Below are positions 1-55,788 of a DNA stretch of 55,788 bases, piece after piece. The stretch's first letter is position 1. Each line of letters opens with the position of its first letter. The notes beneath the pieces were generated by a model. It was not told the DNA's origin. It saw only the letters and a program-made list of their open reading frames with translations, and searched no databases. Location of the stretch: NCBI GenBank assembly GCA_903847975.1, contig CAINFC010000308.1, positions 1 through 55,788 on the forward strand. Reading direction: 5' to 3'. The position numbers and the translations under genes were made by a program. The stretch comes from an uncultured Acidobacteriota bacterium (GTDB lineage: Bacteria > Acidobacteriota > UBA6911 > CAINFC01).

Positions 1-26
1 ATACGTTCGTAAAAAGTCCCTCTTCC

Positions 27-125
27 CTTCCGAAATATACGGATGGCTTCTCTCTTCCTTCCTGGTCTTCCCGGCTTCCTGTGAAAAGAAAAGGCGTACA
101 GGAAGAAAGGAAGAGCGGGAGAAAA
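27..125 (+). repeat. Dispersed hairpin repeat, family A copy 1
   Basis: First copy of an intergenic repeat that recurs at 4557-4653 (same orientation) and 40438-40543 (inverted), with shorter relatives at 10799, 14936 and 50868. The core is an inverted repeat, CTTCCTGT (75-82) against ACAGGAAG (98-105), flanked by further pyrimidine/purine complementary tracts. It is bracketed by AAAAAGTCCC (11-20) and ACTTTTTGCGAG (154-165), which are half copies of the joint motif D. It lies downstream of the minus-strand gene ending at 205, so it could end that transcript. Bases 1-204 hold nothing else that I recognise. Confidence 0.75.
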
Positions 126-204
126 GCGGAATCTTGTCCTCCCAACGAGGAAGACTTTTTGCGAGCGAATCCGGGTTGTCGAATTCTGAAAGCCCGGGAT
201 CCCT

Positions 205-717
205 TCAGGGCGCTGCCTTGGCTGGCGGGGCGGCCGGCGGCTTGGGGTTTTTGCCGGCTTCCTCCTCCCGCATCCACGGGCACCGCACCAGGTCCTTTTG
301 CAGCAGGGCCTTGTCTTCCTTTTTCAGAACGTAAAGAGTTACTTCCTGAACCGGATTCCGGGGCTCGCTGGCGCCCAGCAGCACGGTAAGGGTTCGTCTT
401 CCGGTACGGGCGGTGGGCTTGACCTCCACCGTGACGGTAAAAGCCATGCCATCGGGATCAAAGGTATAATCCAGAAAGGAAAGATCCTCCTCCTCGGCCT
501 TCAGTTCCAGGGTAGCCAGGCCGGTTCCGTAGAACTTCAGGCGACGCGAGGTGCCGGCCACCGCGAACTTGGGGCACAGGTTGGCAACCACCGTCCGGCC
601 TTCGGGGAGCGCAGGCTCGGGGCCGGGGTTCTGGACCTGCGCCGGACTGTGGGAAGACAGCACGATCCAGAAGAACAAATATACCGTCCATCTGCATTGC
701 ATGTTGCGTTTTAACAT
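205..717 (-). CDS. Hypothetical secreted protein
   Basis: 170 residues, function not recognised. An N-terminal signal peptide is visible: a charged start, then a hydrophobic stretch (about residues 12-24) ending near SPAQ. The middle (about 45-130) alternates short hydrophobic and polar stretches with Gly/Thr turns, as in a small all-beta domain, possibly immunoglobulin-like. The C-terminal 25 residues are rich in Pro, Ala and Lys (PPAAPPAKAAP), probably a disordered tail. An ATG at 717 is used here; a TATAAT box lies only 6 bases upstream with no Shine-Dalgarno sequence, so the mRNA may be leaderless. The next Met (residue 6) is an alternative start. Its divergent neighbour is the URO-D family gene; nothing in the context gives a role. 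Confidence 0.7.
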   Translation of the reverse strand: MLKRNMQCRWTVYLFFWIVLSSHSPAQVQNPGPEPALPEGRTVVANLCPKFAVAGTSRRLKFYGTGLATLELKAEEEDLSFLDYTFDPDGMAFTVTVEVKPTARTGRRTLTVLLGASEPRNPVQEVTLYVLKKEDKALLQKDLVRCPWMREEEAGKNPKPPAAPPAKAAP

Positions 718-723
718 GGTGTA

Positions 724-729
724 ATTATA
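724..729 (-). promoter_or_regulatory. Possible -10 box for a leaderless transcript
   Basis: Perfect TATAAT on the minus strand, 6 bases before the ATG at 717. Transcription normally starts about 7 bases after a -10 box, which would place the 5' end at or next to the start codon. No convincing -35 hexamer was found at 16-18 bases, so this is tentative. Confidence 0.35.
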
Positions 730-813
730 CCTGCACGACCATCAAAGCCGGGGGCTCCCCACCCTTTGCCGGTCGACACGAGACACGAAAATGTTTTATC
801 GGACGGAGGAAAC

Positions 814-1842
814 ATGAAGGATGAGCAGTGGCAGATGTTGCTGGATGTGATTCAGGGACGGGAAGTGCGGCCTTTGCCGGTCGGCTTCATCATCGACAGC
901 CCCTGGCTCCCGGGCTGGTGCGGGATGACCATCGTGGATTATTTTACCAGTGATGCCCTCTGGATGGCGGCCCATTGGAAAGCCCTCCGGGAGTTTCCGG
1001 AAATCTGCTTCCTGCCGGGCTTCTGGTCCGAATACGGCATGTGCACCGAACCCTCCGCCTTTGGAGCCCGCTGCCGCTGGCCCGAAAACGAATTCCCTTT
1101 TGCGGAAAAGGTTATCCCCTCGATGGAACAGCTGGGTGATCTGGCCAAGCCGGATCCCCGCACCGACGGGCTGCTGCCCTTCGTTCTGAAGCGATGGCAG
1201 CACAATCTGCCGGAGATGCGGAAGGAGGGCTATGAACTGCGCTTCGCCGTGGCCCGCGGGCCGCTGAATATTGCCTCTTTTCTGGCCGGAACCACGGAGT
1301 TCATGATGGCCGTCAAGCTTAATCCCGACGAGGTCCATCGCCTGCTGGAAACCGTCACTTCCTTCCTGCTCGACTGGCTGGAAGTGCAGGTACAGGCCTT
1401 TCCGACCATCCAGGGAATTTTTCTCCTGGACGATGTGGTCGGCTTTCTGCGGGAAAGCGATTTTCAGGCATTCGCCCTTCCCTACCTGAAGCGGATCTAC
1501 CAGGCCTTCCCCTTCCCGGTGAAATTTTTCCATAATGACGCCAAGGGAGCGACGACCGCCAAGTACCTGGACGAGATCGGAATCAACCTCTTCAACTTCA
1601 GCTACCAGCACAGCCTGGTGGACATGAGACAGTGGGCGGGCCCCTCGGTCACGCTGCTGGGAAATATTCCCCCGCGCGATGTGCTGGCACGGGGAACGGC
1701 GGAAGAAGTCCTGCAGGCCGCGCAGACAGCCCTCGCCCCCCTTGCCGACCGCCGCCGGCTGATTCTCTCCTGCGGCGGAGGGATGCCGCCGGAAGCCCCG
1801 ACGGAGAACATTCGCGCCCTGCTGCAGGCCGCCGGCCGGTAA
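814..1842 (+). CDS. URO-D / MtaA-CmuA family methyltransferase-like protein
   Basis: 342 residues. It belongs to the uroporphyrinogen decarboxylase superfamily but looks like the branch containing corrinoid/coenzyme M methyltransferases rather than HemE. Seen: the late motifs of the family, HNDAKG followed by a segment around GINLFNFSYQ, GNIPPRDVLARGT, and the closing CGGGMPPEAPTENI. The HemE N-terminal substrate-binding pattern is not apparent. The start was set at the ATG at 814 because GGACGGAGGA precedes it at 801-810; an upstream ATG at 766 lacks this. It stands alone: no corrinoid protein or reactivation factor is adjacent. Substrate unknown; in such genomes these proteins are often linked to methyl transfer or sugar-related clusters (inference). 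Confidence 0.8.
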   Translation: MKDEQWQMLLDVIQGREVRPLPVGFIIDSPWLPGWCGMTIVDYFTSDALWMAAHWKALREFPEICFLPGFWSEYGMCTEPSAFGARCRWPENEFPFAEKVIPSMEQLGDLAKPDPRTDGLLPFVLKRWQHNLPEMRKEGYELRFAVARGPLNIASFLAGTTEFMMAVKLNPDEVHRLLETVTSFLLDWLEVQVQAFPTIQGIFLLDDVVGFLRESDFQAFALPYLKRIYQAFPFPVKFFHNDAKGATTAKYLDEIGINLFNFSYQHSLVDMRQWAGPSVTLLGNIPPRDVLARGTAEEVLQAAQTALAPLADRRRLILSCGGGMPPEAPTENIRALLQAAGR

Positions 1843-1911
1843 GGAAGGCAGCCGCGGCACACCGCTCCCCCTCCCGCCACGGACCCGTTCCCGGGAAGGA
1901 AGGAAAAAACC

Positions 1912-2817
1912 ATGAAAGAAAAAGTACGGACCATCGGGCTGGCGCTGCTGGCTTTGCTTTGGCCTTCCGCCGGTTTTTCCCAGGGCGACTGCCAATCGCT
2001 GGCTTCTCCCCTGGACCAGGTGGTCTGCCGGGAAAAGGAGTTTGCCGGGATGTCCCTGTCCCATGGAGTCAAGGCGGCGTTTCTGGGCTTTCTCGCCGAT
2101 CAGGCCATCCTCTTCCGCCCGGGTCCGGTCGAAGGAAAATCATGGATGGCCGGCCGGCCGGACCCGCCGGTACAGCTGACCTGGGGCCCGCTGTTTGCGG
2201 GCGTTTCCTGCAGCGGCGAACTGGGATACACGCTGGGGCCCTACGAGCTCCGGGACCGCGCCGGGCAGCAGCCGCCCAGGCACGGGCACTATTTCACCCT
2301 CTGGAAAAAAGAGGCGGACGGACCGTGGAAAGTGATTCTCGACTATGGCGTGAGCTATGAGAAGCCCTGGGCCGGGCCGGCCTCTTTCCGCGGGGAAACG
2401 ACCGATTGCCGCAGCGTCGCTCCAGGCGGCGATGCCCGCAGGAACGCCTGGGAGAAAGAAGAAAAAAGCATTTGCCGGAAACTGACCGCAGAAGGAAGCG
2501 AAAGGACTTTGGCCCCGTTCCTATCCGCCGACACCTGGCTGCTTTGGGACGGAGAGCAGCCTCTGCAGGGCCGGAAGCCGGGCCTGGACTTTCTTCGGAA
2601 GCAGGACAGAAAAGCGCGTGTGGTGCGCTGCGAACCGCTGGGAGCGGGATCCTCCGCAGCCGGGGACCTGGGATTCAGCTACGGTTCTCTGCAAGATTCG
2701 CTGGGAAGGCAGGGATACTACCTGCGGCTTTGGCGCTCTTCCGGCCGTGGGAATCCGCGCCTGAGCGCGGCGGTTACCGTTCTCAGCCCTCCGCCCCCCC
2801 CCGCGAAGCCGGACTAG
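1912..2817 (+). CDS. Hypothetical secreted protein with two NTF2-like repeats
   Basis: 301 residues with a clear signal peptide (about 1-24, ending GFSQG). Two similar halves are visible. Each ends in a strand pattern typical of SnoaL/DUF4440-type NTF2-like domains: GHYFTLWKKEADGPWKVILD near residue 125 and GYYLRLWRSSGRGNPRLSAA near residue 272. Each half also has a preceding LGYTLGPYEL / LGFSYGSLQD segment. NTF2-like folds bind small ligands or mediate oligomerisation; no catalytic residues can be assigned. ATG 1912 follows GGAAGGAAGGAAAA, a good ribosome binding site, 69 bases after the URO-D gene, so the two may be co-transcribed. Its last 35 bases overlap the end of nuoG on the opposite strand. 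Function unknown. Confidence 0.72.
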   Translation: MKEKVRTIGLALLALLWPSAGFSQGDCQSLASPLDQVVCREKEFAGMSLSHGVKAAFLGFLADQAILFRPGPVEGKSWMAGRPDPPVQLTWGPLFAGVSCSGELGYTLGPYELRDRAGQQPPRHGHYFTLWKKEADGPWKVILDYGVSYEKPWAGPASFRGETTDCRSVAPGGDARRNAWEKEEKSICRKLTAEGSERTLAPFLSADTWLLWDGEQPLQGRKPGLDFLRKQDRKARVVRCEPLGAGSSAAGDLGFSYGSLQDSLGRQGYYLRLWRSSGRGNPRLSAAVTVLSPPPPPAKPD

Positions 2818-4423
2818 CGCTTCCCTCCAGCAGGGCACCACTGTTTCCCAGGGAAGCATAGGTCCATTCTTTGGCAGTCGGGTGACCGGCCGCCAGTTCC
2901 CGGAAAATCGCCTCGCAGCTCCGGTGCGGACACTCCACCCCGAGAGCCAGGGCCAGGCGCTGTACGATCTGCCATTCCGGCAGAGCCTCCCCCAGGGGAT
3001 CCACAACCCGGTAGAATCGCTGCACGCGGCCGGCGCTGTTGGTAAAGGTACCCTCCCTTTCCACGTGAACCGCAGCCGGAAGAACATAGTGAGCCTGGTC
3101 GACCGCCAGGCTCTGGCTGGTTCCGACGGCCACCAGAAGCTCCAGCCGGCCGGCTTGCTCCGCCCATTCTTCCCGGGTGAACAGCGGCACCGGTTCGTTG
3201 CGGAAAACGAACAGACCCTTGATCCGGCCGGAGCGCAGCAGGGATTTCAGGTCCGCGCCATCGGGAAAATCGTTTTGCCAGCCGGCCCACAGGGCCCCGC
3301 GGCGGTTCGGATTTTTGTCTGCTTCCCGCAGGAGGGTATCGGCGGATCCCGCCGGTTCCGCCGGATTGCCGAAGGCCAGCTGTCCGACTCCCAGCTTCTC
3401 CTGGAAAAGGTTCCGGATCAGATACAGGTCTTCATTGGGGAGCTGCGGCGAGCCCCAGACGGCGACCGCGGAAGGCCCGTGGCTCTGCAGCAGGGCCTGG
3501 AGGCGCGCGGCAATTTCCGGCAGAAGCTCCTTCCATGTGGTCTTTGCGGCGCGCCCGCCTGTCTGCCGCAGGGGCGTATCCAGGCGCTTTTCGTCCAGCC
3601 CTCGATAGGCGTAGCGGCCTTCATCGCAGATCCAGTGCCCGTTTACCTCGGCATGAAAGCGGGGCTTCAGGCGGACGATGCGCCGCCCCTGGGCATGGTG
3701 GTGACGCTCCGGGTTGAAATAGACCGTGAGGTTGCAGCCCCGGCTGCATCCGGTGCAGATGGAGTCCCCGGAGCGCAGATACCAGACCCGGACCTGAAAG
3801 CGGAAATCGCGGTCCGTCAGGGCTCCGACCGGGCAGATGTCCGCAACGTTGCCCGAGTAGGGATTATCGAGCTCCTGGCCGGGATAAATATCGACGGTCG
3901 AGTGATCCCCGCGATGGAAGACCCCCAGCTCGGCGGTTTTGGGAACGTCCTGGCAGAAGCGGATGCAGCGCAGGCAGAGGATGCAGCGATCCTGGTCCAG
4001 GATGATGGTGGGGCCGATGGGCTTGGCCTTCTGCCGCAGAAGCTTGTCGTCGGCCAGACGGCTTCCGTTTCGCCCGTAAGCCATATAGTAGTTCTGCAGA
4101 CCGCACTCCCCGGCCTGGTCGCAAACCGGGCAGTCCAGCGGGTGGTTGAGCAGCAGGAACTCCATGACCGCCTGCTGGGCCTGGCGAACCCGGTCGTTGG
4201 CGGTAAAGACGACCATCCCCGACCTTACCGGCGTGTTGCAGGCAGTCTGCAGCTTGCCGACGCCGGCCACTTCCACCTGGCACATGCGGCAGCAGCCCGC
4301 CAGGCGCAGTCCCGGGTGATAGCAGTAGTGGGGAATTTCAATCCCGGCTTCCTGGGCGGCCTGCAGGATGGTCAGGCCTTCGCGTACTTCCAATTCTCGG
4401 TTGTCGATCGTCACTTTTACCAT
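2783..4423 (-). CDS. nuoG: NADH-quinone oxidoreductase subunit G
   Basis: 546 residues. Iron-sulfur subunit of the peripheral arm of complex I, passing electrons from NuoEF towards NuoB. Seen: an N-terminal [2Fe-2S] ferredoxin domain with C34, C45, C48, C62 (N1b); the His-Cys3 motif H94, C98, C101, C107 (N5); C147, C150, C153 with C197 (N4); and the extra set C223, C226, C230, C266 expected for N7. The molybdopterin-oxidoreductase-like domain follows but stops early, so the protein is much shorter than the roughly 900-residue E. coli type, as in other short NuoG proteins. The start at 4423 was chosen for the AAGGAAA site and because the ferredoxin begins MVKVTI. No nuoE or nuoF is adjacent. 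Its 3' end overlaps the convergent gene by 35 bases. A homopolymer of C near 2794-2802 makes the extreme C-terminus sensitive to sequencing error. Confidence 0.9.
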   Translation of the reverse strand: MVKVTIDNRELEVREGLTILQAAQEAGIEIPHYCYHPGLRLAGCCRMCQVEVAGVGKLQTACNTPVRSGMVVFTANDRVRQAQQAVMEFLLLNHPLDCPVCDQAGECGLQNYYMAYGRNGSRLADDKLLRQKAKPIGPTIILDQDRCILCLRCIRFCQDVPKTAELGVFHRGDHSTVDIYPGQELDNPYSGNVADICPVGALTDRDFRFQVRVWYLRSGDSICTGCSRGCNLTVYFNPERHHHAQGRRIVRLKPRFHAEVNGHWICDEGRYAYRGLDEKRLDTPLRQTGGRAAKTTWKELLPEIAARLQALLQSHGPSAVAVWGSPQLPNEDLYLIRNLFQEKLGVGQLAFGNPAEPAGSADTLLREADKNPNRRGALWAGWQNDFPDGADLKSLLRSGRIKGLFVFRNEPVPLFTREEWAEQAGRLELLVAVGTSQSLAVDQAHYVLPAAVHVEREGTFTNSAGRVQRFYRVVDPLGEALPEWQIVQRLALALGVECPHRSCEAIFRELAAGHPTAKEWTYASLGNSGALLEGSASPASRGGAEG

Positions 4424-4556
4424 AAAAACAGTTTCCTTGCGTGCTTTTGGGGCTTGCGCCGCTCCCCCCCATTCTAACACACGGCCTACCCGGGAGCCCT
4501 TTTTCTTTTCCCGGGAAGACAGGAAGACCCGGAAGGGAGAGGAAGCCGGGCATGAA

Positions 4557-4653
4557 CGAAATATACGGATGGCTTCTTTCTTCCTTCCTGATCTTCCCGT
4601 CTTCCTGTTAAAAGAAAAGGCGTACAGGAAGAAAGGAAGAGCGGGAAGAAAAA
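4557..4653 (+). repeat. Dispersed hairpin repeat, family A copy 2
   Basis: Near-identical to copy 1 at 27-125, including the ATATACGGATGGCTTCT stretch and the CTTCCTGT (4611-4618) / ACAGGAAG (4624-4631) stem. It is preceded by a degenerate purine-rich relative at about 4505-4550 and followed at 4663-4681 by a GGTCTGTC...GGAGA tract. That tract is also present, inverted, beside the copy at 40438-40543. The 422-base divergent space 4424-4845 holds this repeat, joint hairpin D (4682-4723) and a putative promoter (4773-4801). Confidence 0.75.
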
Positions 4654-4681
4654 CGTAAGGGTCTGTCGCCAGGAGATGGCG

Positions 4682-4723
4682 ACTTTTTGCGAGATTATCC
4701 GCAAAGATGGCCCGGTAAAAAAG
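4682..4723. repeat. Joint hairpin D (copy at 4.7 kb)
   Basis: Left arm ACTTTTTGCGAG, loop start TTATCC, right arm CGGTAAAAAAG. The arms pair imperfectly (ACTTTTT with AAAAAAG). It forms the downstream border of family A copy 2. The same arm and YYATCC arrangement recurs at 23673, 32994, 33212, 55216, 55381 and 55708. Confidence 0.6.
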
Positions 4724-4772
4724 GGAGCCTTACGGTTTTCTTTTACGAGTCCGTTCCGGGCCGTTTTCCTTT

Positions 4773-4801
4773 TTGCGGGCCGCGGGGATTCGTGCTACCA
4801 T
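4773..4801 (+). promoter_or_regulatory. Putative promoter of the sugar permease gene
   Basis: TTGCGG (4773-4778), 17 bases, then TACCAT (4796-4801) with an extended -10 TGC directly before it. The 16-base stretch ATTCGTGCTACCATCT around the -10 is nearly repeated upstream of the SDR gene (35224-35240, ATTCGTGCTACTATCC), which supports a functional signal. Confidence 0.4.
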
Positions 4802-4845
4802 CTTGCCGCCTGGACCGCGAACGAGAAAAGCCGGAGGAGTGGCTG

Positions 4846-5808
4846 GTGAAAAAGAGACCATTTTCGATGCCCGACGGGCTACGCCGCCTGGGGCCCTTTC
4901 TGGGCCTGGCTCTGGTGATCGTAGTTTTTTCCCTGCTGGCCGACGATCCCGCCCGCTTCCTGTCCCTTCGCAACCTGCGGGTAGTCGCCTCGCAAACCGT
5001 AATCGTAGCCATCGGCGCCATCGGCATGACGGTGGTCATCATCAGCGGTGGTATCGATTTGTCGGTGGGCTCCACCATCGCCCTGACCGGCGTGGTGGCC
5101 GCCCTGGGAATTCGCGCCGGCGGTTCGCCGCTCGGTTCGGCGGCGGCCGGCATCGCGGTTGGAGGACTGGTGGGCTGGGCCATCGGCTTCCTCATCACCT
5201 CCCTGCGCGTAGTTCCGTTCATCATCACCCTGGGAATGCTGGGAATCGCCCGCGGAATTGCCAAATGGCTTGCTTCCCAACAGACCGTGGACACGCCTCC
5301 CACCTGGGTGGACCATATCGCCGTCACCTTTCCGTCTCCTCCCTGGCTGCTTTTCGCGCCCGGCGTCTGGGCGGCGGTCCTGCTGGCCGCCTTCATGGCG
5401 CTGGTTCTGCAGCGCACCGTTTTCGGCCGGCACGTGTTCGCCCTGGGCTCCAGCGAAGCGGCTGCCCGGGCCTGCGGCATTCCCGTGGAGCGGATGAAGC
5501 GGCGGATCTACGCCCTGGCCGGCTTGTTTTTCGGGCTGGCCGGGATTGCCCAGATGTCCCGGCTGCGCCAGGGGGATCCCACCGTGGCGGCGGGAACCGA
5601 GCTGGACATCATCGCCGCGGTGGTCATCGGCGGCGGCAGCCTGAGCGGCGGCGAAGGGAGCATTCTGGGATCGATGATCGGAGCCCTGATCATGGCTTTT
5701 CTGCGCAACGGCTGCCAGCTGATGGGCTGGGCCAGCTACATCCAGGAAATGATCATCGGGGCGATTATCGTGGCCGCAGTGGCCGTCGATCGCTGGAGAA
5801 GCCGCTAG
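4846..5808 (+). CDS. Sugar ABC transporter permease (RbsC/YjfF family)
   Basis: 320 residues, inner-membrane permease of the ribose/galactofuranose-type carbohydrate uptake (CUT2) class. Seen: multiple hydrophobic segments; the family signature GMTVVIISGGIDLSVGS in the N-terminal third; VPFIITLGMLGIARG; and the C-terminal GGGSLSGGEGSILGSMIGAL that carries the coupling region for the ATPase. GTG 4846 was chosen because GGAGGAG precedes it and the hydrophobic domain begins shortly after; an in-frame ATG at 4687 lies inside repeat DNA. It stands alone: no ATPase or substrate-binding protein is in the window, so partners must be encoded elsewhere or the transporter is a remnant. Its stop codon overlaps that of rph by 4 bases. 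Substrate unknown. Confidence 0.85.
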   Translation: MKKRPFSMPDGLRRLGPFLGLALVIVVFSLLADDPARFLSLRNLRVVASQTVIVAIGAIGMTVVIISGGIDLSVGSTIALTGVVAALGIRAGGSPLGSAAAGIAVGGLVGWAIGFLITSLRVVPFIITLGMLGIARGIAKWLASQQTVDTPPTWVDHIAVTFPSPPWLLFAPGVWAAVLLAAFMALVLQRTVFGRHVFALGSSEAAARACGIPVERMKRRIYALAGLFFGLAGIAQMSRLRQGDPTVAAGTELDIIAAVVIGGGSLSGGEGSILGSMIGALIMAFLRNGCQLMGWASYIQEMIIGAIIVAAVAVDRWRSR

Positions 5809-6569
5809 GCGGCCGGGAGCGACAGCTCGATTCCCAGCTTCTGCAGGAGGCCGCGCTGCATGTCGTGCAGGCTGAAAATGCCCTGCCGGGCCACCTGGAC
5901 CATTTCCATCATCCGCTCCACGCGGAAGGTGCGGTTTTCGCCGGTACCCTGGACCTCGACCAGTTCTCCGGATCCGGTCATAACTACGTTCATATCCACG
6001 TCGGCCGTGGAGTCCTCGGCATAGTCGAGGTCCAGCAGAATACGGTTCCCGATCAGCCCGACGCTCGTTGCTGCAACCAGCGAAACCACCGGCATCCGGG
6101 CGATCACACCCTGGGCGCAAAGGCGATGGCAGGCGATGGCTACTGCCAGAAAGGCCCCGGTGATGCTCGCGGTGCGCGTCCCGCCGTCGGCTTGCAATAC
6201 GTCGCAATCGATCCAGATGGTTCTCGGCCCCAGCATTTCCAGATTCACCACGGCTCGCAGCGACCGGCCGATCAGCCGCTGGATTTCCATGGTCCTTCCG
6301 GAGGGCTTGCCCTTGGCGGCCTCCCGCTGGGTGCGGGTGGCCGTCGCCCGGGGCAGCATGCCGTACTCGGCGCTGACCCATCCTTTGGAGGTGCCGGCCA
6401 GGAAGGAAGGGACTTTTTCCTCCACGCTGGCGGTACAGAGCACGCAGGTGCGGCCGGCCTCGACCAGAACCGCCCCTTCGGCCTGGCGGTTGAATTCCGG
6501 ATCGAAGCGAACCGGGCGCAGCTCTTCCGGGCGGCGGCCGTCCTTGCGGGAAAAGATCATGGTTTCCAT
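5805..6569 (-). CDS. rph: Ribonuclease PH
   Basis: 254 residues, the usual length. Phosphorolytic 3'-5' exoribonuclease that trims tRNA 3' ends, acting as a cytoplasmic hexamer. Seen: the N-terminal GRRPEELRPVRF, the GWVSAEYGMLPRAT block, the RLIGRSLRA block that contains phosphate-contacting arginines, and DCDVLQADGGTRTASI, all canonical. It is the third gene of the minus-strand run amiC - gerM-like - rph. In many Acidobacteriota and Deltaproteobacteria this run continues with a RdgB-type pyrophosphatase, which is absent here. The gene is 55 bases downstream of the gerM-like gene and ends convergently with the sugar permease. Confidence 0.96.
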   Translation of the reverse strand: METMIFSRKDGRRPEELRPVRFDPEFNRQAEGAVLVEAGRTCVLCTASVEEKVPSFLAGTSKGWVSAEYGMLPRATATRTQREAAKGKPSGRTMEIQRLIGRSLRAVVNLEMLGPRTIWIDCDVLQADGGTRTASITGAFLAVAIACHRLCAQGVIARMPVVSLVAATSVGLIGNRILLDLDYAEDSTADVDMNVVMTGSGELVEVQGTGENRTFRVERMMEMVQVARQGIFSLHDMQRGLLQKLGIELSLPAA

Positions 6570-6624
6570 GGCAGGTTATGTCTCCATCGCGATAGGGTTA
6601 AAGGCTTTCGTCCGGCCGCAGCGG

Positions 6625-7278
6625 TCACGGCGGCAGGGTTTCGACCCGGATATTGCCGGCGGGATTCTGGTAGTCCTGGATCAGGGAAAGGTCCGCCTGC
6701 AGGTTGCCTTCTATGCCGAAGTGCCCGGCCAGGGTCTCCTGTTCTTTCCCTTCCACCAGAAGGCGGACGGCGGAGATCTGCGGAAAGTTGAACGTTACGG
6801 TGTGAACGATGGCATACAGTGCGGTCCGCTCCGCGTCCATTCCGCCGGGAAGGTTTTCCTGGATTTTCCGGCTGTAGTCCACCACCGCCAGGCGTTCCTC
6901 CAGGAAAAAGACATGAAGCGGCAGAGCCTCGGGCGGCAGAGCCGAGGGGATGCCCGAAGGCGAAGGCCTGGAAAGTTCCCGCAGGACCTCCATGGCCTGC
7001 CTCTCCGGCTGGGAAAAACGGCGCACCGGCTTTTTTTCCTCCTTCAGCAGAAGCGGTTCGTCCGGAAGGGCGGAAGGGGCAGGATAAAAAAGAGAGAGCA
7101 GGACGGTGCCGGTGGAAACGCCCGCCGGACCGGCATCCTGCGGCTGAACCACCGTCTCCAGGGTCGTCAGGGAGGACGGCTCCGGCTGGATGAAAAGGTA
7201 ATAGACGGCCCCGGACAGGAACAGCAGGGCCAGAGCGCCGGGCAGTCCGTATTTCAAGAGTAGGATTTTCCTGGCCAT
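6625..7278 (-). CDS. GerMN-domain membrane-anchored protein
   Basis: 217 residues. An N-terminal membrane anchor or uncleaved signal (about 10-30, LPGALALLFLSGAVYYLFI), a linker of roughly 80 residues, then a single GerMN domain. The hallmarks of that domain are ERTALYAIVHTVTFNFPQI and VRLLVEGKEQETLAGHFGI. GerMN domains occur in sporulation and germination lipoproteins of Firmicutes and next to peptidoglycan amidases in non-sporulating phyla; a role in cell-wall turnover is inferred. It starts 6 bases after the amidase stop, so it is almost certainly translated from the same mRNA. Confidence 0.85.
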   Translation of the reverse strand: MARKILLLKYGLPGALALLFLSGAVYYLFIQPEPSSLTTLETVVQPQDAGPAGVSTGTVLLSLFYPAPSALPDEPLLLKEEKKPVRRFSQPERQAMEVLRELSRPSPSGIPSALPPEALPLHVFFLEERLAVVDYSRKIQENLPGGMDAERTALYAIVHTVTFNFPQISAVRLLVEGKEQETLAGHFGIEGNLQADLSLIQDYQNPAGNIRVETLPP

Positions 7279-7284
7279 GAGGAG

Positions 7285-8001
7285 CTACCGGGTATTTCCA
7301 AAGAGGTATTCGTAGACCGAGGACTTGACGGCCGGAGTCCACTGGGAGCGGCCCTCCTCCGAGGTCAGGCGCGTCAGGTCGGCCGGGTCCGCCAGGTTGC
7401 CCAGCTCCACCAGAACCGCCGGCATGGCGCAGAAATGAAGCAGCAGCAGCGGACTGGATTGCACGGAGTGGATGGATAGGAAAGGGGTATTAAGGCGTGC
7501 CTGCAGCAGCAGGGCCAGATCGTTGCTTTCGTTGACGAACGGCACCTGGGCTTCGGCCCAGGGAACCAGGCTGGCGGGACTTTTGACGCCCGTTACGGTC
7601 TTGGCCGATACCGCGGCGGGAAGGTGGGCCGGTCCCAGAAAATACACCCGGGCCCCGGCGCGGTCGGCGCGGGTGTCGAACCCGGTGTGGATGCTGATCA
7701 GCAGCTGGCCCCGGGCGCGGTTCGCTTTTTCCGCCCGGGCATGAAGCGGCATTTCGATATCCCCGGTGCGGGTCAGAAGCACGGTCAGCCGGCGATCCTG
7801 CAGAAAAGCCTTTTCCAGCGCCTGCGCCGCGCTGAGGGCCGCGTCCTTTTCCGTGAGGCCGGCCTCCGCATTGCGGGCTCCGCTGTCCGTTCCTCCGTGT
7901 CCGGCGTCGAGAACGATCAGGGGCAGGCGCGCCCCGCTTTGGCTGCGGAGATCCGCGGGAAGACAGGGTAAGAGAAGTAAGACAACGAAAAGGATCCGCA
8001 T
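7285..8001 (-). CDS. N-acetylmuramoyl-L-alanine amidase (Amidase_3)
   Basis: 238 residues with a signal peptide (1-20). Zinc amidase that cleaves the bond between MurNAc and the stem peptide in the periplasm. Seen zinc/catalytic residues: H35 in LDAGHGGTDSGA, E51 in GLTEKD, H105 in LISIHTG, and the late Glu in VLVELGN. The usual SIHANA after the second His is SIHTGF here, a mild divergence. The start at 8001 follows a weak translation signal but precedes the signal peptide directly; the open frame extends upstream through the tRNA-His gene, so upstream starts are rejected. It heads the amiC - gerM-like - rph group. No SPOR or AMIN domain is present. Confidence 0.9.
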   Translation of the reverse strand: MRILFVVLLLLPCLPADLRSQSGARLPLIVLDAGHGGTDSGARNAEAGLTEKDAALSAAQALEKAFLQDRRLTVLLTRTGDIEMPLHARAEKANRARGQLLISIHTGFDTRADRAGARVYFLGPAHLPAAVSAKTVTGVKSPASLVPWAEAQVPFVNESNDLALLLQARLNTPFLSIHSVQSSPLLLLHFCAMPAVLVELGNLADPADLTRLTSEEGRSQWTPAVKSSVYEYLFGNTR

Positions 8002-8040
8002 CGCCGGTTTGGCTGTAAGGATTATGCTTGCCCAACCCAA

Positions 8041-8057
8041 CCGAAGAGATTCTTCGG
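8041..8057 (-). terminator. Hairpin after tRNA-His
   Basis: Perfect 7-bp stem CCGAAGA / TCTTCGG with a 3-base loop, 5 bases beyond the tRNA 3' end on the minus strand and followed by TTGGGTTGGG. It could be an intrinsic terminator or a processing signal separating the tRNA from the amidase gene. The U tract is poor. Confidence 0.45.
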
Positions 8058-8062
8058 GTACG

Positions 8063-8137
8063 GGTGAGCGAGGGGATTCGAACCCCCGACCACTGGAGCC
8101 ACAATCCAGTGCTCTATCCAGCTGAGCTACGCTCACC
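8063..8137 (-). tRNA. tRNA-His (GTG anticodon)
   Basis: A full cloverleaf can be folded by eye: acceptor GTGAGCG / CGCTCAC, D stem GCTC/GAGC, anticodon stem CTGGA/TCCAG around loop TTGTGGC (anticodon GTG), and a T arm with TTCGAAT. An extra G at position -1 facing C73, the identity element of tRNA-His, is encoded (8137 and 8063). CCA is not encoded and must be added after transcription. Confidence 0.97.
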
Positions 8138-8247
8138 CCAAAACACGACATTCCGACATTCCGGTTCACCTGCCGGCGGCCTGCTGCGAAGCGCGGCCTC
8201 CGGCGCGAGCCATTATTGTATCACAAGCCGGAAAACGACCTCCCTCC

Positions 8248-8288
8248 TTGACAGCCCCCGGCGCCCGGTGATATCTTTACATCCGGAT
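8248..8288 (+). promoter_or_regulatory. Promoter and candidate operator for the ArsR-methyltransferase gene
   Basis: TTGACA (8248-8253) and TATCTT (8272-8277) are 18 bases apart, a good sigma-70-type promoter. The palindrome ATCCGGAT (8281-8288) sits at the expected transcription start, 6 bases before the ATG at 8295. An ArsR-type repressor bound there would block its own promoter and, through read-through, ahcY. Autoregulation is inference. Confidence 0.55.
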
Positions 8289-8294
8289 ACTAGG

Positions 8295-9278
8295 ATGAAA
8301 GATGATTTTCAGGAAAACCCTTTGCTGATAAGGCGGCTGGACAGTCTGGCGGACGGCACGCGACTGCGTCTTCTGCGGATTCTGGAGCGCCAGGAGCTGG
8401 GCGTCATGGAGCTTTGCGAGGTGCTGATCCTGCCCCAGTCCACGGTCAGCCGTCATCTGAAGGTTCTGGCCGACAGCGGCTGGCTCCAGTGCTATCGCAA
8501 AGGGGTCACCAATCTGTACGGCTTTTCCGGGGCGGCCCGCACCGGAGAGTTTTTACGGGTCTGGCAGCCGGTCCGGGATCAGTGCGAAAGCTGGCCCGCA
8601 GCGCGCCAGGACAAGGAGCGCCTCGACGGCCTCCTGATCCGCAAGCGCAAGGAATCGCAGCGGTTTTTCGGCAAGGCGGCCGAAAGCTGGGACCAGCTGC
8701 GGGACGAAATGTACGGTAAGGACCTCACCCGGCTGACTCTTCTTTCCCTGCTGCCCTCCGACTGGGTGGTGGCCGACCTGGGGTGCGGCACGGGGGGCGT
8801 GGCCGCGGAGCTTTCTCCCTTCGTCCGCAAAATCGTCGGTGTCGACCAGTCGGCGGACATGCTGCGGCTGGCCCGCAGGAGGCTGGAAGGCGCTGCCCAT
8901 GTGGAATTTCGCCGCGGTCGCCTGGAGGACATCCCCATCGAAGCGGAAGAGTGCCATGCCGCCCTTCTCCGCCTGGTGCTGAGCTACGTTCCGCAGCCGG
9001 CCAAGGTGATCGCCGAGGCCGCCCGGATCCTGAAGCCGGGCGGACGGCTGGTGATTCTCGATCTCGGCGAGCACGCCCGGGAGGATTTCCGCAAGAGAAT
9101 GGGCCAGCTGTGGCTGGGGTTCCGCACAGAGGAGATCGGCCGATTGCTTCAGGAGGCCGGGCTGGAGGAATTCCGCCTGGTTCCCCTGCCGCTGGAGCAG
9201 GGGGCCAAGGGCCCGCCGCTTTTCATTGCCGGGGCGGAAAAGCCGGCTGCCACCGGAACCGGGTTCCGGAAAAAGTAA
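8295..9278 (+). CDS. ArsR-family regulator fused to a SAM-dependent methyltransferase
   Basis: 327 residues in two domains. Residues about 10-75 form a winged helix of ArsR type ([11 protein letters not shown], then [19 protein letters not shown], the recognition helix). Residues about 130-310 are a class I methyltransferase with motif [10 protein letters not shown] near 162 and [11 protein letters not shown] later. No ArsR metal-binding Cys pair is seen. The architecture suggests a sensor that binds SAM or SAH through the methyltransferase fold. Context supports this: the next gene, 32 bases downstream, is SAH hydrolase, and ArsR-family SahR regulators control the SAM cycle in other phyla. 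ATG 8295 is preferred because promoter and operator lie just upstream and the tRNA gene occupies the farther upstream frame. Ligand and regulatory role are inferred. Confidence 0.88.
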
Positions 9279-9310
9279 ATTCACAATCGTCAGGAAAAGG
9301 AGAAACAATA

Positions 9311-10786
<1,476 letters not shown>

Positions 10787-10798
10787 CCCCTCCCTGCT

Positions 10799-10860
10799 GT
10801 TCTTCCCGGCCTTCCCGTCTTCCTGTGAAAAAGAAGCACAGGAAGGCGGGAAGAACCGGA
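10799..10860 (+). repeat. Family A-like hairpin downstream of ahcY
   Basis: Imperfect inverted repeat: GTTCTTCCCG ... CTTCCTGTG pairs with CACAGGAAGG ... GGGAAGAAC, with a 9-base insertion in the left arm and loop AAAAAGAAG. It belongs to the CTTCCTGT/ACAGGAAG repeat family and starts 13 bases after the ahcY stop, so it probably also terminates the ahcY transcript, although no strong U tract follows. Confidence 0.6.
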
Positions 10861-10951
10861 AGCAACCGACCTTCCGGCCGAGCGGCTGTTTTTTGCTCTT
10901 TTTGCGCAGGCTGTCTGTTTTAGGGCGCAAAATATGATACATTGATGCACT

Positions 10952-13021
10952 ATGACAGCACTGGATTTCAACCTGATCAGCCGTTTGATATTCGGATTCA
11001 TCACCCTGGCGGCGGTGATGGCTTTCGCACATACCGTTACTCGCCGGATCGAAACGATTTTTACCGGGCGCCCCGGGGACCGCTTTGACGACCCCTGGAA
11101 GCGCCTCTGGATTACAATAAAGTTTGCGCTGGGGCAGTACCGCATGCCCCAGGAGCCGGCCGCAGGCTGGCTGCATATCTTCATCTTTGCCGGCTTCCTG
11201 GTGGTCTCCCTGCGGACCCTGACTCTGTTCGGGGTCGGCCTGAGCGGCACCGCCGCTTTCCACCTCCCCTTCCTGGGAGAGGATTCCGCCCTGGGCCAGG
11301 GTTACGCCTTTCTGAAGGACATCGTATCCGGCCTGGTGATGGTCGGCTGCCTGGGCTTTGCCTGGCGGCGGCTGGTTTCCCGGCCGGTGCGCATGCAGAA
11401 GATTCACCACGCCGAGCCGGTGTTCATCCTGGCGGTGATTTTTTCCCTGATGACCACCGACCTTGTCCTGGATGGCGCCCAGAGGCTGGCGGCAGGACAG
11501 AGCGGCCTCTGGCCCGCGCCTCTGGCCTCCATTGCCGCAGGATTTCTGAACCCGGCTCATGCCGCCTCCGTCTTTCAGTGGAACCTGTGGGCCCACTGCC
11601 TGCTGATCCTGGGCTTTTTGAACTACCTGCCCCACGGCAAGCATTTCCACATTCTGACCTCCTTCCCCAACACCTTCTTTTCCCGGCTGACCCCGCCCGG
11701 CCGTCTCGAGCCGATCCGCGACATGGAGGCCGTTATGGAAAAAGCCCTGGAAGGCGAGGGAAGCCTGGGGGCGGTCAAGGTCGAAGACCTCTCCTGGAAG
11801 ATGCTGCTCGACGCCTACACCTGCACGGAGTGCGGGCGCTGCGTGCCGCAATGCCCGGCCTGGTCCACGGACAAGCCGCTTTCCATGCGGACCATGAATA
11901 CCGACATCCGCAACCACCTGAACGAATCCTATTCGCTGCGCGGCGGCGAGAGCAGGCAGCCGCAGGGTCCGCACGGCGGACACGGGGGACACGGCGAGCC
12001 CGAATCCGTGCCCCTGACCGGCGGAATCATCGGCGAAGAAACCATATGGTCCTGCACCCTGTGCCGCGACTGCGAAGAGCGCTGCCCGGTCATGATCGAG
12101 ATGGTTCCGCGGATGGTGGAGATGCGCCGTTATCTGACCATGATGGAATCCCGCTTCCCGGCGGAGCTGACCCGGGTCTTCACCGGACTGGAGCGGCAGT
12201 CCAACCCCTGGGGCATCTCCCGCGAGGAAAGGGGCAAGTGGCTGGAAAAGACCGACGTTCGCCGGATCTCCGACGATCCCGACGTCGAGTATCTGTTCTT
12301 TGTGGGCTGCATGGGAAGCTACGACGATCGCGCCATCCGCACCAGCAAGGCTTTTGCTGCCATTCTCCAGGCGGCCGGGGTCCGCTTCGGCGTGCTCGGG
12401 GAGGAGGAGAACTGCAACGGCGAGATGGCCCGGCGGCTGGGAAACGAGTACCTGGCGCAGATGCTGATCAACGCCAACGTGGAAACCCTGCAGGGCTACG
12501 GGGTGAAAAAGATCGTCACCAACTGCCCGCACTGCTTCAACACCCTGAAGCACGAATATCCCGACTTCGGGGGGCACTACCAGGTCCTGCATTCCACCGA
12601 GCTGGTGGAGGAGCTGATGCGCAACAAGCGGCTCCCCGGGCTGCAGGCCGGCCCGATCGGCGAGATCGCCTATCATGACCCCTGCTTCCTCGGGCGCTAC
12701 AACCGGCAGTTCGAGGCGCCGCGGAATCTGCTGCGCGCCGGCGGGGCGCGCGTGCTGGAGCCGGAACTGGCCCGCTCCCAGTCCTTCTGCTGCGGCGCCG
12801 GCGGGGGACGCATGTGGGTGGAGGAGCACGAGCCGCGGGTCAACACCCGGCGCTTCGACCAGATTTTCGAAGGATGCCGCTCGCCCAGGACCATCGGCGT
12901 TTCCTGCCCCTACTGCATGACCATGCTCGGCGACGCCGCCAAGGGAAGGGGAAAAGAGGAGCAGGTGGCGGTCCGGGACGTCATGGAAATCGTCGCGGAT
13001 CAGCTCGGATTAACCTACTAG
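10952..13021 (+). CDS. Membrane Fe-S oxidoreductase with two CCG domains (EMO-like)
   Basis: 689 residues. Order: NarI-like N-terminal membrane domain (several hydrophobic segments up to about residue 220); two [4Fe-4S] ferredoxin motifs (C291-x2-C-x2-C-x3-C301 and C368-x2-C-x2-C-x3-C378); two cysteine-rich CCG domains with CPHCFNTLKHEY and CCGAGGGRMW. This layout matches heterodisulfide-reductase-related proteins and the ETF:menaquinone oxidoreductase-type protein of anaerobes, which pass electrons between a soluble flavoprotein and the quinone pool. A His/Gly-rich insertion (GPHGGHGGHGE, about 342-352) lies between the two ferredoxin motifs. No ETF genes are adjacent; nuoA starts 8 bases downstream, implying one operon. 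A TATGAT box at 10933-10938 would give a leader of about 6 bases. Electron donor not determined. Confidence 0.87.
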   Translation: MTALDFNLISRLIFGFITLAAVMAFAHTVTRRIETIFTGRPGDRFDDPWKRLWITIKFALGQYRMPQEPAAGWLHIFIFAGFLVVSLRTLTLFGVGLSGTAAFHLPFLGEDSALGQGYAFLKDIVSGLVMVGCLGFAWRRLVSRPVRMQKIHHAEPVFILAVIFSLMTTDLVLDGAQRLAAGQSGLWPAPLASIAAGFLNPAHAASVFQWNLWAHCLLILGFLNYLPHGKHFHILTSFPNTFFSRLTPPGRLEPIRDMEAVMEKALEGEGSLGAVKVEDLSWKMLLDAYTCTECGRCVPQCPAWSTDKPLSMRTMNTDIRNHLNESYSLRGGESRQPQGPHGGHGGHGEPESVPLTGGIIGEETIWSCTLCRDCEERCPVMIEMVPRMVEMRRYLTMMESRFPAELTRVFTGLERQSNPWGISREERGKWLEKTDVRRISDDPDVEYLFFVGCMGSYDDRAIRTSKAFAAILQAAGVRFGVLGEEENCNGEMARRLGNEYLAQMLINANVETLQGYGVKKIVTNCPHCFNTLKHEYPDFGGHYQVLHSTELVEELMRNKRLPGLQAGPIGEIAYHDPCFLGRYNRQFEAPRNLLRAGGARVLEPELARSQSFCCGAGGGRMWVEEHEPRVNTRRFDQIFEGCRSPRTIGVSCPYCMTMLGDAAKGRGKEEQVAVRDVMEIVADQLGLTY

Positions 13022-13029
13022 GATCGGAC

Positions 13030-13389
13030 ATGGAAACCTTTATACCCATTTTGATGATGGCCGGCGTGGTGTTCGGGGCCTTTTCCCTGACCTACGCCCT
13101 GAACTGGATTCTGGCGCCCCGCCAGAACCTGAAAGCCCCGGTCAAGCGGGAAGCGTTCGAGTGCGGCAACGTCAGTCCCGATCCCGGGGAAAGAAGGCGC
13201 TACATCGGCTTTTACCTGCTGGCCATCGATTTCGTTCTCTTCGACGTGGAGATCGCCTTTTTTTACCCCTGGGCGGCCGCCTTCGGGCAGCTGGAGCGGC
13301 AGACCCTGGTGTTCGTGGCGGTCTTCCTGATGATCCTGATCGCCGGTTTCATTTATGCCTGGAAAAGCGGAGCCCTGGAGCTGGAATAG
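13030..13389 (+). CDS. nuoA: NADH-quinone oxidoreductase subunit A
   Basis: 119 residues with three membrane helices. Seen: REAFECGNVSPDPGERRRYIGFYLLAIDFVLFDVEIAF, in which the E-C-G and the acidic residues FDVE are family hallmarks (motif positions about 41-78). The subunit helps form the quinone-entry region of complex I next to NuoH and NuoD. It starts 8 bases after the Fe-S oxidoreductase and is followed 51 bases later by nuoH. The normal neighbours nuoB, nuoC and nuoD are absent from the window. Confidence 0.95.
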   Translation: METFIPILMMAGVVFGAFSLTYALNWILAPRQNLKAPVKREAFECGNVSPDPGERRRYIGFYLLAIDFVLFDVEIAFFYPWAAAFGQLERQTLVFVAVFLMILIAGFIYAWKSGALELE

Positions 13390-13440
13390 CCCCGGGGTGC
13401 GGATTCCACGGATAAGTCAACGACAAGGCTGAAAAATTCT

Positions 13441-14526
13441 ATGGATGCTGTGTTCCTGATTTCGACCCTCGTGAAAATCCTGCTGGTGTTCAGCGGCGTG
13501 CTGGGACTGGTGGTGCTGCTGACCTGGCAGGAAAGGAAGCAGAGCGCGCTGATGCAGGACCGCATCGGCGCCAACCGGGCTGCCATCCTCGGCTTCCGGC
13601 TGTTCGGCCTGATCCACTCCGCCGCGGACGGCCTGAAGATGATGAGCAAGGAAACCTTCATGCCGGCCCATGCCCGGAAGGCAGTCTACATGATCGCCCC
13701 GCTGCTGGCCGCTTCCTTTGCGATGATGGCTTTTGCGGTCATCCCCTTCGGCGATTCCATCGAACTTTTCGGGCTGGTCATTCCTTTGCGGATTGCCGGA
13801 ATGAGCGTGGGCATCCTGTACGTTTTCGCGATGATGTCCCTCAGCGTTTACGGCGTGGTCCTGGCCGGCTGGGCATCCAACAACAAGTTCGCCTTCCTGG
13901 GCGGGATGCGGGCCTGCTCGCAGATGATCGCCTACGAAATCACCATGGGCGCCACGCTGCTCGGCCTGGTCCTGATTTTCCAGACCCTCGATCTGAATGC
14001 CATGGTCCAGGCCCAGGGCACGCTGATCGGGGGCGTTCTGCCCCGCTGGGGCATCTTCCTGCAGCCCCTGGGCTTTCTGCTTTTCCTGACCGCCGGGATC
14101 GCCGAAACCAAGCGGGTGCCCTTCGATCTCCCGGAAGGGGAATCGGAAATCATCGGCTATTACGTGGAATACAGCGGGATGCGCTTCGGGCTGTTCATGA
14201 TGACCGACTTCATCGAAACGGTGCTGGTGGCCGCCCTGGTGACCACCCTTTTCCTGGGCGGCTGGCAGGTGCCCTTCCTGGCCTCCGACGGCTTTCATTT
14301 TCCCGGCGGGGCCGAGGTCAAGCTTTCGGGCATCGCGGTTTCTCTCCTGCAGATGGCCGCTTTCGCCCTGAAGGTCTATGTGCTTTGCTGGCTGCTGCTC
14401 CTCATCCGCTGGACGCTGCCGCGCTTCCGCTTCGACCAGCTGCTGCAGCTCGGCTGGAAGTACCTGCTGCCCGCCTCCCTGGCCAATATCGTACTCACCG
14501 CCGCGGCCCTCTACCTGTTGAAGTAG
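13441..14526 (+). CDS. nuoH: NADH-quinone oxidoreductase subunit H
   Basis: 361 residues, polytopic inner-membrane subunit that forms the quinone tunnel. Seen: WQERKQSALMQDRIGANRA near the N-terminus, the loop GWASNNKFAFLGGMRACSQMIAYE, and the diagnostic ETKRVPFDLPEGESEIIGYY with the conserved acidic residues. About eight hydrophobic segments. It follows nuoA after 51 bases; this A-H pair without B-G or I-N is unusual, since most bacteria keep a complete operon. A stable hairpin starts at the stop codon. Confidence 0.96.
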   Translation: MDAVFLISTLVKILLVFSGVLGLVVLLTWQERKQSALMQDRIGANRAAILGFRLFGLIHSAADGLKMMSKETFMPAHARKAVYMIAPLLAASFAMMAFAVIPFGDSIELFGLVIPLRIAGMSVGILYVFAMMSLSVYGVVLAGWASNNKFAFLGGMRACSQMIAYEITMGATLLGLVLIFQTLDLNAMVQAQGTLIGGVLPRWGIFLQPLGFLLFLTAGIAETKRVPFDLPEGESEIIGYYVEYSGMRFGLFMMTDFIETVLVAALVTTLFLGGWQVPFLASDGFHFPGGAEVKLSGIAVSLLQMAAFALKVYVLCWLLLLIRWTLPRFRFDQLLQLGWKYLLPASLANIVLTAAALYLLK

Positions 14527-14553
14527 CCGGGCCGTTCAAAGCGCCGGCCCGGC
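14526..14553 (+). terminator. Hairpin at the nuoH stop
   Basis: Perfect 9-bp GC-rich stem GCCGGGCCG / CGGCCCGGC with a 10-base loop, beginning on the last base of the nuoH stop codon. No U tract follows, so it may be a 3' stabiliser or a Rho-dependent end rather than a strict intrinsic terminator. Confidence 0.5.
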
Positions 14554-14632
14554 CCAAAGTATAAGGGCTGAAGGCCCGCCCTGCAAACACAAATCCTTCC
14601 AAAGAGATGAAGGTGCAAAAATATTTCATTTT

Positions 14633-14851
14633 GCTCTGCCGTCCCGATGGGACTTGCTCCAAGGCGGGAGCCAACCCGGCAATGAATTGCCGGGCCACAA
14701 TCTTACCGTCCCTACGGGACTTGCGTGTGTGCCACACCGGGTGAAATAGCGGATATCGTACCGTTGTGCTCCGCCATGGCCTTGGGAGGCCCCGCGTAAA
14801 CCGGCACACGGCTGTGATTCCAAGGCAAAGTCCCGTCAGGGACGGCAGAGC
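14633..14851. repeat. Family B composite repeat, copy 1
   Basis: About 219 bases bounded by inverted ends: GCTCTGCCGTCCC at the left and GGGACGGCAGAGC at the right. Inside are submodule Ba, with the perfect hairpin CCCGGCAA-TGAA-TTGCCGGG (14675-14694), and submodule Bb in reverse orientation, separated by the palindrome GTCCCTACGGGAC (14709-14721). Ba recurs at 29520; Bb recurs forward at 29595 and 33049 and reversed at 55091. It is followed by a half D motif (14864-14880) and a half A repeat (14936-14966). The 457-base space 14527-14983 holds only these repeats and the nuoH hairpin. Confidence 0.75.
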
Positions 14852-14935
14852 CGGACGAGACAACGATTTTTTGCGAATCCATCAAAGGAAATGCCGAGGT
14901 AACAGGGCTCCATCTCGTGGCAACAGGCTCTTTCG

Positions 14936-14966
14936 CTTTTCTTCCCGCTCTTCCATTCTTCCTGTG
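14936..14966. repeat. Partial family A repeat
   Basis: CTTTTCTTCCCGCTCTTCC followed by ATTCTTCCTGTGG matches one arm of family A (compare the inverted copy near 40438-40470). The partner arm is missing, so it is a truncated copy just downstream of the MFS gene end. Confidence 0.5.
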
Positions 14967-14983
14967 GCCGATTTTTTTCACGG

Positions 14984-16255
14984 TTATCCGGCGGCAACCG
15001 GCCTGTTCCGCAGGTTGCGCAACAGCAGGTACGCCAGGGGGTGCAGGAAGCCCATCACCACGAAAATCGGAGCATAGGAGTAGGAGGTGACCGCGCGGCC
15101 CACCAGGTTGGTGGATACCATGCCCCCGAAGCCGGATCCGGCGGCCACCAGGCCGAAAACCGTGCCCAGCACCGGCTTGGGAAATAGATCGACGATCAGC
15201 GTGCTGGCCGTGATCTGCCAGGCCAGGTGGGCAAAAGCAGCCAGCGCCGCTATTCCCACCGCAACCAGCGGGGAGGAGGTCAGGTTGATCAGCGGGCTCA
15301 GCGGGAGGAGAAAAACGGCCACGGCCATCACCCGCAGCCGGCTGCGCGGCGCGGACAGGCCCCGGCGGATGAACCGGCCGGAGAGGTAGCCGCCGAGAAT
15401 GGAGCCGACGTCGGCCGCCAGGTAGACGATCCAGGCGATGCGGCCGACTTCCGCCAGGCTCAGGTGCCGGGCGTCGGTCAGGTACTTGGGAAACCAGAAA
15501 AGATAAAAATACCAGACCGGATCGGTGATCATCCGCCCGAACATCAGCAGCCAGGTCTCCCGGCGCCCCAGGATGTAGCGCCAGCGGTTGGCCATAACCT
15601 CCTCCGGGGCGGGTTGCGGCGCGGCCGGCCGCTCTTCGATCAGGCGCCGCTCCTCTTCGCCAAGGCGGGGGTGCTCCTCCGGGCGCCGGTAGAGCCAGAG
15701 CCAGGGGAGCACCCAGATCAGCCCCAGCGAGCCGGTGAGAAGAAAAACGGTGCGCCAGTGGAAGTGGGTGGCCAGGTAGGCGATCAGCGGCGGGGCCAGC
15801 GTGGCGCCCAGCGTGGCCCCGGCGGTGTAGATGCCGATCACCAGGGCGCGCTCCCGCACCGGGAACCACTCCGAAACGGCTTTGGGCGCAGCGGTATAGT
15901 TGCCGGGCTCGCCAACCCCCAGCAGGAAGCGGAAAAAGCTCAGGCTCAGCAGCCCGCGGCTCAGCGAGGTGAGCATGTCGGCCAGGGACCACCAGACGAT
16001 GAAGCAGGCCATGGACACCCGGGTGCCCAGGAAATCGGTCAGCCGCCCGGCAAAGAGATAGGAAAGGGTGTAGGCCAGCAGGAAGGCCTGCACCACGTAG
16101 GAGTACTGAAGGTCGCTGATCCGCAGATCGTCCTGTATGGTGCGGGCCAGGATCGACAGGTTCTGCCGGTCCATGTAGTTGATCACCGTCGACAGGAACA
16201 GCAGCCCGGCAATCCACCAGCGCAGGTGACGTATTTTTCCGGGGGCCCGGGTCAT
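14984..16255 (-). CDS. MFS transporter, anion:cation symporter (ExuT-like) family
   Basis: 423 residues with about 12 hydrophobic segments. Seen: INYMDRQNLSILARTIQDDL in helix 1, the MFS motif GRLTDFLGTRVSM between helices 2 and 3, and the ACS-family stretch GVGEPGNYTAAPKAVSEWFP. Relatives transport hexuronates, galactonate and other sugar acids with H+; the exact substrate is not readable. The start at 16255 was chosen because it lies 13 bases after the stop of the upstream FAD oxidoreductase and begins right before helix 1. It is the last gene of the TonB receptor - FAD oxidoreductase - MFS run, suggesting inner-membrane uptake of the compound brought in by the receptor or released by the oxidoreductase. 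Confidence 0.88.
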   Translation of the reverse strand: MTRAPGKIRHLRWWIAGLLFLSTVINYMDRQNLSILARTIQDDLRISDLQYSYVVQAFLLAYTLSYLFAGRLTDFLGTRVSMACFIVWWSLADMLTSLSRGLLSLSFFRFLLGVGEPGNYTAAPKAVSEWFPVRERALVIGIYTAGATLGATLAPPLIAYLATHFHWRTVFLLTGSLGLIWVLPWLWLYRRPEEHPRLGEEERRLIEERPAAPQPAPEEVMANRWRYILGRRETWLLMFGRMITDPVWYFYLFWFPKYLTDARHLSLAEVGRIAWIVYLAADVGSILGGYLSGRFIRRGLSAPRSRLRVMAVAVFLLPLSPLINLTSSPLVAVGIAALAAFAHLAWQITASTLIVDLFPKPVLGTVFGLVAAGSGFGGMVSTNLVGRAVTSYSYAPIFVVMGFLHPLAYLLLRNLRNRPVAAG

Positions 16256-16268
16256 AGGGGAGCCCTTT

Positions 16269-18566
16269 TCAGCTCCCGGGAGGCGGATGGGGCTCCGGCG
16301 GGTAGCAGCGCACTTCGAAGAGCGCGGCCGGAGCGCCGCGGGTTTCGAGAATCTCGATGGTGAGCTCTGCGGTGCAAACCGGCGGATCGAGCCGTATGCG
16401 GTTGCGGGTCTGGTGATTTTCCGGACAGTAGAAAAGCTCTTCTCCTTTCGCATCCAGCAGACGGTAGCGTTTCACGCAGAAGGGGATTTCCCGCTCGGGA
16501 TGCCCCAGCAGGACCGACTCCAGGGGATGATCGAAATCGGTATCGAACCCGAGCTCCACCCGGCCGATGGTCTGCGGCTCCGCCCAGCGCAGGGTGAGCC
16601 GGGGGGCGGGATCCTGGGGATCGGCCACCCAGGCATTGGTCTGCAGGACCGGGCGGGCCAGGCCGTTGGTCACCTGGCTTTCGTCGAACACCGCCAGCGG
16701 CGGATCCACCGAGAGGGCCAGGCTTTTTCCGCCGGGGCGCCGTCCGGGAAGCCAGAACTCGAAAGAGTCGATGCCGCTGCCCGCCGGCGGCTGCTGCCGC
16801 GTGCTGGAGGCCACGGCCTTGTTCACCGAGAGGGACAGGCTCAGAATGCCGGTCCGCCGCGCTTCGCTGAGGTGCACCGCCACCAGCGGGTTGCTCCGCA
16901 GGCAGAAGCTGAGATAGCAGGGAGCTTCGAGCGTCCCGCTTCCCGGCAGGCAGACCGGCTGCCGGTTGCCGGCAGCCAGCGCAACGCTCTGCCGGTGAAG
17001 AACGACTTCGGGGGTGTAGTTTTCCCGCTTTTCCGCGGCGCGAATCTCCATCTCCAGGGTGGTATCGGCAAGAACATCCACCAGGAAAGTGACCGAGGGA
17101 ATAGGCCCCGCGGGGACCGGCAGCAGCATGGCTTTGGAGGCCTCGAGCGGAACGGTTTCGCCGTTGGGCTCCAGCTCCCGCAGTACGCAGCGGCTCGAGC
17201 TGCTCAGGGCGGCGGCCCGCGCCAGGTCCTCCGGATCGCTCCGCCTCCGCCCGGGAATGTATTGCCCCGACTTGAGCAGCTCCTGCTGCAGCTCGCCGAT
17301 GGGCACCTCCCGCGGCAGAACTCCGTATTTTCGGCAGAGCACGGCCGCCATGCCCACCGCCTGGCCGTTGTGGGCGCAGGTGGCCATCACCCGGGTGGAG
17401 CCGAAGGCTACGTGCGAGGCGCTGATCAGCCGCCCGGTCAGAAAGAGATTGCGAATGTTGCGGCTGTACATGGTGCGGTAGGGAATGGCGTAGATCCCCT
17501 TGGAATGCCACTGCGTGCAGCTGGCCAGGGGGCTGTAAATCCCGTCGGCCGGGTGCAGGTCCATGGCCCATCCGCCAAACGAAACGGCATCGTCATGGGG
17601 GCGCTGCCCGACAATATCTTTCTGGGTCAGGATGAAATCCCCCTCGAAGCGGCGGCTTTCCCTTTTCCCGGGGATGGTCCCCACCCACTCCAGGGTCATG
17701 GTCTCGGCTTCCGGAAATTTTCCGGAATTCTTAATGTAGTTCCAGACCCCGTGGACGATCTTCCAGAGCCTCCACTTGATCGTCTCCGTTTCGTGGATGG
17801 TGTCCAGCCGGCCGCCGTACTCGAACCACCAGAAGCGGCAGCCGGAGTCGCCGGCGCGGATATCCATGAAGCGCGGAATCCGGGTGATGTCCCGGATGGC
17901 ATAAGAGGGCGGGACATACCGCACCGGCTGGCCGGTGTCCTTGGAATAGAAATAGAGGGAGTGCCCGAGCAGCTGGCCGTAGGCTTCGTTGGGGGCGAAC
18001 CCCTCGTCGAACTCCTCGCGGCTCTCGGCGCCCATGCGGAAGGCCGCTCCGGCCAGGAATCCCAGGATGCCGTCGCCCGAGGCGTCGCAAAACAGCGGCG
18101 CCCGGACGGCATACGCTGTGCTGTTCTGGCTGCACCAGGCCTGCACCGCGGAAATGGTATCGGCATCCGCCTTGTCGAGCTGGTGCACGGCGGTGTTGAG
18201 CAGCAGGGTGATGCCCGGCTCCTCCGCCACTTTTTCGAGCAGGATGGTATCCAGGATCAGCGGATTCCCTTCCGGGTTGCGGTAGAGATTTTCCACCAGG
18301 ATCTCGTCGACCACCCCGCCCTCGCGGGCCCAGCGGTTGTTGTTGCCCATGTGGGAGGTGGCCCCCAGAACCCACAGCCGCACCTCGCTGGAGGCGTTTC
18401 CGCCGAGCACCGGACGGTCCTGGATCAGAACCACCCGGATGCCGGAGCGCGCCGCGGTGATCGCCGCGCAGGTGCCGGCCAGGCCTCCGCCGCACACGAC
18501 CAGATCGGTCTCCAGTTCCACCTTTTTTTCCTGCCGCGGATCGGCAGAGCCCGGGTCCTGTATCAT
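16269..18566 (-). CDS. FAD-dependent oxidoreductase (FAD_oxidored family)
   Basis: 765 residues. N-terminal FAD-binding Rossmann fold (about 19-50: LVVCGGGLAGTCAAITAARSG, then VLGGNASSEVRL), typical of the PF12831 family found in polysaccharide and sugar-acid gene clusters. The later motif LFLTGRLISASHVAFGSTRVMATCAHNGQA closes the cofactor site. The C-terminal 250 residues look like beta-sandwich modules, the last resembling a discoidin-type fold (PQTIGRVELGFDTDFDHPLESV). No signal peptide, so cytoplasmic as read. ATG 18566 lies 2 bases after the receptor stop, i.e. translational coupling. Substrate unknown; oxidation of a sugar or cyclitol is an inference from context. Confidence 0.85.
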   Translation of the reverse strand: MIQDPGSADPRQEKKVELETDLVVCGGGLAGTCAAITAARSGIRVVLIQDRPVLGGNASSEVRLWVLGATSHMGNNNRWAREGGVVDEILVENLYRNPEGNPLILDTILLEKVAEEPGITLLLNTAVHQLDKADADTISAVQAWCSQNSTAYAVRAPLFCDASGDGILGFLAGAAFRMGAESREEFDEGFAPNEAYGQLLGHSLYFYSKDTGQPVRYVPPSYAIRDITRIPRFMDIRAGDSGCRFWWFEYGGRLDTIHETETIKWRLWKIVHGVWNYIKNSGKFPEAETMTLEWVGTIPGKRESRRFEGDFILTQKDIVGQRPHDDAVSFGGWAMDLHPADGIYSPLASCTQWHSKGIYAIPYRTMYSRNIRNLFLTGRLISASHVAFGSTRVMATCAHNGQAVGMAAVLCRKYGVLPREVPIGELQQELLKSGQYIPGRRRSDPEDLARAAALSSSSRCVLRELEPNGETVPLEASKAMLLPVPAGPIPSVTFLVDVLADTTLEMEIRAAEKRENYTPEVVLHRQSVALAAGNRQPVCLPGSGTLEAPCYLSFCLRSNPLVAVHLSEARRTGILSLSLSVNKAVASSTRQQPPAGSGIDSFEFWLPGRRPGGKSLALSVDPPLAVFDESQVTNGLARPVLQTNAWVADPQDPAPRLTLRWAEPQTIGRVELGFDTDFDHPLESVLLGHPEREIPFCVKRYRLLDAKGEELFYCPENHQTRNRIRLDPPVCTAELTIEILETRGAPAALFEVRCYPPEPHPPPGS

Positions 18567-18568
18567 GG

Positions 18569-21500
18569 CTAGAATACCAGCCTCAGCCCGAACTGCACCA
18601 TGCGCGGATCGCGGGCGGTGGTGATTCTTCCGAAGCTGTCGCTGGCATTCGTGCCGGCGGCATTGGGAGAGAAGCCCGTATTCGGCATTCCCAGATTGAC
18701 GTGGTTCGGGAAATTGAAGAATTCGCTGCGGAACTGCAGCTTCACCTGATCATTGATCGGAAAGGTCTTGAAAACGGAAAGGTCCACGATCACCGCCCCC
18801 GGGTTGCGGAACTGGCTGATCGCTCTGGGCGTGTTGCCATAGGTGTAAAGGGCCGGGTTGACGAAGGCGCTGGTGTCAAACCACATCACCCCTCGCCCCG
18901 GGTAAGGATCGGTGTAGCCGCTCGGCAATTCCGGGACGCGCAGCATGTCCGGCCGGCTGGCCAGGCCGTTGCTGGCTCCGGAAACCGCCAGGGGAGCACC
19001 GGAAACAATGGTTGTGATGGTATTGATCTGCCATCCGCCTATCACGCCGTTCAGAAACGAATTGCTGATATTCAGCGCTTTTCCCTTGCCCACCGGAAGT
19101 TCGTAAAGGGCGCTGAGCGTGAACCGCTTGGGCACGTTGGAGGCGTCTTCCGACCGTTCCGCCCGGCGATTGTAAAGCGGGTTCTGGTAACCGATGATGT
19201 TGCCCCCTTCCGAGGAGATAAAGCCGCCCAGCGGGTTGACCACCGAGTCGCTGATCAGCTTGGCATAGGTCAAGGAGGCCACCATCATGAACCCCTTGGA
19301 AAACCGCTTTTCCGTCGAAAGCAGCAGCGAGTGGTAGATGGAATTGCCCAAGTGAGGATTCTTTACGTTGGCGCCGCCGAGATAGGGATAGGGCCGCAGG
19401 GCCTGCGACTGGGTGATGGTAGCCCCGCCGTACGTGCCGGGGACCTTGCCGGCATAGGGATTGGCGACCGAGTTGGTCAGCTTGCCGGCCAGACCGTAGA
19501 TTTTGATCTGTTCCGGGTCGGCCTGGTTCAGGTCATAGCCCTGAGCCAGGAGGTGGGTCCCGTGGCTGCCGGAATAGGTGGCTTCCAGCATCAGCCCCAT
19601 GGGAAGCTGATGCTGCAGGGAAAGGTTCCACTGCTGCATCAGCGGCGTCAGGGCTTTGGTTTCGCGGGAATTGTAGTTGCTGGAGGTGGCAAAAAAATTG
19701 GGGCCCAGCGCCGAACCCTGCGGCTTGACCGGCGCGGAGGGGAAGCCGTCCTTGAACATGAATGCCGTCAGCAGGCTGTTCCCGTTGGGAGGATTGAACG
19801 CCGTGGAGGTGGAGGCGAAACCGTTGGTGTCGTCGTAATTCATGGTGTAGTAGGTAAACAGCGCCGAATAGAACATGCCGTATCCTCCGCGGAGCACGGT
19901 CTTCTGGGTGCCGAACAGATCCCAGGAAAAGCCGAGGCGGGGGGCGAAGTTGCGGCCGTCATTTTCGGCGATGGTCCGCCCGTAGTCCTTGCAGGCATAT
20001 TCGGTCAAGCCTTTCAGATTGTTGGTCGGATTGGTGTGGTTGATGTTGAAGATCGAGGTTCCGCAGTTGCGCTCGAACGGCTGCTCCTGGTAGTCGTAGC
20101 GCAGCCCCAGGCTCAGGGATACCCGCCTCGACACCCGCCACTCGTCATTGATAAAAAAGCCGTAGGCTTTGCCGACTTCCGATTCGCCGGTATGCGTGGA
20201 TACCGAAGCGCTGCTCACCGTTCCGAGCAGGAAGGTGGCAAACCCGTTTCCGGTGTTGACCTGGTTGCCGGCCACCGGTGCGGCGTTATTGGTAAGGCTG
20301 GAGGAAAAGTTGAAGCTGCCGGAGGGAGCCGAGGTCTGGTAGTTGTTGGCCTGGGTCAGGCGCATTTCCGTTCCGAATTTCACCGAGTGGTGTCCCTTCA
20401 TCCAGGTCATGGAATCGTAAAGCTGCCAGACCACGCCGCCCCGCTTGCCGATCGTGCCGGTGTTGAAGCCGGGCAGCCCGTTGCTGATGGTTGGGGTGAC
20501 GTCGCCGGGAACGATGGCCGGCAGCCCCATTTTCTGCGGGATACCCAGGTAGGCGCTGGCCGCGGTAAAGGTGAAGATCTGCCGGGCCACGCCCACCCGG
20601 AATTCATGCACCAGGCTGGGAGAAAAGACATGCAGGTCGGTGAGCACGATATTGTGGCCGGCATAGGGGTCATACCGCTTGCTGACCAGCGGGTCGGGAT
20701 AATAGACGTTGGATGTTCCGTTGTCCGTCCACTGCCGGTAATAGACATACCGGGCGCTGAAGGAGTTCTGCGCGGAGAACTTGTGGTCCACGCGGGTGGT
20801 ATGCTGGTTCAGCGTTTTCTTGTTGGTGGCCATTCCGCTGTAGTTGTTCAGATTCGTGAAGGCGTTGTCCGGGGTGCGGTTGGGCAGCGGGTAAAAGGTC
20901 AGGAAGTTTTTGGAAACCGGGTCGATCCGGTTGGCGGGGATGATGTTGCCCGGGAAGGCATCCCGCAGGTAGCCGTTGCCGCTGGGGTTGACCCGGGTCG
21001 TGGCCGGATCGTAGATGGTGGTCAGGTTGCCGGTGGCATCGCGCAGCTGCGAAAAATCTCCGCCGCGCATCGCCGCCGTCGGCATGGTGGTCAGACCGGA
21101 GCCGCTGGTACGGAACTGGTAGCCTTCATAATTATAGAAAAAGAAGGTGCGGTCTTTGCCGTTGTATATTTTGGGAATATAAACCGGGCCCCCGACGGAG
21201 CCGCCGTACTGGTTGTAGCGCAGCGGGGTCTTCAGCCGGCCGGCGCGGTTGTTGGCCCAGGAGTTGGCGTCCAGGGCGTCGTTGCGCAGGAACTCGTACA
21301 GCGATCCGTGAAGGGTATTGGTGCCCGATTTGGTCACCAGGTTGATCACCCCGCCCAGCGTAAACCCGTACTCGGCCGACATGGTGTTGCTCTGCACCTT
21401 GAACTCCTGCACGGAATCAACGTTGGGATTGATGTTGACATCCGGAAGGTAGGCATTGACGCTGCTCAGCCCGTCGACCATCATGTTGTTGGTACTGTAA

Positions 21501-22090
21501 GGGCTGCCGTTGATGCGGATCATGGAAATCTGCGTACCCCGATCGGCAAAGCCGCTGGCCGCAGGGCCGATCCCGGACTGAACCGCGGGAGTCAGCAGCA
21601 CCAGGCTGAGCGCGTTGCGGCCGTTGAGCGGCAGCTCGGTCACCCCGCGGTTTTCCACCAGCTTGCCCACCGTGGCGGTGGTGGTGTCCAGCAGGGCGGC
21701 CGACATGGTCACCTCCACCGTTTCGCTGGGAGCACCGATTTCCAGGGTCAGATTGACCACCGCCTTCTGGGCCACTTCCAGGTTGATCCCGCTGCGCACC
21801 GCTTTCTTGAAGCCGGTCATCGTGACGTTCACCGAGTAGGCGCCCACCAGCAGGTCGGGAACCGAATAAAATCCCTCGTTATTGGTCACCGTTTGCGAGG
21901 TGACATTGGTCGCGGTGTTGGTCACCTCCACCGCAGCGCCGGGAATCACCGCGCCGCTGGAATCGGAAACGGTCCCCAGAATGGTGCCGCGCCCCTGCTG
22001 GGCGGCGGCGGGCAGACCAACGATTGCCAGCACCAGAGCGGCCGCCAGCAATCGAAGAAAGGTATCTCGGACGAACGACGATGAATTCAT
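18569..22090 (-). CDS. TonB-dependent receptor, Oar-like
   Basis: 1173 residues. Signal peptide (1-31, ending PAAAQQ), carboxypeptidase-regulatory-like beta-sandwich domain (about 35-118, GTVSDSSGAVIPGAAVEVTN), TonB plug with ELPLNGRNALSLVLL (about 155-170), then a long outer-membrane beta barrel ending in the aromatic C-terminus FGLRLVF, the signal for barrel insertion. Acidobacteriota encode many such receptors, usually for oligosaccharides or peptides. The start at 22090 has AAGGAG upstream; upstream in-frame ATGs lie in the control region. First gene of the run continuing with the FAD oxidoreductase and MFS gene, and divergent from the XylR-like regulator, which likely controls it. Confidence 0.93.
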   Translation of the reverse strand: MNSSSFVRDTFLRLLAAALVLAIVGLPAAAQQGRGTILGTVSDSSGAVIPGAAVEVTNTATNVTSQTVTNNEGFYSVPDLLVGAYSVNVTMTGFKKAVRSGINLEVAQKAVVNLTLEIGAPSETVEVTMSAALLDTTTATVGKLVENRGVTELPLNGRNALSLVLLTPAVQSGIGPAASGFADRGTQISMIRINGSPYSTNNMMVDGLSSVNAYLPDVNINPNVDSVQEFKVQSNTMSAEYGFTLGGVINLVTKSGTNTLHGSLYEFLRNDALDANSWANNRAGRLKTPLRYNQYGGSVGGPVYIPKIYNGKDRTFFFYNYEGYQFRTSGSGLTTMPTAAMRGGDFSQLRDATGNLTTIYDPATTRVNPSGNGYLRDAFPGNIIPANRIDPVSKNFLTFYPLPNRTPDNAFTNLNNYSGMATNKKTLNQHTTRVDHKFSAQNSFSARYVYYRQWTDNGTSNVYYPDPLVSKRYDPYAGHNIVLTDLHVFSPSLVHEFRVGVARQIFTFTAASAYLGIPQKMGLPAIVPGDVTPTISNGLPGFNTGTIGKRGGVVWQLYDSMTWMKGHHSVKFGTEMRLTQANNYQTSAPSGSFNFSSSLTNNAAPVAGNQVNTGNGFATFLLGTVSSASVSTHTGESEVGKAYGFFINDEWRVSRRVSLSLGLRYDYQEQPFERNCGTSIFNINHTNPTNNLKGLTEYACKDYGRTIAENDGRNFAPRLGFSWDLFGTQKTVLRGGYGMFYSALFTYYTMNYDDTNGFASTSTAFNPPNGNSLLTAFMFKDGFPSAPVKPQGSALGPNFFATSSNYNSRETKALTPLMQQWNLSLQHQLPMGLMLEATYSGSHGTHLLAQGYDLNQADPEQIKIYGLAGKLTNSVANPYAGKVPGTYGGATITQSQALRPYPYLGGANVKNPHLGNSIYHSLLLSTEKRFSKGFMMVASLTYAKLISDSVVNPLGGFISSEGGNIIGYQNPLYNRRAERSEDASNVPKRFTLSALYELPVGKGKALNISNSFLNGVIGGWQINTITTIVSGAPLAVSGASNGLASRPDMLRVPELPSGYTDPYPGRGVMWFDTSAFVNPALYTYGNTPRAISQFRNPGAVIVDLSVFKTFPINDQVKLQFRSEFFNFPNHVNLGMPNTGFSPNAAGTNASDSFGRITTARDPRMVQFGLRLVF

Positions 22091-22265
22091 AATCAAACTC
22101 CTTCTTAAAAGCTTCCAGGGGAAACACACCCGACGAAGATCCGTCCCGCGCCCCGAACGGAAGAAATCCGGCCATGATCGAGTCATTATTTTATTGCATA
22201 AGGGGCCGGTTGTGGAAAGCATAAAATGCGTAAATAATCTAAGATAATACGTCAGGGTATAAGAG
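22091..22265. promoter_or_regulatory. Divergent control region, receptor / XylR-like regulator
   Basis: 175 bases between two divergent starts, AT-rich compared with the surroundings. Two GCATAA half sites lie 24 bases apart (22195-22200 and 22219-22224); the second is part of the palindrome GCAT-AAA-ATGC (22219-22229). XylR/AraC-type activators bind paired direct half sites of about this spacing, so these are candidate operators. A GATAAT box (22243-22248) could serve the regulator gene. No experimental or comparative support is available here. Confidence 0.4.
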
Positions 22266-23483
22266 ATGCAGAGCCAAGAAAAGATCACCGGCAGAAAAAA
22301 GGGGGACAAAGCCCGAAAGCAGGGGAAGTCTTCCTTCGTGCGCGTGGCGGTCCTGGTGGACACCTCCACCTCCTGGGGGCGGGGGATCGTCCGCGGCATC
22401 CACCGCTACAGCATAAGCGAAGGAAACTGGCAGGTCTTCATCGAAGCCCGGGGGCTGGAAGAGCGCCTGGAGGTGCCGCGCGGCTGGGTGGGCGACGGGG
22501 TGATCGCCCGCATCACCGACCGGGAAATGGCCCTGCGGCTGCGGGCCCTGCGGCTGCCGGTGGTCAATATTTCCATCATTCAGTACCCCGGTCCCCAGTT
22601 TCCCCGGGTCTACAACGACCACGGCCGGGTGGCGGAGATGGCCGCCCGGCACTTTCTGGACCGCGGCTTCCGCCATTTTGCCTACTTCAGTCTGCTGGGC
22701 CTGGAATATGTGGCGCATCAGAAAAATGTCTTTGCCGAGCACCTTCGCGCCAAGGGGTACGACTGTTCGGTTTTCGAAGTCGGCGCACACCGCGGCGCGG
22801 AGCCCGACTGGAGTACGGACATCGACCGCCTGGCGGACTGGATCGGCACTTTGCCCAAACCGGTGGGGATTTTCACCTGGAATGCAGGCTGCGCGCGGGA
22901 AATCCTGTACGCCTGCCAGGCCGGCGGATTCTATGTGCCCGAGGATGTGGCCGTGCTGAGCGGATCGGACGACGACTGCCTTTGCGAGGTCTCGCACATC
23001 ACCATCTCGGCGGTCATGCCCGCCGCGGAGCGCAACGGGTTTGAAGCGGCGCGCATCCTGGGCCGGCTCATGGCCGGGCAGCCGGCGCCCCGGGAGCCCC
23101 TGGAGATCGCCCCGATCCGCATCGTCGCCCGGCAGTCCACCGACACCCTGGCGATGCGCGACCCGATTCTGACCCGAACCCTGGCCTTTATCCGGGAAAA
23201 GGCCAGGCAAAATCTCCGCGTGGAGCAGCTGGCGCGGCAGGCCGGCATTTCCCGCCGCGTTCTGGAGCGGCGCTTCGCGGTACACCTGGGAAGGTCGCCG
23301 GCCGAGGAGATCCGGCGCGTCCGCCTGGAGCGGGCCAAGGAGCTGCTGCTGCAGACCTCGCTTTCGATCCCGGAAGTGGCCGAATCCTCCGGGTTCGGGT
23401 CCCCGGAGTACATGTCTTACGTTTTCCGGGAAACGCTGCAGTTGACCCCGCTGCGCTATCGCAAGATGGCCTACCGCCCCTAG
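22266..23483 (+). CDS. XylR-like regulator: LacI-type sensor plus AraC HTH
   Basis: 405 residues. Basic N-terminus, then a periplasmic-binding-protein-like sensor domain (about 24-290: VRVAVLVDTSTSWGRGIVRGIHRY, the XylR-family opening), and a C-terminal AraC/XylS DNA-binding domain (about 300-405: NLRVEQLARQAGISRRVLERRF and VAESSGFGSPEYMSYVFRETL). In E. coli this architecture is XylR, which activates xylose genes upon sugar binding. The motif SGSDDDCLCE matches the sensor-domain segment that contacts the sugar in the family. Divergent from the TonB receptor operon, 175 bases apart, which it very likely activates in response to a sugar. The ligand cannot be deduced. Confidence 0.92.
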   Translation: MQSQEKITGRKKGDKARKQGKSSFVRVAVLVDTSTSWGRGIVRGIHRYSISEGNWQVFIEARGLEERLEVPRGWVGDGVIARITDREMALRLRALRLPVVNISIIQYPGPQFPRVYNDHGRVAEMAARHFLDRGFRHFAYFSLLGLEYVAHQKNVFAEHLRAKGYDCSVFEVGAHRGAEPDWSTDIDRLADWIGTLPKPVGIFTWNAGCAREILYACQAGGFYVPEDVAVLSGSDDDCLCEVSHITISAVMPAAERNGFEAARILGRLMAGQPAPREPLEIAPIRIVARQSTDTLAMRDPILTRTLAFIREKARQNLRVEQLARQAGISRRVLERRFAVHLGRSPAEEIRRVRLERAKELLLQTSLSIPEVAESSGFGSPEYMSYVFRETLQLTPLRYRKMAYRP

Positions 23484-23511
23484 CGCCGGTCCTCCTTATT
23501 GAAGATGACCT

Positions 23512-23523
23512 GGCAAAAAGTCC
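23512..23523. repeat. Half copy of joint motif D
   Basis: GGCAAAAAGTCC, the right arm of the D hairpin, immediately after the regulator gene and bordering family E copy 1. The whole 562-base space 23484-24045 is repeat DNA: half D, E copy 1, full D, C copy 1; no gene is seen in it. Confidence 0.45.
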
Positions 23524-23538
23524 GGATTCGACCCGCAA

Positions 23539-23666
23539 CAATCTCCCAAACGAAATCCTTATGGGAGTTCCGTCTTCAGGTGGCGTGCTGTGAGCTAAAT
23601 TCCGCTTGTGGTACGCAAGCTGAAGCTTGAACTCCAAACAGATTTCGTTCGGGAGATGGTTACGGG
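23539..23666 (-). repeat. Family E repeat, copy 1
   Basis: About 128 bases with inverted ends: AATCTCCCAAACGAAATC at the left pairs with GATTTCGTTCGGGAGAT at the right. The centre contains GCTTGTGGTACGCAAGC and AAGCTTGAACTC, which reappear in the opposite orientation at 29394-29484. Together they define a second inverted-repeat-bounded dispersed element. Confidence 0.6.
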
Positions 23667-23672
23667 ATGGGT

Positions 23673-23710
23673 GGACTTTTTCCAGGGCCATCCATTGCGG
23701 TAAAAAGTCC
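23673..23710. repeat. Joint hairpin D (copy at 23.7 kb)
   Basis: GGACTTTTTCC pairs with GGTAAAAAGTCC; the loop contains CCATCC. It separates family E copy 1 from family C copy 1, i.e. it sits exactly at the border of two different repeat modules. Confidence 0.65.
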
Positions 23711-23734
23711 CACATCTTCGGATTCCTGTTGGCG

Positions 23735-23963
23735 AAAGCCCTGCAAGGGCTTCGGAACGCAGCCCGGGGTTGGCGCGCTTCGCGCCTACCCCGGGTAGGG
23801 ACACCCGTAGACAACAACCCTGAAAGGGTTGCGCATTATCCAGCCCTGCCAGGTTTTTGCGCAGCCCTTTCAGGGCTGATTGTGAGACAAGTCCGCCTAC
23901 CCGGGGTAGCGCCTATGCGGCGCAACCCCGGGCTGTGTTCCGGAACCCCTCTGGGGTTCCGTC
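23735..23963 (+). repeat. Family C palindrome-rich repeat, copy 1
   Basis: A string of short perfect palindromes: GCCCTGCAAGGGC, ACCCTGAAAGGGT, GCCCTTTCAGGGC, CTACCCGGGGTAG and GGAACCCCTCTGGGGTTCC, linked by CGCAACCCCGGGCTGTGTTCC. Parts recur at 33247-33321 and 55449-55593. When translated it gives spurious peptides that can be misannotated as genes. Confidence 0.7.
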
Positions 23964-24045
23964 CCCCTCAACAACATCATACGGGGCGGTTGTGTCTGAC
24001 TTCCTGCCAAATCGTTCCCGCGAGAAAAGGGGAAGGGGGCGGGCT

Positions 24046-25872
24046 TCAGCGCACCGACAAATTGCTCGAGGAGGCCTGGGTGTTCTGCGGCAGGTGGCAG
24101 TGACTGCAGCCCGCGGTCTGCGCCCGGCCGTCGATGCGGTGCTTCCAGGGGCGAAGCAGCTCCACCTCTTCGTGGCACCGGACGCAGGAGTAGCTCCTCT
24201 CCTCGGCCAGCCGGTGGGCCCTGGCAAAGTGCCGGTATCCCTGGAGGGAACCGAAAAACTTCATCGGCAGCAGATGGCACCCTCGGCAGGACAGGTCATT
24301 GCCGTCCGTTGCCGCCGGCGTTTCGAAGCGGGCCGGCTCCGGCGGACGAGTTTCCTTCCCGCCGGCCAGAAAGCGTCCCGCCCGCCGCCCCTGGATCAGG
24401 GAAGGAGCCAGAAACGTGCCTTCCAGACCGGCCTTGCCGTTGACCCCGCCGAGGCCGGCCACCTCCCCGACCGCCAGCAGGCCGGGGATCGGGCGCCCGG
24501 CCGCATCCAGCACCCGGCAGTCGGTGTCGACGCGCAGCCCGCCCATATTCTTGCGGGTCATCGGAAAAACCTGCATGGCATAAAAAGGAGGCTTCCGGAA
24601 TTCGCGCGGTGCCGGAACGGGAAAGACCTGCAGCCAGGGCGGTAGCGCCTGCGGGCCGAAGCGCTGAAAATCCTTGTCTTCCCCTTCGCGCACCATGCGG
24701 TTATAGCGCTCCACGGTGATCTGCAGCCGGTCGGCGGGCAGGCCCGCCCGGCTGGCCAGCTCTGCCCAGGTTCCGGCGCTCCGGGTGACGGCCGGATTAT
24801 CGACCAGCTGCCGCCGGGCATATTCGCGGTCGGCCCAGTCCGTGCCGGAGTAGCGCAGGTCCTCGGTACCCGGCTCATCGAAGATCAGCCAGTAGGTAGC
24901 CGGCTTCTGCCGCAACAGGGCATCCAGGGTGAAGCGCGACCCCTGCCACTCGTTCACGAATCGCTCCCCCTGGGCATTGACCCAGATGGCATTGAGGTTG
25001 CGGACGCTCACCGCGCGGTTGTCCTCCGTCAGCCGCGGGTCGGGAACCCCGAAGGGGTAATGCCACTGGTGATCCAGCCGGTGGGTGGCGGCGCCCGCCG
25101 CCAGGCCCATCTGCAGGCCCAGGCCGGCGGAGTTCGGGCTGGCTCCGAGCAGCACCCGGTCGGGCTGCGGCGCGTCCCGGCGCCAGTTCTGCCGCACCAG
25201 CCGCTCGTTTCCCTGGAATCCCCCGGTGGCCAGCACCACCGAGCGGGCCTCGAAGCGCACCGAACGCCGGCTGCGCAGGTTCCGTCCCACGGCTCCCACG
25301 ACCGCTCCGTCGCGGACCACCAGCTCCTCCACGCGGATGTTCCAGTGGAAGCGGATCCGGGGATTCCGGAAGCACTCCCGGTAAATGGGACGCAGCAGCC
25401 CCAGTCCTTTTTCGGTATTCTCGTGGAAGCGGGGTACGTGATTTCCGGCCTGGGGCCGCACCGCAAAAAAGCGGACCCCCAGCCCGGTGAGCCAGTCGTA
25501 GATTTCGCGCCGCGAGTCGTGCGCCAGAATCCGCGCCCAGTCCGGGTCGGCATCTTCCCCCCATTCGCGGATGTCCTTTTCGGCCAGGTCGGGATCGTCC
25601 TGGAAGCCCTCGGCCTTCTGGGTCGGGGTGTCCACGATGAACAGCCCCCCTTCGGAAAGCACCCCGTTGCCGCCGAAGACGGAATTCATCTCGGCCACAT
25701 CCACCCGCAGGCCGCCGAGCCCGGCCTCATAGGCGGCACTCAGGCCGCCCAGGCCGGCTCCGATGACCAGCACATCGCTCGAAGAGACCGCGGCACGACC
25801 ATACAGCCAGGCCAGATACCCGGCGGCCGCTGTCAGACCCAGCAGGAAAAGCACGACCAGCAACCGTTTCAT
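24046..25872 (-). CDS. Flavocytochrome: FAD fumarate-reductase-like domain with C-terminal triheme cytochrome c
   Basis: 608 residues. N-terminal membrane anchor or signal (about 3-26); FAD_binding_2 domain with GAGLGG (38-43) and FGGNG; fumarate reductase/ketosteroid-dehydrogenase-like middle with NAQGERFVNEW and GLEGTFLAPSLIQGRRAG; then three CxxCH haem c sites at C529, C563 and C589 in the last 80 residues, with extra His available as axial ligands. Exported FAD-haem fusions act as periplasmic terminal reductases (fumarate, urocanate, methacrylate types) fed by quinol through cytochromes. Here the haems are at the C-terminus, whereas the Shewanella-type enzymes have them N-terminal. The start at 25872 has GAGGAG upstream. 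Single gene, divergent from the M28 peptidase. The electron acceptor is unknown. Confidence 0.88.
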   Translation of the reverse strand: MKRLLVVLFLLGLTAAAGYLAWLYGRAAVSSSDVLVIGAGLGGLSAAYEAGLGGLRVDVAEMNSVFGGNGVLSEGGLFIVDTPTQKAEGFQDDPDLAEKDIREWGEDADPDWARILAHDSRREIYDWLTGLGVRFFAVRPQAGNHVPRFHENTEKGLGLLRPIYRECFRNPRIRFHWNIRVEELVVRDGAVVGAVGRNLRSRRSVRFEARSVVLATGGFQGNERLVRQNWRRDAPQPDRVLLGASPNSAGLGLQMGLAAGAATHRLDHQWHYPFGVPDPRLTEDNRAVSVRNLNAIWVNAQGERFVNEWQGSRFTLDALLRQKPATYWLIFDEPGTEDLRYSGTDWADREYARRQLVDNPAVTRSAGTWAELASRAGLPADRLQITVERYNRMVREGEDKDFQRFGPQALPPWLQVFPVPAPREFRKPPFYAMQVFPMTRKNMGGLRVDTDCRVLDAAGRPIPGLLAVGEVAGLGGVNGKAGLEGTFLAPSLIQGRRAGRFLAGGKETRPPEPARFETPAATDGNDLSCRGCHLLPMKFFGSLQGYRHFARAHRLAEERSYSCVRCHEEVELLRPWKHRIDGRAQTAGCSHCHLPQNTQASSSNLSVR

Positions 25873-26080
25873 GAAGATGTTCTCCTCTGCGGAAATCGTT
25901 TTTCTTAATCGGCGCGGCGCGGCCTGGGCCCCTTCCGGAAAAGGGTAGACACAACCGCCTTCATAGATTACCATGCCAAAGCCGCAGGAGCCTGCCGGTT
26001 CTTCCGTTATTTGGAAACAAATCGAATCCAGGCGAATAAAAGAGGATATGCGTCAAACAATAACCACGAGGAAAGATGGA

Positions 26081-27709
26081 ATGAGAAAATTCAGCATTGG
26101 ACTGCTTGCACTGACCCTGCTGGCAGGCGCTTCTTTCGCTTGGGCGGAAGACAAAGCGGACCTGGCGGCGATCTACAAAATCAAAGACGAGGGGCTGAAC
26201 CGCTCCCAGGTCATGGAGCTGGAAAGCTACCTGACCGATGTATACTCCCCGCGGCTGGCCGGCTCTCCGGCGATGCGTCAGGCGGCGCAATGGGTGGAGG
26301 GAAAATTCAAGGAGTGGGGCCTGCAGAACATCCACCACGAGGCCTACGATTTCGGGCGCAGCTGGGAGCTGAAGAAATTCCAGGCGCACATGATGGAACC
26401 GGCCTACTCGCCGCTGATCGCCTACCCCAAGGCCTGGGTACCGGGCCTCAGCGGGGTGGTGCGCGGGGAAGCCGTTCGCGTCGAAATCGCCTCGGAGGCG
26501 GATTTCGACAAGTACCGGGGAAAGCTGAAGGGCCAGTTTGTGCTCAGCCAGCCGGCGCGCGCGGTGGAAGCGCGCTTCAAGCCGCTGGGCTCGCGCTACA
26601 CCGACCCGGAGCTCGAGGAGCTGTCCCGGATGCCCGATCCGGGTGCGAATCCGTTCGAGCGCTACGCCCGGATGCGCGGCCAGATGCCCAACCGCCAGCT
26701 GCAGCGCAGAATCAACGAGTTTTACCTGGCCGAAGGGGTGGCTGCGGTCCTGGAGCCGAGCCGCCTGGGGGACGGAGGCACTCTTTTTGTCGGCAGCGGC
26801 GGGGAGCAGGCTAAAAACGCACCGGCCGTCCCGGTGCAGGTCGTGGTCGCCGTGGAGCACTACAACCGCATGTGCCGCATCCTGGACAAAAAGATCAAAG
26901 TGCAGCTGGAGATGGAATTGCAGGCCAGATTCGTCGACCAGGACACCAGCGACTGGAACCTGATTGCCGAAATTCCCGGGTCGGACAAAAAGGAGGAGAT
27001 CGTGATGCTCGGAGGACACTTCGACACCTGGCACGCCGGCACCGGAGCCACGGACGATTCCTCGGGCTGCTCGGTTTCCATGGAAGCGGTGCGCATCCTG
27101 CAAGCCGCCGGACTGAAGCCCCGCCGGACCATCCGCGTCGGCTTCTGGGGAGCGGAAGAAGAGGGGCTGCTCGGCTCCCGGGCCTACGTCTCGGAGCATT
27201 TCGCCTCCCGCCCGGCTCCGCCGGCGGACATGGACCGCACGAGCGAGGAATACCGCACCTGGCGGATGAACAGCATGCGCACCCCGCCGACGCTGAAAGC
27301 GGAATATGCTAGGCTGTCCGCCTATTTCAACCATGACAACGGCACCGGCAAAATACGCGGCATCTACCTGCAGGGCAGCGAGGAAGTCCGGCCCATATTC
27401 GAAGCCTGGCTGGCGCCCTTCAAGGACATGGGGGCTTCCACGATCACCATCCGCAACACCGGCGGCACGGATCACCTGTCGTTCGACAACGTCGGGCTGC
27501 CTGGCTTTCAGTTCATCCAGGATGAAATTGAATACAGCACCCGAACGCATCACTCCAACATGGACGTCTACGATCGGGTGCAGCCCGGAGACCTGATGCA
27601 ATCGGCGGTCATCATGGCTTCCATGGTCTATCACACCGCCATGCGCGACGAACTGCTGCCGCGCAAGCCGATGATCAGGCCGGAAACACGAGGTCCCAGG
27701 GGACGGTAA
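26081..27709 (+). CDS. Secreted M28 family metallopeptidase
   Basis: 542 residues with a signal peptide (1-21, LTLLAGASFAWA). A protease-associated-type insert separates the N-terminal part from the catalytic domain. Zinc ligands and catalytic residues are visible: H313 and D315 in GGHFDTW, bridging D325 in GATDD, E359/E360 in WGAEEEGLLGS, the Asp of GGTDHLSF, and the His of THHSNMD. This is the complete M28 set, so an active aminopeptidase or carboxypeptidase-like exopeptidase is expected outside the cytoplasm. ATG 26081 is preferred (GAGGAAAG six bases upstream, signal peptide directly after); an upstream ATG at 26048 is possible. It is followed after 32 bases by an amidase, probably co-transcribed. 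Confidence 0.93.
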   Translation: MRKFSIGLLALTLLAGASFAWAEDKADLAAIYKIKDEGLNRSQVMELESYLTDVYSPRLAGSPAMRQAAQWVEGKFKEWGLQNIHHEAYDFGRSWELKKFQAHMMEPAYSPLIAYPKAWVPGLSGVVRGEAVRVEIASEADFDKYRGKLKGQFVLSQPARAVEARFKPLGSRYTDPELEELSRMPDPGANPFERYARMRGQMPNRQLQRRINEFYLAEGVAAVLEPSRLGDGGTLFVGSGGEQAKNAPAVPVQVVVAVEHYNRMCRILDKKIKVQLEMELQARFVDQDTSDWNLIAEIPGSDKKEEIVMLGGHFDTWHAGTGATDDSSGCSVSMEAVRILQAAGLKPRRTIRVGFWGAEEEGLLGSRAYVSEHFASRPAPPADMDRTSEEYRTWRMNSMRTPPTLKAEYARLSAYFNHDNGTGKIRGIYLQGSEEVRPIFEAWLAPFKDMGASTITIRNTGGTDHLSFDNVGLPGFQFIQDEIEYSTRTHHSNMDVYDRVQPGDLMQSAVIMASMVYHTAMRDELLPRKPMIRPETRGPRGR

Positions 27710-27741
27710 CCGCCCGGAATCGTTCGAAGGAGGAGGAGAAA

Positions 27742-29358
27742 ATGAATCGACGAAAACTTCTAAAGCGGGGTTCCTGCCTGGGATGGGCGGCGGCCGGGGC
27801 GGGCGATGCGGCCCTCGCCTCCGCCCAGGAGCCAAGGCACAAAAGCGCTTCGGCGACACCGCCGGAGCGCTTCGTCCTGCAGGAAATCACCATCGACGAA
27901 CTGCAGCGGAAAATGCAGAGCGGGGCCTGGACTTCCCGGCAGATTACGGAAATGTACCTGCACCGCATCGAGGAGATCGACGCCCGGGGGATCCGCCTCA
28001 ACTCGGTCATCGAGCGGAACCCGGATGCCCCGGCGATTGCCGCGCGCATGGATGAGGAGCGGAAGTCCGGGAAAGTCCGCGGCCCGCTGCACGGCATTCC
28101 GGTGCTGATCAAGGACAACATCGACACCGCGGATGCGATGATGACCACCACCGGCGCGCTGGCCCTGGTGGGGAACAAGGCCGCGCAGGACGCTTTCATC
28201 CTCAAACGGCTGCGGGAGGCAGGCGCCGTGCCGCTCGGCAAGACCAACCTGAGCGAGTGGGCCAATTTTCGATCCACACGCTCCACCAGCGGCTGGAGCA
28301 GCCGCGGGGGGCAGACCAGGAATCCCTACGTGCTGGACCGCAATCCGTGCGGATCCAGCTCGGGCTCCGGGGCGGCGGTGGCCGCCAACCTCTGCGCCGT
28401 GGCGCTGGGCACCGAAACCGACGGCTCGATCATCGCTCCGGCTTCCTATTGCGGGATTGTCGGACTCAAGCCCACGGTCGGCCTGTGGAGCCGCAGCGGG
28501 ATCATCCCCATTTCCAAAACCCAGGATACCGCCGGGCCGATGACCCGCACCGTGAAGGATGCCGCCATTCTTCTCGGAGCGCTTTCCGGGCCAGATCCCG
28601 CCGATCCGGCCACCCGGGAAAGTGCCGGAAGGGCATCGGCCGACTACACCCGGTTTCTGGATCCCCAGGCTTTGAAGGGCCGGAGGATCGGCGTGGAAAA
28701 GTCTTTTTTCACCGGGGATGAGGATGTGGTCGAACTTTACCGGCAGGCGATCGGTACGATGCAAAAGCTGGGCGCCGAAGTCGTCGAGGTAGAGCTCCTC
28801 AAAGCCTGCAAGGACCTCGGGGAGGCGGAAAATACTGTTTTGCGTTATGAGTTCAAGGACGGGGTGAATGCCTACCTCTCCCACGCCCGGGCATCGGTGA
28901 GCAGCCTGGCGGATGTCATTGCCTTCAACGTAAAGAACGCAAAGTACGCCATGCCTTACTTCCGGCAGGAAATTCTGGAATCCTGCGAGCAGAAGGGGGG
29001 CCTGGACAGCAAAGAATACCGGGATGCGCTGCAGAAGTCTCTGGGCGCAAGGAAAATCATCGACGACATGATGAAGCAGAATCGCCTGCTGGCGATAGCC
29101 GGCACAAGCATCGGGCCGGCCCACTGCACCGACCTGGTGAACGGGGACTACGACACCGGCTTTTACTTCTGCCCGCCGGCGGCCATGGCGGGCTACCCCC
29201 ACATTACTGTCCCCATGGGGATGGTGCACGGCCTGCCGGTCGGCCTTTCTTTCATAGCCGGGGCCTGGCAGGAGCCGGTGATCCTGGGGTTGGCTTACGC
29301 CTTCGAACAGGCGACACGCCAAAGGGAGGCTCCGAAGTTTCTGCCGACCCTCCTCTGA
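27742..29358 (+). CDS. Amidase signature family enzyme, exported
   Basis: 538 residues. A Tat-like N-terminus (NRRKLLKRG plus a hydrophobic stretch and an Ala-rich end) precedes the amidase-signature domain. The Ser-cisSer-Lys triad is present: K124 in PVLIKDNID, cis-Ser S205 in CGSSSGSG, and nucleophile S229 in GTETDGSI. Such enzymes hydrolyse amide bonds of small molecules or peptides; close relatives in this phylum are annotated as exported amidases. It is not GatA, since it has an export signal and lies apart from gatB/gatC. Excellent ribosome site GGAGGAGGAG. Located 32 bases after the M28 peptidase, so the two may act together on peptides or amino-acid amides. Confidence 0.92.
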
Positions 29359-29393
29359 AATTTCTGCGGAAAGCCGGGAACCCCGAAAGTCTT

Positions 29394-29484
29394 CGTTCAG
29401 AGTTCAAGCTTTAGCTTGCGTGCCACAAGCGGAATCCCGCTCGCAGCGTGCAGCCTAAGGCTGAACTCAAAATGGCTTTCGTTT
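29394..29484 (+). repeat. Family E repeat, copy 2
   Basis: Contains AGTTCAAGCTTTAGCTTGCG and CCACAAGCGGAAT, the reverse complement of the centre of copy 1 (23583-23637), and GAACTC plus GGCTTTCGTTTG near its right end. It lies between the amidase and family B copy 2; the 355-base space 29359-29713 holds only these two repeats. Confidence 0.6.
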
Positions 29485-29519
29485 GTTTGCAGGGCTTCTG
29501 CGAGAATCCTCGACTCTTT

Positions 29520-29676
29520 GCTCTGCCGTCCCGATAGGGACTTGCCCCGTGCTGGAGCCAACCCGGCAATGAATTGCCGGGCCGCAATCTTGCTGTCCCT
29601 GACGGGACTTTGCCTCGGAATAACCGTCCTGTGCCGGTTTACGCGGCGCCTCCCGAGACCCTATGGCGGAGCGCAA
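29520..29676 (+). repeat. Family B composite repeat, copy 2
   Basis: Submodule Ba (29520-29591, with the same CCCGGCAA-TGAA-TTGCCGGG hairpin as at 14675) is followed by the palindrome GTCCCTGACGGGAC (29595-29608) and submodule Bb in forward orientation (GTGCCGGTTTACGCGG onwards). In copy 1 Bb is in the opposite orientation, so the GTCCC/GGGAC palindrome appears to be a recombination joint. Its right end is truncated. Confidence 0.7.
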
Positions 29677-29713
29677 GGGAATCCCGAAAGGAATTCCGGA
29701 TTGATTCCGGGCT

Positions 29714-31828
29714 TTATGCCAAGGCCTGCCTCACCCGGGCGGGGGTCATCGGGAGGTGCATCACCCGGGCTCCAACGGCATCGAAGATGGCGTTGGCAAT
29801 CAGGCCGCCCATGAGGATAATGACCGGCTCCCCGCCTCCCTGCGGCGCGAGCGCGTTGTTCTCCACAATCCGGGTTTCGATCCGCGGCATCCAGCTGAAC
29901 CGCGGCAGTTCGTAAGTGTCGAAGTTGCGATCCAGGATCTGTCCGCTCCGGAAGCGGATCCCCTCCGACAGGGCGTAGCCCAGGCCCATCATGGCACAGC
30001 CTTCCATCTGCATCCGGGCCCCTTCCGGGTTGATGACGATGCCCATATCCTGCACGCAGTACACCCGTACGACCTGGACCTTGCCGCTGGACCGGTCCAC
30101 CTTGACCTCGGCGATGGCCGCCACGTAGGTCCCGGCATCCAGCCCGCAGGCAATGCCCAGCCCGCGGCCGCTGGGAGCGGCCGCCTTCTGCCATCCGAAT
30201 CCCCTGCCCGCTTCTTCCAGGACCCGGCGCATGCGCGGATCGCTGGTGTTGGCCAGCCGGAATTCCAGGGGATCGGCTTTGGCCGCGGCGGCCATCAGGT
30301 CGATCTGCGATTCGCGGGCGAAGGTGTTGGTGTTGGCCGCCGGAGCCCGCCAGGGCCCCACGGCAAAGGGGTGCTGCTTGCCGTCGCGGGAGGACCATTC
30401 CCCGTAGATGCGCAGAAGGTTGTGGGGAACATCCTAGTACTGGTCGGAGCCCCGCGAGCCGCAACCGTAGGCCCGGTAATCCCAGAGGCATATCCGCCCG
30501 CTGCGGTCCAGGCCGGATTTGATTTTGATTGTGGCCGCCGGGCGGAAGGCATCGTAAAAAAACTCCTCGGCGCGGGTCCAGGCCACCTGCACCGGCTTGC
30601 CGGCGATCCGCGCCAGCCGCGCGGCCTCCACCACGTGCTGCCCGCCGCTGCTCTTTCCGCCGAAGCCGCCGCCGACAAAAGGGGTGATGACCCGGACGTT
30701 CTGTGGCGCAAAACCCAAAGCCCGCGCCACCTCCTGCTGATTGGGAAACGGAGTCTGGGTGGCCGCCCAGACGGTGGCTTTGCCGTTTTCCACCTGCGCC
30801 AGGGCGGTGTGGGTCTCCATGGGCGCATGGGCCACATAGGCATTGAAATAGGTGCGATCCAGGACCTGGCCGGCCATCCGTTCACCCTCCGCCAGATCCC
30901 CTTTGCGCCCCCGCTCCGCGGCGGCCGGCGCCTGGGCCACCAGGTGCTCGTAAATGTTCTGATCGTCCACGGCCGTAGCCGCCGGTTCATATTCCGCTTG
31001 GATCTTTTCCAGGGCGTGTGCGGCCGTCTTCGGATCGGGGTGCAAAACGGCAATGAGTCCATCCTGGTTTACCACCGTGACACCGGGAACCGCCGCAGCC
31101 TCTGCGGTGTCCGCCTTCACCAGGCGTGCTCCGTGGGACGGCGGGCGCAGCAGCCGGGCATAGAGCATGCCGGGCAACCGCACATCCCCGGCGTACCGGG
31201 CTTTGCCGGTGACCTTGGCCACGGCGTCCAGGCGCTGCGGGGACTGCCCCATGATCCGGAACTGGGAAATCTCCTTCAGAATCGCCTTGCCCTCCAGATT
31301 GCGGACAATCTTCTGGCCCCGGGCCAGCTGGGCGAAGGTGATGCGGGTCGAGCCTCCGGGCATTTCCCGTATGGTCCCGGCTTCCACTCCCAGGCGCTCT
31401 TTGGGAACCTTCAGCTTTTCCGCGGCCATATCCAGCAGCACGGAGCGGGCGGCAGCCGCAGCGGCGCGCAGCGCCGGCCCGAAAACCCGGGTGGAAAGGG
31501 AGCCGAAAGTTCCGCCGTCCGGCACGCACTGGTCGGTGTCCCCCATAATCATGTCGATGGCTTGGAGACTTACCCCCAGCTCGTCGGCGGCCATCTGCGC
31601 CAGGGAAGTCATGACCCCCTGGCCCATCTCGATTTTTCCCGAAAGGATAGCCACCCGGCCGTCCTCACCGATGCGTAAATAGGCGTTGAAATCCTCCGGG
31701 TACCCCCGGCCGCCCTGGGCCTCGAGCTCCGGCGCCTCGCAGAAGAAAAGTATGGTGATTCCGGATCCCAGCTGCTTCAGAAAATCGCGGCGGTCCGGAA
31801 GAAAAGCGTTCCTTTTTTCCGTTTCCAT
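29714..31828 (-). pseudogene. Molybdenum hydroxylase large subunit (IorB-like), interrupted by TAG
   Basis: 705 codons from ATG 31828 to the stop at 29714, with one in-frame TAG at codon 465 (30434-30436). Both sides are well conserved: Tat signal DRRDFLKQLGSG, FNAYLRIGEDGRVAILSGKIEMGQG, the molybdopterin motif FVGGGFGGKSSGGQH upstream of the stop, and GEPVIILMGGLIANAIFDAVG near the end. The family is the isoquinoline 1-oxidoreductase / aldehyde-oxidase type catalytic subunit. The TAG falls in RGSDQY-stop-DVPH, where relatives usually have Tyr or a similar residue, so a one-base change would restore the frame. Starts 14 bases after the small-subunit stop. As read, the protein ends before the C-terminal part of the cofactor site and is probably non-functional; sequence error is the alternative. 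Confidence 0.85.
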
Positions 31829-31842
31829 AAGCTTTCTTTCGC

Positions 31843-32307
31843 TCAGATCTTTCCGACGGTGCTTTCGATGGCTTGCAGAATGCGCGGGTGGGCCCCGCAG
31901 CGGCAGAGGTTGTGTTCCATCTCCTCGAGAATCTCCTGCCGGGTGGGCTTGCGCTTGCGGAGCAGCAGTGCTTAGGCGTTCAGGATCATTCCCGGAGTAC
32001 AGAAGCCGCACTGGAAAGCGCCGTGCTCCACGAACGCCTTCTGCAGCGGGTGCAGCCGGCCGCTTTTCTCCAGGCCTTCGATGGTCACCACGCTCTTGCC
32101 GTTTATCTCGCGGACCGGCAGATGGCAGGATCGAACCGCCTCCCTGTTGACCAGTACGGTGCAGGCCCCGCAGTGGTTTTCCCCGCATCCGAACTTGGTG
32201 CCGGTAAGCCCCAGGTCGGTGCGCAGCACCCAGAGGAGCATGCGGGTGCCCTCGACCTCCAGGCGGGTGGATTTGCCATTGAGGCGAAACTTGATGATTT
32301 CTTTCAT
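31843..32307 (-). pseudogene. Molybdenum hydroxylase [2Fe-2S] subunit (IorA-like), interrupted by TAA
   Basis: Reading through one in-frame TAA at codon 112 (31972-31974) gives a 154-residue protein of normal length for the 2Fe-2S subunit. Before the stop: the plant-type cluster GTKFGCGENHCGACTVL and half of the second cluster (QCGFCTPGMI). After it: ALLLRKRKPTRQEILEEME and NLCRCGAHPRI, which supplies the other two Cys of the second cluster. The truncated 111-residue product would therefore lack a complete second cluster. It precedes the catalytic subunit by 14 bases. Both genes of this operon carry a single nonsense codon and no frameshift, which suggests recent decay or paired sequence errors. 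Confidence 0.85.
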
Positions 32308-32382
32308 AGCGGTAATTCCCGATGAATCGGATTTTACATTATGGGGCCTCCATGCCCCTTGAGTCTGCAGGCACAAGGCATT

Positions 32383-32769
32383 TCAGGCTGGTCCGACATC
32401 ATCCCAGAATTTCAGGTATTTTGCAAAGAGGAGGCGCTCCACCGAAACAGCAATCAGTGTGCCGGCGGCATAGGCGGCAAAATCCAGCGGATCGAAGGTT
32501 TTGCCGAGGGCATAAATGCCGAAGCCCTGCAGAAACTCCGCCGCCGAAGCCATGCCAAATGTTACCGCGGCCTTTTGCCACCATTTCGGCAAAAAGGGGA
32601 GCGTGCCGCATAGGAAATAAGCCACAAAAGGCAGCACCACATCGGAGAAGTAGCTGGAATACAGCTCCTGGACTAGCCCGCGGGTGTGTCGCCCGATGCC
32701 GATGAGGTGGAGGAAGGCGGCGGAGAGCGCGATGCCGAGGATGATGAAACGCCTGGGCAGGTTATTCAT
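32383..32769 (-). CDS. Small membrane protein, DUF2809/VanZ-like
   Basis: 128 residues with four hydrophobic segments. GKTFDPLDFAAYAAGTLIAV near residue 90 resembles the GxxFDxxDixaYxxG signature of VanZ/DUF2809 proteins, whose function is poorly known. An acidic residue is conserved within the third segment (AAEFLQGFG). It lies just upstream of the broken hydroxylase genes on the same strand but 75 bases away; no functional link is evident. Confidence 0.65.
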   Translation of the reverse strand: MNNLPRRFIILGIALSAAFLHLIGIGRHTRGLVQELYSSYFSDVVLPFVAYFLCGTLPFLPKWWQKAAVTFGMASAAEFLQGFGIYALGKTFDPLDFAAYAAGTLIAVSVERLLFAKYLKFWDDVGPA

Positions 32770-32895
32770 GGCGATTCGGAGTCGGATCCGTGTTCAGGAC
32801 GTCCGGGGATTCGTGAAAATATTTCCTTTTAGTCTGCAGTTCCTTACGGGATTCTTGTCCCGGAAGAACGATCCGATGCCGGCAAGAGCACGGTC

Positions 32896-32985
32896 TCATT
32901 CGGCTATGGCGGAGCATGGCTTAATGATATCCGATGTTTCCTCCCGAGCGGCACATGCGCAAGAAATGTCAGGAACGGCAGAGCC
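32896..32985 (+). repeat. Degenerate family B (Bb) repeat
   Basis: Contains GGCTATGGCGGAGCATGG, GATATCCGATGTTTC and a closing GGAACGGCAGAGCCGGAC, a diverged forward Bb submodule. It abuts D hairpin 32994-33035. The 616-base space 32770-33385 holds, in order, degenerate Bb, D, intact Bb, D and family C copy 2; no gene is seen. Confidence 0.5.
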
Positions 32986-32993
32986 GGACGGTA

Positions 32994-33035
32994 ACTTTTT
33001 GCGATTCCATCCGGAAGGATGCCGCTGCAAAAAGT
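32994..33035. repeat. Joint hairpin D (copy at 33.0 kb)
   Basis: Perfect 9-bp stem ACTTTTTGC (32994-33002) / GCAAAAAGT (33027-33035) with an inner 5-bp stem CATCC / GGATG. The clearest copy of the motif. It sits between two family B modules. Confidence 0.7.
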
Positions 33036-33048
33036 CTTTGATGGGCAG

Positions 33049-33199
33049 ACTCTGCCTCCCTGCCGGGACTTTGCCTTGGAATAAGAGGTCTGTGCCGGTT
33101 TACGCGGGGCATCCAAGGCCATGACGGAGCACATCGGTACGATATCCGCTATTTCACCCCGTATGGTACCGACGCAAGTCCCGTAAGGGACGGCAGAAC
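33049..33199 (+). repeat. Family B (Bb) repeat, intact unit
   Basis: A 151-base unit with inverted ends: ACTCTGCCTCCC at the left and GGGACGGCAGAAC at the right, each next to a GGGACTT / AAGTCCC palindrome arm. The interior includes GTGCCGGTTTACGCGGGG and GGTACGATATCCGCTATTTC, shared with 14633-14851 (reversed) and 55091-55203 (reversed). Bordered on both sides by D hairpins. Confidence 0.7.
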
Positions 33200-33211
33200 A
33201 TGGCGATCCAT

Positions 33212-33242
33212 ACTTTTTTACGACGCCATCATGGAAAAAAGT
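33212..33242. repeat. Joint hairpin D (copy at 33.2 kb)
   Basis: ACTTTTTT pairs with AAAAAAGT; the loop contains CCATC. It separates the intact Bb unit from family C copy 2, again at a module border. Confidence 0.6.
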
Positions 33243-33246
33243 TTAA

Positions 33247-33321
33247 CAAATCCGCCTACCCGGGGTGGCGCCAGTGCGGCGCAACCCCGGGCTGTGTTCC
33301 GGAACCCCTTCCGGGATCCTG
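33247..33321 (+). repeat. Family C repeat, copy 2 (partial)
   Basis: CCGCCTACCCGGGGTGGCGC, then GCGGCGCAACCCCGGGCTGT and TTCCGGAACCCC, matching the right half of copy 1 (23888-23950) in the same orientation. Confidence 0.65.
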
Positions 33322-33385
33322 CGGTTTTCTGCGGCGGTATCCGGAAGGATGCCATCTCTTTCGGCGCGCAGACGCCCATGGGCGG

Positions 33386-34171
33386 CTACAGGTTCAGCGT
33401 GCCTTCCAGGTAAAGAACGGCTTTTCCGGAAACTTTGACGCGGTCCCCCTCGAGGGCGCAGTGCAGCTCGCCGCCGCGCCGGGACACCTGCCGGGCGTAC
33501 AGGCTGGTCCGGCCAAGGATCCCGGCCCAGTAAGGAGCCAGCACGCAGTGGGCGGAGCCGGTGACCGGATCCTCGGGAACCCCGACCCGCGGGGCGAAAA
33601 ACCGGGATACGAAATCGCTTTGCTCCCCGGGTGCGGTGACGATGGTGCCGCGGCAGTCCACCTGCTCGAGGCGGGCGAAATCGGGCCGGACGGAGCGCAC
33701 CGCGCTCTCGCTCTCCAGGCGGACCAGCAGGTCTTCCGCCGATCCCCACACCCCGGCGGGCGCGGCCCCCAGCGCTTCGGCCAGCCCTGCCGGCGCCTCC
33801 CGGATCCGGGCCGGGCGCGCCGGAAAATCCATTTCCAGCCGGTCCGCCCGCTTCTCCACGGTCAGCATGCCGCTGCGCCGCGTGCGGAACCGGATGCGGT
33901 TTTCCGGCCAGTCCCGGCATTGGAAGAGGACAAAAGCGCTGGCCAGGGTGGCGTGGCCGCAGAGCGCCACTTCGACGAGCGGCGTGAACCAGCGGAGGTC
34001 AAATCCCTCTTCGTTGGGCACCAGAAAGGCGGTTTCCGACAGATTGTTTTCCGCGGCCACGGAAGCCAGCAGCCGATCCTCGGGCCACTGGTCCAGCAAA
34101 CAGACTGCGGCGGGGTTTCCGGAAAAGACCTCGGAGGCGAAGGCATCCACCTGGTACATCGGCACTCTCAT
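33386..34171 (-). CDS. PhzF family isomerase/epimerase-like protein
   Basis: 261 residues, the normal length for this two-lobed diaminopimelate-epimerase-like fold. Seen: the family opening VDAFASEVFSGNPAAVCLL, catalytic Glu E46 in NNLSETAFLVP, the VALCGHATLASAFVLF block, and the C-terminal GVPEDPVTGSAHC. The founding member isomerises a phenazine precursor, but most members have unknown substrates and no phenazine genes are present here. It starts 22 bases downstream of a secreted protein of unknown function on the same strand, so they may be co-transcribed. Confidence 0.93.
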   Translation of the reverse strand: MRVPMYQVDAFASEVFSGNPAAVCLLDQWPEDRLLASVAAENNLSETAFLVPNEEGFDLRWFTPLVEVALCGHATLASAFVLFQCRDWPENRIRFRTRRSGMLTVEKRADRLEMDFPARPARIREAPAGLAEALGAAPAGVWGSAEDLLVRLESESAVRSVRPDFARLEQVDCRGTIVTAPGEQSDFVSRFFAPRVGVPEDPVTGSAHCVLAPYWAGILGRTSLYARQVSRRGGELHCALEGDRVKVSGKAVLYLEGTLNL

Positions 34172-34193
34172 AACGCTCCTTTCGAACTGGCGC

Positions 34194-35102
34194 TCATTTG
34201 GCTTTGGCAGACAGCATTCCTTCGCGGACGGCGGTGATCTCCTGGTGGATCTGATTCCACTGGGCCAGCAGTTTCGGCCCGCTCAGCTTCCCGGACTGCT
34301 CCGCTTCCATCAAGGCGGCCAGCCGGTTGTACAAAGCCAGCTTTTCCGGAGACCCGCATTTCCAGCCGATTTTGGCGCTAGCCCGATCGAAGGATTGAAA
34401 GACCCGGCAAACGGTGCGGGCCCAGGGCTCGGGCGGGGGTCCGGACGGCGTTTTTCGCAGATTGCGCATCTTTTCCCGGAAATTCCCGGCGGGGTCGTTG
34501 AGGTTGAAATAATTGACGACGTAGGCTTCCTCGATCGAAAAGCCGTACAGAAAATCCATCAGATAGTGCGCCGTCTCCCGGGTGGACATGGCGGTGGGAA
34601 TCAGTTTGAAAAACCCGTCGGCCAGCTCGTCAAGCAGCCTGGGAATATCGGTTCCTTCGGGGTTGATGGCCGCGATGCGCAGGCTGCCGAAGGCGCTTCC
34701 GCTCCAGTCGGCGTAGGAGCGAAGTTCCAGGGCGTTGAACGCCGCCTCCAGCGCCCGGCTGGAATCCAGGGCTTCCTGGTGCTTGCGGAATGCCAGGGCA
34801 TAAAGAGTGTCGAACTGCTTCATGCCGGCAAACTGGCGCAGCCGGTCCGGATCGGCTCCCGGTTCGATCCGGGAAGGAGCCGTCAGCTGAGGCTGGTAGG
34901 ACAGACCCATTTCCTTCAGCCGGTAGGCATCGCCGAAGACGTTGCGCAGATTCTCCGGCTGGATAATGGCACGGACTTCCGCGGAGAGTGCCTGGAGGGT
35001 TTCCACGGGACTCCCGCCGGCGGGCGCTGGCGGGCTCTGGCTGTAAGTGCGCAGCGGCCCGACGGACCAACATAAGATCAGAGCGACCATCCATTTTTTC
35101 AT
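34194..35102 (-). CDS. Hypothetical secreted protein
   Basis: 302 residues with a signal peptide (about 1-22, CWSVGPLRTYSQ). The mature part is predicted mostly alpha-helical from its pattern, with no repeats and only two Cys near the C-terminal third. Not recognised. It is upstream of PhzF by 22 bases and divergent from the SDR gene (190 bases between starts). The gene has a good ribosome site (AAGGAGAAG) before ATG 35102. No motif suggests catalysis. Confidence 0.7.
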   Translation of the reverse strand: MKKWMVALILCWSVGPLRTYSQSPPAPAGGSPVETLQALSAEVRAIIQPENLRNVFGDAYRLKEMGLSYQPQLTAPSRIEPGADPDRLRQFAGMKQFDTLYALAFRKHQEALDSSRALEAAFNALELRSYADWSGSAFGSLRIAAINPEGTDIPRLLDELADGFFKLIPTAMSTRETAHYLMDFLYGFSIEEAYVVNYFNLNDPAGNFREKMRNLRKTPSGPPPEPWARTVCRVFQSFDRASAKIGWKCGSPEKLALYNRLAALMEAEQSGKLSGPKLLAQWNQIHQEITAVREGMLSAKAK

Positions 35103-35229
35103 GCAGGCTTCTCCTTAAGATATTCGATCGGCAAAACAGGGAGTCGGTTTTTTGCCTGGTTCTCCCAGCGGTGATTCTAGAGGGACTGCATGGCATTGTC
35201 AACCGGAGGGGGGAACCCGTCGGAATTCG

Positions 35230-35238
35230 TGCTACTAT
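35230..35238 (+). promoter_or_regulatory. Putative extended -10 promoter of the SDR gene
   Basis: TGC-TACTAT: extended -10 TG motif plus a 4/6 match hexamer. It lies within a 16-base stretch nearly identical to the one upstream of the sugar permease (4788-4803). No -35 match at standard spacing. Confidence 0.35.
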
Positions 35239-35292
35239 CCATTGCCAGAGCGCAGAAGCACAACTTCAACCGGAAAGAAGGAGAAGCGATCC

Positions 35293-36051
35293 ATGAACAT
35301 GCGGCGCAAGGCCATCGTCACCGGGGCGGCCTCCGGAATCGGCCGGGCCACAGCTATCCGCTTTGCAGCGGACGGCTATGACGTCTGCCTGCAGGACCGT
35401 CGGGAACCCGGCCTGCAGGACACCCGGGAGCAGCTGGCTCCGGGAGACCACCTGTTTTGCGTCGGGGACTACTCCGACCCCACGGTCACAGAGGAAGCCG
35501 GGAAGCGGGTGCGGGAATCCTGGGGGAAAGTCCACGCCCTGGTGAGCTGTGCGGGGCTTTTCGAGAACACCGACCTCCTGGAAACGCCCTACGACACATG
35601 GAGGCGATGCCTCGATATCATGCTGGGCGGGGCGCTGCGCATGTCCCGCATGGCGGTGCCCCTGATGGGCGAAGGGGGACGGGTGGTGCATATCACTTCG
35701 ATTCACGGAACGCGGGTGGAGTTCGGGGGCGGCAGTTATGCGGTGGCCAAGGCGGCCATCAACCAGCTGTGCCGGAGCCTGGCGCTGGAGCTGGCTCCCC
35801 GCGGCATCCTGGTCAACGCCATTGCCCCCGGGTTCGTGCGCACCGCAATGAGCGTGCGCCCGGACGGAACCAACGAGCTGGACAGCGACTGGTTCCGGCA
35901 GAATTACGTGGAAGGCAGCCACCTCCCGCTGCGCCGCGCGGCGCGCCCGGAAGAGATTGCCGGGGTGGCGGCATTCCTGGCGGGACCGGATTCCTCCTAC
36001 CTGACCGGGCAGGTAATCACCGTGGACGGCGGCCTGACCATTACCTTTTGA
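35293..36051 (+). CDS. Short-chain dehydrogenase/reductase
   Basis: 252 residues, classical SDR. Cofactor motif TGAASGIG (10-17), catalytic S136, Y149 and K153 in the YxxxK arrangement (SYAVAKAA), and the C-terminal YLTGQVITVDGG typical of FabG-like sugar or acyl reductases. The NNAG motif is replaced by SCAG, which is tolerated in the family. ATG 35293 has AAGGAGAAG upstream; in-frame extension upstream is within the divergent control region. Single-gene transcript facing the ATP-grasp gene; the convergent space contains a CTCCCTCC/GGGAGGGAG hairpin (36060-36102). Substrate not assignable. Confidence 0.92.
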   Translation: MNMRRKAIVTGAASGIGRATAIRFAADGYDVCLQDRREPGLQDTREQLAPGDHLFCVGDYSDPTVTEEAGKRVRESWGKVHALVSCAGLFENTDLLETPYDTWRRCLDIMLGGALRMSRMAVPLMGEGGRVVHITSIHGTRVEFGGGSYAVAKAAINQLCRSLALELAPRGILVNAIAPGFVRTAMSVRPDGTNELDSDWFRQNYVEGSHLPLRRAARPEEIAGVAAFLAGPDSSYLTGQVITVDGGLTITF

Positions 36052-36059
36052 GTAGGCAC

Positions 36060-36102
36060 TCCCTCCGGCGAAAGAGTACTATAGCTGGTTCCGGAAAGGG
36101 AG
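36060..36102. terminator. Possible bidirectional hairpin between convergent genes
   Basis: CTCCCTCC pairs with GGGAGGGAG across a loop of about 28 bases, between the SDR gene end (36051) and the ATP-grasp gene end (36136). The long loop and lack of a U tract make this weak. Confidence 0.3.
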
Positions 36103-36135
36103 GGAGAAACGCCTCCGGGGACAACCCCTCCCGGA

Positions 36136-37059
36136 TCAGGAGGTCAAAAACTTCTGCCAGCGCAGATCGGGCTGCAGCTCGCGAGGCTGCTCGGCGTATT
36201 CCAAGGCCATTTTTACCATCCAGTCGACCACGATTTCAAAATAGTGCCGCGTTAGTGAATAGAGGCTGAAATCCGGGGCGGGATTCAGCGCATCGATCAG
36301 GTACGGTATGCCGTCCCGGATGGCGTATTCGATGGAGTTCACGTCGTAGCCCAGGGCCTGGTTCAGCCGCTGCGAGTCCTGCTCGATCCGCAGGCCCATC
36401 TCCTCGGTCAGGTGCTCGTGCTCGACGATGTACTGCCGGAGAACAGGATCGTACTTGATAGGCAGGATGTTGGTTTTGGCCACGCAGAGGCAGCGAATAT
36501 AGTGGTCGTATTCAATGCACTCCTGGAGCACCATGCACAATTCGCCGGTCTGGTTGTAGGTCTCCAGCAGCTCGTCCATGGAGTTCACCTGGTAAATGTG
36601 CCGCCAGCTTCCGCCGACATAAGGCTTTAAAATGGCCGGGAACCCGACGTAGTCGACAATCCGGTTCCAGTCCAGCGGATAAACCAGGTTCCGGAGATCC
36701 TGGGGTGCCACTCCCTCCGCAACCCGCTGCTGGGGAAGAACCATGGTCCGGGGCACGGCGATGCCCAGGCGCGAGGCCAGGGAATACTGGAAAAACTTGT
36801 CGTCGGCATCGCGCCAGAAAGGATTATTGACCACCCGGGTCCCCGCCAGGGCGGCATTTTTCAGATAGGCCCGGTAATACTTGACCTGATGGGAGAGGCG
36901 GTCGATGATCAGGGCGTATTCGCAGCCTTCCGCCTGCCGGGAGCCGCCGAGCCGGATCAGCTCCGCCGCAACCCGCCCGCCGCTCTGTTTCTGTACCTGC
37001 TCCATAAAGGCCAGAGGAAACGTCTCCTCCATGCCGGTCAGTAAGCCGATCTTTACCAT
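36136..37059 (-). CDS. ATP-grasp ligase-like protein paired with an esterase-like protein
   Basis: 307 residues. The central and C-terminal parts have the ATP-grasp pattern: VGFPAILKPYVGGSWRHIY supplies the nucleotide-binding Lys and glycine loop, VLQECIEYDHYIRCLCV the hinge and substrate strand, and NSIEYAIRDGIPYLIDALNPAPDF the metal-binding Glu/Asn (ID-x-NPAPD). The N-terminal about 100 residues form a pre-ATP-grasp domain. Such ligases join a carboxylate to an amine or thiol via acyl phosphate; the family is RimK-like and its substrate is unknown. It follows the esterase-like gene by 13 bases with the site AGGAGAGA, so both are made from one mRNA. Probably acts in the cytoplasm. Confidence 0.85.
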   Translation of the reverse strand: MVKIGLLTGMEETFPLAFMEQVQKQSGGRVAAELIRLGGSRQAEGCEYALIIDRLSHQVKYYRAYLKNAALAGTRVVNNPFWRDADDKFFQYSLASRLGIAVPRTMVLPQQRVAEGVAPQDLRNLVYPLDWNRIVDYVGFPAILKPYVGGSWRHIYQVNSMDELLETYNQTGELCMVLQECIEYDHYIRCLCVAKTNILPIKYDPVLRQYIVEHEHLTEEMGLRIEQDSQRLNQALGYDVNSIEYAIRDGIPYLIDALNPAPDFSLYSLTRHYFEIVVDWMVKMALEYAEQPRELQPDLRWQKFLTS

Positions 37060-37072
37060 GGATCTCTCCTGT

Positions 37073-37792
37073 CTATACCACGAATTTCTGGATCATGCGC
37101 CGGCGATCCGCCCAATCATGGCCTGTTTCCGGCCCCCACAGGTCCAGACCGTGGGGAATCTGCTTTTCCGTCAGGATCGCGGAAAGGCCGAGGGCCGAGG
37201 CGGCACTTTCTTCTTTTTCTCCGTCCGCCAGCCAGATTTCCATATAGTTGCGCAGATAAAAAAGATACCATTCGTCGTTCAGCTCCGGCAGAAAGTGAAA
37301 AGGAGAGTTGAAATAGACGCTGGGATCGTAGAAACCGTCCAACCGGCCGCTGATGTCGTAGGTTCCCCCGATTCCCACGACCCGCTTGACCATCTCCGGG
37401 TGGCGAAAAGAAAAATTGACGGCGTGATATCCGCCGAAGCCGCAGCCGTTGACCGTCAGGGAGTGCGTGGAGCGGTTGCGCTTTCGAATGAAGGGAATAA
37501 ACTCCTTGACGATGTAGGCCTCAAATTCTTCATGGCGCTGAATCCGGCGGGCCGGAGCGATATCCGCGTTGCACCAGCTTTCGGCATCCAGGCTGTCCAC
37601 GCAGAAAATCTGGAACCGGCCCTCCTCGAGCCCGGGAAGCAGAGCGGCAATTATGCCGCAGTCCTCGTACTGAAAGAACCGGCCCTGGACATCCGGAAAG
37701 GCAAGAATGGGATATCCCCCTTGCCCGAAAACCAGGGCTTCCATGTCCCGCTTGAGAATTGGGCTGTACCAGCGTGTGTACTCGCGATTCAT
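37073..37792 (-). CDS. Esterase-like alpha/beta-hydrolase, nucleophile Ser replaced by Gly
   Basis: 239 residues, putative esterase D-like family (PF00756 type) usually found beside an ATP-grasp gene. Typical opening REYTRWYSPILKRDMEALVFG and the strand VDSLDAESWCN are present. The nucleophile elbow is NGCGFGGYHAVNF, with G118 where relatives have Ser (TGCSFGAYHAVNF). Cys117 is one place off and cannot substitute simply. The late His in GPETGHDW is retained. The protein is therefore probably a non-catalytic partner or binding protein. The codon is GGC, not a one-base error from AGC plus frame change; a single A-to-G change (AGC to GGC) would explain it. It lies 41 bases after pruA and 13 bases before the ATP-grasp gene. 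Confidence 0.85.
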   Translation of the reverse strand: MNREYTRWYSPILKRDMEALVFGQGGYPILAFPDVQGRFFQYEDCGIIAALLPGLEEGRFQIFCVDSLDAESWCNADIAPARRIQRHEEFEAYIVKEFIPFIRKRNRSTHSLTVNGCGFGGYHAVNFSFRHPEMVKRVVGIGGTYDISGRLDGFYDPSVYFNSPFHFLPELNDEWYLFYLRNYMEIWLADGEKEESAASALGLSAILTEKQIPHGLDLWGPETGHDWADRRRMIQKFVV

Positions 37793-37833
37793 AAAGGAAC
37801 CTTCGTCTGGATTATACTGGCAGTTTTCCGGCC

Positions 37834-39396
37834 TTACAAATTGGCTCTCACCTTTTCGGAAATGGACTTGGCCTGCAGAAAGAGGAGCAGATAGTCCCTG
37901 CCGCCCGCCTTGGAGTCAGTGCCGGACATGTTAAAACCTCCGAAGGGGTGCACTCCGACAAGCGCCCCGGTGCATTTTCGGTTGATGTAAAAATTGCCCA
38001 CATGGAAGTCGGCCTTGGCCTCCTCGGCGCGCTGCGGATCCCCGCTGAAAAAGGCGCCGGTAAGCCCGTAGTCGGTGTTGTTGGCCAGCTCGATTCCATG
38101 GCGCCAGGACCGGGCCGGGGTAAAGGCCAGGACCGGCCCGAAAATTTCTTCCTGGGAGATACGGGCCTCCGGAGCAATCTCCGCGAAGATGGTGGGGGGT
38201 ATGAAGAAGCCCTCTCCCTCCGCCGGCTCCCCGCCCAAAACCAGCCGTCCCTCTCCTTTGCCGACCTGAATGTAGTCCAGGATGGTCCGGTAGGCGGACC
38301 GGCCGGCAACCGGCCCGAATGCGTTTTCCGGGTTCCGGACCGGCCCCATGCGGATTTTCCGGCTGAGGGAAATCACCTTTTCCAGGACCGCCTCGTAGAC
38401 CGTATCCACCACGATAGCCCGGGAACAGGCGGAGCACTTCTGCCCCTGAAAACCGAAGGCAGAGGCGGTAATGGCCGCCGCCGCCGCATCCAAATCGGCG
38501 GTCTCATCGACCACAATGGCGTCCTTGCCCCCCATTTCGGCCACCACGCGCTTGATCCATTTCTGTCCCGGTGCGGTCCGGGCCGCCAGTTCGTTGAGAT
38601 GCAGGCCCACTTCCCGCGAGCCGGTAAAGGAAATGAAGCGGGTTTGGGGATGTCCCACAAGGTAGTCTCCCATTTCCCCGCCGCTGCCCGGCAGAAAATT
38701 CAGAACTCCATCCGGCAGTCCCACCTCGGCCATCAGCTCCACAAAGCGGGCAGCGATGACCGGCGTCTCGCTGGAGGGCTTCAGGACCACGGTGTTACCG
38801 GCGACAATAGCCGCCGCAGTCATTCCGACCAGGATGGCCAGGGGGAAGTTCCAGGGAGGAATCACCACACCGACCCCCAGGGGGATATAGCGCAATTCGT
38901 TGCGCTCCCCCGGATAGGGGATTACCGGCTGCGGGCCGGCATAGCGCAGCATTTCCCGGGCATAAAACTCCAGGAAGTCGATGGCCTCGGCCGTATCGGC
39001 GTCCGCCTCCGCCCAGCTTTTGCCGATCTCATATACCATCCAGCTCGAGAAAACGTGCTGGCGGCAGCGCATGATTTCCGCCGCCCGGAAAAGGTGCCCG
39101 GCGCGCACCTCCGGCGGCACGCGGCTCCAGCTGCGGAAAGCCTTGCCGGCGGCCTGAATGGCCTTTTCCGCCAGCGCCGCGTCGGCCCGGGAAACCGCTC
39201 CGACCACTTCGGAGGGACAGGAGGGATTGGTGGAAACGATCTTTTTCTCCGTTCGAACGGAGGCGCCGTCGATGCGCAGATCGTATTCGCGGCCCAGCTG
39301 CGACTGCACTTCCTGCAGGGCGGCCTCCATCTTCCGGCGGTTTTCCGGAACCTGAAAATCGGTTAAAGGGTGATTGCGAAAATCCGGTATGGTCAT
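37834..39396 (-). CDS. pruA: L-glutamate gamma-semialdehyde (P5C) dehydrogenase
   Basis: 520 residues, aldehyde dehydrogenase of the RocA/PruA stand-alone type. Oxidises glutamate semialdehyde to glutamate with NAD, the last step of proline and arginine breakdown. Seen: the family-specific N-terminus up to [18 protein letters not shown], the NAD-binding [14 protein letters not shown], catalytic Glu in [13 protein letters not shown], catalytic Cys in [15 protein letters not shown], and the C-terminal [31 protein letters not shown] precedes ATG 39396. No proline dehydrogenase is adjacent. It may lead a three-gene run with the esterase-like and ATP-grasp genes; the CarD terminator separates it from the upstream gene. 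Confidence 0.95.
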
Positions 39397-39430
39397 GGTT
39401 CATTCTCCGGGGAGATTTGTTTTCGGTGAA

Positions 39431-39467
39431 AGAAAAACCCCTGTCTTTGGAGGAAGAGCAGGGGTTT
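39431..39467 (-). terminator. Intrinsic terminator of the CarD gene
   Basis: On the minus strand, AAACCCCTG pairs with CAGGGGTTT (9 bp) across a 15-base loop and runs directly into TTTTTCTTT. It lies 27 bases after the CarD stop and before pruA; the best Rho-independent terminator in the window. Confidence 0.85.
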
Positions 39468-39493
39468 GGACGTGCGAAAATAAGGAATCGGGA

Positions 39494-40018
39494 TCAACAG
39501 GCCATTTGTCCGGTCTTTTTTACGGTGCGGCGATAGGCGGAGCTGAGGGCCTTTTCGATCAGCGTTTCGATCTCCGGTGTTTTTTTGTGGCCGACGGTGG
39601 CGATCTCGCAAACCAGAATCTGCCGGGCCCGGTCGAGCAGGCGCTTTTCCCGGAAGGACAAGGGCTTCTGGTGATTCAGATAGACCAGGTTTTTAACCAC
39701 TTCCGCGACTTCGAAAATATCGCCGGTGCGCATCCGGTCGCAATTATCCTTGAAGCGCTCCTTCCAATCGTTGTCCAGCTCTTTGAATTCCTTGCCGAGC
39801 ATTTTGAAAATCTGGGGGATATCGTCTTTTCGAATGGTGCGACGTATTCCGATGTTCTGGGCATTGGCGATGGGAATCATGACCAGGGAGTTCGTAGCTT
39901 GAATCCGCAGGTGATAGAACTCCTGGCAGCCATGAGTAAATTCGGTCTTGGAAACGCTTTCTATGACGCCGACTCCGTGGTTAGGATAAACAACACGTTC
40001 TCCAACCTGAAAATGCAT
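39494..40018 (-). CDS. carD: CarD family transcriptional regulator
   Basis: 174 residues, slightly longer than the roughly 160 of Mycobacterium or Myxococcus CdnL. N-terminal RNA-polymerase-interacting Tudor-like domain (1-60: FQVGERVVYPNHGVGVIESV, then LVMIPIANAQNIGIR), then an all-helical DNA-contacting domain ending with RILxxAREILVxEIA-type sequence (LLDRARQILVCEIATV). CarD binds the RNA polymerase beta subunit and stabilises open complexes at many promoters. The ribosome site GGGAGGT precedes ATG 40018. Monocistronic: a strong terminator follows. Confidence 0.95.
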   Translation of the reverse strand: MHFQVGERVVYPNHGVGVIESVSKTEFTHGCQEFYHLRIQATNSLVMIPIANAQNIGIRRTIRKDDIPQIFKMLGKEFKELDNDWKERFKDNCDRMRTGDIFEVAEVVKNLVYLNHQKPLSFREKRLLDRARQILVCEIATVGHKKTPEIETLIEKALSSAYRRTVKKTGQMAC

Positions 40019-40437
40019 ATTTATGACCTCCCGAAGCTAAAACGATTTGGATATGTATCGGAATCCAGGCTTCGGCAAAATACTTTAAGAATGAGATGGT
40101 ATAAAGAAAGAGGATATGACAAATCAGCCGCCCGCCCCCGGACGTCAGCAGCAAAATCCGGCCTTTCTAGGAAAGGGAAAGGCAAAAGTAAACCAGATGC
40201 TACGGTGCTCGTTAAAACTTTTTGCACTAAGACCTCAGATTCCAAGAAGAAAAGGGCACGACTGAATGATACCTTCAGACCCCGGAAAAGTCAAAGCGGG
40301 AACCTTGTGGGAGAGCATCGCCCTGCAGGAGCCCGCCCCACGTATTCTTCGTCGACAGGACGCAAAGAAAAGCGGAAGAGCCGCGGAAGGAAAACGAAAT
40401 CGCAAAAAGTCTCCGTCTCCTGATGACAGACCCTCCC

Positions 40438-40543
40438 GCTTTTCTTCCCGCTCTTCCTTGTCTTCCAGGGAGCTCAATCGTTTCACAGGAAGGCGGGAAG
40501 ATCAGGAAGGAAGAAAGAAGCGATCCGTGTATTTCGAAGGAAG
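40438..40543 (-). repeat. Family A repeat, inverted copy
   Basis: Reverse complement of the 4557-4653 and 27-125 copies: GATCCGTGTATTTCG, AAGAAAGAAG, ACAGGAAGGCGGGAAG and CTTCCCGCTCTTCC are all shared. It is bracketed by D half sites TCGCAAAAAGT (40400-40410) and CTCGCAAAAAGCC (40549-40561). The 929-base space 40019-40947 contains this, B copy 4, a further D half and C copy 3; nothing gene-like is seen, and 40019-40390 holds no feature I can name. Confidence 0.65.
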
Positions 40544-40574
40544 ATAATCTCGCAAAAAGCCGATATTTCACTTT

Positions 40575-40622
40575 GTTCTGCCGTCCCGAAGGGACTTGGG
40601 TTTGATGCGACCCAACCCGGCA
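40575..40622 (+). repeat. Family B repeat, short fragment
   Basis: GTTCTGCCGTCCCGAAGGGA followed by CTTGGG and CCCAACCCGGCA, the left end of submodule Ba (compare 14633 and 29520), degenerate beyond. It starts 13 bases after a D half site and is followed by another (40644-40656). Confidence 0.55.
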
Positions 40623-40686
40623 CTCACGTGAAGTAAGACAATCCGGTAAAAAAGTCTTGAAGGAGGCTGAAAGCCTCCCATTTCCT

Positions 40687-40837
40687 CAGCCCGGGGCGAA
40701 GCCCCGGGAATCATGGCATTTGGAAATCAGAGCCCTGTAGGGGCGACCTAATTCCAATTGTTCGTTCTTATTAGGCCGTCCTCACAGGGCTCCACACCCA
40801 ATACAACATCGCTTCCCGGGGCTTCGCCCCGGGCTGG
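40687..40837. repeat. Family C large nested palindrome, copy 3
   Basis: Two nested inverted repeats. Outer: CAGCCCGGGGCGAAGCCCCG (from 40688) against its complement ending at 40836. Inner: AGCCCTGTAGGGGCGACC (40731-40752) against GGCCGTCCTCACAGGGCT (40770-40791), loop 17 bases. It is just downstream of the metalloprotease gene and could terminate it. Confidence 0.7.
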
Positions 40838-40947
40838 AATCATTTCGCCCCTTCAGGGCTATTTAATACCTTTTGCCGGGTTGTCAAGGAAGAGGGGTGA
40901 CCCTCTGCGGGCGCATCTCTTCCGGTCAACCGGCACGCGTCCGGCTT

Positions 40948-42738
40948 CTATTGGGCCAGAACCAGCGGCAGCAGCCCCTGGAAGGCAGCCTTAAAGCTCC
41001 ACCAGGCACCGTCGTCGGCCTCTGCCTTTCCGGCGGTATTGACGGCCCTTACCTGCCAATAGTAAACGGCTCCCGGCGTCAATCCGCTCAAGGTAGCGTT
41101 GGTGGCGGATCCGGCGCTCATCCAGCTCCCGGCGCAAGCGCTATCGTTGGTCGTATCGAAGCAGTATTCGTAGGAGGTGGCACCGCTGCCGGCCTCCCAG
41201 GATATCGTCGGGGTCCGGGCCGCACCTGCCGTCCCGCTTGCCGGGGCGCTTTTGCGAAAGGAGGAAGGAGGAACGATGACATGGATGGTCACCACGTATC
41301 CGGTGGCCGTCTCCGAATCGACGCGGATTTCCACGGGGTTCACCGGATCGACAAACGTTTCCCCGGCGGTCCACATGGCCCCGGCATCGCCGGTTTTTCC
41401 GTTGTTATCCACATCGAGCACATAGGCGCGGCCGCTATCCACCCGATGAATGATGACCGCATCCCCGGGCAGCTGGGCATCGTAGGATCCCGCCGACCGC
41501 CGGCGCGCTTCCACACTGTAGTAGCTTTCGTCGGCCAAGGGAATGATGGCCATCCGGTAATGGGCGGCGGCCGACAGATCCAGCCGGTCCAGGGTGATGG
41601 TGCTCCGGCCCTTGGGCGCATAGAAAACCTGGCCGGCGTCGAACCAGCCCAGGGAGTTCTTGTAAGGCGAAATGGTATGCTGTCCCGTGCAGCCATACAC
41701 CGGGTGCCTTGGGTTGCACAGCCAGGGCCAACTCATAACATCCCAGTCGTTGTCGTAGGTCTGGCCGTACTGGCCGGACGAGTGCGGCAGGCCGAAGCCG
41801 TGCCCCATCTCATGGGCCATGGCGGAGATGTGCTCGTAGCCCCACGGCGGCTCCCAGGTCATACGAAAGGAGCGCACCTGGCTGTCGACATTGACCGTGC
41901 GGCTGCCGCCCCAGGCCAGGCCGTCCAGTTCCGAATTGAACATCAGGTTGATGCCCACGTAGGAAGGAAAGTGGACGTAGGGATCGGCCACGGCCGTACA
42001 GTCGTTGGCGGCACGGTCGAGGTTGGCCTCGGCCTTTCCGTCCCCGTTCATGTCATATACGTAGTAGGACCGGGGTTTCGGCAAAACATACCAGCCGAAG
42101 GCGCCGCTGCCGGTCATATTGATTTTATCGTAGGAGAGCTCGCGCCAGTAATGATCCAGGCTCGGCGCGGCGCCGGCAAACATGTTCAGGAAGTAGGTCA
42201 GGTCTTTCGGCTGGGCGGCCACATCGGAAAACTGGCACAGAACGGAAACCCACGGCTGCGACCCGGTCAGCGCCGGCGCGGTTGGGGTCTGCGGGGAAAG
42301 CGCGGTCACCGCATCCACCCGAAGAACCGGGTCTGCGGCGCCCTCCCGCGCCGGCACCAAAGGGCCCACCGGCCGCGCTTTCAGAGCTACTACCTGCCCG
42401 TTCAGCGGCAGCCATCGGCCGGGATCTGCAAGCGGATCAAGCTGCAGCCGGTAGGCATTTCCCTGCTTGTCCCGCAGCCAGTAGCTGGTCTGCGCGGCCC
42501 GGTTCGACCCGGGCGGCGGATCCCCCCAGAGCACCTCGAAGGTCCCGGACAAATCCTGCCCGTTCGCTTGCTCCAGGGCGGCACCGCTTCGCGGCGAAAA
42601 AAAGGATCGGACAAAGTCGGATAGCGGCAGGGGATTCGGGCTGACAACCGCCGGAAGCACACCGGCCCAAAGGACGGCCGATCGGGCCAAAGCCGGAAGC
42701 AATCCGGTGGAAAGGCGGATCCCTTTATTCCCTTTCAT
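40948..42738 (-). CDS. Secreted M6-like metalloprotease with C-terminal fibronectin type III-like domain
   Basis: 596 residues with a hydrophobic signal near residues 14-32. Catalytic domain around 230-400 with the zinc motif HEMGHGFGLPH (H309, E310, H313, H319) and a Met-turn-like DVMSW about 25 residues on, as in M6/immune-inhibitor-type and related metzincin proteases. The C-terminal 90 residues form a fibronectin-like module (PTISWEAGSGATSYEYCFD ... YYWQVRAVNTAGKAE). Active-site residues are intact, so an extracellular protease is likely. ATG 42738 lacks a strong ribosome site. It follows, 57 bases downstream, the large nidogen-domain protein and is probably co-transcribed with it. Confidence 0.87.
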   Translation of the reverse strand: MKGNKGIRLSTGLLPALARSAVLWAGVLPAVVSPNPLPLSDFVRSFFSPRSGAALEQANGQDLSGTFEVLWGDPPPGSNRAAQTSYWLRDKQGNAYRLQLDPLADPGRWLPLNGQVVALKARPVGPLVPAREGAADPVLRVDAVTALSPQTPTAPALTGSQPWVSVLCQFSDVAAQPKDLTYFLNMFAGAAPSLDHYWRELSYDKINMTGSGAFGWYVLPKPRSYYVYDMNGDGKAEANLDRAANDCTAVADPYVHFPSYVGINLMFNSELDGLAWGGSRTVNVDSQVRSFRMTWEPPWGYEHISAMAHEMGHGFGLPHSSGQYGQTYDNDWDVMSWPWLCNPRHPVYGCTGQHTISPYKNSLGWFDAGQVFYAPKGRSTITLDRLDLSAAAHYRMAIIPLADESYYSVEARRRSAGSYDAQLPGDAVIIHRVDSGRAYVLDVDNNGKTGDAGAMWTAGETFVDPVNPVEIRVDSETATGYVVTIHVIVPPSSFRKSAPASGTAGAARTPTISWEAGSGATSYEYCFDTTNDSACAGSWMSAGSATNATLSGLTPGAVYYWQVRAVNTAGKAEADDGAWWSFKAAFQGLLPLVLAQ

Positions 42739-42795
42739 ACACTGCCTGCCGGAAGCCTCCTCGCGTGGAGCGGAAGGCCGCTGCGGCCCATTTTT

Positions 42796-45700
42796 CTAGG
42801 GGGCGACGGCAAAGGGTTGCGGAGGAACCGCAGCCAGAAAAGAGGCCAGGTTGCCGTCCCCGAACAGCTCGAAAATAGCCACTCCTCCGCCTGTGGAGCG
42901 GACGCGCACAAAACCGCGCATCTGTCCGGCGGAAGCCGGCACCAGCTGCCGCAGCACCTGGCTGAAGCGGTTGCCCGCAGCCAGGCTTAGCGTGCGGCTT
43001 CCGGTGGATTGGCCGTCCTCGGTGAACACCTCGATTTGCAGCTGAACTTCCTGGGCGTTGGGGTTCAGGGCGGCGATACCGGTGAAGTAGCCCACCGGCG
43101 GATTTCCGCTCACCCCCTCCGCCACCTGCGAAAAGATCATGTCGGTTGCCAGGGCGGACTGCAGCGGCAGCCCGGCGACAATCGCGCCCTTCAAGGCATC
43201 GCCAAAAACCACGTCCCCCGAAACGGAGCCGCCGTCCAGCTCCACAATCAGCGAGCCCACGCGGGGCTGGGTATCGGTGCTGTCGGCAGGAAATCCGAAG
43301 AGCTGGTCCGCCCGCCCGCAGAGCGTTCCTTTGGCGGGAAGGGAACGCGGCAGAGGATTGGTCACCCCGGCGGCGGTCAGCAGGCTGCCGTTTTCCGCCA
43401 CCACGCGGATGGTGGCACCGGCGGTGACCGTTCCGGTATTCACCAGGCACAGGCTGGTAAAGAAGGGGGACGGATACTGGCCGACTCCGCCGCTGGCAAA
43501 CTGAGCCGAGTAGAGCTTCCGCGCGGACTGAGGAAGTTGCGCCGGCAATCCGAACAGAGTGGACCCGAACTGGACCATCTCGAACCCGATGACCGGCTGG
43601 GTGGACTGCACCTCCACCCAACCGGCGCTGATCGGCAGGGTGGCGCCGGGAAACAGCTGGGCCACCGTCTGGCGCAACCGCCCTTTGGCGGCCAGGCTGG
43701 CCTGGGCGCGAGCCACCTCCAGGCCGGCTGCCGACCAGAGAGTGATCTGCAGGGTGGCCGCGTTTTCTCCGGGGTTGACGATGCTGAAAGCCGTGGTGGC
43801 CGACTGTCCCAGAAAGGAACCGCTTCCTTCCAGAACCCGGGTAAACAGGATGCGGCCTGCGGCTGTCGGCAGCGCCAGCCCGCCATCCAGCTGGGTTTGA
43901 GCCAGGTCTCCCGACAGGAAGAAAGCGGCCACCTGGTCGGTGCTGCTCTCCAGCCGGATCCAGCCCTGGCGGCTTTCCGACATGGCGAAATGAAACCACT
44001 GCGAATCGATCAGCGCCCTCTGATTTCCGGCGCCGACCGCCATAACCGAGGGATTCGCCATTCCCGGCAAATTCATGAGCTGCCCGGCGTTGGTATAAGC
44101 CGTCAGCCGCACGGTGGCCGGGTAGGCGGCCCGGTTGGCAATGGCCAGAGCGGTAAATCGATTGGCATCTCCCTCCATCAGCGGCAGATAGGCAATCAGC
44201 GGCTTTTCCGTCGCACTCAGGCGGGTATCCACGAATCCGCGCTGCTCCGCCAGCTGGCCGAAGCGCTTCTCATAGGCCTGGCGAAACAACTGCATCTTGG
44301 CAAGCTCCGCCTGGGAAGGGGAAACACCGCGTCGGGTGAGCAGAATAAACGCGTTGTTGAATACTTTCGGCGAATCCTTGGGGGTCGGCTGACGCAGCCC
44401 TTCTTCGGCAATCACGTTTTGCACGGTGACATTCTTGCGGGTACCGCGGAAGGACACATCCTTGGCCGGTTCACTGGAAGTGGTTTTGGTGGTTCCGCTG
44501 GGTGCGGTTACCACAAAAAAGGGAGACACTTCATCCTCCCAGCGCAGGCCCATCAGATACTGGTCCAGCTGGCTGAACCGCTTGCGGATGTCGCCGGTAA
44601 GAAAGGTCCCGTCTCCGTTGTCGCGGATGGAGTTGCCGCCCATCACCGAAGAATCGGAATGCAGGAAAAAGTTCCAGTAGATATCGTCTCTCCCCAGAAG
44701 CTGGTGGGATCGGGCCCCATCGAGCTTGGCATAGACGTAGGAAAGCCAGCGGTGGCCGGTGTGCCGGTCCATCAGATCCAGGAAAGAAAGCCCGTCGGAC
44801 GCGGCCTGGGAGGGATCCGTCAAATAGCGTGACAGATCGCTCATGTGAATAAAATGCTCCAGAGACCCCGCGCTGCCGAACAAAGCGGAATCATCGTAGA
44901 GGTCCTGCCCCGGTCCGTCAAAGGAAATATCACCCAGCCCCTTGACCAGGTTCTTTACCGAAATGGAGTAGGCCGTCAGTCCGTCCATGTTATAGGAAAA
45001 GTTGCTGAACAGGGTCAGGAATTGAAACCGGTCGGAATGGGTTCGATAAAATTTGTTCCCCAGGGCCACCAGGTCCACTTCCGTCTGCGGGTGGAACCAT
45101 TCGGCGATGGCGCCGGTGAGGGTTGTGGAGGATCCTTTGGTAAGGTCCAGCGCGGTCAGCCTGGTGTTGGCACCCCCGGGAGACAGGCCTGACAGGGCTT
45201 CCGGGGTATCCAGGGTGCTCCCGAACACGAATTCGATCGCTCCGCCGGGGAAGAGCACCACCTGAAAGAGGTTTTTACCGGTGCCGTAATACTGCTCCAG
45301 ATTGTTCCAGGTAACCGTGGCCCGGTCGGTTTTCATGTTGACGAAGACGGCGGAGGAGCCGATGGGCAGCAGGTCGCAAAACAGGGGTGCGATGCGCGGT
45401 GGGCCATGGAGAAATTCGTACTGGTCCTGGCCGGTGATCCCCCAATCCACGCCACCCATGGGGTCCGCCTTGGTAAAAGTGAGGTTGCCGTTGGTATTGA
45501 CATAGACCTTGTCGTAGCTGGTTCCGTGAAACGGAAAGCGGAAGCCGGAAGCAAAAGCCACCTCCTTGCCGTCATTGTCCTCCAGGGACAGGGCGCTGCC
45601 CATGACGGTGTCGAAGGTGGAAGTCCGGACTGTGACCTGGTACCCCCCCCCGGTGACCGGTTCGAACCGGATGGTCTTTCCGGTCAGATCGGCGGGATTC

Positions 45701-45987
45701 GGGTCGGCAACAATGCTGCCGTCGTCTTCCACCACCGCCACATCATTCAGATCCTGATCCTGGACGGATTCCACTCGCCGATTCGAAGTTCCCGCCTCCT
45801 GCCCCTGCCGGTACTCCCTGGCGCTTTGCACGAAGGCATGCATGGCCGAAGCGGCCCTGCTGCGGCTGGTGTGGAACTCCCGAACGGTTTCCGAAGCCGA
45901 GCCCCATGCCGCCGGAGGACAGAGGGCCGGGAGCAGATAGGCAGACAGAAAAACCCACCTTTGGCAACGTGATGTTTTAAGAACCAT
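42796..45987 (-). CDS. Large secreted NIDO-domain protein with degenerate peptidase-like core
   Basis: 1063 residues. Signal peptide (about 10-30); nidogen-like domain (about 145-250: FRFPFHGTSYDKVYVNTNGN, PRIAPLFCDLLP); a middle region (about 320-500) matching secreted putative peptidases in order (LLGRDDIYWNFFLHSDSSVMGGNS, FSQLDQYLMGL); then three to four repeats of about 130 residues in the C-terminal half (GWIRLESSTDQVAAF, GWVEVQSTQPVIGFE, GFVRVRSTGGGVAIF). In relatives the middle region holds HExGH; here the same place reads D407-R-H-T-G-H412-R-W, so the first His-Glu pair is lost. Possibly a binding or scaffold protein rather than an enzyme. Probably secreted with the downstream metalloprotease. 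Confidence 0.8.
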   Translation of the reverse strand: MVLKTSRCQRWVFLSAYLLPALCPPAAWGSASETVREFHTSRSRAASAMHAFVQSAREYRQGQEAGTSNRRVESVQDQDLNDVAVVEDDGSIVADPNPADLTGKTIRFEPVTGGGYQVTVRTSTFDTVMGSALSLEDNDGKEVAFASGFRFPFHGTSYDKVYVNTNGNLTFTKADPMGGVDWGITGQDQYEFLHGPPRIAPLFCDLLPIGSSAVFVNMKTDRATVTWNNLEQYYGTGKNLFQVVLFPGGAIEFVFGSTLDTPEALSGLSPGGANTRLTALDLTKGSSTTLTGAIAEWFHPQTEVDLVALGNKFYRTHSDRFQFLTLFSNFSYNMDGLTAYSISVKNLVKGLGDISFDGPGQDLYDDSALFGSAGSLEHFIHMSDLSRYLTDPSQAASDGLSFLDLMDRHTGHRWLSYVYAKLDGARSHQLLGRDDIYWNFFLHSDSSVMGGNSIRDNGDGTFLTGDIRKRFSQLDQYLMGLRWEDEVSPFFVVTAPSGTTKTTSSEPAKDVSFRGTRKNVTVQNVIAEEGLRQPTPKDSPKVFNNAFILLTRRGVSPSQAELAKMQLFRQAYEKRFGQLAEQRGFVDTRLSATEKPLIAYLPLMEGDANRFTALAIANRAAYPATVRLTAYTNAGQLMNLPGMANPSVMAVGAGNQRALIDSQWFHFAMSESRQGWIRLESSTDQVAAFFLSGDLAQTQLDGGLALPTAAGRILFTRVLEGSGSFLGQSATTAFSIVNPGENAATLQITLWSAAGLEVARAQASLAAKGRLRQTVAQLFPGATLPISAGWVEVQSTQPVIGFEMVQFGSTLFGLPAQLPQSARKLYSAQFASGGVGQYPSPFFTSLCLVNTGTVTAGATIRVVAENGSLLTAAGVTNPLPRSLPAKGTLCGRADQLFGFPADSTDTQPRVGSLIVELDGGSVSGDVVFGDALKGAIVAGLPLQSALATDMIFSQVAEGVSGNPPVGYFTGIAALNPNAQEVQLQIEVFTEDGQSTGSRTLSLAAGNRFSQVLRQLVPASAGQMRGFVRVRSTGGGVAIFELFGDGNLASFLAAVPPQPFAVAP

Positions 45988-46119
45988 GGCAAAACTATCC
46001 TATCGATAAATTATCTTTTTCTGCTGCGGCCGGCATCGCTGAACGGGCACCAGGTCCGCAATATTCTTGACGCCTTCCGCGGTAGATGCTAATTTTAAAA
46101 AATCCAAGGAAAGGATACT

Positions 46120-46707
46120 ATGAAAAAGAGTTTTTTTGTTTTTCTTATCATGATCGGACTCTTGCCGGGACAAATCGTCCTGTACGCCCAGACTAAAATT
46201 CCCGATCCCCTTCGCTTTTACGCGAAGTACACTCTGGTATGGGAAGCAGTCCGGACCACCCTGACGGAAATGCAGATGGATATCCGACTGGAGGACCGGG
46301 CCGCAGGAAAAATGTACACCCGGGAATACGAATTTTCCAATGCCACCCTGGCCGCCGGCGACCTGGCCAAATACTGCACCCTGCCGAATCTGACCGACGG
46401 CAACTGGTCCAAGGCGCGTTACGAGGTGGAGTCGGTCATCGAACGGATGGAAGGAGACGAAGTCCAGTTCACAGCCAATGTGACCGTCGCAGGGCTGAAG
46501 CGGGATTTCCAGAAGCAGGAGACCTGGATCACCTGTCCCTCCAACGGAGGCCTGGAGCGGAGGATCTATGCCAAAGTGGGTTCCAAGATCATGGGGGGCA
46601 AGTTCAAGCCGGTAGAGAAAAAGGATTTCTGGGACAAGAGCCCGCAGCCCGTGCCGGGCGGACGAACCGGTCCCGATGCCCTTCCCAAGCCGGAGCGCCG
46701 CCCCTAA
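46120..46707 (+). CDS. Hypothetical secreted protein
   Basis: 195 residues, signal peptide 1-23 (LPGQIVLYAQ). The mature region has a BamC/DUF-like mixture of helix and strand (ALYTLVWEAVRTTLTEM-type helix near 40-55, then MYTREYEFSN and ESVIERMEGDEVQFTANVTV), reminiscent of small outer-membrane-associated domains, but no family can be named with confidence. The C-terminus is proline-rich. Two Cys (near 92 and 141) could form a disulfide. Good ribosome site AAGGAAAGGA. It is 87 bases upstream of the next membrane protein on the same strand, leading towards carB. Confidence 0.72.
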   Translation: MKKSFFVFLIMIGLLPGQIVLYAQTKIPDPLRFYAKYTLVWEAVRTTLTEMQMDIRLEDRAAGKMYTREYEFSNATLAAGDLAKYCTLPNLTDGNWSKARYEVESVIERMEGDEVQFTANVTVAGLKRDFQKQETWITCPSNGGLERRIYAKVGSKIMGGKFKPVEKKDFWDKSPQPVPGGRTGPDALPKPERRP

Positions 46708-46794
46708 GGAAGAATCTCTATTCTTTCCCAACGTAAGATTCCCTTGCCCGGGGCAGGCCAATTACACAACGCTTGATTAATCACAAGAGCCGTT

Positions 46795-47571
46795 ATGATA
46801 GACCTTTTTTCGCCATTGACCCTCGTGCTGATGATGATCCTGCTGGTTTGCTTCGGCACGATCCTTGTCATCGGCTTGACCCGAAAAACTTCCCGGCGCC
46901 GCCCCGCGCCCCGAATGCCTCAGGGCGGCGGTGCCATGCTGCCCAAAATCGCGCCTGCGCCAACACCCGAAGAACCGCAGGCACCGGGAGCCCCCGCCGC
47001 CTCCGCGCCCCCGGCTGCCTCTTATGCGCCCCCCTCTTATATGGGCACTTCCCGAAGCGCCGCATCGCCTCCTCCCTCTTCCCCTGGGCCGGGCCACGCC
47101 GAAGCCGACAAATCGCAGATCCCGCCTGCCTTCCGGACGCTGGTCATTACTGCCGGCCTGATCTCCTTCGTGCTGATCGCCATGGCGCTGATGCCGGTGG
47201 ACTGGTTTTCCTGGATTAAAAACATCTCCTGGACGCAGGGGGCTGGAACCTCGGATTCCCTGTGGCTGGAAAAGCTCGGGGAGGAAAAGTTACCCGGACA
47301 GTTCCGCGTCTTCGGGCAGGTTCGAAACGGCGGGCGAAGCGAGCTGATCGACGGCCAGGTCATCCTGAAAATATACGGGGAGGACGGCTCGCTTCTGGAT
47401 ACCGCCATCGTTCCTTTGAAGGAAGGTCACCTGCCGGTGCAGGCCACCTCGGAATTTTCTTTCATCTATGTACCCGGGAACCACGTGATCAGCCGCTATT
47501 CCGTCAGCTTCCAGCGGATGGACGGCAGCCCGCTGCCGCACAAGGATCAGCGTACGCCACCGACTACTTAA
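46795..47571 (+). CDS. Membrane protein with proline-rich linker and FxLYD-like domain
   Basis: 258 residues. First membrane helix about 8-27, a Pro/Ala/Ser-rich segment (35-105), second helix about 118-137, then a C-terminal beta domain: FRVFGQVRNGGRSELIDGQVILKIYGEDGSLLDTA resembles FxLYD-type domains that often sit outside the membrane. Function unknown. It ends 26 bases before carB and could share its transcript; no link to pyrimidine synthesis is evident. The start has only a weak ribosome site. Confidence 0.75.
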   Translation: MIDLFSPLTLVLMMILLVCFGTILVIGLTRKTSRRRPAPRMPQGGGAMLPKIAPAPTPEEPQAPGAPAASAPPAASYAPPSYMGTSRSAASPPPSSPGPGHAEADKSQIPPAFRTLVITAGLISFVLIAMALMPVDWFSWIKNISWTQGAGTSDSLWLEKLGEEKLPGQFRVFGQVRNGGRSELIDGQVILKIYGEDGSLLDTAIVPLKEGHLPVQATSEFSFIYVPGNHVISRYSVSFQRMDGSPLPHKDQRTPPTT

Positions 47572-47597
47572 ATACCCAAGCTGCCGAAAGGACCCCC

Positions 47598-50500
47598 ATG
47601 CCCAGACTGAACGACATCAGGAAAGTAATGATTATCGGCTCCGGCCCGATCGTGATCGGTCAGGCCTGTGAATTCGACTACTCGGGAACCCAAGCCTGCA
47701 AAGCCCTGCACAGCCTTGGGTACGAAGTTCTCCTGGTAAATTCCAATCCCGCCACCATCATGACCGACCCGGGAATGGCCGACATCACCTACCTCGAGCC
47801 CCTCAACCTGCGAACCCTCACGGAAATCATCGAGAAGGAGCGCCCGGATGCTCTTCTCCCCAACCTGGGAGGGCAAACCGGCTTGAACCTTTCCTCCCAG
47901 CTCTGGCGAAGCGGCGTCCTGGCCCGGTACGGGGTCAGGATCATGGGGGTCGATGCCTCGGCGATCGAAAAAGGGGAGGATCGAATCGTTTTCAAGGAAA
48001 CGATGAAAAGCCTGGGAATCGAGATGCCCCGCAGCGCCCCCGCCTTTAGCGTGGAAGAGGCGGAGCGGGTGGCCACGGAAATCGGCTTCCCCCTGGTAGT
48101 GCGCCCCGCCTACACCCTGGGCGGCACCGGGAGCGGCCACGTCTATAACATGGAAGAGCTCCGGACCGTCGCCGGGCGCGGGCTCGCCGCCAGCATGGCC
48201 AGCCAGGTGCTGATCGAAGAGTCGGTCATCGGCTGGGAGGAGCTGGAGCTCGAAGTGGTCCGCGATGCCGACAACCGCATGATTACCGTCTGCTTCATCG
48301 AGAATATCGACGCCATGGGCGTGCATACCGGCGACTCCTTCTGCGCCGCGCCGATGCTGACCATCGATCCGCAGCTGCAGGCCCGGCTGCAGGAATATTC
48401 CTACCGCATCGTCGAGGCCATCGGTGTCATCGGCGGCACCAATATTCAGTTCGCCCACGACCCGAACACCGGGCGCATCGTGGTCATCGAAATCAACCCG
48501 CGGACCTCCCGGTCCTCGGCACTGGCCTCCAAAGCCACCGGCTTCCCCATCGCCCTGATTTCCGCCAAGCTGGCCGGCGGTCTTTCCATGAAAGAAATTC
48601 CCTACTGGCGCGGCGACTCCCTGGCCGATTACACGCCATGGGGCGATTATGTGGTGATCAAATTTTCCCGGTGGGCCTTTGAAAAGTTCAAGGACGCCAA
48701 GGACAAGCTGGGAACCCAGATGCGGGCGGTCGGGGAAGTAATGAGCATCGGCAAGACTTACAAGGAGGCCTTTCAGAAAGCTATCCGCTCCCTGGAAAAC
48801 GGACGGACCGGCCTGGGCTTTGCCAAGGACTTCCACAGCCGCTCCCTGGCGGAGCTCATGGAAATGCTCAACGATCCGAGCAGCGAGCGCCAGTACCTGA
48901 TGTACGAGGCGCTGCGCAAGGGCGCCACCATCGAAGAGCTGCACCGCAAGACCCACCTGAAAGCCTGGTTCATCGAGCAGATGAAAGAGCTGGTGGAGCT
49001 CGAGGAAAAAATCCTTTCCTTTCGCGGAAAGGAGCTCCCCGACGAGCTGCTGATACAAGCTAAAAAGGACGGATTTGCGGATGCCTATCTGGCCCGGCTG
49101 CTGCAGGTCCCGGAGAAGGAAATCCGGGCGCGGCGGACCGCTCTGGGTGTGGTTCACTCCTGGGATGCGGTTCCGGTGAGCGGCGTCCAGAACGCCGCCT
49201 ATTATTATTCCACCTACAACGGGACCGACAAAGTGGCCACCAGCGCGCGGCCCAAGGTCATGGTGCTGGGAGGCGGTCCGAACCGCATCGGCCAGGGGAT
49301 CGAGTTCGACTACTGCTGCGTCCACGCGGCCCTGGCCCTGCGGGAGGCCGGCTACGAAACCATCATGGTCAACTGCAACCCGGAGACGGTCTCCACCGAT
49401 TACGACACCTCGGACAAGCTCTACTTCGAACCCCTGACGGTGGAAGACGTGCTGGCCATTTACGAAAAAGAGAAGCCCATCGGGGTAGTGGTGCAGTTTG
49501 GCGGCCAGACCCCCCTCAATATCGCCCGGGAGCTCGAGGCAGCCGGAGTGAAAATCCTGGGGACTTCGCCGGACATTATCGACCTGGCGGAAGACCGCGA
49601 CCGCTTTCGGCAGATGATGAAGCAGATGGAAATTCCCATGGCCGAGTCGGGAATGTCCAGCAGCTTCGAGGAGGCCGCGGAGATTGCGGCGCGGATCGGG
49701 TACCCGCTGATGGTCCGCCCGTCCTTCGTCCTGGGCGGACGAGGCATGGAGGTGGTTCACGACGAAGCCATGCTCCGGGAATATTTCGCCGAAGCGCTGC
49801 AGGTGACCCCGGACCGGCCGATCCTGATCGACCGGTTTCTGGACAACGCCGTTGAGGCCGAAGCGGATGCCCTGGCCGACGGCACGGACGCGTTCGTACC
49901 GGCGGTCATGGAACACATCGAACTGGCCGGGATACACTCCGGGGACTCAGCCTGCGTGCTCCCCCCGGTTTCCCTTCCCGAAAAGCACATCCGCACCATC
50001 AAGGAATACACCTTGCGCATCAGCCGCGAGCTGAAGGTCTGCGGAGTCATGAACATTCAGTACGCCATCTGCCAGGACCAGGTGTATGTTCTGGAAGCCA
50101 ACCCGAGAGCTTCCCGGACGGTTCCCCTGGTTTCCAAGGTCTGCAATGTGCCCATGGCCCGGATCGCCACCCGCCTCATGCTCGGAACCAGGCTGCGGGA
50201 ACTCGGCTTAAAGGACCGGACCATTCCCTACCTGGGCGTCAAGGAAGTGGTGCTGCCCTTCAACATGTTTCCGGAGGTCGACCCGGTGCTGGGTCCGGAA
50301 ATGCGCTCCACCGGCGAAGTGCTCGGCCTGGCCTCCACCTTCGGTCTGGCCGTCTTCAAAGCCCAGGAAGCGGTCCAGCCGCCGCTGCCGACCAAGGGTA
50401 CGGTTTTTCTTTCCATTATCGATAAGGATAAGCCGGAAGTGCTGGCCATTGCCCGCCGGTTCCTGGAGCTGGGATTCCGGATCAAAGCGACCCAGGGCAC

Positions 50501-50804
50501 CTGGTCCTTCCTGCAGAAGAACCATATCGCTGCGGAGCTGAGCCACAAGATCAGCGAATATCACCGGCCCAATATTCTGGATGAAATCATGAGCCACAAG
50601 ATTGAACTGATCATCAACACTCCGGCCGGCAAAAAGGGACAATCCGACGGCGCGGCCATCCGCAAGGCGGCGGTGAAATACAATATTCCTTACATCACCA
50701 CCCTTACCGCGGCGCGGGCCGCGGTCCAGGGAATCGGCGAATACCGCATCGGCGGAGGCGGGGTCAAGTCCCTGCAGGAATACCACCGGGAGATCCGCGA
50801 CTGA
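47598..50804 (+). CDS. carB: Carbamoyl-phosphate synthase large subunit
   Basis: 1068 residues, full length. Makes carbamoyl phosphate from bicarbonate, ATP and ammonia supplied by CarA, feeding arginine and pyrimidine synthesis. Seen: the opening KVMIIGSGPIVIGQACEFDYSG and its second-half counterpart KVMVLGGGPNRIGQGIEFDYC, marking the two homologous synthetase halves; two ATP-grasp domains (FPLVVRPAYTLGGTGSG; YPLMVRPSFVLGGRGME); and the C-terminal MGS-like allosteric domain (from about 930). ATG 47598 has GAAAGGA upstream. carA is not adjacent, so the subunits are encoded apart. Confidence 0.98.
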   Translation: MPRLNDIRKVMIIGSGPIVIGQACEFDYSGTQACKALHSLGYEVLLVNSNPATIMTDPGMADITYLEPLNLRTLTEIIEKERPDALLPNLGGQTGLNLSSQLWRSGVLARYGVRIMGVDASAIEKGEDRIVFKETMKSLGIEMPRSAPAFSVEEAERVATEIGFPLVVRPAYTLGGTGSGHVYNMEELRTVAGRGLAASMASQVLIEESVIGWEELELEVVRDADNRMITVCFIENIDAMGVHTGDSFCAAPMLTIDPQLQARLQEYSYRIVEAIGVIGGTNIQFAHDPNTGRIVVIEINPRTSRSSALASKATGFPIALISAKLAGGLSMKEIPYWRGDSLADYTPWGDYVVIKFSRWAFEKFKDAKDKLGTQMRAVGEVMSIGKTYKEAFQKAIRSLENGRTGLGFAKDFHSRSLAELMEMLNDPSSERQYLMYEALRKGATIEELHRKTHLKAWFIEQMKELVELEEKILSFRGKELPDELLIQAKKDGFADAYLARLLQVPEKEIRARRTALGVVHSWDAVPVSGVQNAAYYYSTYNGTDKVATSARPKVMVLGGGPNRIGQGIEFDYCCVHAALALREAGYETIMVNCNPETVSTDYDTSDKLYFEPLTVEDVLAIYEKEKPIGVVVQFGGQTPLNIARELEAAGVKILGTSPDIIDLAEDRDRFRQMMKQMEIPMAESGMSSSFEEAAEIAARIGYPLMVRPSFVLGGRGMEVVHDEAMLREYFAEALQVTPDRPILIDRFLDNAVEAEADALADGTDAFVPAVMEHIELAGIHSGDSACVLPPVSLPEKHIRTIKEYTLRISRELKVCGVMNIQYAICQDQVYVLEANPRASRTVPLVSKVCNVPMARIATRLMLGTRLRELGLKDRTIPYLGVKEVVLPFNMFPEVDPVLGPEMRSTGEVLGLASTFGLAVFKAQEAVQPPLPTKGTVFLSIIDKDKPEVLAIARRFLELGFRIKATQGTWSFLQKNHIAAELSHKISEYHRPNILDEIMSHKIELIINTPAGKKGQSDGAAIRKAAVKYNIPYITTLTAARAAVQGIGEYRIGGGGVKSLQEYHREIRD

Positions 50805-50867
50805 CCCCGGGTCTCTTCCTGGATGGCCCGGGAGGAAGTCACCCTCTCCGGGCCGCCGGCCCTTTCG

Positions 50868-50946
50868 CTTTATTTCCCGATCTTCCTTTCTTCCTGTGAT
50901 TCCCAACTTTTCCCGGGAAGACGGGAAGATCCGGAAGGAAAAAGAA
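50868..50946. repeat. Family A-like hairpin between carB and the CBM9-like gene
   Basis: Imperfect inverted repeat: CTTTATTTCCCGATCTTCC / GGAAGATCCGGAAGGAAAAAG type arms flanking CTTCCTGTGATTCCC. It lies between convergent genes, so it may act as a two-way terminator as well as belonging to family A. Confidence 0.55.
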
Positions 50947-50960
50947 GAAGCCCTTCGATC

Positions 50961-51827
50961 CTACCACCAGAGCCGCCTCACGCACTCGCCAGGTTCGGCA
51001 AGATAAAGCCGGCCCCAGTCTTCCTCCCGCCACACCGACCATTTCAGGCTGGAGCCGTCCCAGGCCAGGTAGCTGCTGGTTCGTGCTCCGCCGGGCACCA
51101 GGTAGCTCCCTTCCCCGGTGTCATTGTCGCCCACGGCCACATTGAAGCCGATGGTGTCGCCGGGCTGAAGGCGGCGAAACCGGCCCGCCGTTCCCCCGGA
51201 CCAGTCGGAGGTGTCCTCGGTATTGATCATTGCCAGCGGAACGCGAAACTCAACCGAATATCCGTGCGGCAGGATGGCCACCGCCGACTTCCACCCGTTT
51301 TCCAGTCCGGGGTTGTCGCGAGGCTCGGTCTGCTCCCCGCCCCCCACGGAGGTGATCAGCTGGAATCCTTCCTGATTGCGGACTCCCTGGAAGACCCCCC
51401 TGTCGAAATCGCCCGGCTGCCGGTCGCCGTCGATCATCACTTCGACATCATCGTCCTGCCACAAATACGGGTAGGTATGCACGGCGACCAGCCGGTCGTC
51501 GGTGACCTCGACGGCGACATAGAGGCTGTCGTCGTCATACATGGTGCGAACGGTATACCGCAAATCGGCCTGGCTGTCGGGCACGGCGATGTAGGGGAAG
51601 TCCGGCACCTTGGGGATGACGCCGGGCGCCTGCCCGGGATGAACGGCGGCAAGGCAGACAGGCATGGCGGCACTCCATTCGAACAGCCCGATTTTCCCAT
51701 CCAGGGTTACCGGCCAGTGGGTCCGGTAAGCGACCATAATCTGCTGGCCGGGCCGGCTGGTGGGCTGTTCGCCGAAAACGGCGGGTGCGGTGAGGAGCAG
51801 GAGAACACTCAGACATAATCGTTTCAT
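50961..51827 (-). CDS. Secreted CBM9/DOMON-like carbohydrate-binding protein
   Basis: 288 residues, signal peptide 1-19 (LLLTAPAVFGEQ). One domain with the CBM9-like pattern: WPVTLDGKIGLFEWSAAMP at the start, LRYTVRTMYDDDSLYVAVEVTDDRLV, then WQDDDVEVMIDGDR, and a late strand GYSVEFRVPLAMINTED. Such beta-sandwich domains bind sugars or, in DOMON relatives, haem; no catalytic domain is attached. It has the same orientation as the P-loop gene 30 bases upstream. It probably sits in the periplasm or outside the cell; ligand unknown. Confidence 0.83.
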   Translation of the reverse strand: MKRLCLSVLLLLTAPAVFGEQPTSRPGQQIMVAYRTHWPVTLDGKIGLFEWSAAMPVCLAAVHPGQAPGVIPKVPDFPYIAVPDSQADLRYTVRTMYDDDSLYVAVEVTDDRLVAVHTYPYLWQDDDVEVMIDGDRQPGDFDRGVFQGVRNQEGFQLITSVGGGEQTEPRDNPGLENGWKSAVAILPHGYSVEFRVPLAMINTEDTSDWSGGTAGRFRRLQPGDTIGFNVAVGDNDTGEGSYLVPGGARTSSYLAWDGSSLKWSVWREEDWGRLYLAEPGECVRRLWW

Positions 51828-51857
51828 TGCTTTTCCTTTCCGGTGCTTGGGTTCTTG

Positions 51858-52376
51858 TCAGGCGGCCAGGCGGGACAGGATCTGCCGGACCACCTCATCC
51901 ATATCGCGGTAGACCAGGACCGGCGTCCGGGTCTCCGACAGCAAGAGTTCGATTCGTTCGTCAATATTTTTCTGGAAGCTGCGGTCTACGGAACGAACCC
52001 CGTCCGGATTCAGGTAGGCGTCGGTAATCTCCACCCGGATCAGCAGATCGTAGGTTTGCACCCAGTAGCGGACCAGGCCGTAAAGGGCTTCGATGTGGCC
52101 GAACTTGTGGGCCAGATAGGCGTAGTTGTCCAGAATGGAGCGGTCGCAGATGATATAGCGGTAGATTTTGGACAGCTCGATTTCTTTGGTGATGGTGGTA
52201 GTCAGTATCCAGGTCTGGGCTTCCAGGCTGGTATCTTCGTTGATGGGAAAAGGGCACCGTCGGGCCAGCTCTTCGATGTAGCCGACGTCGATGTTCTGCT
52301 TCTTCAAGCGGGTGCAAAGCTCGTAGGTCAGGGTGGTTTTCCCGACTCCGTGGGTGCCGATAAATGCGATTTTCAT
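51858..52376 (-). CDS. P-loop ATPase/kinase-like protein (AAA_28 type)
   Basis: 172 residues. Walker A GTHGVGKTT (7-15), then a thymidylate-kinase-like order: EELARRCPFPINEDTS, ICDRSILDNYAYLAHKF (Walker-B-like plus DR motif), and LLIRVEITDAYLNPDGVRS. Matches the AAA_28/NadR-like group of small predicted nucleoside or nucleotide kinases. Start 52376 was chosen because MKIAFIG begins the fold and AGGGGAAA precedes it. Adjacent genes give no substrate clue; divergent from tyrS by 107 bases. Confidence 0.85.
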   Translation of the reverse strand: MKIAFIGTHGVGKTTLTYELCTRLKKQNIDVGYIEELARRCPFPINEDTSLEAQTWILTTTITKEIELSKIYRYIICDRSILDNYAYLAHKFGHIEALYGLVRYWVQTYDLLIRVEITDAYLNPDGVRSVDRSFQKNIDERIELLLSETRTPVLVYRDMDEVVRQILSRLAA

Positions 52377-52483
52377 GGTTTTCCCCTGCGATAAAGGGAT
52401 ATTGTAGTGGGAAAGGAAATGCAAGGCAAGATTTGTCTAACCGCCCGGTGATTGGTAATATTGCATGTTCTGGAGAATGGAAG

Positions 52484-53764
52484 ATGATGACCCTTTATGA
52501 AGAATTGCAATGGCGCGGCTTTCTGCATCAGGCCACGCACGAGGATCTGGGAGAGCGGCTGGAAAAGGAGCCGATCGCCTTATACTGCGGGTTTGACCCG
52601 ACGGCCGACAGCCTGCATATCGGCAGCATGCTGCCTATTATGGGCCTGGCCCACTTTCAGCGACACGGGCACCGGCCGATCGTGGTCGTGGGCGGAGGCA
52701 CCGGGCTGATCGGAGATCCCAGCGGCAAAACGCAGGAGCGGCAGCTCCTCACCAAGGAGCAGGTGGAAATCAACGCCCTGGGAATCCGCCGGCAGCTGGC
52801 CCATTTTCTGGACTTTGAAGGACCCTGCAGCGCGCGGATGGTCAACAACGCCGAGTGGCTCTGCGCCCTGAGCCTGGTCGATTTTTTGCGGGATATCGGC
52901 AAGCATTTTTCGATCAACATGATGCTGGCCAAGGATTCCGTCCGGCAGAGGGTCCAGGACCGGGACCACGGCATGTCGTTCACCGAATTCACCTACAGCC
53001 TGCTGCAGTCCTACGACTTTTTATACCTTTCCGACCACTACGACTGCCGGATGCAGGTCGGCGGCAGCGACCAGTGGGGCAACATCGTCTCCGGCATGGA
53101 CCTGATCCGGCGCCTGCGGGACAAGACCGCTTACGGACTGACATTTCCTCTGGTCACCAAGAGCGACGGAACCAAGTTTGGAAAAACCGAGACGGGTAAC
53201 GTCTGGCTGGATCCCCGGCGCACTTCCCCCTACCGGTTCTACCAGTTCTGGATCAACCAGGCGGATGCGGACCTGCCCCGCTGGATGAAGTTTTTCACTT
53301 ACCTCTCCCGGGAGGAAGTTCAGGAATATGAACGGCTGCTCCGGGAAGAGCCGGAAAAGCGGGTGGCCCAAAAGCGCCTGGCGGAAGAGGTGACCCGATT
53401 GCTGCACGGGCAGGAAGCCCTGGACGGCGCCGTGCGCGCCAGCGAAGCCATGTTCGGAGGCTCGCTCCAGGGCCTGGACGATGCCGCCCTGGAGGATGTC
53501 TTCAGCGAAATGCCCGCCAGCGAGCTCAGCAGCCGGCTTCTTTCTGCCAGCCCCCTGCTGATCGAGGTCCTGATCGAAGCCGGCGTTTTCCAGAGCAAAG
53601 GGGAAGCCCGGCGTCTGATTCAGAGCCACGGCTTCTATCTCAACAACCAGCGGGTTGACGCCGAGGACCTGCGGCTTACGGAGCGGTCGCTCTGCTCCTC
53701 ACGGATCGCCGTGGTCCGCAAGGGGAAAAAGAACTACCACCTGCTGAAGTTCGTCGACCGTTAG
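52484..53764 (+). CDS. tyrS: Tyrosyl-tRNA synthetase
   Basis: 426 residues, full length. Class I synthetase: the HIGH motif is HIGS (H45-S48) and KMSKS is KFGKT (about 230-234); the substrate pocket carries YCGFDPTADSLH and QVGGSDQWGN; the C-terminal S4-like RNA-binding domain spans about 360-426. Two consecutive ATG codons (52484, 52487) follow GGAGAATGGAAG; the first is taken here. The 107-base divergent space shows no T-box leader. rsmD follows after 25 bases, probably in one transcript. Confidence 0.97.
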   Translation: MMTLYEELQWRGFLHQATHEDLGERLEKEPIALYCGFDPTADSLHIGSMLPIMGLAHFQRHGHRPIVVVGGGTGLIGDPSGKTQERQLLTKEQVEINALGIRRQLAHFLDFEGPCSARMVNNAEWLCALSLVDFLRDIGKHFSINMMLAKDSVRQRVQDRDHGMSFTEFTYSLLQSYDFLYLSDHYDCRMQVGGSDQWGNIVSGMDLIRRLRDKTAYGLTFPLVTKSDGTKFGKTETGNVWLDPRRTSPYRFYQFWINQADADLPRWMKFFTYLSREEVQEYERLLREEPEKRVAQKRLAEEVTRLLHGQEALDGAVRASEAMFGGSLQGLDDAALEDVFSEMPASELSSRLLSASPLLIEVLIEAGVFQSKGEARRLIQSHGFYLNNQRVDAEDLRLTERSLCSSRIAVVRKGKKNYHLLKFVDR

Positions 53765-53789
53765 CCCCGGGTCCCTCGGACGGCGGGCC

Positions 53790-54428
53790 ATGCGGATCAT
53801 TGCCGGAACATTGCGGGGCCGACGCCTGAGCTGCCCGGCCGGCCTTGCCCTGCGGCCGACTTCCGATCGCCTCAAGGAAACCCTGTTCAACATCCTGGCG
53901 CCCCGGATGGCTGGATGCGCCTTCCTGGACCTGTTCGCAGGAAGCGGAGCGATCGGCCTGGAAGCGCACAGCCGCGGGGCTTCGCCGGTGGTCCTGGCGG
54001 AAATGGAAGCCCGGTCCCTGCAGTGCCTGCACGACAACCTGACCCGCTGCGGGGTGCGGGAAGCGCTGCGCGTCCTGCCTATGTCCTCCGATAAGGCGCT
54101 GGCCCGGCTGAGCGGGGAAGGCATACGTTTTGACCTGATTTTCCTGGATCCGCCCTACGGGCAGACTGCGCTCTACCAACAGACCCTGGAAGCCATCGAT
54201 GAAAAAGGCCTCCTGGCTCCCGACGGCCTGGTCATCGCCGAGCATCCGGCCCGATGCCCGCTTGAAGAGCTCTATGGCGGCTTGCAGCAGACGCGCCGGC
54301 ATCGTGTCGGCGACAGTGGGCTGTCCTTTTACAGCCGCTCCGTTCCACCCATGACTGCCGAAAAAGAAGAAGAAATGGAGAAGAGAAATGAATTGTCTGA
54401 TCGTTTATTGCCATCCGAATCCGAATAG
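53790..54428 (+). CDS. rsmD: 16S rRNA (guanine(966)-N(2))-methyltransferase
   Basis: 212 residues. Modifies G966 of 16S rRNA during 30S assembly. Seen: the opening MRIIAGTLRGRRL, RPTSDRLKETLFNIL, SAM-binding FLDLFAGSGAIGLEA, and the amino-methyltransferase motif DPPY (D120-Y123). The C-terminal 25 residues (EKEEEMEKRNELSDRLLPSESE) extend beyond the usual end and are encoded by DNA shared with the start of the next gene; they may be a read-on tail. Weak ribosome site, 25 bases after tyrS, so translation may depend on coupling. Confidence 0.95.
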   Translation: MRIIAGTLRGRRLSCPAGLALRPTSDRLKETLFNILAPRMAGCAFLDLFAGSGAIGLEAHSRGASPVVLAEMEARSLQCLHDNLTRCGVREALRVLPMSSDKALARLSGEGIRFDLIFLDPPYGQTALYQQTLEAIDEKGLLAPDGLVIAEHPARCPLEELYGGLQQTRRHRVGDSGLSFYSRSVPPMTAEKEEEMEKRNELSDRLLPSESE

Positions 54429-54969
54429 CTTCAACCATGCCATTCTGCAGGCGGTCCGGGAGCAACTGCAGGAGATGGGGCATTCCTTCTCGGTCCGGGA
54501 CCTGTACGCACAGAATTTCAACCCGGTCCTGACCGGCGCGGAAATAGCGGACAGCCGGAAGGAAGGGATTCCCGCCGACGTGCGCGCCGAACAGGACGCA
54601 ATCCGGGCCGCCGATCGGGTTCTTTTTATTTACCCGCTCTGGTGGTCCGGCATGCCGGCGATGCTGAAGGGCTACTTCGACCGGGTTTTCGGCGAGGGAT
54701 TTGCCTTCCGGATCAGTGGATTGGAGATGGAAGGCCTGCTCCAACCCAGAAAGGTACTGCTTTTTACGACCACCGGGGCGCCGGAGGAGGTGTTTGCCTC
54801 GACCGGGATGTTTACGAGCATGAAACAGACGATCGATGAAGCCATCTTTCTCTTTTGCGGCATGGAAGTGGTCGGGCATCGGTATCTTACTTCGGTTCCC
54901 TTCCTCGGAGAGGAAGACCGCCGCCGGATGCTCGCGGAAGTAAAGATCTTCCTTCAGGAAAAGCTGTAG
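54388..54969 (+). CDS. NAD(P)H:quinone oxidoreductase, flavodoxin-like fold
   Basis: 193 residues, FMN/FAD flavodoxin-2 type (MdaB/YwrO/NQO-like). Seen: MNCLIVYCHPNPNSFNHAIL (phosphate loop), FIYPLWWSGMPAMLKGYFDRVFGEGFAF, and LLFTTTGAPEEV. Reduces quinones by two electrons in the cytoplasm, protecting against redox cycling. ATG 54388 has GGAGAAGAGAA upstream and lies inside the 3' end of rsmD, a 41-base overlap in another frame, so the pair is translationally coupled. Confidence 0.92.
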   Translation: MNCLIVYCHPNPNSFNHAILQAVREQLQEMGHSFSVRDLYAQNFNPVLTGAEIADSRKEGIPADVRAEQDAIRAADRVLFIYPLWWSGMPAMLKGYFDRVFGEGFAFRISGLEMEGLLQPRKVLLFTTTGAPEEVFASTGMFTSMKQTIDEAIFLFCGMEVVGHRYLTSVPFLGEEDRRRMLAEVKIFLQEKL

Positions 54970-55090
54970 CCGACGCATCCGGGTGTGTTCCTGCAGCTTC
55001 CCGCTTGCGCCCCGCAAACGGAAGCTCCCTCATGCAACCCTTTTTGTCCGGTTCCGCCGTTCCCTGCGGAAATTAGCCTCGTTCCGCTCG

Positions 55091-55203
55091 GAGCGAAATA
55101 GCGGATATCGCAGCATTGTGCTCCGCCATGGCCTTGGGAGGCCCCGCGTTAACCCGCACGGGACTGTTATTCCGAAGCGAAGTCCCGTCAGGGACGGCAG
55201 AAC
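55091..55203 (-). repeat. Family B (Bb) repeat, reversed partial copy
   Basis: AAATAGCGGATATCG, CTCCGCCATGGCCTTGGGAG, then GAAGTCCCGTCAGGGACGGC: the reverse orientation of Bb as in 14740-14851. It ends 12 bases before D hairpin 55216-55260. The 819-base space 54970-55788 is filled by this, three D hairpins, C copy 4 and a pair of direct repeats; no gene is seen. Confidence 0.65.
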
Positions 55204-55215
55204 CGGACAAAAAAC

Positions 55216-55260
55216 CGATTTTTCGAGAAGCCATCCAAGAAGATAATCTCGAAAAAATCG
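55216..55260. repeat. Joint hairpin D (copy at 55.2 kb)
   Basis: CGATTTTTCGAGA (55216-55228) pairs with TCTCGAAAAAATCG (55247-55260) with one bulge; the loop starts AGCCATCC. The right arm shares GAAGATAATCTCG with the D half site at 40540-40551. Confidence 0.65.
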
Positions 55261-55308
55261 CGCAGGCGCCTCCGGGAAGAGGCCTTTCCTTCTCCGGGGG
55301 AGGACGCG

Positions 55309-55461
55309 TGGGCCGTCAAGGATTTGTATTTATCCGTGCGGGCGGAAGGCCCTTGGCTTTTTCCGGAATGAAGAAGTGGGACTTTTTGCGAAGCTATCCT
55401 TTTTATTGACCCGGTAAAAAGCCCCACACCTGTGGATTTCCGTTCGGGAAAGCCCTTATAT
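55309..55461 (+). repeat. Direct repeat copy 1 (327-base period)
   Basis: 153 bases matching 55636-55788 with only two differences found by eye (55319-55320 region and near 55350). Contains D hairpin arms ACTTTTTGCGA (55381-55391) and CCGGTAAAAAG (55411-55421) with loop CTATCC. It runs straight into family C copy 4. Confidence 0.8.
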
Positions 55462-55593
55462 GGTTGCGCAAAATCCAGCCATCCCGCGTGGTTGCGCAGC
55501 CCTTGCAGGGCTGATTTTCGAACAAATCCGCATACCCGGGGTAGCGCCTGCGGCGCAACCCCGGGCTGTGTACCGGTACCCCTTTGGGGTTCC
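55449..55593 (+). repeat. Family C repeat, copy 4
   Basis: GCCCTTGCAGGGC, ATACCCGGGGTAGCGCC, CGGCGCAACCCCGGGCTGTG and ACCCCTTTGGGGT in the same order as copy 1 at 23840-23960. Lies between the two direct-repeat copies. Confidence 0.7.
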
Positions 55594-55635
55594 TGCAACT
55601 TTTTTCACCTCAACATTGGCAGCTTCGCAAAAAAG

Positions 55636-55788
55636 TGGGCCGTCAGGGATTTGTATTTATCCGTGCGGACGGAAGGCCCTTGGCTTTTTCCGGAATGAAG
55701 AAGTGGGACTTTTTGCGAAGCTATCCTTTTTATTGACCCGGTAAAAAGCCCCACACCTGTGGATTTCCGTTCGGGAAAGCCCTTATAT
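55636..55788 (+). repeat. Direct repeat copy 2, cut by the window end
   Basis: Second copy of 55309-55461, offset 327 bases, ending with the window. Whether the array continues cannot be seen. Contains D arms at 55708-55718 and 55738-55748. Confidence 0.8.

Follow-up and report, generated by a model that had tools for sequence, protein, structure and literature searches.

An FAD_binding_2 protein with a C-terminal triple CxxCH tail in an uncultured Acidobacteriota bacterium: a candidate flavocytochrome c of PRK12834-like type

The locus and its reading frame

The stretch of DNA analysed here, which we refer to as the window, comprises 55,788 nucleotides of contig CAINFC010000308.1 from an uncultured Acidobacteriota bacterium. 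It holds a putative flavocytochrome gene as a single open frame on the minus strand, running from 25872 down to 24046, and the complementary plus-strand frame 1 of 24046–25872 is interrupted by a stop. The gene is flanked by an XylR/AraC-type regulator, an M28 peptidase, an amidase and an outer-membrane barrel protein. The regulator (22266–23483, plus strand) joins an XylR/periplasmic-binding-like sensor to an AraC-type helix-turn-helix and is convergent with the flavocytochrome gene. A molybdopterin-binding hydroxylase-type frame (MoCoBD_1/MoCoBD_2) lies on the minus strand at 29717–32338 and carries an in-frame TAG at 30434–30436, so that it is either a pseudogene or the product of a sequencing error; its two parts align with consecutive regions of a single L047 frame, at 28.8% and 32.0% identity.

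The start at 25872 is supported by an AGGAG at 25882–25886, seen by eye 9 nt upstream of the ATG. This ATG opens the hydrophobic segment, and an alternative, longer in-frame start is found at 25974. The features of the gene are the following, all on the minus strand.

24046–25872, minus: whole coding sequence, 608 residues plus stop (P0001); open reading frame with AGGAG upstream
25798–25869, minus: hydrophobic helix at the N-terminus, signal or anchor, residues 2–25; AlphaFold2 model, export read by eye
24412–25776, minus: predicted FAD_binding_2 flavoprotein domain, residues 33–487; Pfam PF00890, E 9.5e-67
25057–25059, minus: Y272 (motif DxxWxY), in the position of Fcc3 H365; alignment
24550–24555, minus: R440-K441 (motif TRKSMGG), in the position of Fcc3 H504-H505; alignment
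24412–24426, minus: LEGTF motif, residues 483–487, preceded by G482 at the place of Fcc3 R544; alignment
24049–24300, minus: putative trihaem c7-like tail, residues 525–608; tail profile against the PDB, PF14522
24274–24288, minus: predicted haem c site 1, CRGCH 529–533; motif and alignment, lost in L025 and L026
24229–24231, minus: H548, non-CxxCH His (GYxHF), candidate distal ligand; His in 12/12 tails and 15/15 rows
24214–24216, minus: H553, non-CxxCH His, candidate distal ligand; His in 12/12 tails and 15/15 rows
24172–24186, minus: predicted haem c site 2, CVRCH 563–567; motif and alignment
24139–24141, minus: H578, non-CxxCH His, candidate distal ligand; His in 12/12 tails and 13/15 rows
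24094–24108, minus: predicted haem c site 3, CSHCH 589–593; motif and alignment

The original prediction, which gave no strand, had described an N-terminal anchor, an FAD_binding_2 domain ahead of the haem motifs and three CxxCH sites within the last 80 residues, and this description stands, with a hydrophobic segment in the place of the anchor; the segment is seen in the sequence, and its residues 2–25 form one helix in the AlphaFold2 model. When the last 93 residues were shuffled 200,000 times, three or more CxxCH arose once (a fraction of 5e-06), and the sites are conserved among relatives, which rules out chance as their source. A comparison with the relative at L012 (70.5% identity over 597 residues) gave dN 0.23 and dS 1.41, the latter near saturation, as fits a protein under selection. 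The arrangement of an N-terminal FAD domain with a C-terminal triple CxxCH is confirmed as real. As c-type haem is covalently attached, it implies export, and the window protein is thus probably exported, with which the N-terminal segment, as read by eye, is in keeping.

Flavin domain and haem tail

By fold, the nearest structures to the window protein are three tied entries, namely UrdA 6t86 (Z 35.8, rmsd 3.5, 438 residues aligned), 4at0 (Z 35.7, rmsd 4.8, 423 aligned) and Fcc3 1qjd (Z 35.3, rmsd 5.5, 429 aligned), while 4c3x gave Z 32.1 (rmsd 3.1, 446 aligned). The nearest PDB entries by sequence are Shewanella fumarate reductases, with E 7.8e-43 to 1d4c. Residues of Fcc3 were mapped onto the window protein through a phmmer alignment and a 50-row alignment; H504 and R544, which we take to be the correct Fcc3 labels, were placed by counting along the former. 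Fcc3 H365 corresponds to Y272, R402 to S312, H504-H505 to R440-K441 and R544 to G482, and the word "distinct" in the original prediction is borne out by these replacements.

The replacements extend to the family. Tyr stands in the H365 column in 14/14 further family rows and 15/15 PRK12834-type rows, and His in 12/13 fumarate-type rows. The H504-H505 columns hold Arg-Lys in 14/14 further family rows and 15/15 PRK12834-type rows, and His-His in all 13 fumarate-type rows. At R544, Gly or Ala is found in 14/14 further family rows, Arg in 13/13 fumarate-type rows, and Ala (12) or Ser (3) in the PRK12834-type rows. The R402 column is Arg in 13/13 fumarate-type rows and Gly (14) or Ser (1) in the 15 PRK12834-type rows; the 14 family rows are mixed (Ala 6, Pro 2, Tyr 2, and Val, Glu, Ser and Asp once each), with no Arg among them. 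The residue directly after the R402 place is basic in 13 of these 14 rows (Lys 11, Arg 2), so that a nearby basic residue may have taken over a shifted form of the role of R402.

For UrdA, the contacts R411, H520 and R560 are described as conserved throughout the fumarate reductase family, with R411 as the equivalent of Fcc3 R402 (PMC7921117, partial text); we took H520 and R560 to be the H504 and R544 columns. Active-site comparison with fumarate and urocanate reductases, as the original prediction had suggested, led us to reject two candidate activities, fumarate reduction because the four compared Fcc3 substrate residues are replaced in the window protein, and urocanate reduction because the equivalents of UrdA R411, H520 and R560 are all replaced. 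The methacrylate reductase Mrd was judged solely by its membership of this family.

The tail resembles a c7-like trihaem module. Three CxxCH together with H548, H553 and H578 are invariant in 12 tails (the window and 11 others), as are the Glu after the second CxxCH and, within GYxHF, the residues Gly, Tyr and Phe; among 15 rows the exceptions to H578 are a Thr in L026 and a gap in the cut L011. By sequence the window tail thus has the feature of c7 modules, three CxxCH plus three His outside them, and this is the number of His needed for three bis-His haems. A profile of the tails matched 3ov0, which we take to be the Geobacter dodecahaem GSU1996, at E 1.6e-11, as well as 3oue (2.1e-05) and 3ouq (3.2e-05), and 1rwj weakly. 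Both PF14522 and PF03264 match 12/12 tails at E <= 0.1 (best E 5.9e-07 and 2e-06, respectively). The window tail alone scored 21.4 bits with PF14522, below its cut-off of 24.8, and 25.8 with NapC/NirT (PF03264), above its cut-off of 24.1; when the whole protein is scanned NapC/NirT falls to 19.1, and the cytochrome models of Pfam that match the tail are all below their cut-offs. AlphaFold2 gave low confidence for the haem region in models built without cofactors: ten-residue blocks of the tail had a mean pLDDT of 33 to 51 in the full-length model, and the tail-only model reached a mean of 54.6 (best blocks 71 and 73, pTM 0.37). The linker between the flavin and haem domains varies in length and sequence across the family alignment.

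Multihaem proteins appear to be usual in the host, whose genome has 28 matches to Cytochrome_C7 at E <= 0.01, several of them sharing frames and the window's own tail not among them. On contig C231 of this genome (G000), several Cytochrome_C7 matches fall in frames of 1104 and 668 aa, which by their sequence are predicted large multihaem cytochromes.

Distribution, ancestry and gene neighbourhoods

A search for the same domain order, which the original prediction had proposed, yielded 13 loci, the window included, that carry all three CxxCH in the C-terminal tail (L003–L008, L010, L012–L016 and the window). The genomes that carry them belong to the host's class, Bryobacteraceae and Planctomycetota. 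L005 nearly duplicates L010, and L008, a C-terminal fragment with three CxxCH, is counted among the 13 but stands outside the 12-row alignment and the tree. L011, a frame that runs to the contig edge with one CxxCH, entered both the tree and the table of residues and stands outside the 12-row alignment. The domain order is kept with two CxxCH in L025 and L026, where the first haem site is lost; all three extra His of the tail are present in L025 and two in L026, which lacks H578. L009 and L018, with 30.8% and 25.8% identity and without CxxCH, served as outgroups.

The genome collection, scanned with the sequence of the window protein alone, gave seven loci, namely L012 (Bryobacteraceae, 70% identity), L013–L016 (Planctomycetota, 43–45%), the N-terminal fragment L017 and the distant match L018. 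Among the host and 59 relatives, 8/60 genomes, host included, had a match at E <= 1e-30, one of these (G017, L009) being the outgroup and another (G037, L008) the fragment. With the 12-row profile at E <= 1e-100, at least 8 of 347 genomes in the sample of the host's phylum, including the host, and at least 2 of 343 in that of L015's phylum, both already found, gave matches; these counts, like those for Pseudomonadota below, are lower bounds, as three candidates were scored per genome. The tail profile, applied to 199 genomes of the phylum with at most 28 candidates scored per genome, found at least six places in at least five genomes including the host at E <= 1e-5, all of this family. Seven plasmid records match the window protein at E <= 1e-20, and in none does the match extend beyond query residue 536. 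The flavocytochrome family is rare and patchy.

As a control for domain order, 398 Pseudomonadota genomes were searched at E <= 1e-60, which gave at least 34 places in at least 33 genomes. Of 30 places examined, 26 lacked CxxCH and four carried it, N-terminally in every case and together with HHTMGG; none of the 30 had CxxCH behind the flavin domain. The contrast that the original prediction drew with fumarate-reductase flavocytochromes is thereby upheld. The fused Geobacter homologues of methacrylate reductase likewise have an N-terminal haem part and a C-terminal flavin part (PMC4427408, partial text).

In a tree built from 50 flavin domains, 15 of them from the family, a branch with 100/100 support makes a split, on one side of which lie the family, the 15 PRK12834-type rows and four others, and on the other all 13 fumarate-type rows and three others. 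The four N-terminal tetrahaem proteins fall inside the fumarate-type group. By this tree and its motifs the flavin domain groups with the PRK12834-type "FAD-binding dehydrogenases" branch, and on the same evidence the haem fusion is most simply taken to be independent of that in Fcc3; two separate fusions, one of Fcc3 type and one giving the C-terminal trihaem, would be the simplest account. The family itself is not recovered as one clade, the tree requiring two changes where a single one suffices in 6% of bootstrap trees, but it may still have a single origin. The tree program warned of long branches meeting between the PRK12834-type group and the rest.

Several known systems share part of this design. 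Proteins of the Fcc3 type (1qjd, 1d4c, 1qo8) are, like the window protein, single-chain FAD_binding_2 proteins with several c haems, but their haem domain is N-terminal with four haems, whereas that of the window protein is C-terminal with a predicted three of c7-like type, and none of the four compared substrate residues of Fcc3 is kept. PRK12834 (NF009472) is the closest flavin-domain branch among the rows compared and shares DxxWxY, RK-S/T-x-GG and LEGTF, motifs (DxxWxY, RKxxGG, LEGTF) that we read from 15 rows and not from a curated rule. Unlike the window protein, however, these 15 LEGTFLG rows are without CxxCH, and the window protein scored 181.4 bits against a PRK12834 cut-off of 476, a cut-off passed in none of 31 genomes, host included. 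No PRK12834 enzyme known to us has had its substrate tested, and the word "dehydrogenase" is therefore in part a database name. UrdA has the same fold and, as Tyr373, a Tyr at the H365 place (PMC7921117, partial text), but it has the R411, H520 and R560 whose equivalents are replaced in the window protein; FMN_bind, for the N-terminal FMN-binding domain of UrdA type, was not among the 14 Pfam families matching at E <= 1. For each of Fcc3, UrdA and PRK12834 a defining feature that was tested is lacking in the window protein, which places it outside all three. The 3-ketosteroid dehydrogenases (4at0, 4c3x), compared by fold only, share the fold and are oxidative FAD_binding_2 enzymes, and to our knowledge carry no haem. 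The tail is like the c7-type modules of 3ov0, 3oue, 3ouq and 1rwj, but fused behind a flavoprotein. The methacrylate reductase Mrd/Mcc and the fused Geobacter homologues also combine a flavoprotein with a multihaem cytochrome, but there the haem part is a separate protein or, when fused, N-terminal (PMC4427408, partial text).

The family libraries scanned contain no trihaem-tail fusion. In the titles and first lines of abstracts among the full-text literature matches listed, in which few subscription papers were covered, we found no C-terminal haems on an FAD_binding_2 enzyme and no characterised enzyme of this order. The fold and the parts are of known kinds; their combination, the apparently separate origin and the active-site class appear to be new to the libraries and literature searched.

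When 15 loci were clustered by their neighbours, no neighbour was common to all; the scans of neighbours were partial, covering 18 distinct proteins in relatives and six frames in the window. No oxidative neighbour gene of the kinds found in relatives lies beside the window's copy or that of L012, which is flanked by a sulfatase and a BNR-repeat protein, and the flanks of these two say nothing of redox direction. In L042 a cytochrome c gene is followed on the same strand by a PQQ-type dehydrogenase (578.8 bits, cut-off 480.05). A gene of the FMN hydroxyacid-dehydrogenase type, with an RR-type leader by eye, adjoins the flavocytochrome gene divergently in L013–L016 and lies upstream on the same strand in L046, there itself behind a PQQ-type protein below the cut-off (366.6 against 480.05); the two FMN-type proteins scanned were both below their cut-offs. 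In L041 the first gene downstream encodes a thiamine-diphosphate enzyme, likewise bearing an RR-type leader, and the second a haem-binding cytochrome. This thiamine-diphosphate protein (L041:1001–2614) passes NF006122 "hypothetical protein" (620.1 against 571), and the other one scanned passed no model among 25 matches listed. The thiamine-diphosphate or FMN-type neighbours in L040, L041, L013–L016 and L046 have RR-type leaders by eye and are possibly exported.

A mandelate-like pathway, with an FMN hydroxyacid dehydrogenase and a thiamine-diphosphate enzyme, was considered and dropped, as the two types were not seen together at any one locus, an argument that is weak because several contigs are short. 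In L048 a minus-strand run (9170–16618) consists of an amidase-type gene, one for a tartrate dehydrogenase (565.3 bits with TIGR02089, above its cut-off of 470.4), one of outer-membrane barrel type and the flavocytochrome gene; the barrel-type protein clusters with that of the window, which also has an amidase nearby.

Direction of electron flow and possible function

Our preferred reading, to which we give slightly better than even weight, is that the window protein is an exported flavocytochrome c, a dehydrogenase feeding electrons via its own trihaem tail to the cytochrome c pool. Membrane-anchored or periplasmic, it would join a PRK12834-like flavin domain to a c7-like trihaem tail. FAD would take two electrons from a carbonyl-containing substrate by desaturation beside the carbonyl, a reaction known for several FAD_binding_2 enzymes, the electrons would pass singly from FAD through three bis-His haems c, and the tail would hand them to a cytochrome c in the periplasm, from which they would enter respiration. 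The binding of both haem and flavin is predicted from sequence, and a carbonyl-containing substrate is the kind we infer. For the oxidative direction as such our confidence is again just past the midpoint, because the site is PRK12834-like and some relatives have oxidative neighbours; against it stands that such neighbours are seen in 2 to 5 of 15 loci, and that L013–L016 are close kin.

The original prediction had called the protein a reductase, a label left unsupported, though unrefuted, by the position of the flavin domain on the PRK12834 side of the 100/100 branch and by the oxidative neighbours. It could be a periplasmic terminal reductase, in which electrons would run from the quinol pool through a cytochrome and the trihaem tail to FAD and an unsaturated organic acceptor that is neither fumarate nor urocanate. 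The haem-linked FAD_binding_2 enzymes, namely Fcc3, the methacrylate system and the fused homologues, are described as reductases in PMC6719666 and PMC4427408 (partial texts), the host is rich in multihaem cytochromes, and the tail alone exceeds the NapC/NirT cut-off. We nevertheless consider this reading unlikely, if worth keeping in view, as the catalytic Arg and the other three compared residues of the fumarate site are replaced, several relatives have oxidative neighbours, and a quinol dehydrogenase was found in none of the 18 neighbour proteins of relatives and none of the six window frames covered by the partial scan.

The tail could instead serve for docking or as a tethered store of electrons, in which case some other acceptor would turn over the FAD; in the relatives with two CxxCH it may be decaying. 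The loss of the first CxxCH in L025 and L026, of H578 in the latter, and the variable linker would suit this, but the invariance of three haem sites and three extra His in 12/12 tails makes it improbable in our judgement. That the protein is an ordinary, diverged flavocytochrome c fumarate reductase in which a rearrangement carried the haem domain from the N- to the C-terminus seems to us very improbable, since its best NCBIfam match, TIGR01813 flavocytochrome c, stays below the cut-off (197.8 bits against 285.45) and the kinship with Fcc3 chains (Z about 35, best PDB sequence matches) is set against four fumarate residues replaced in the window and 14/14 further family rows, a place in the tree with PRK12834-type rows, and three c7-like haem sites with no tetrahaem.

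Returning to the dehydrogenase reading, we suggest tentatively, and at somewhat less than even confidence, that the family forms another class of flavocytochrome c, evolved separately from the first, in Acidobacteriota and Planctomycetota. In it a PRK12834-like dehydrogenase with a C-terminal trihaem wire would couple the desaturation of an organic, exported substrate directly to periplasmic or extracellular electron transfer, and would mirror fumarate-type respiration in the order of its domains as well as in the flow of electrons. Haem-fused FAD_binding_2 enzymes are easily taken for fumarate-type terminal reductases. Judging from this family, haems were acquired in the superfamily on two or more occasions, at opposite ends, and since the second acquisition involved a flavin domain whose active site differs, the label "fumarate reductase flavocytochrome" would be misleading here. 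If the enzyme is oxidative, two phyla would have in it a respiratory dehydrogenase for carbonyl compounds that can be tested directly, and it would offer a handle on the uncharacterised PRK12834 enzymes.
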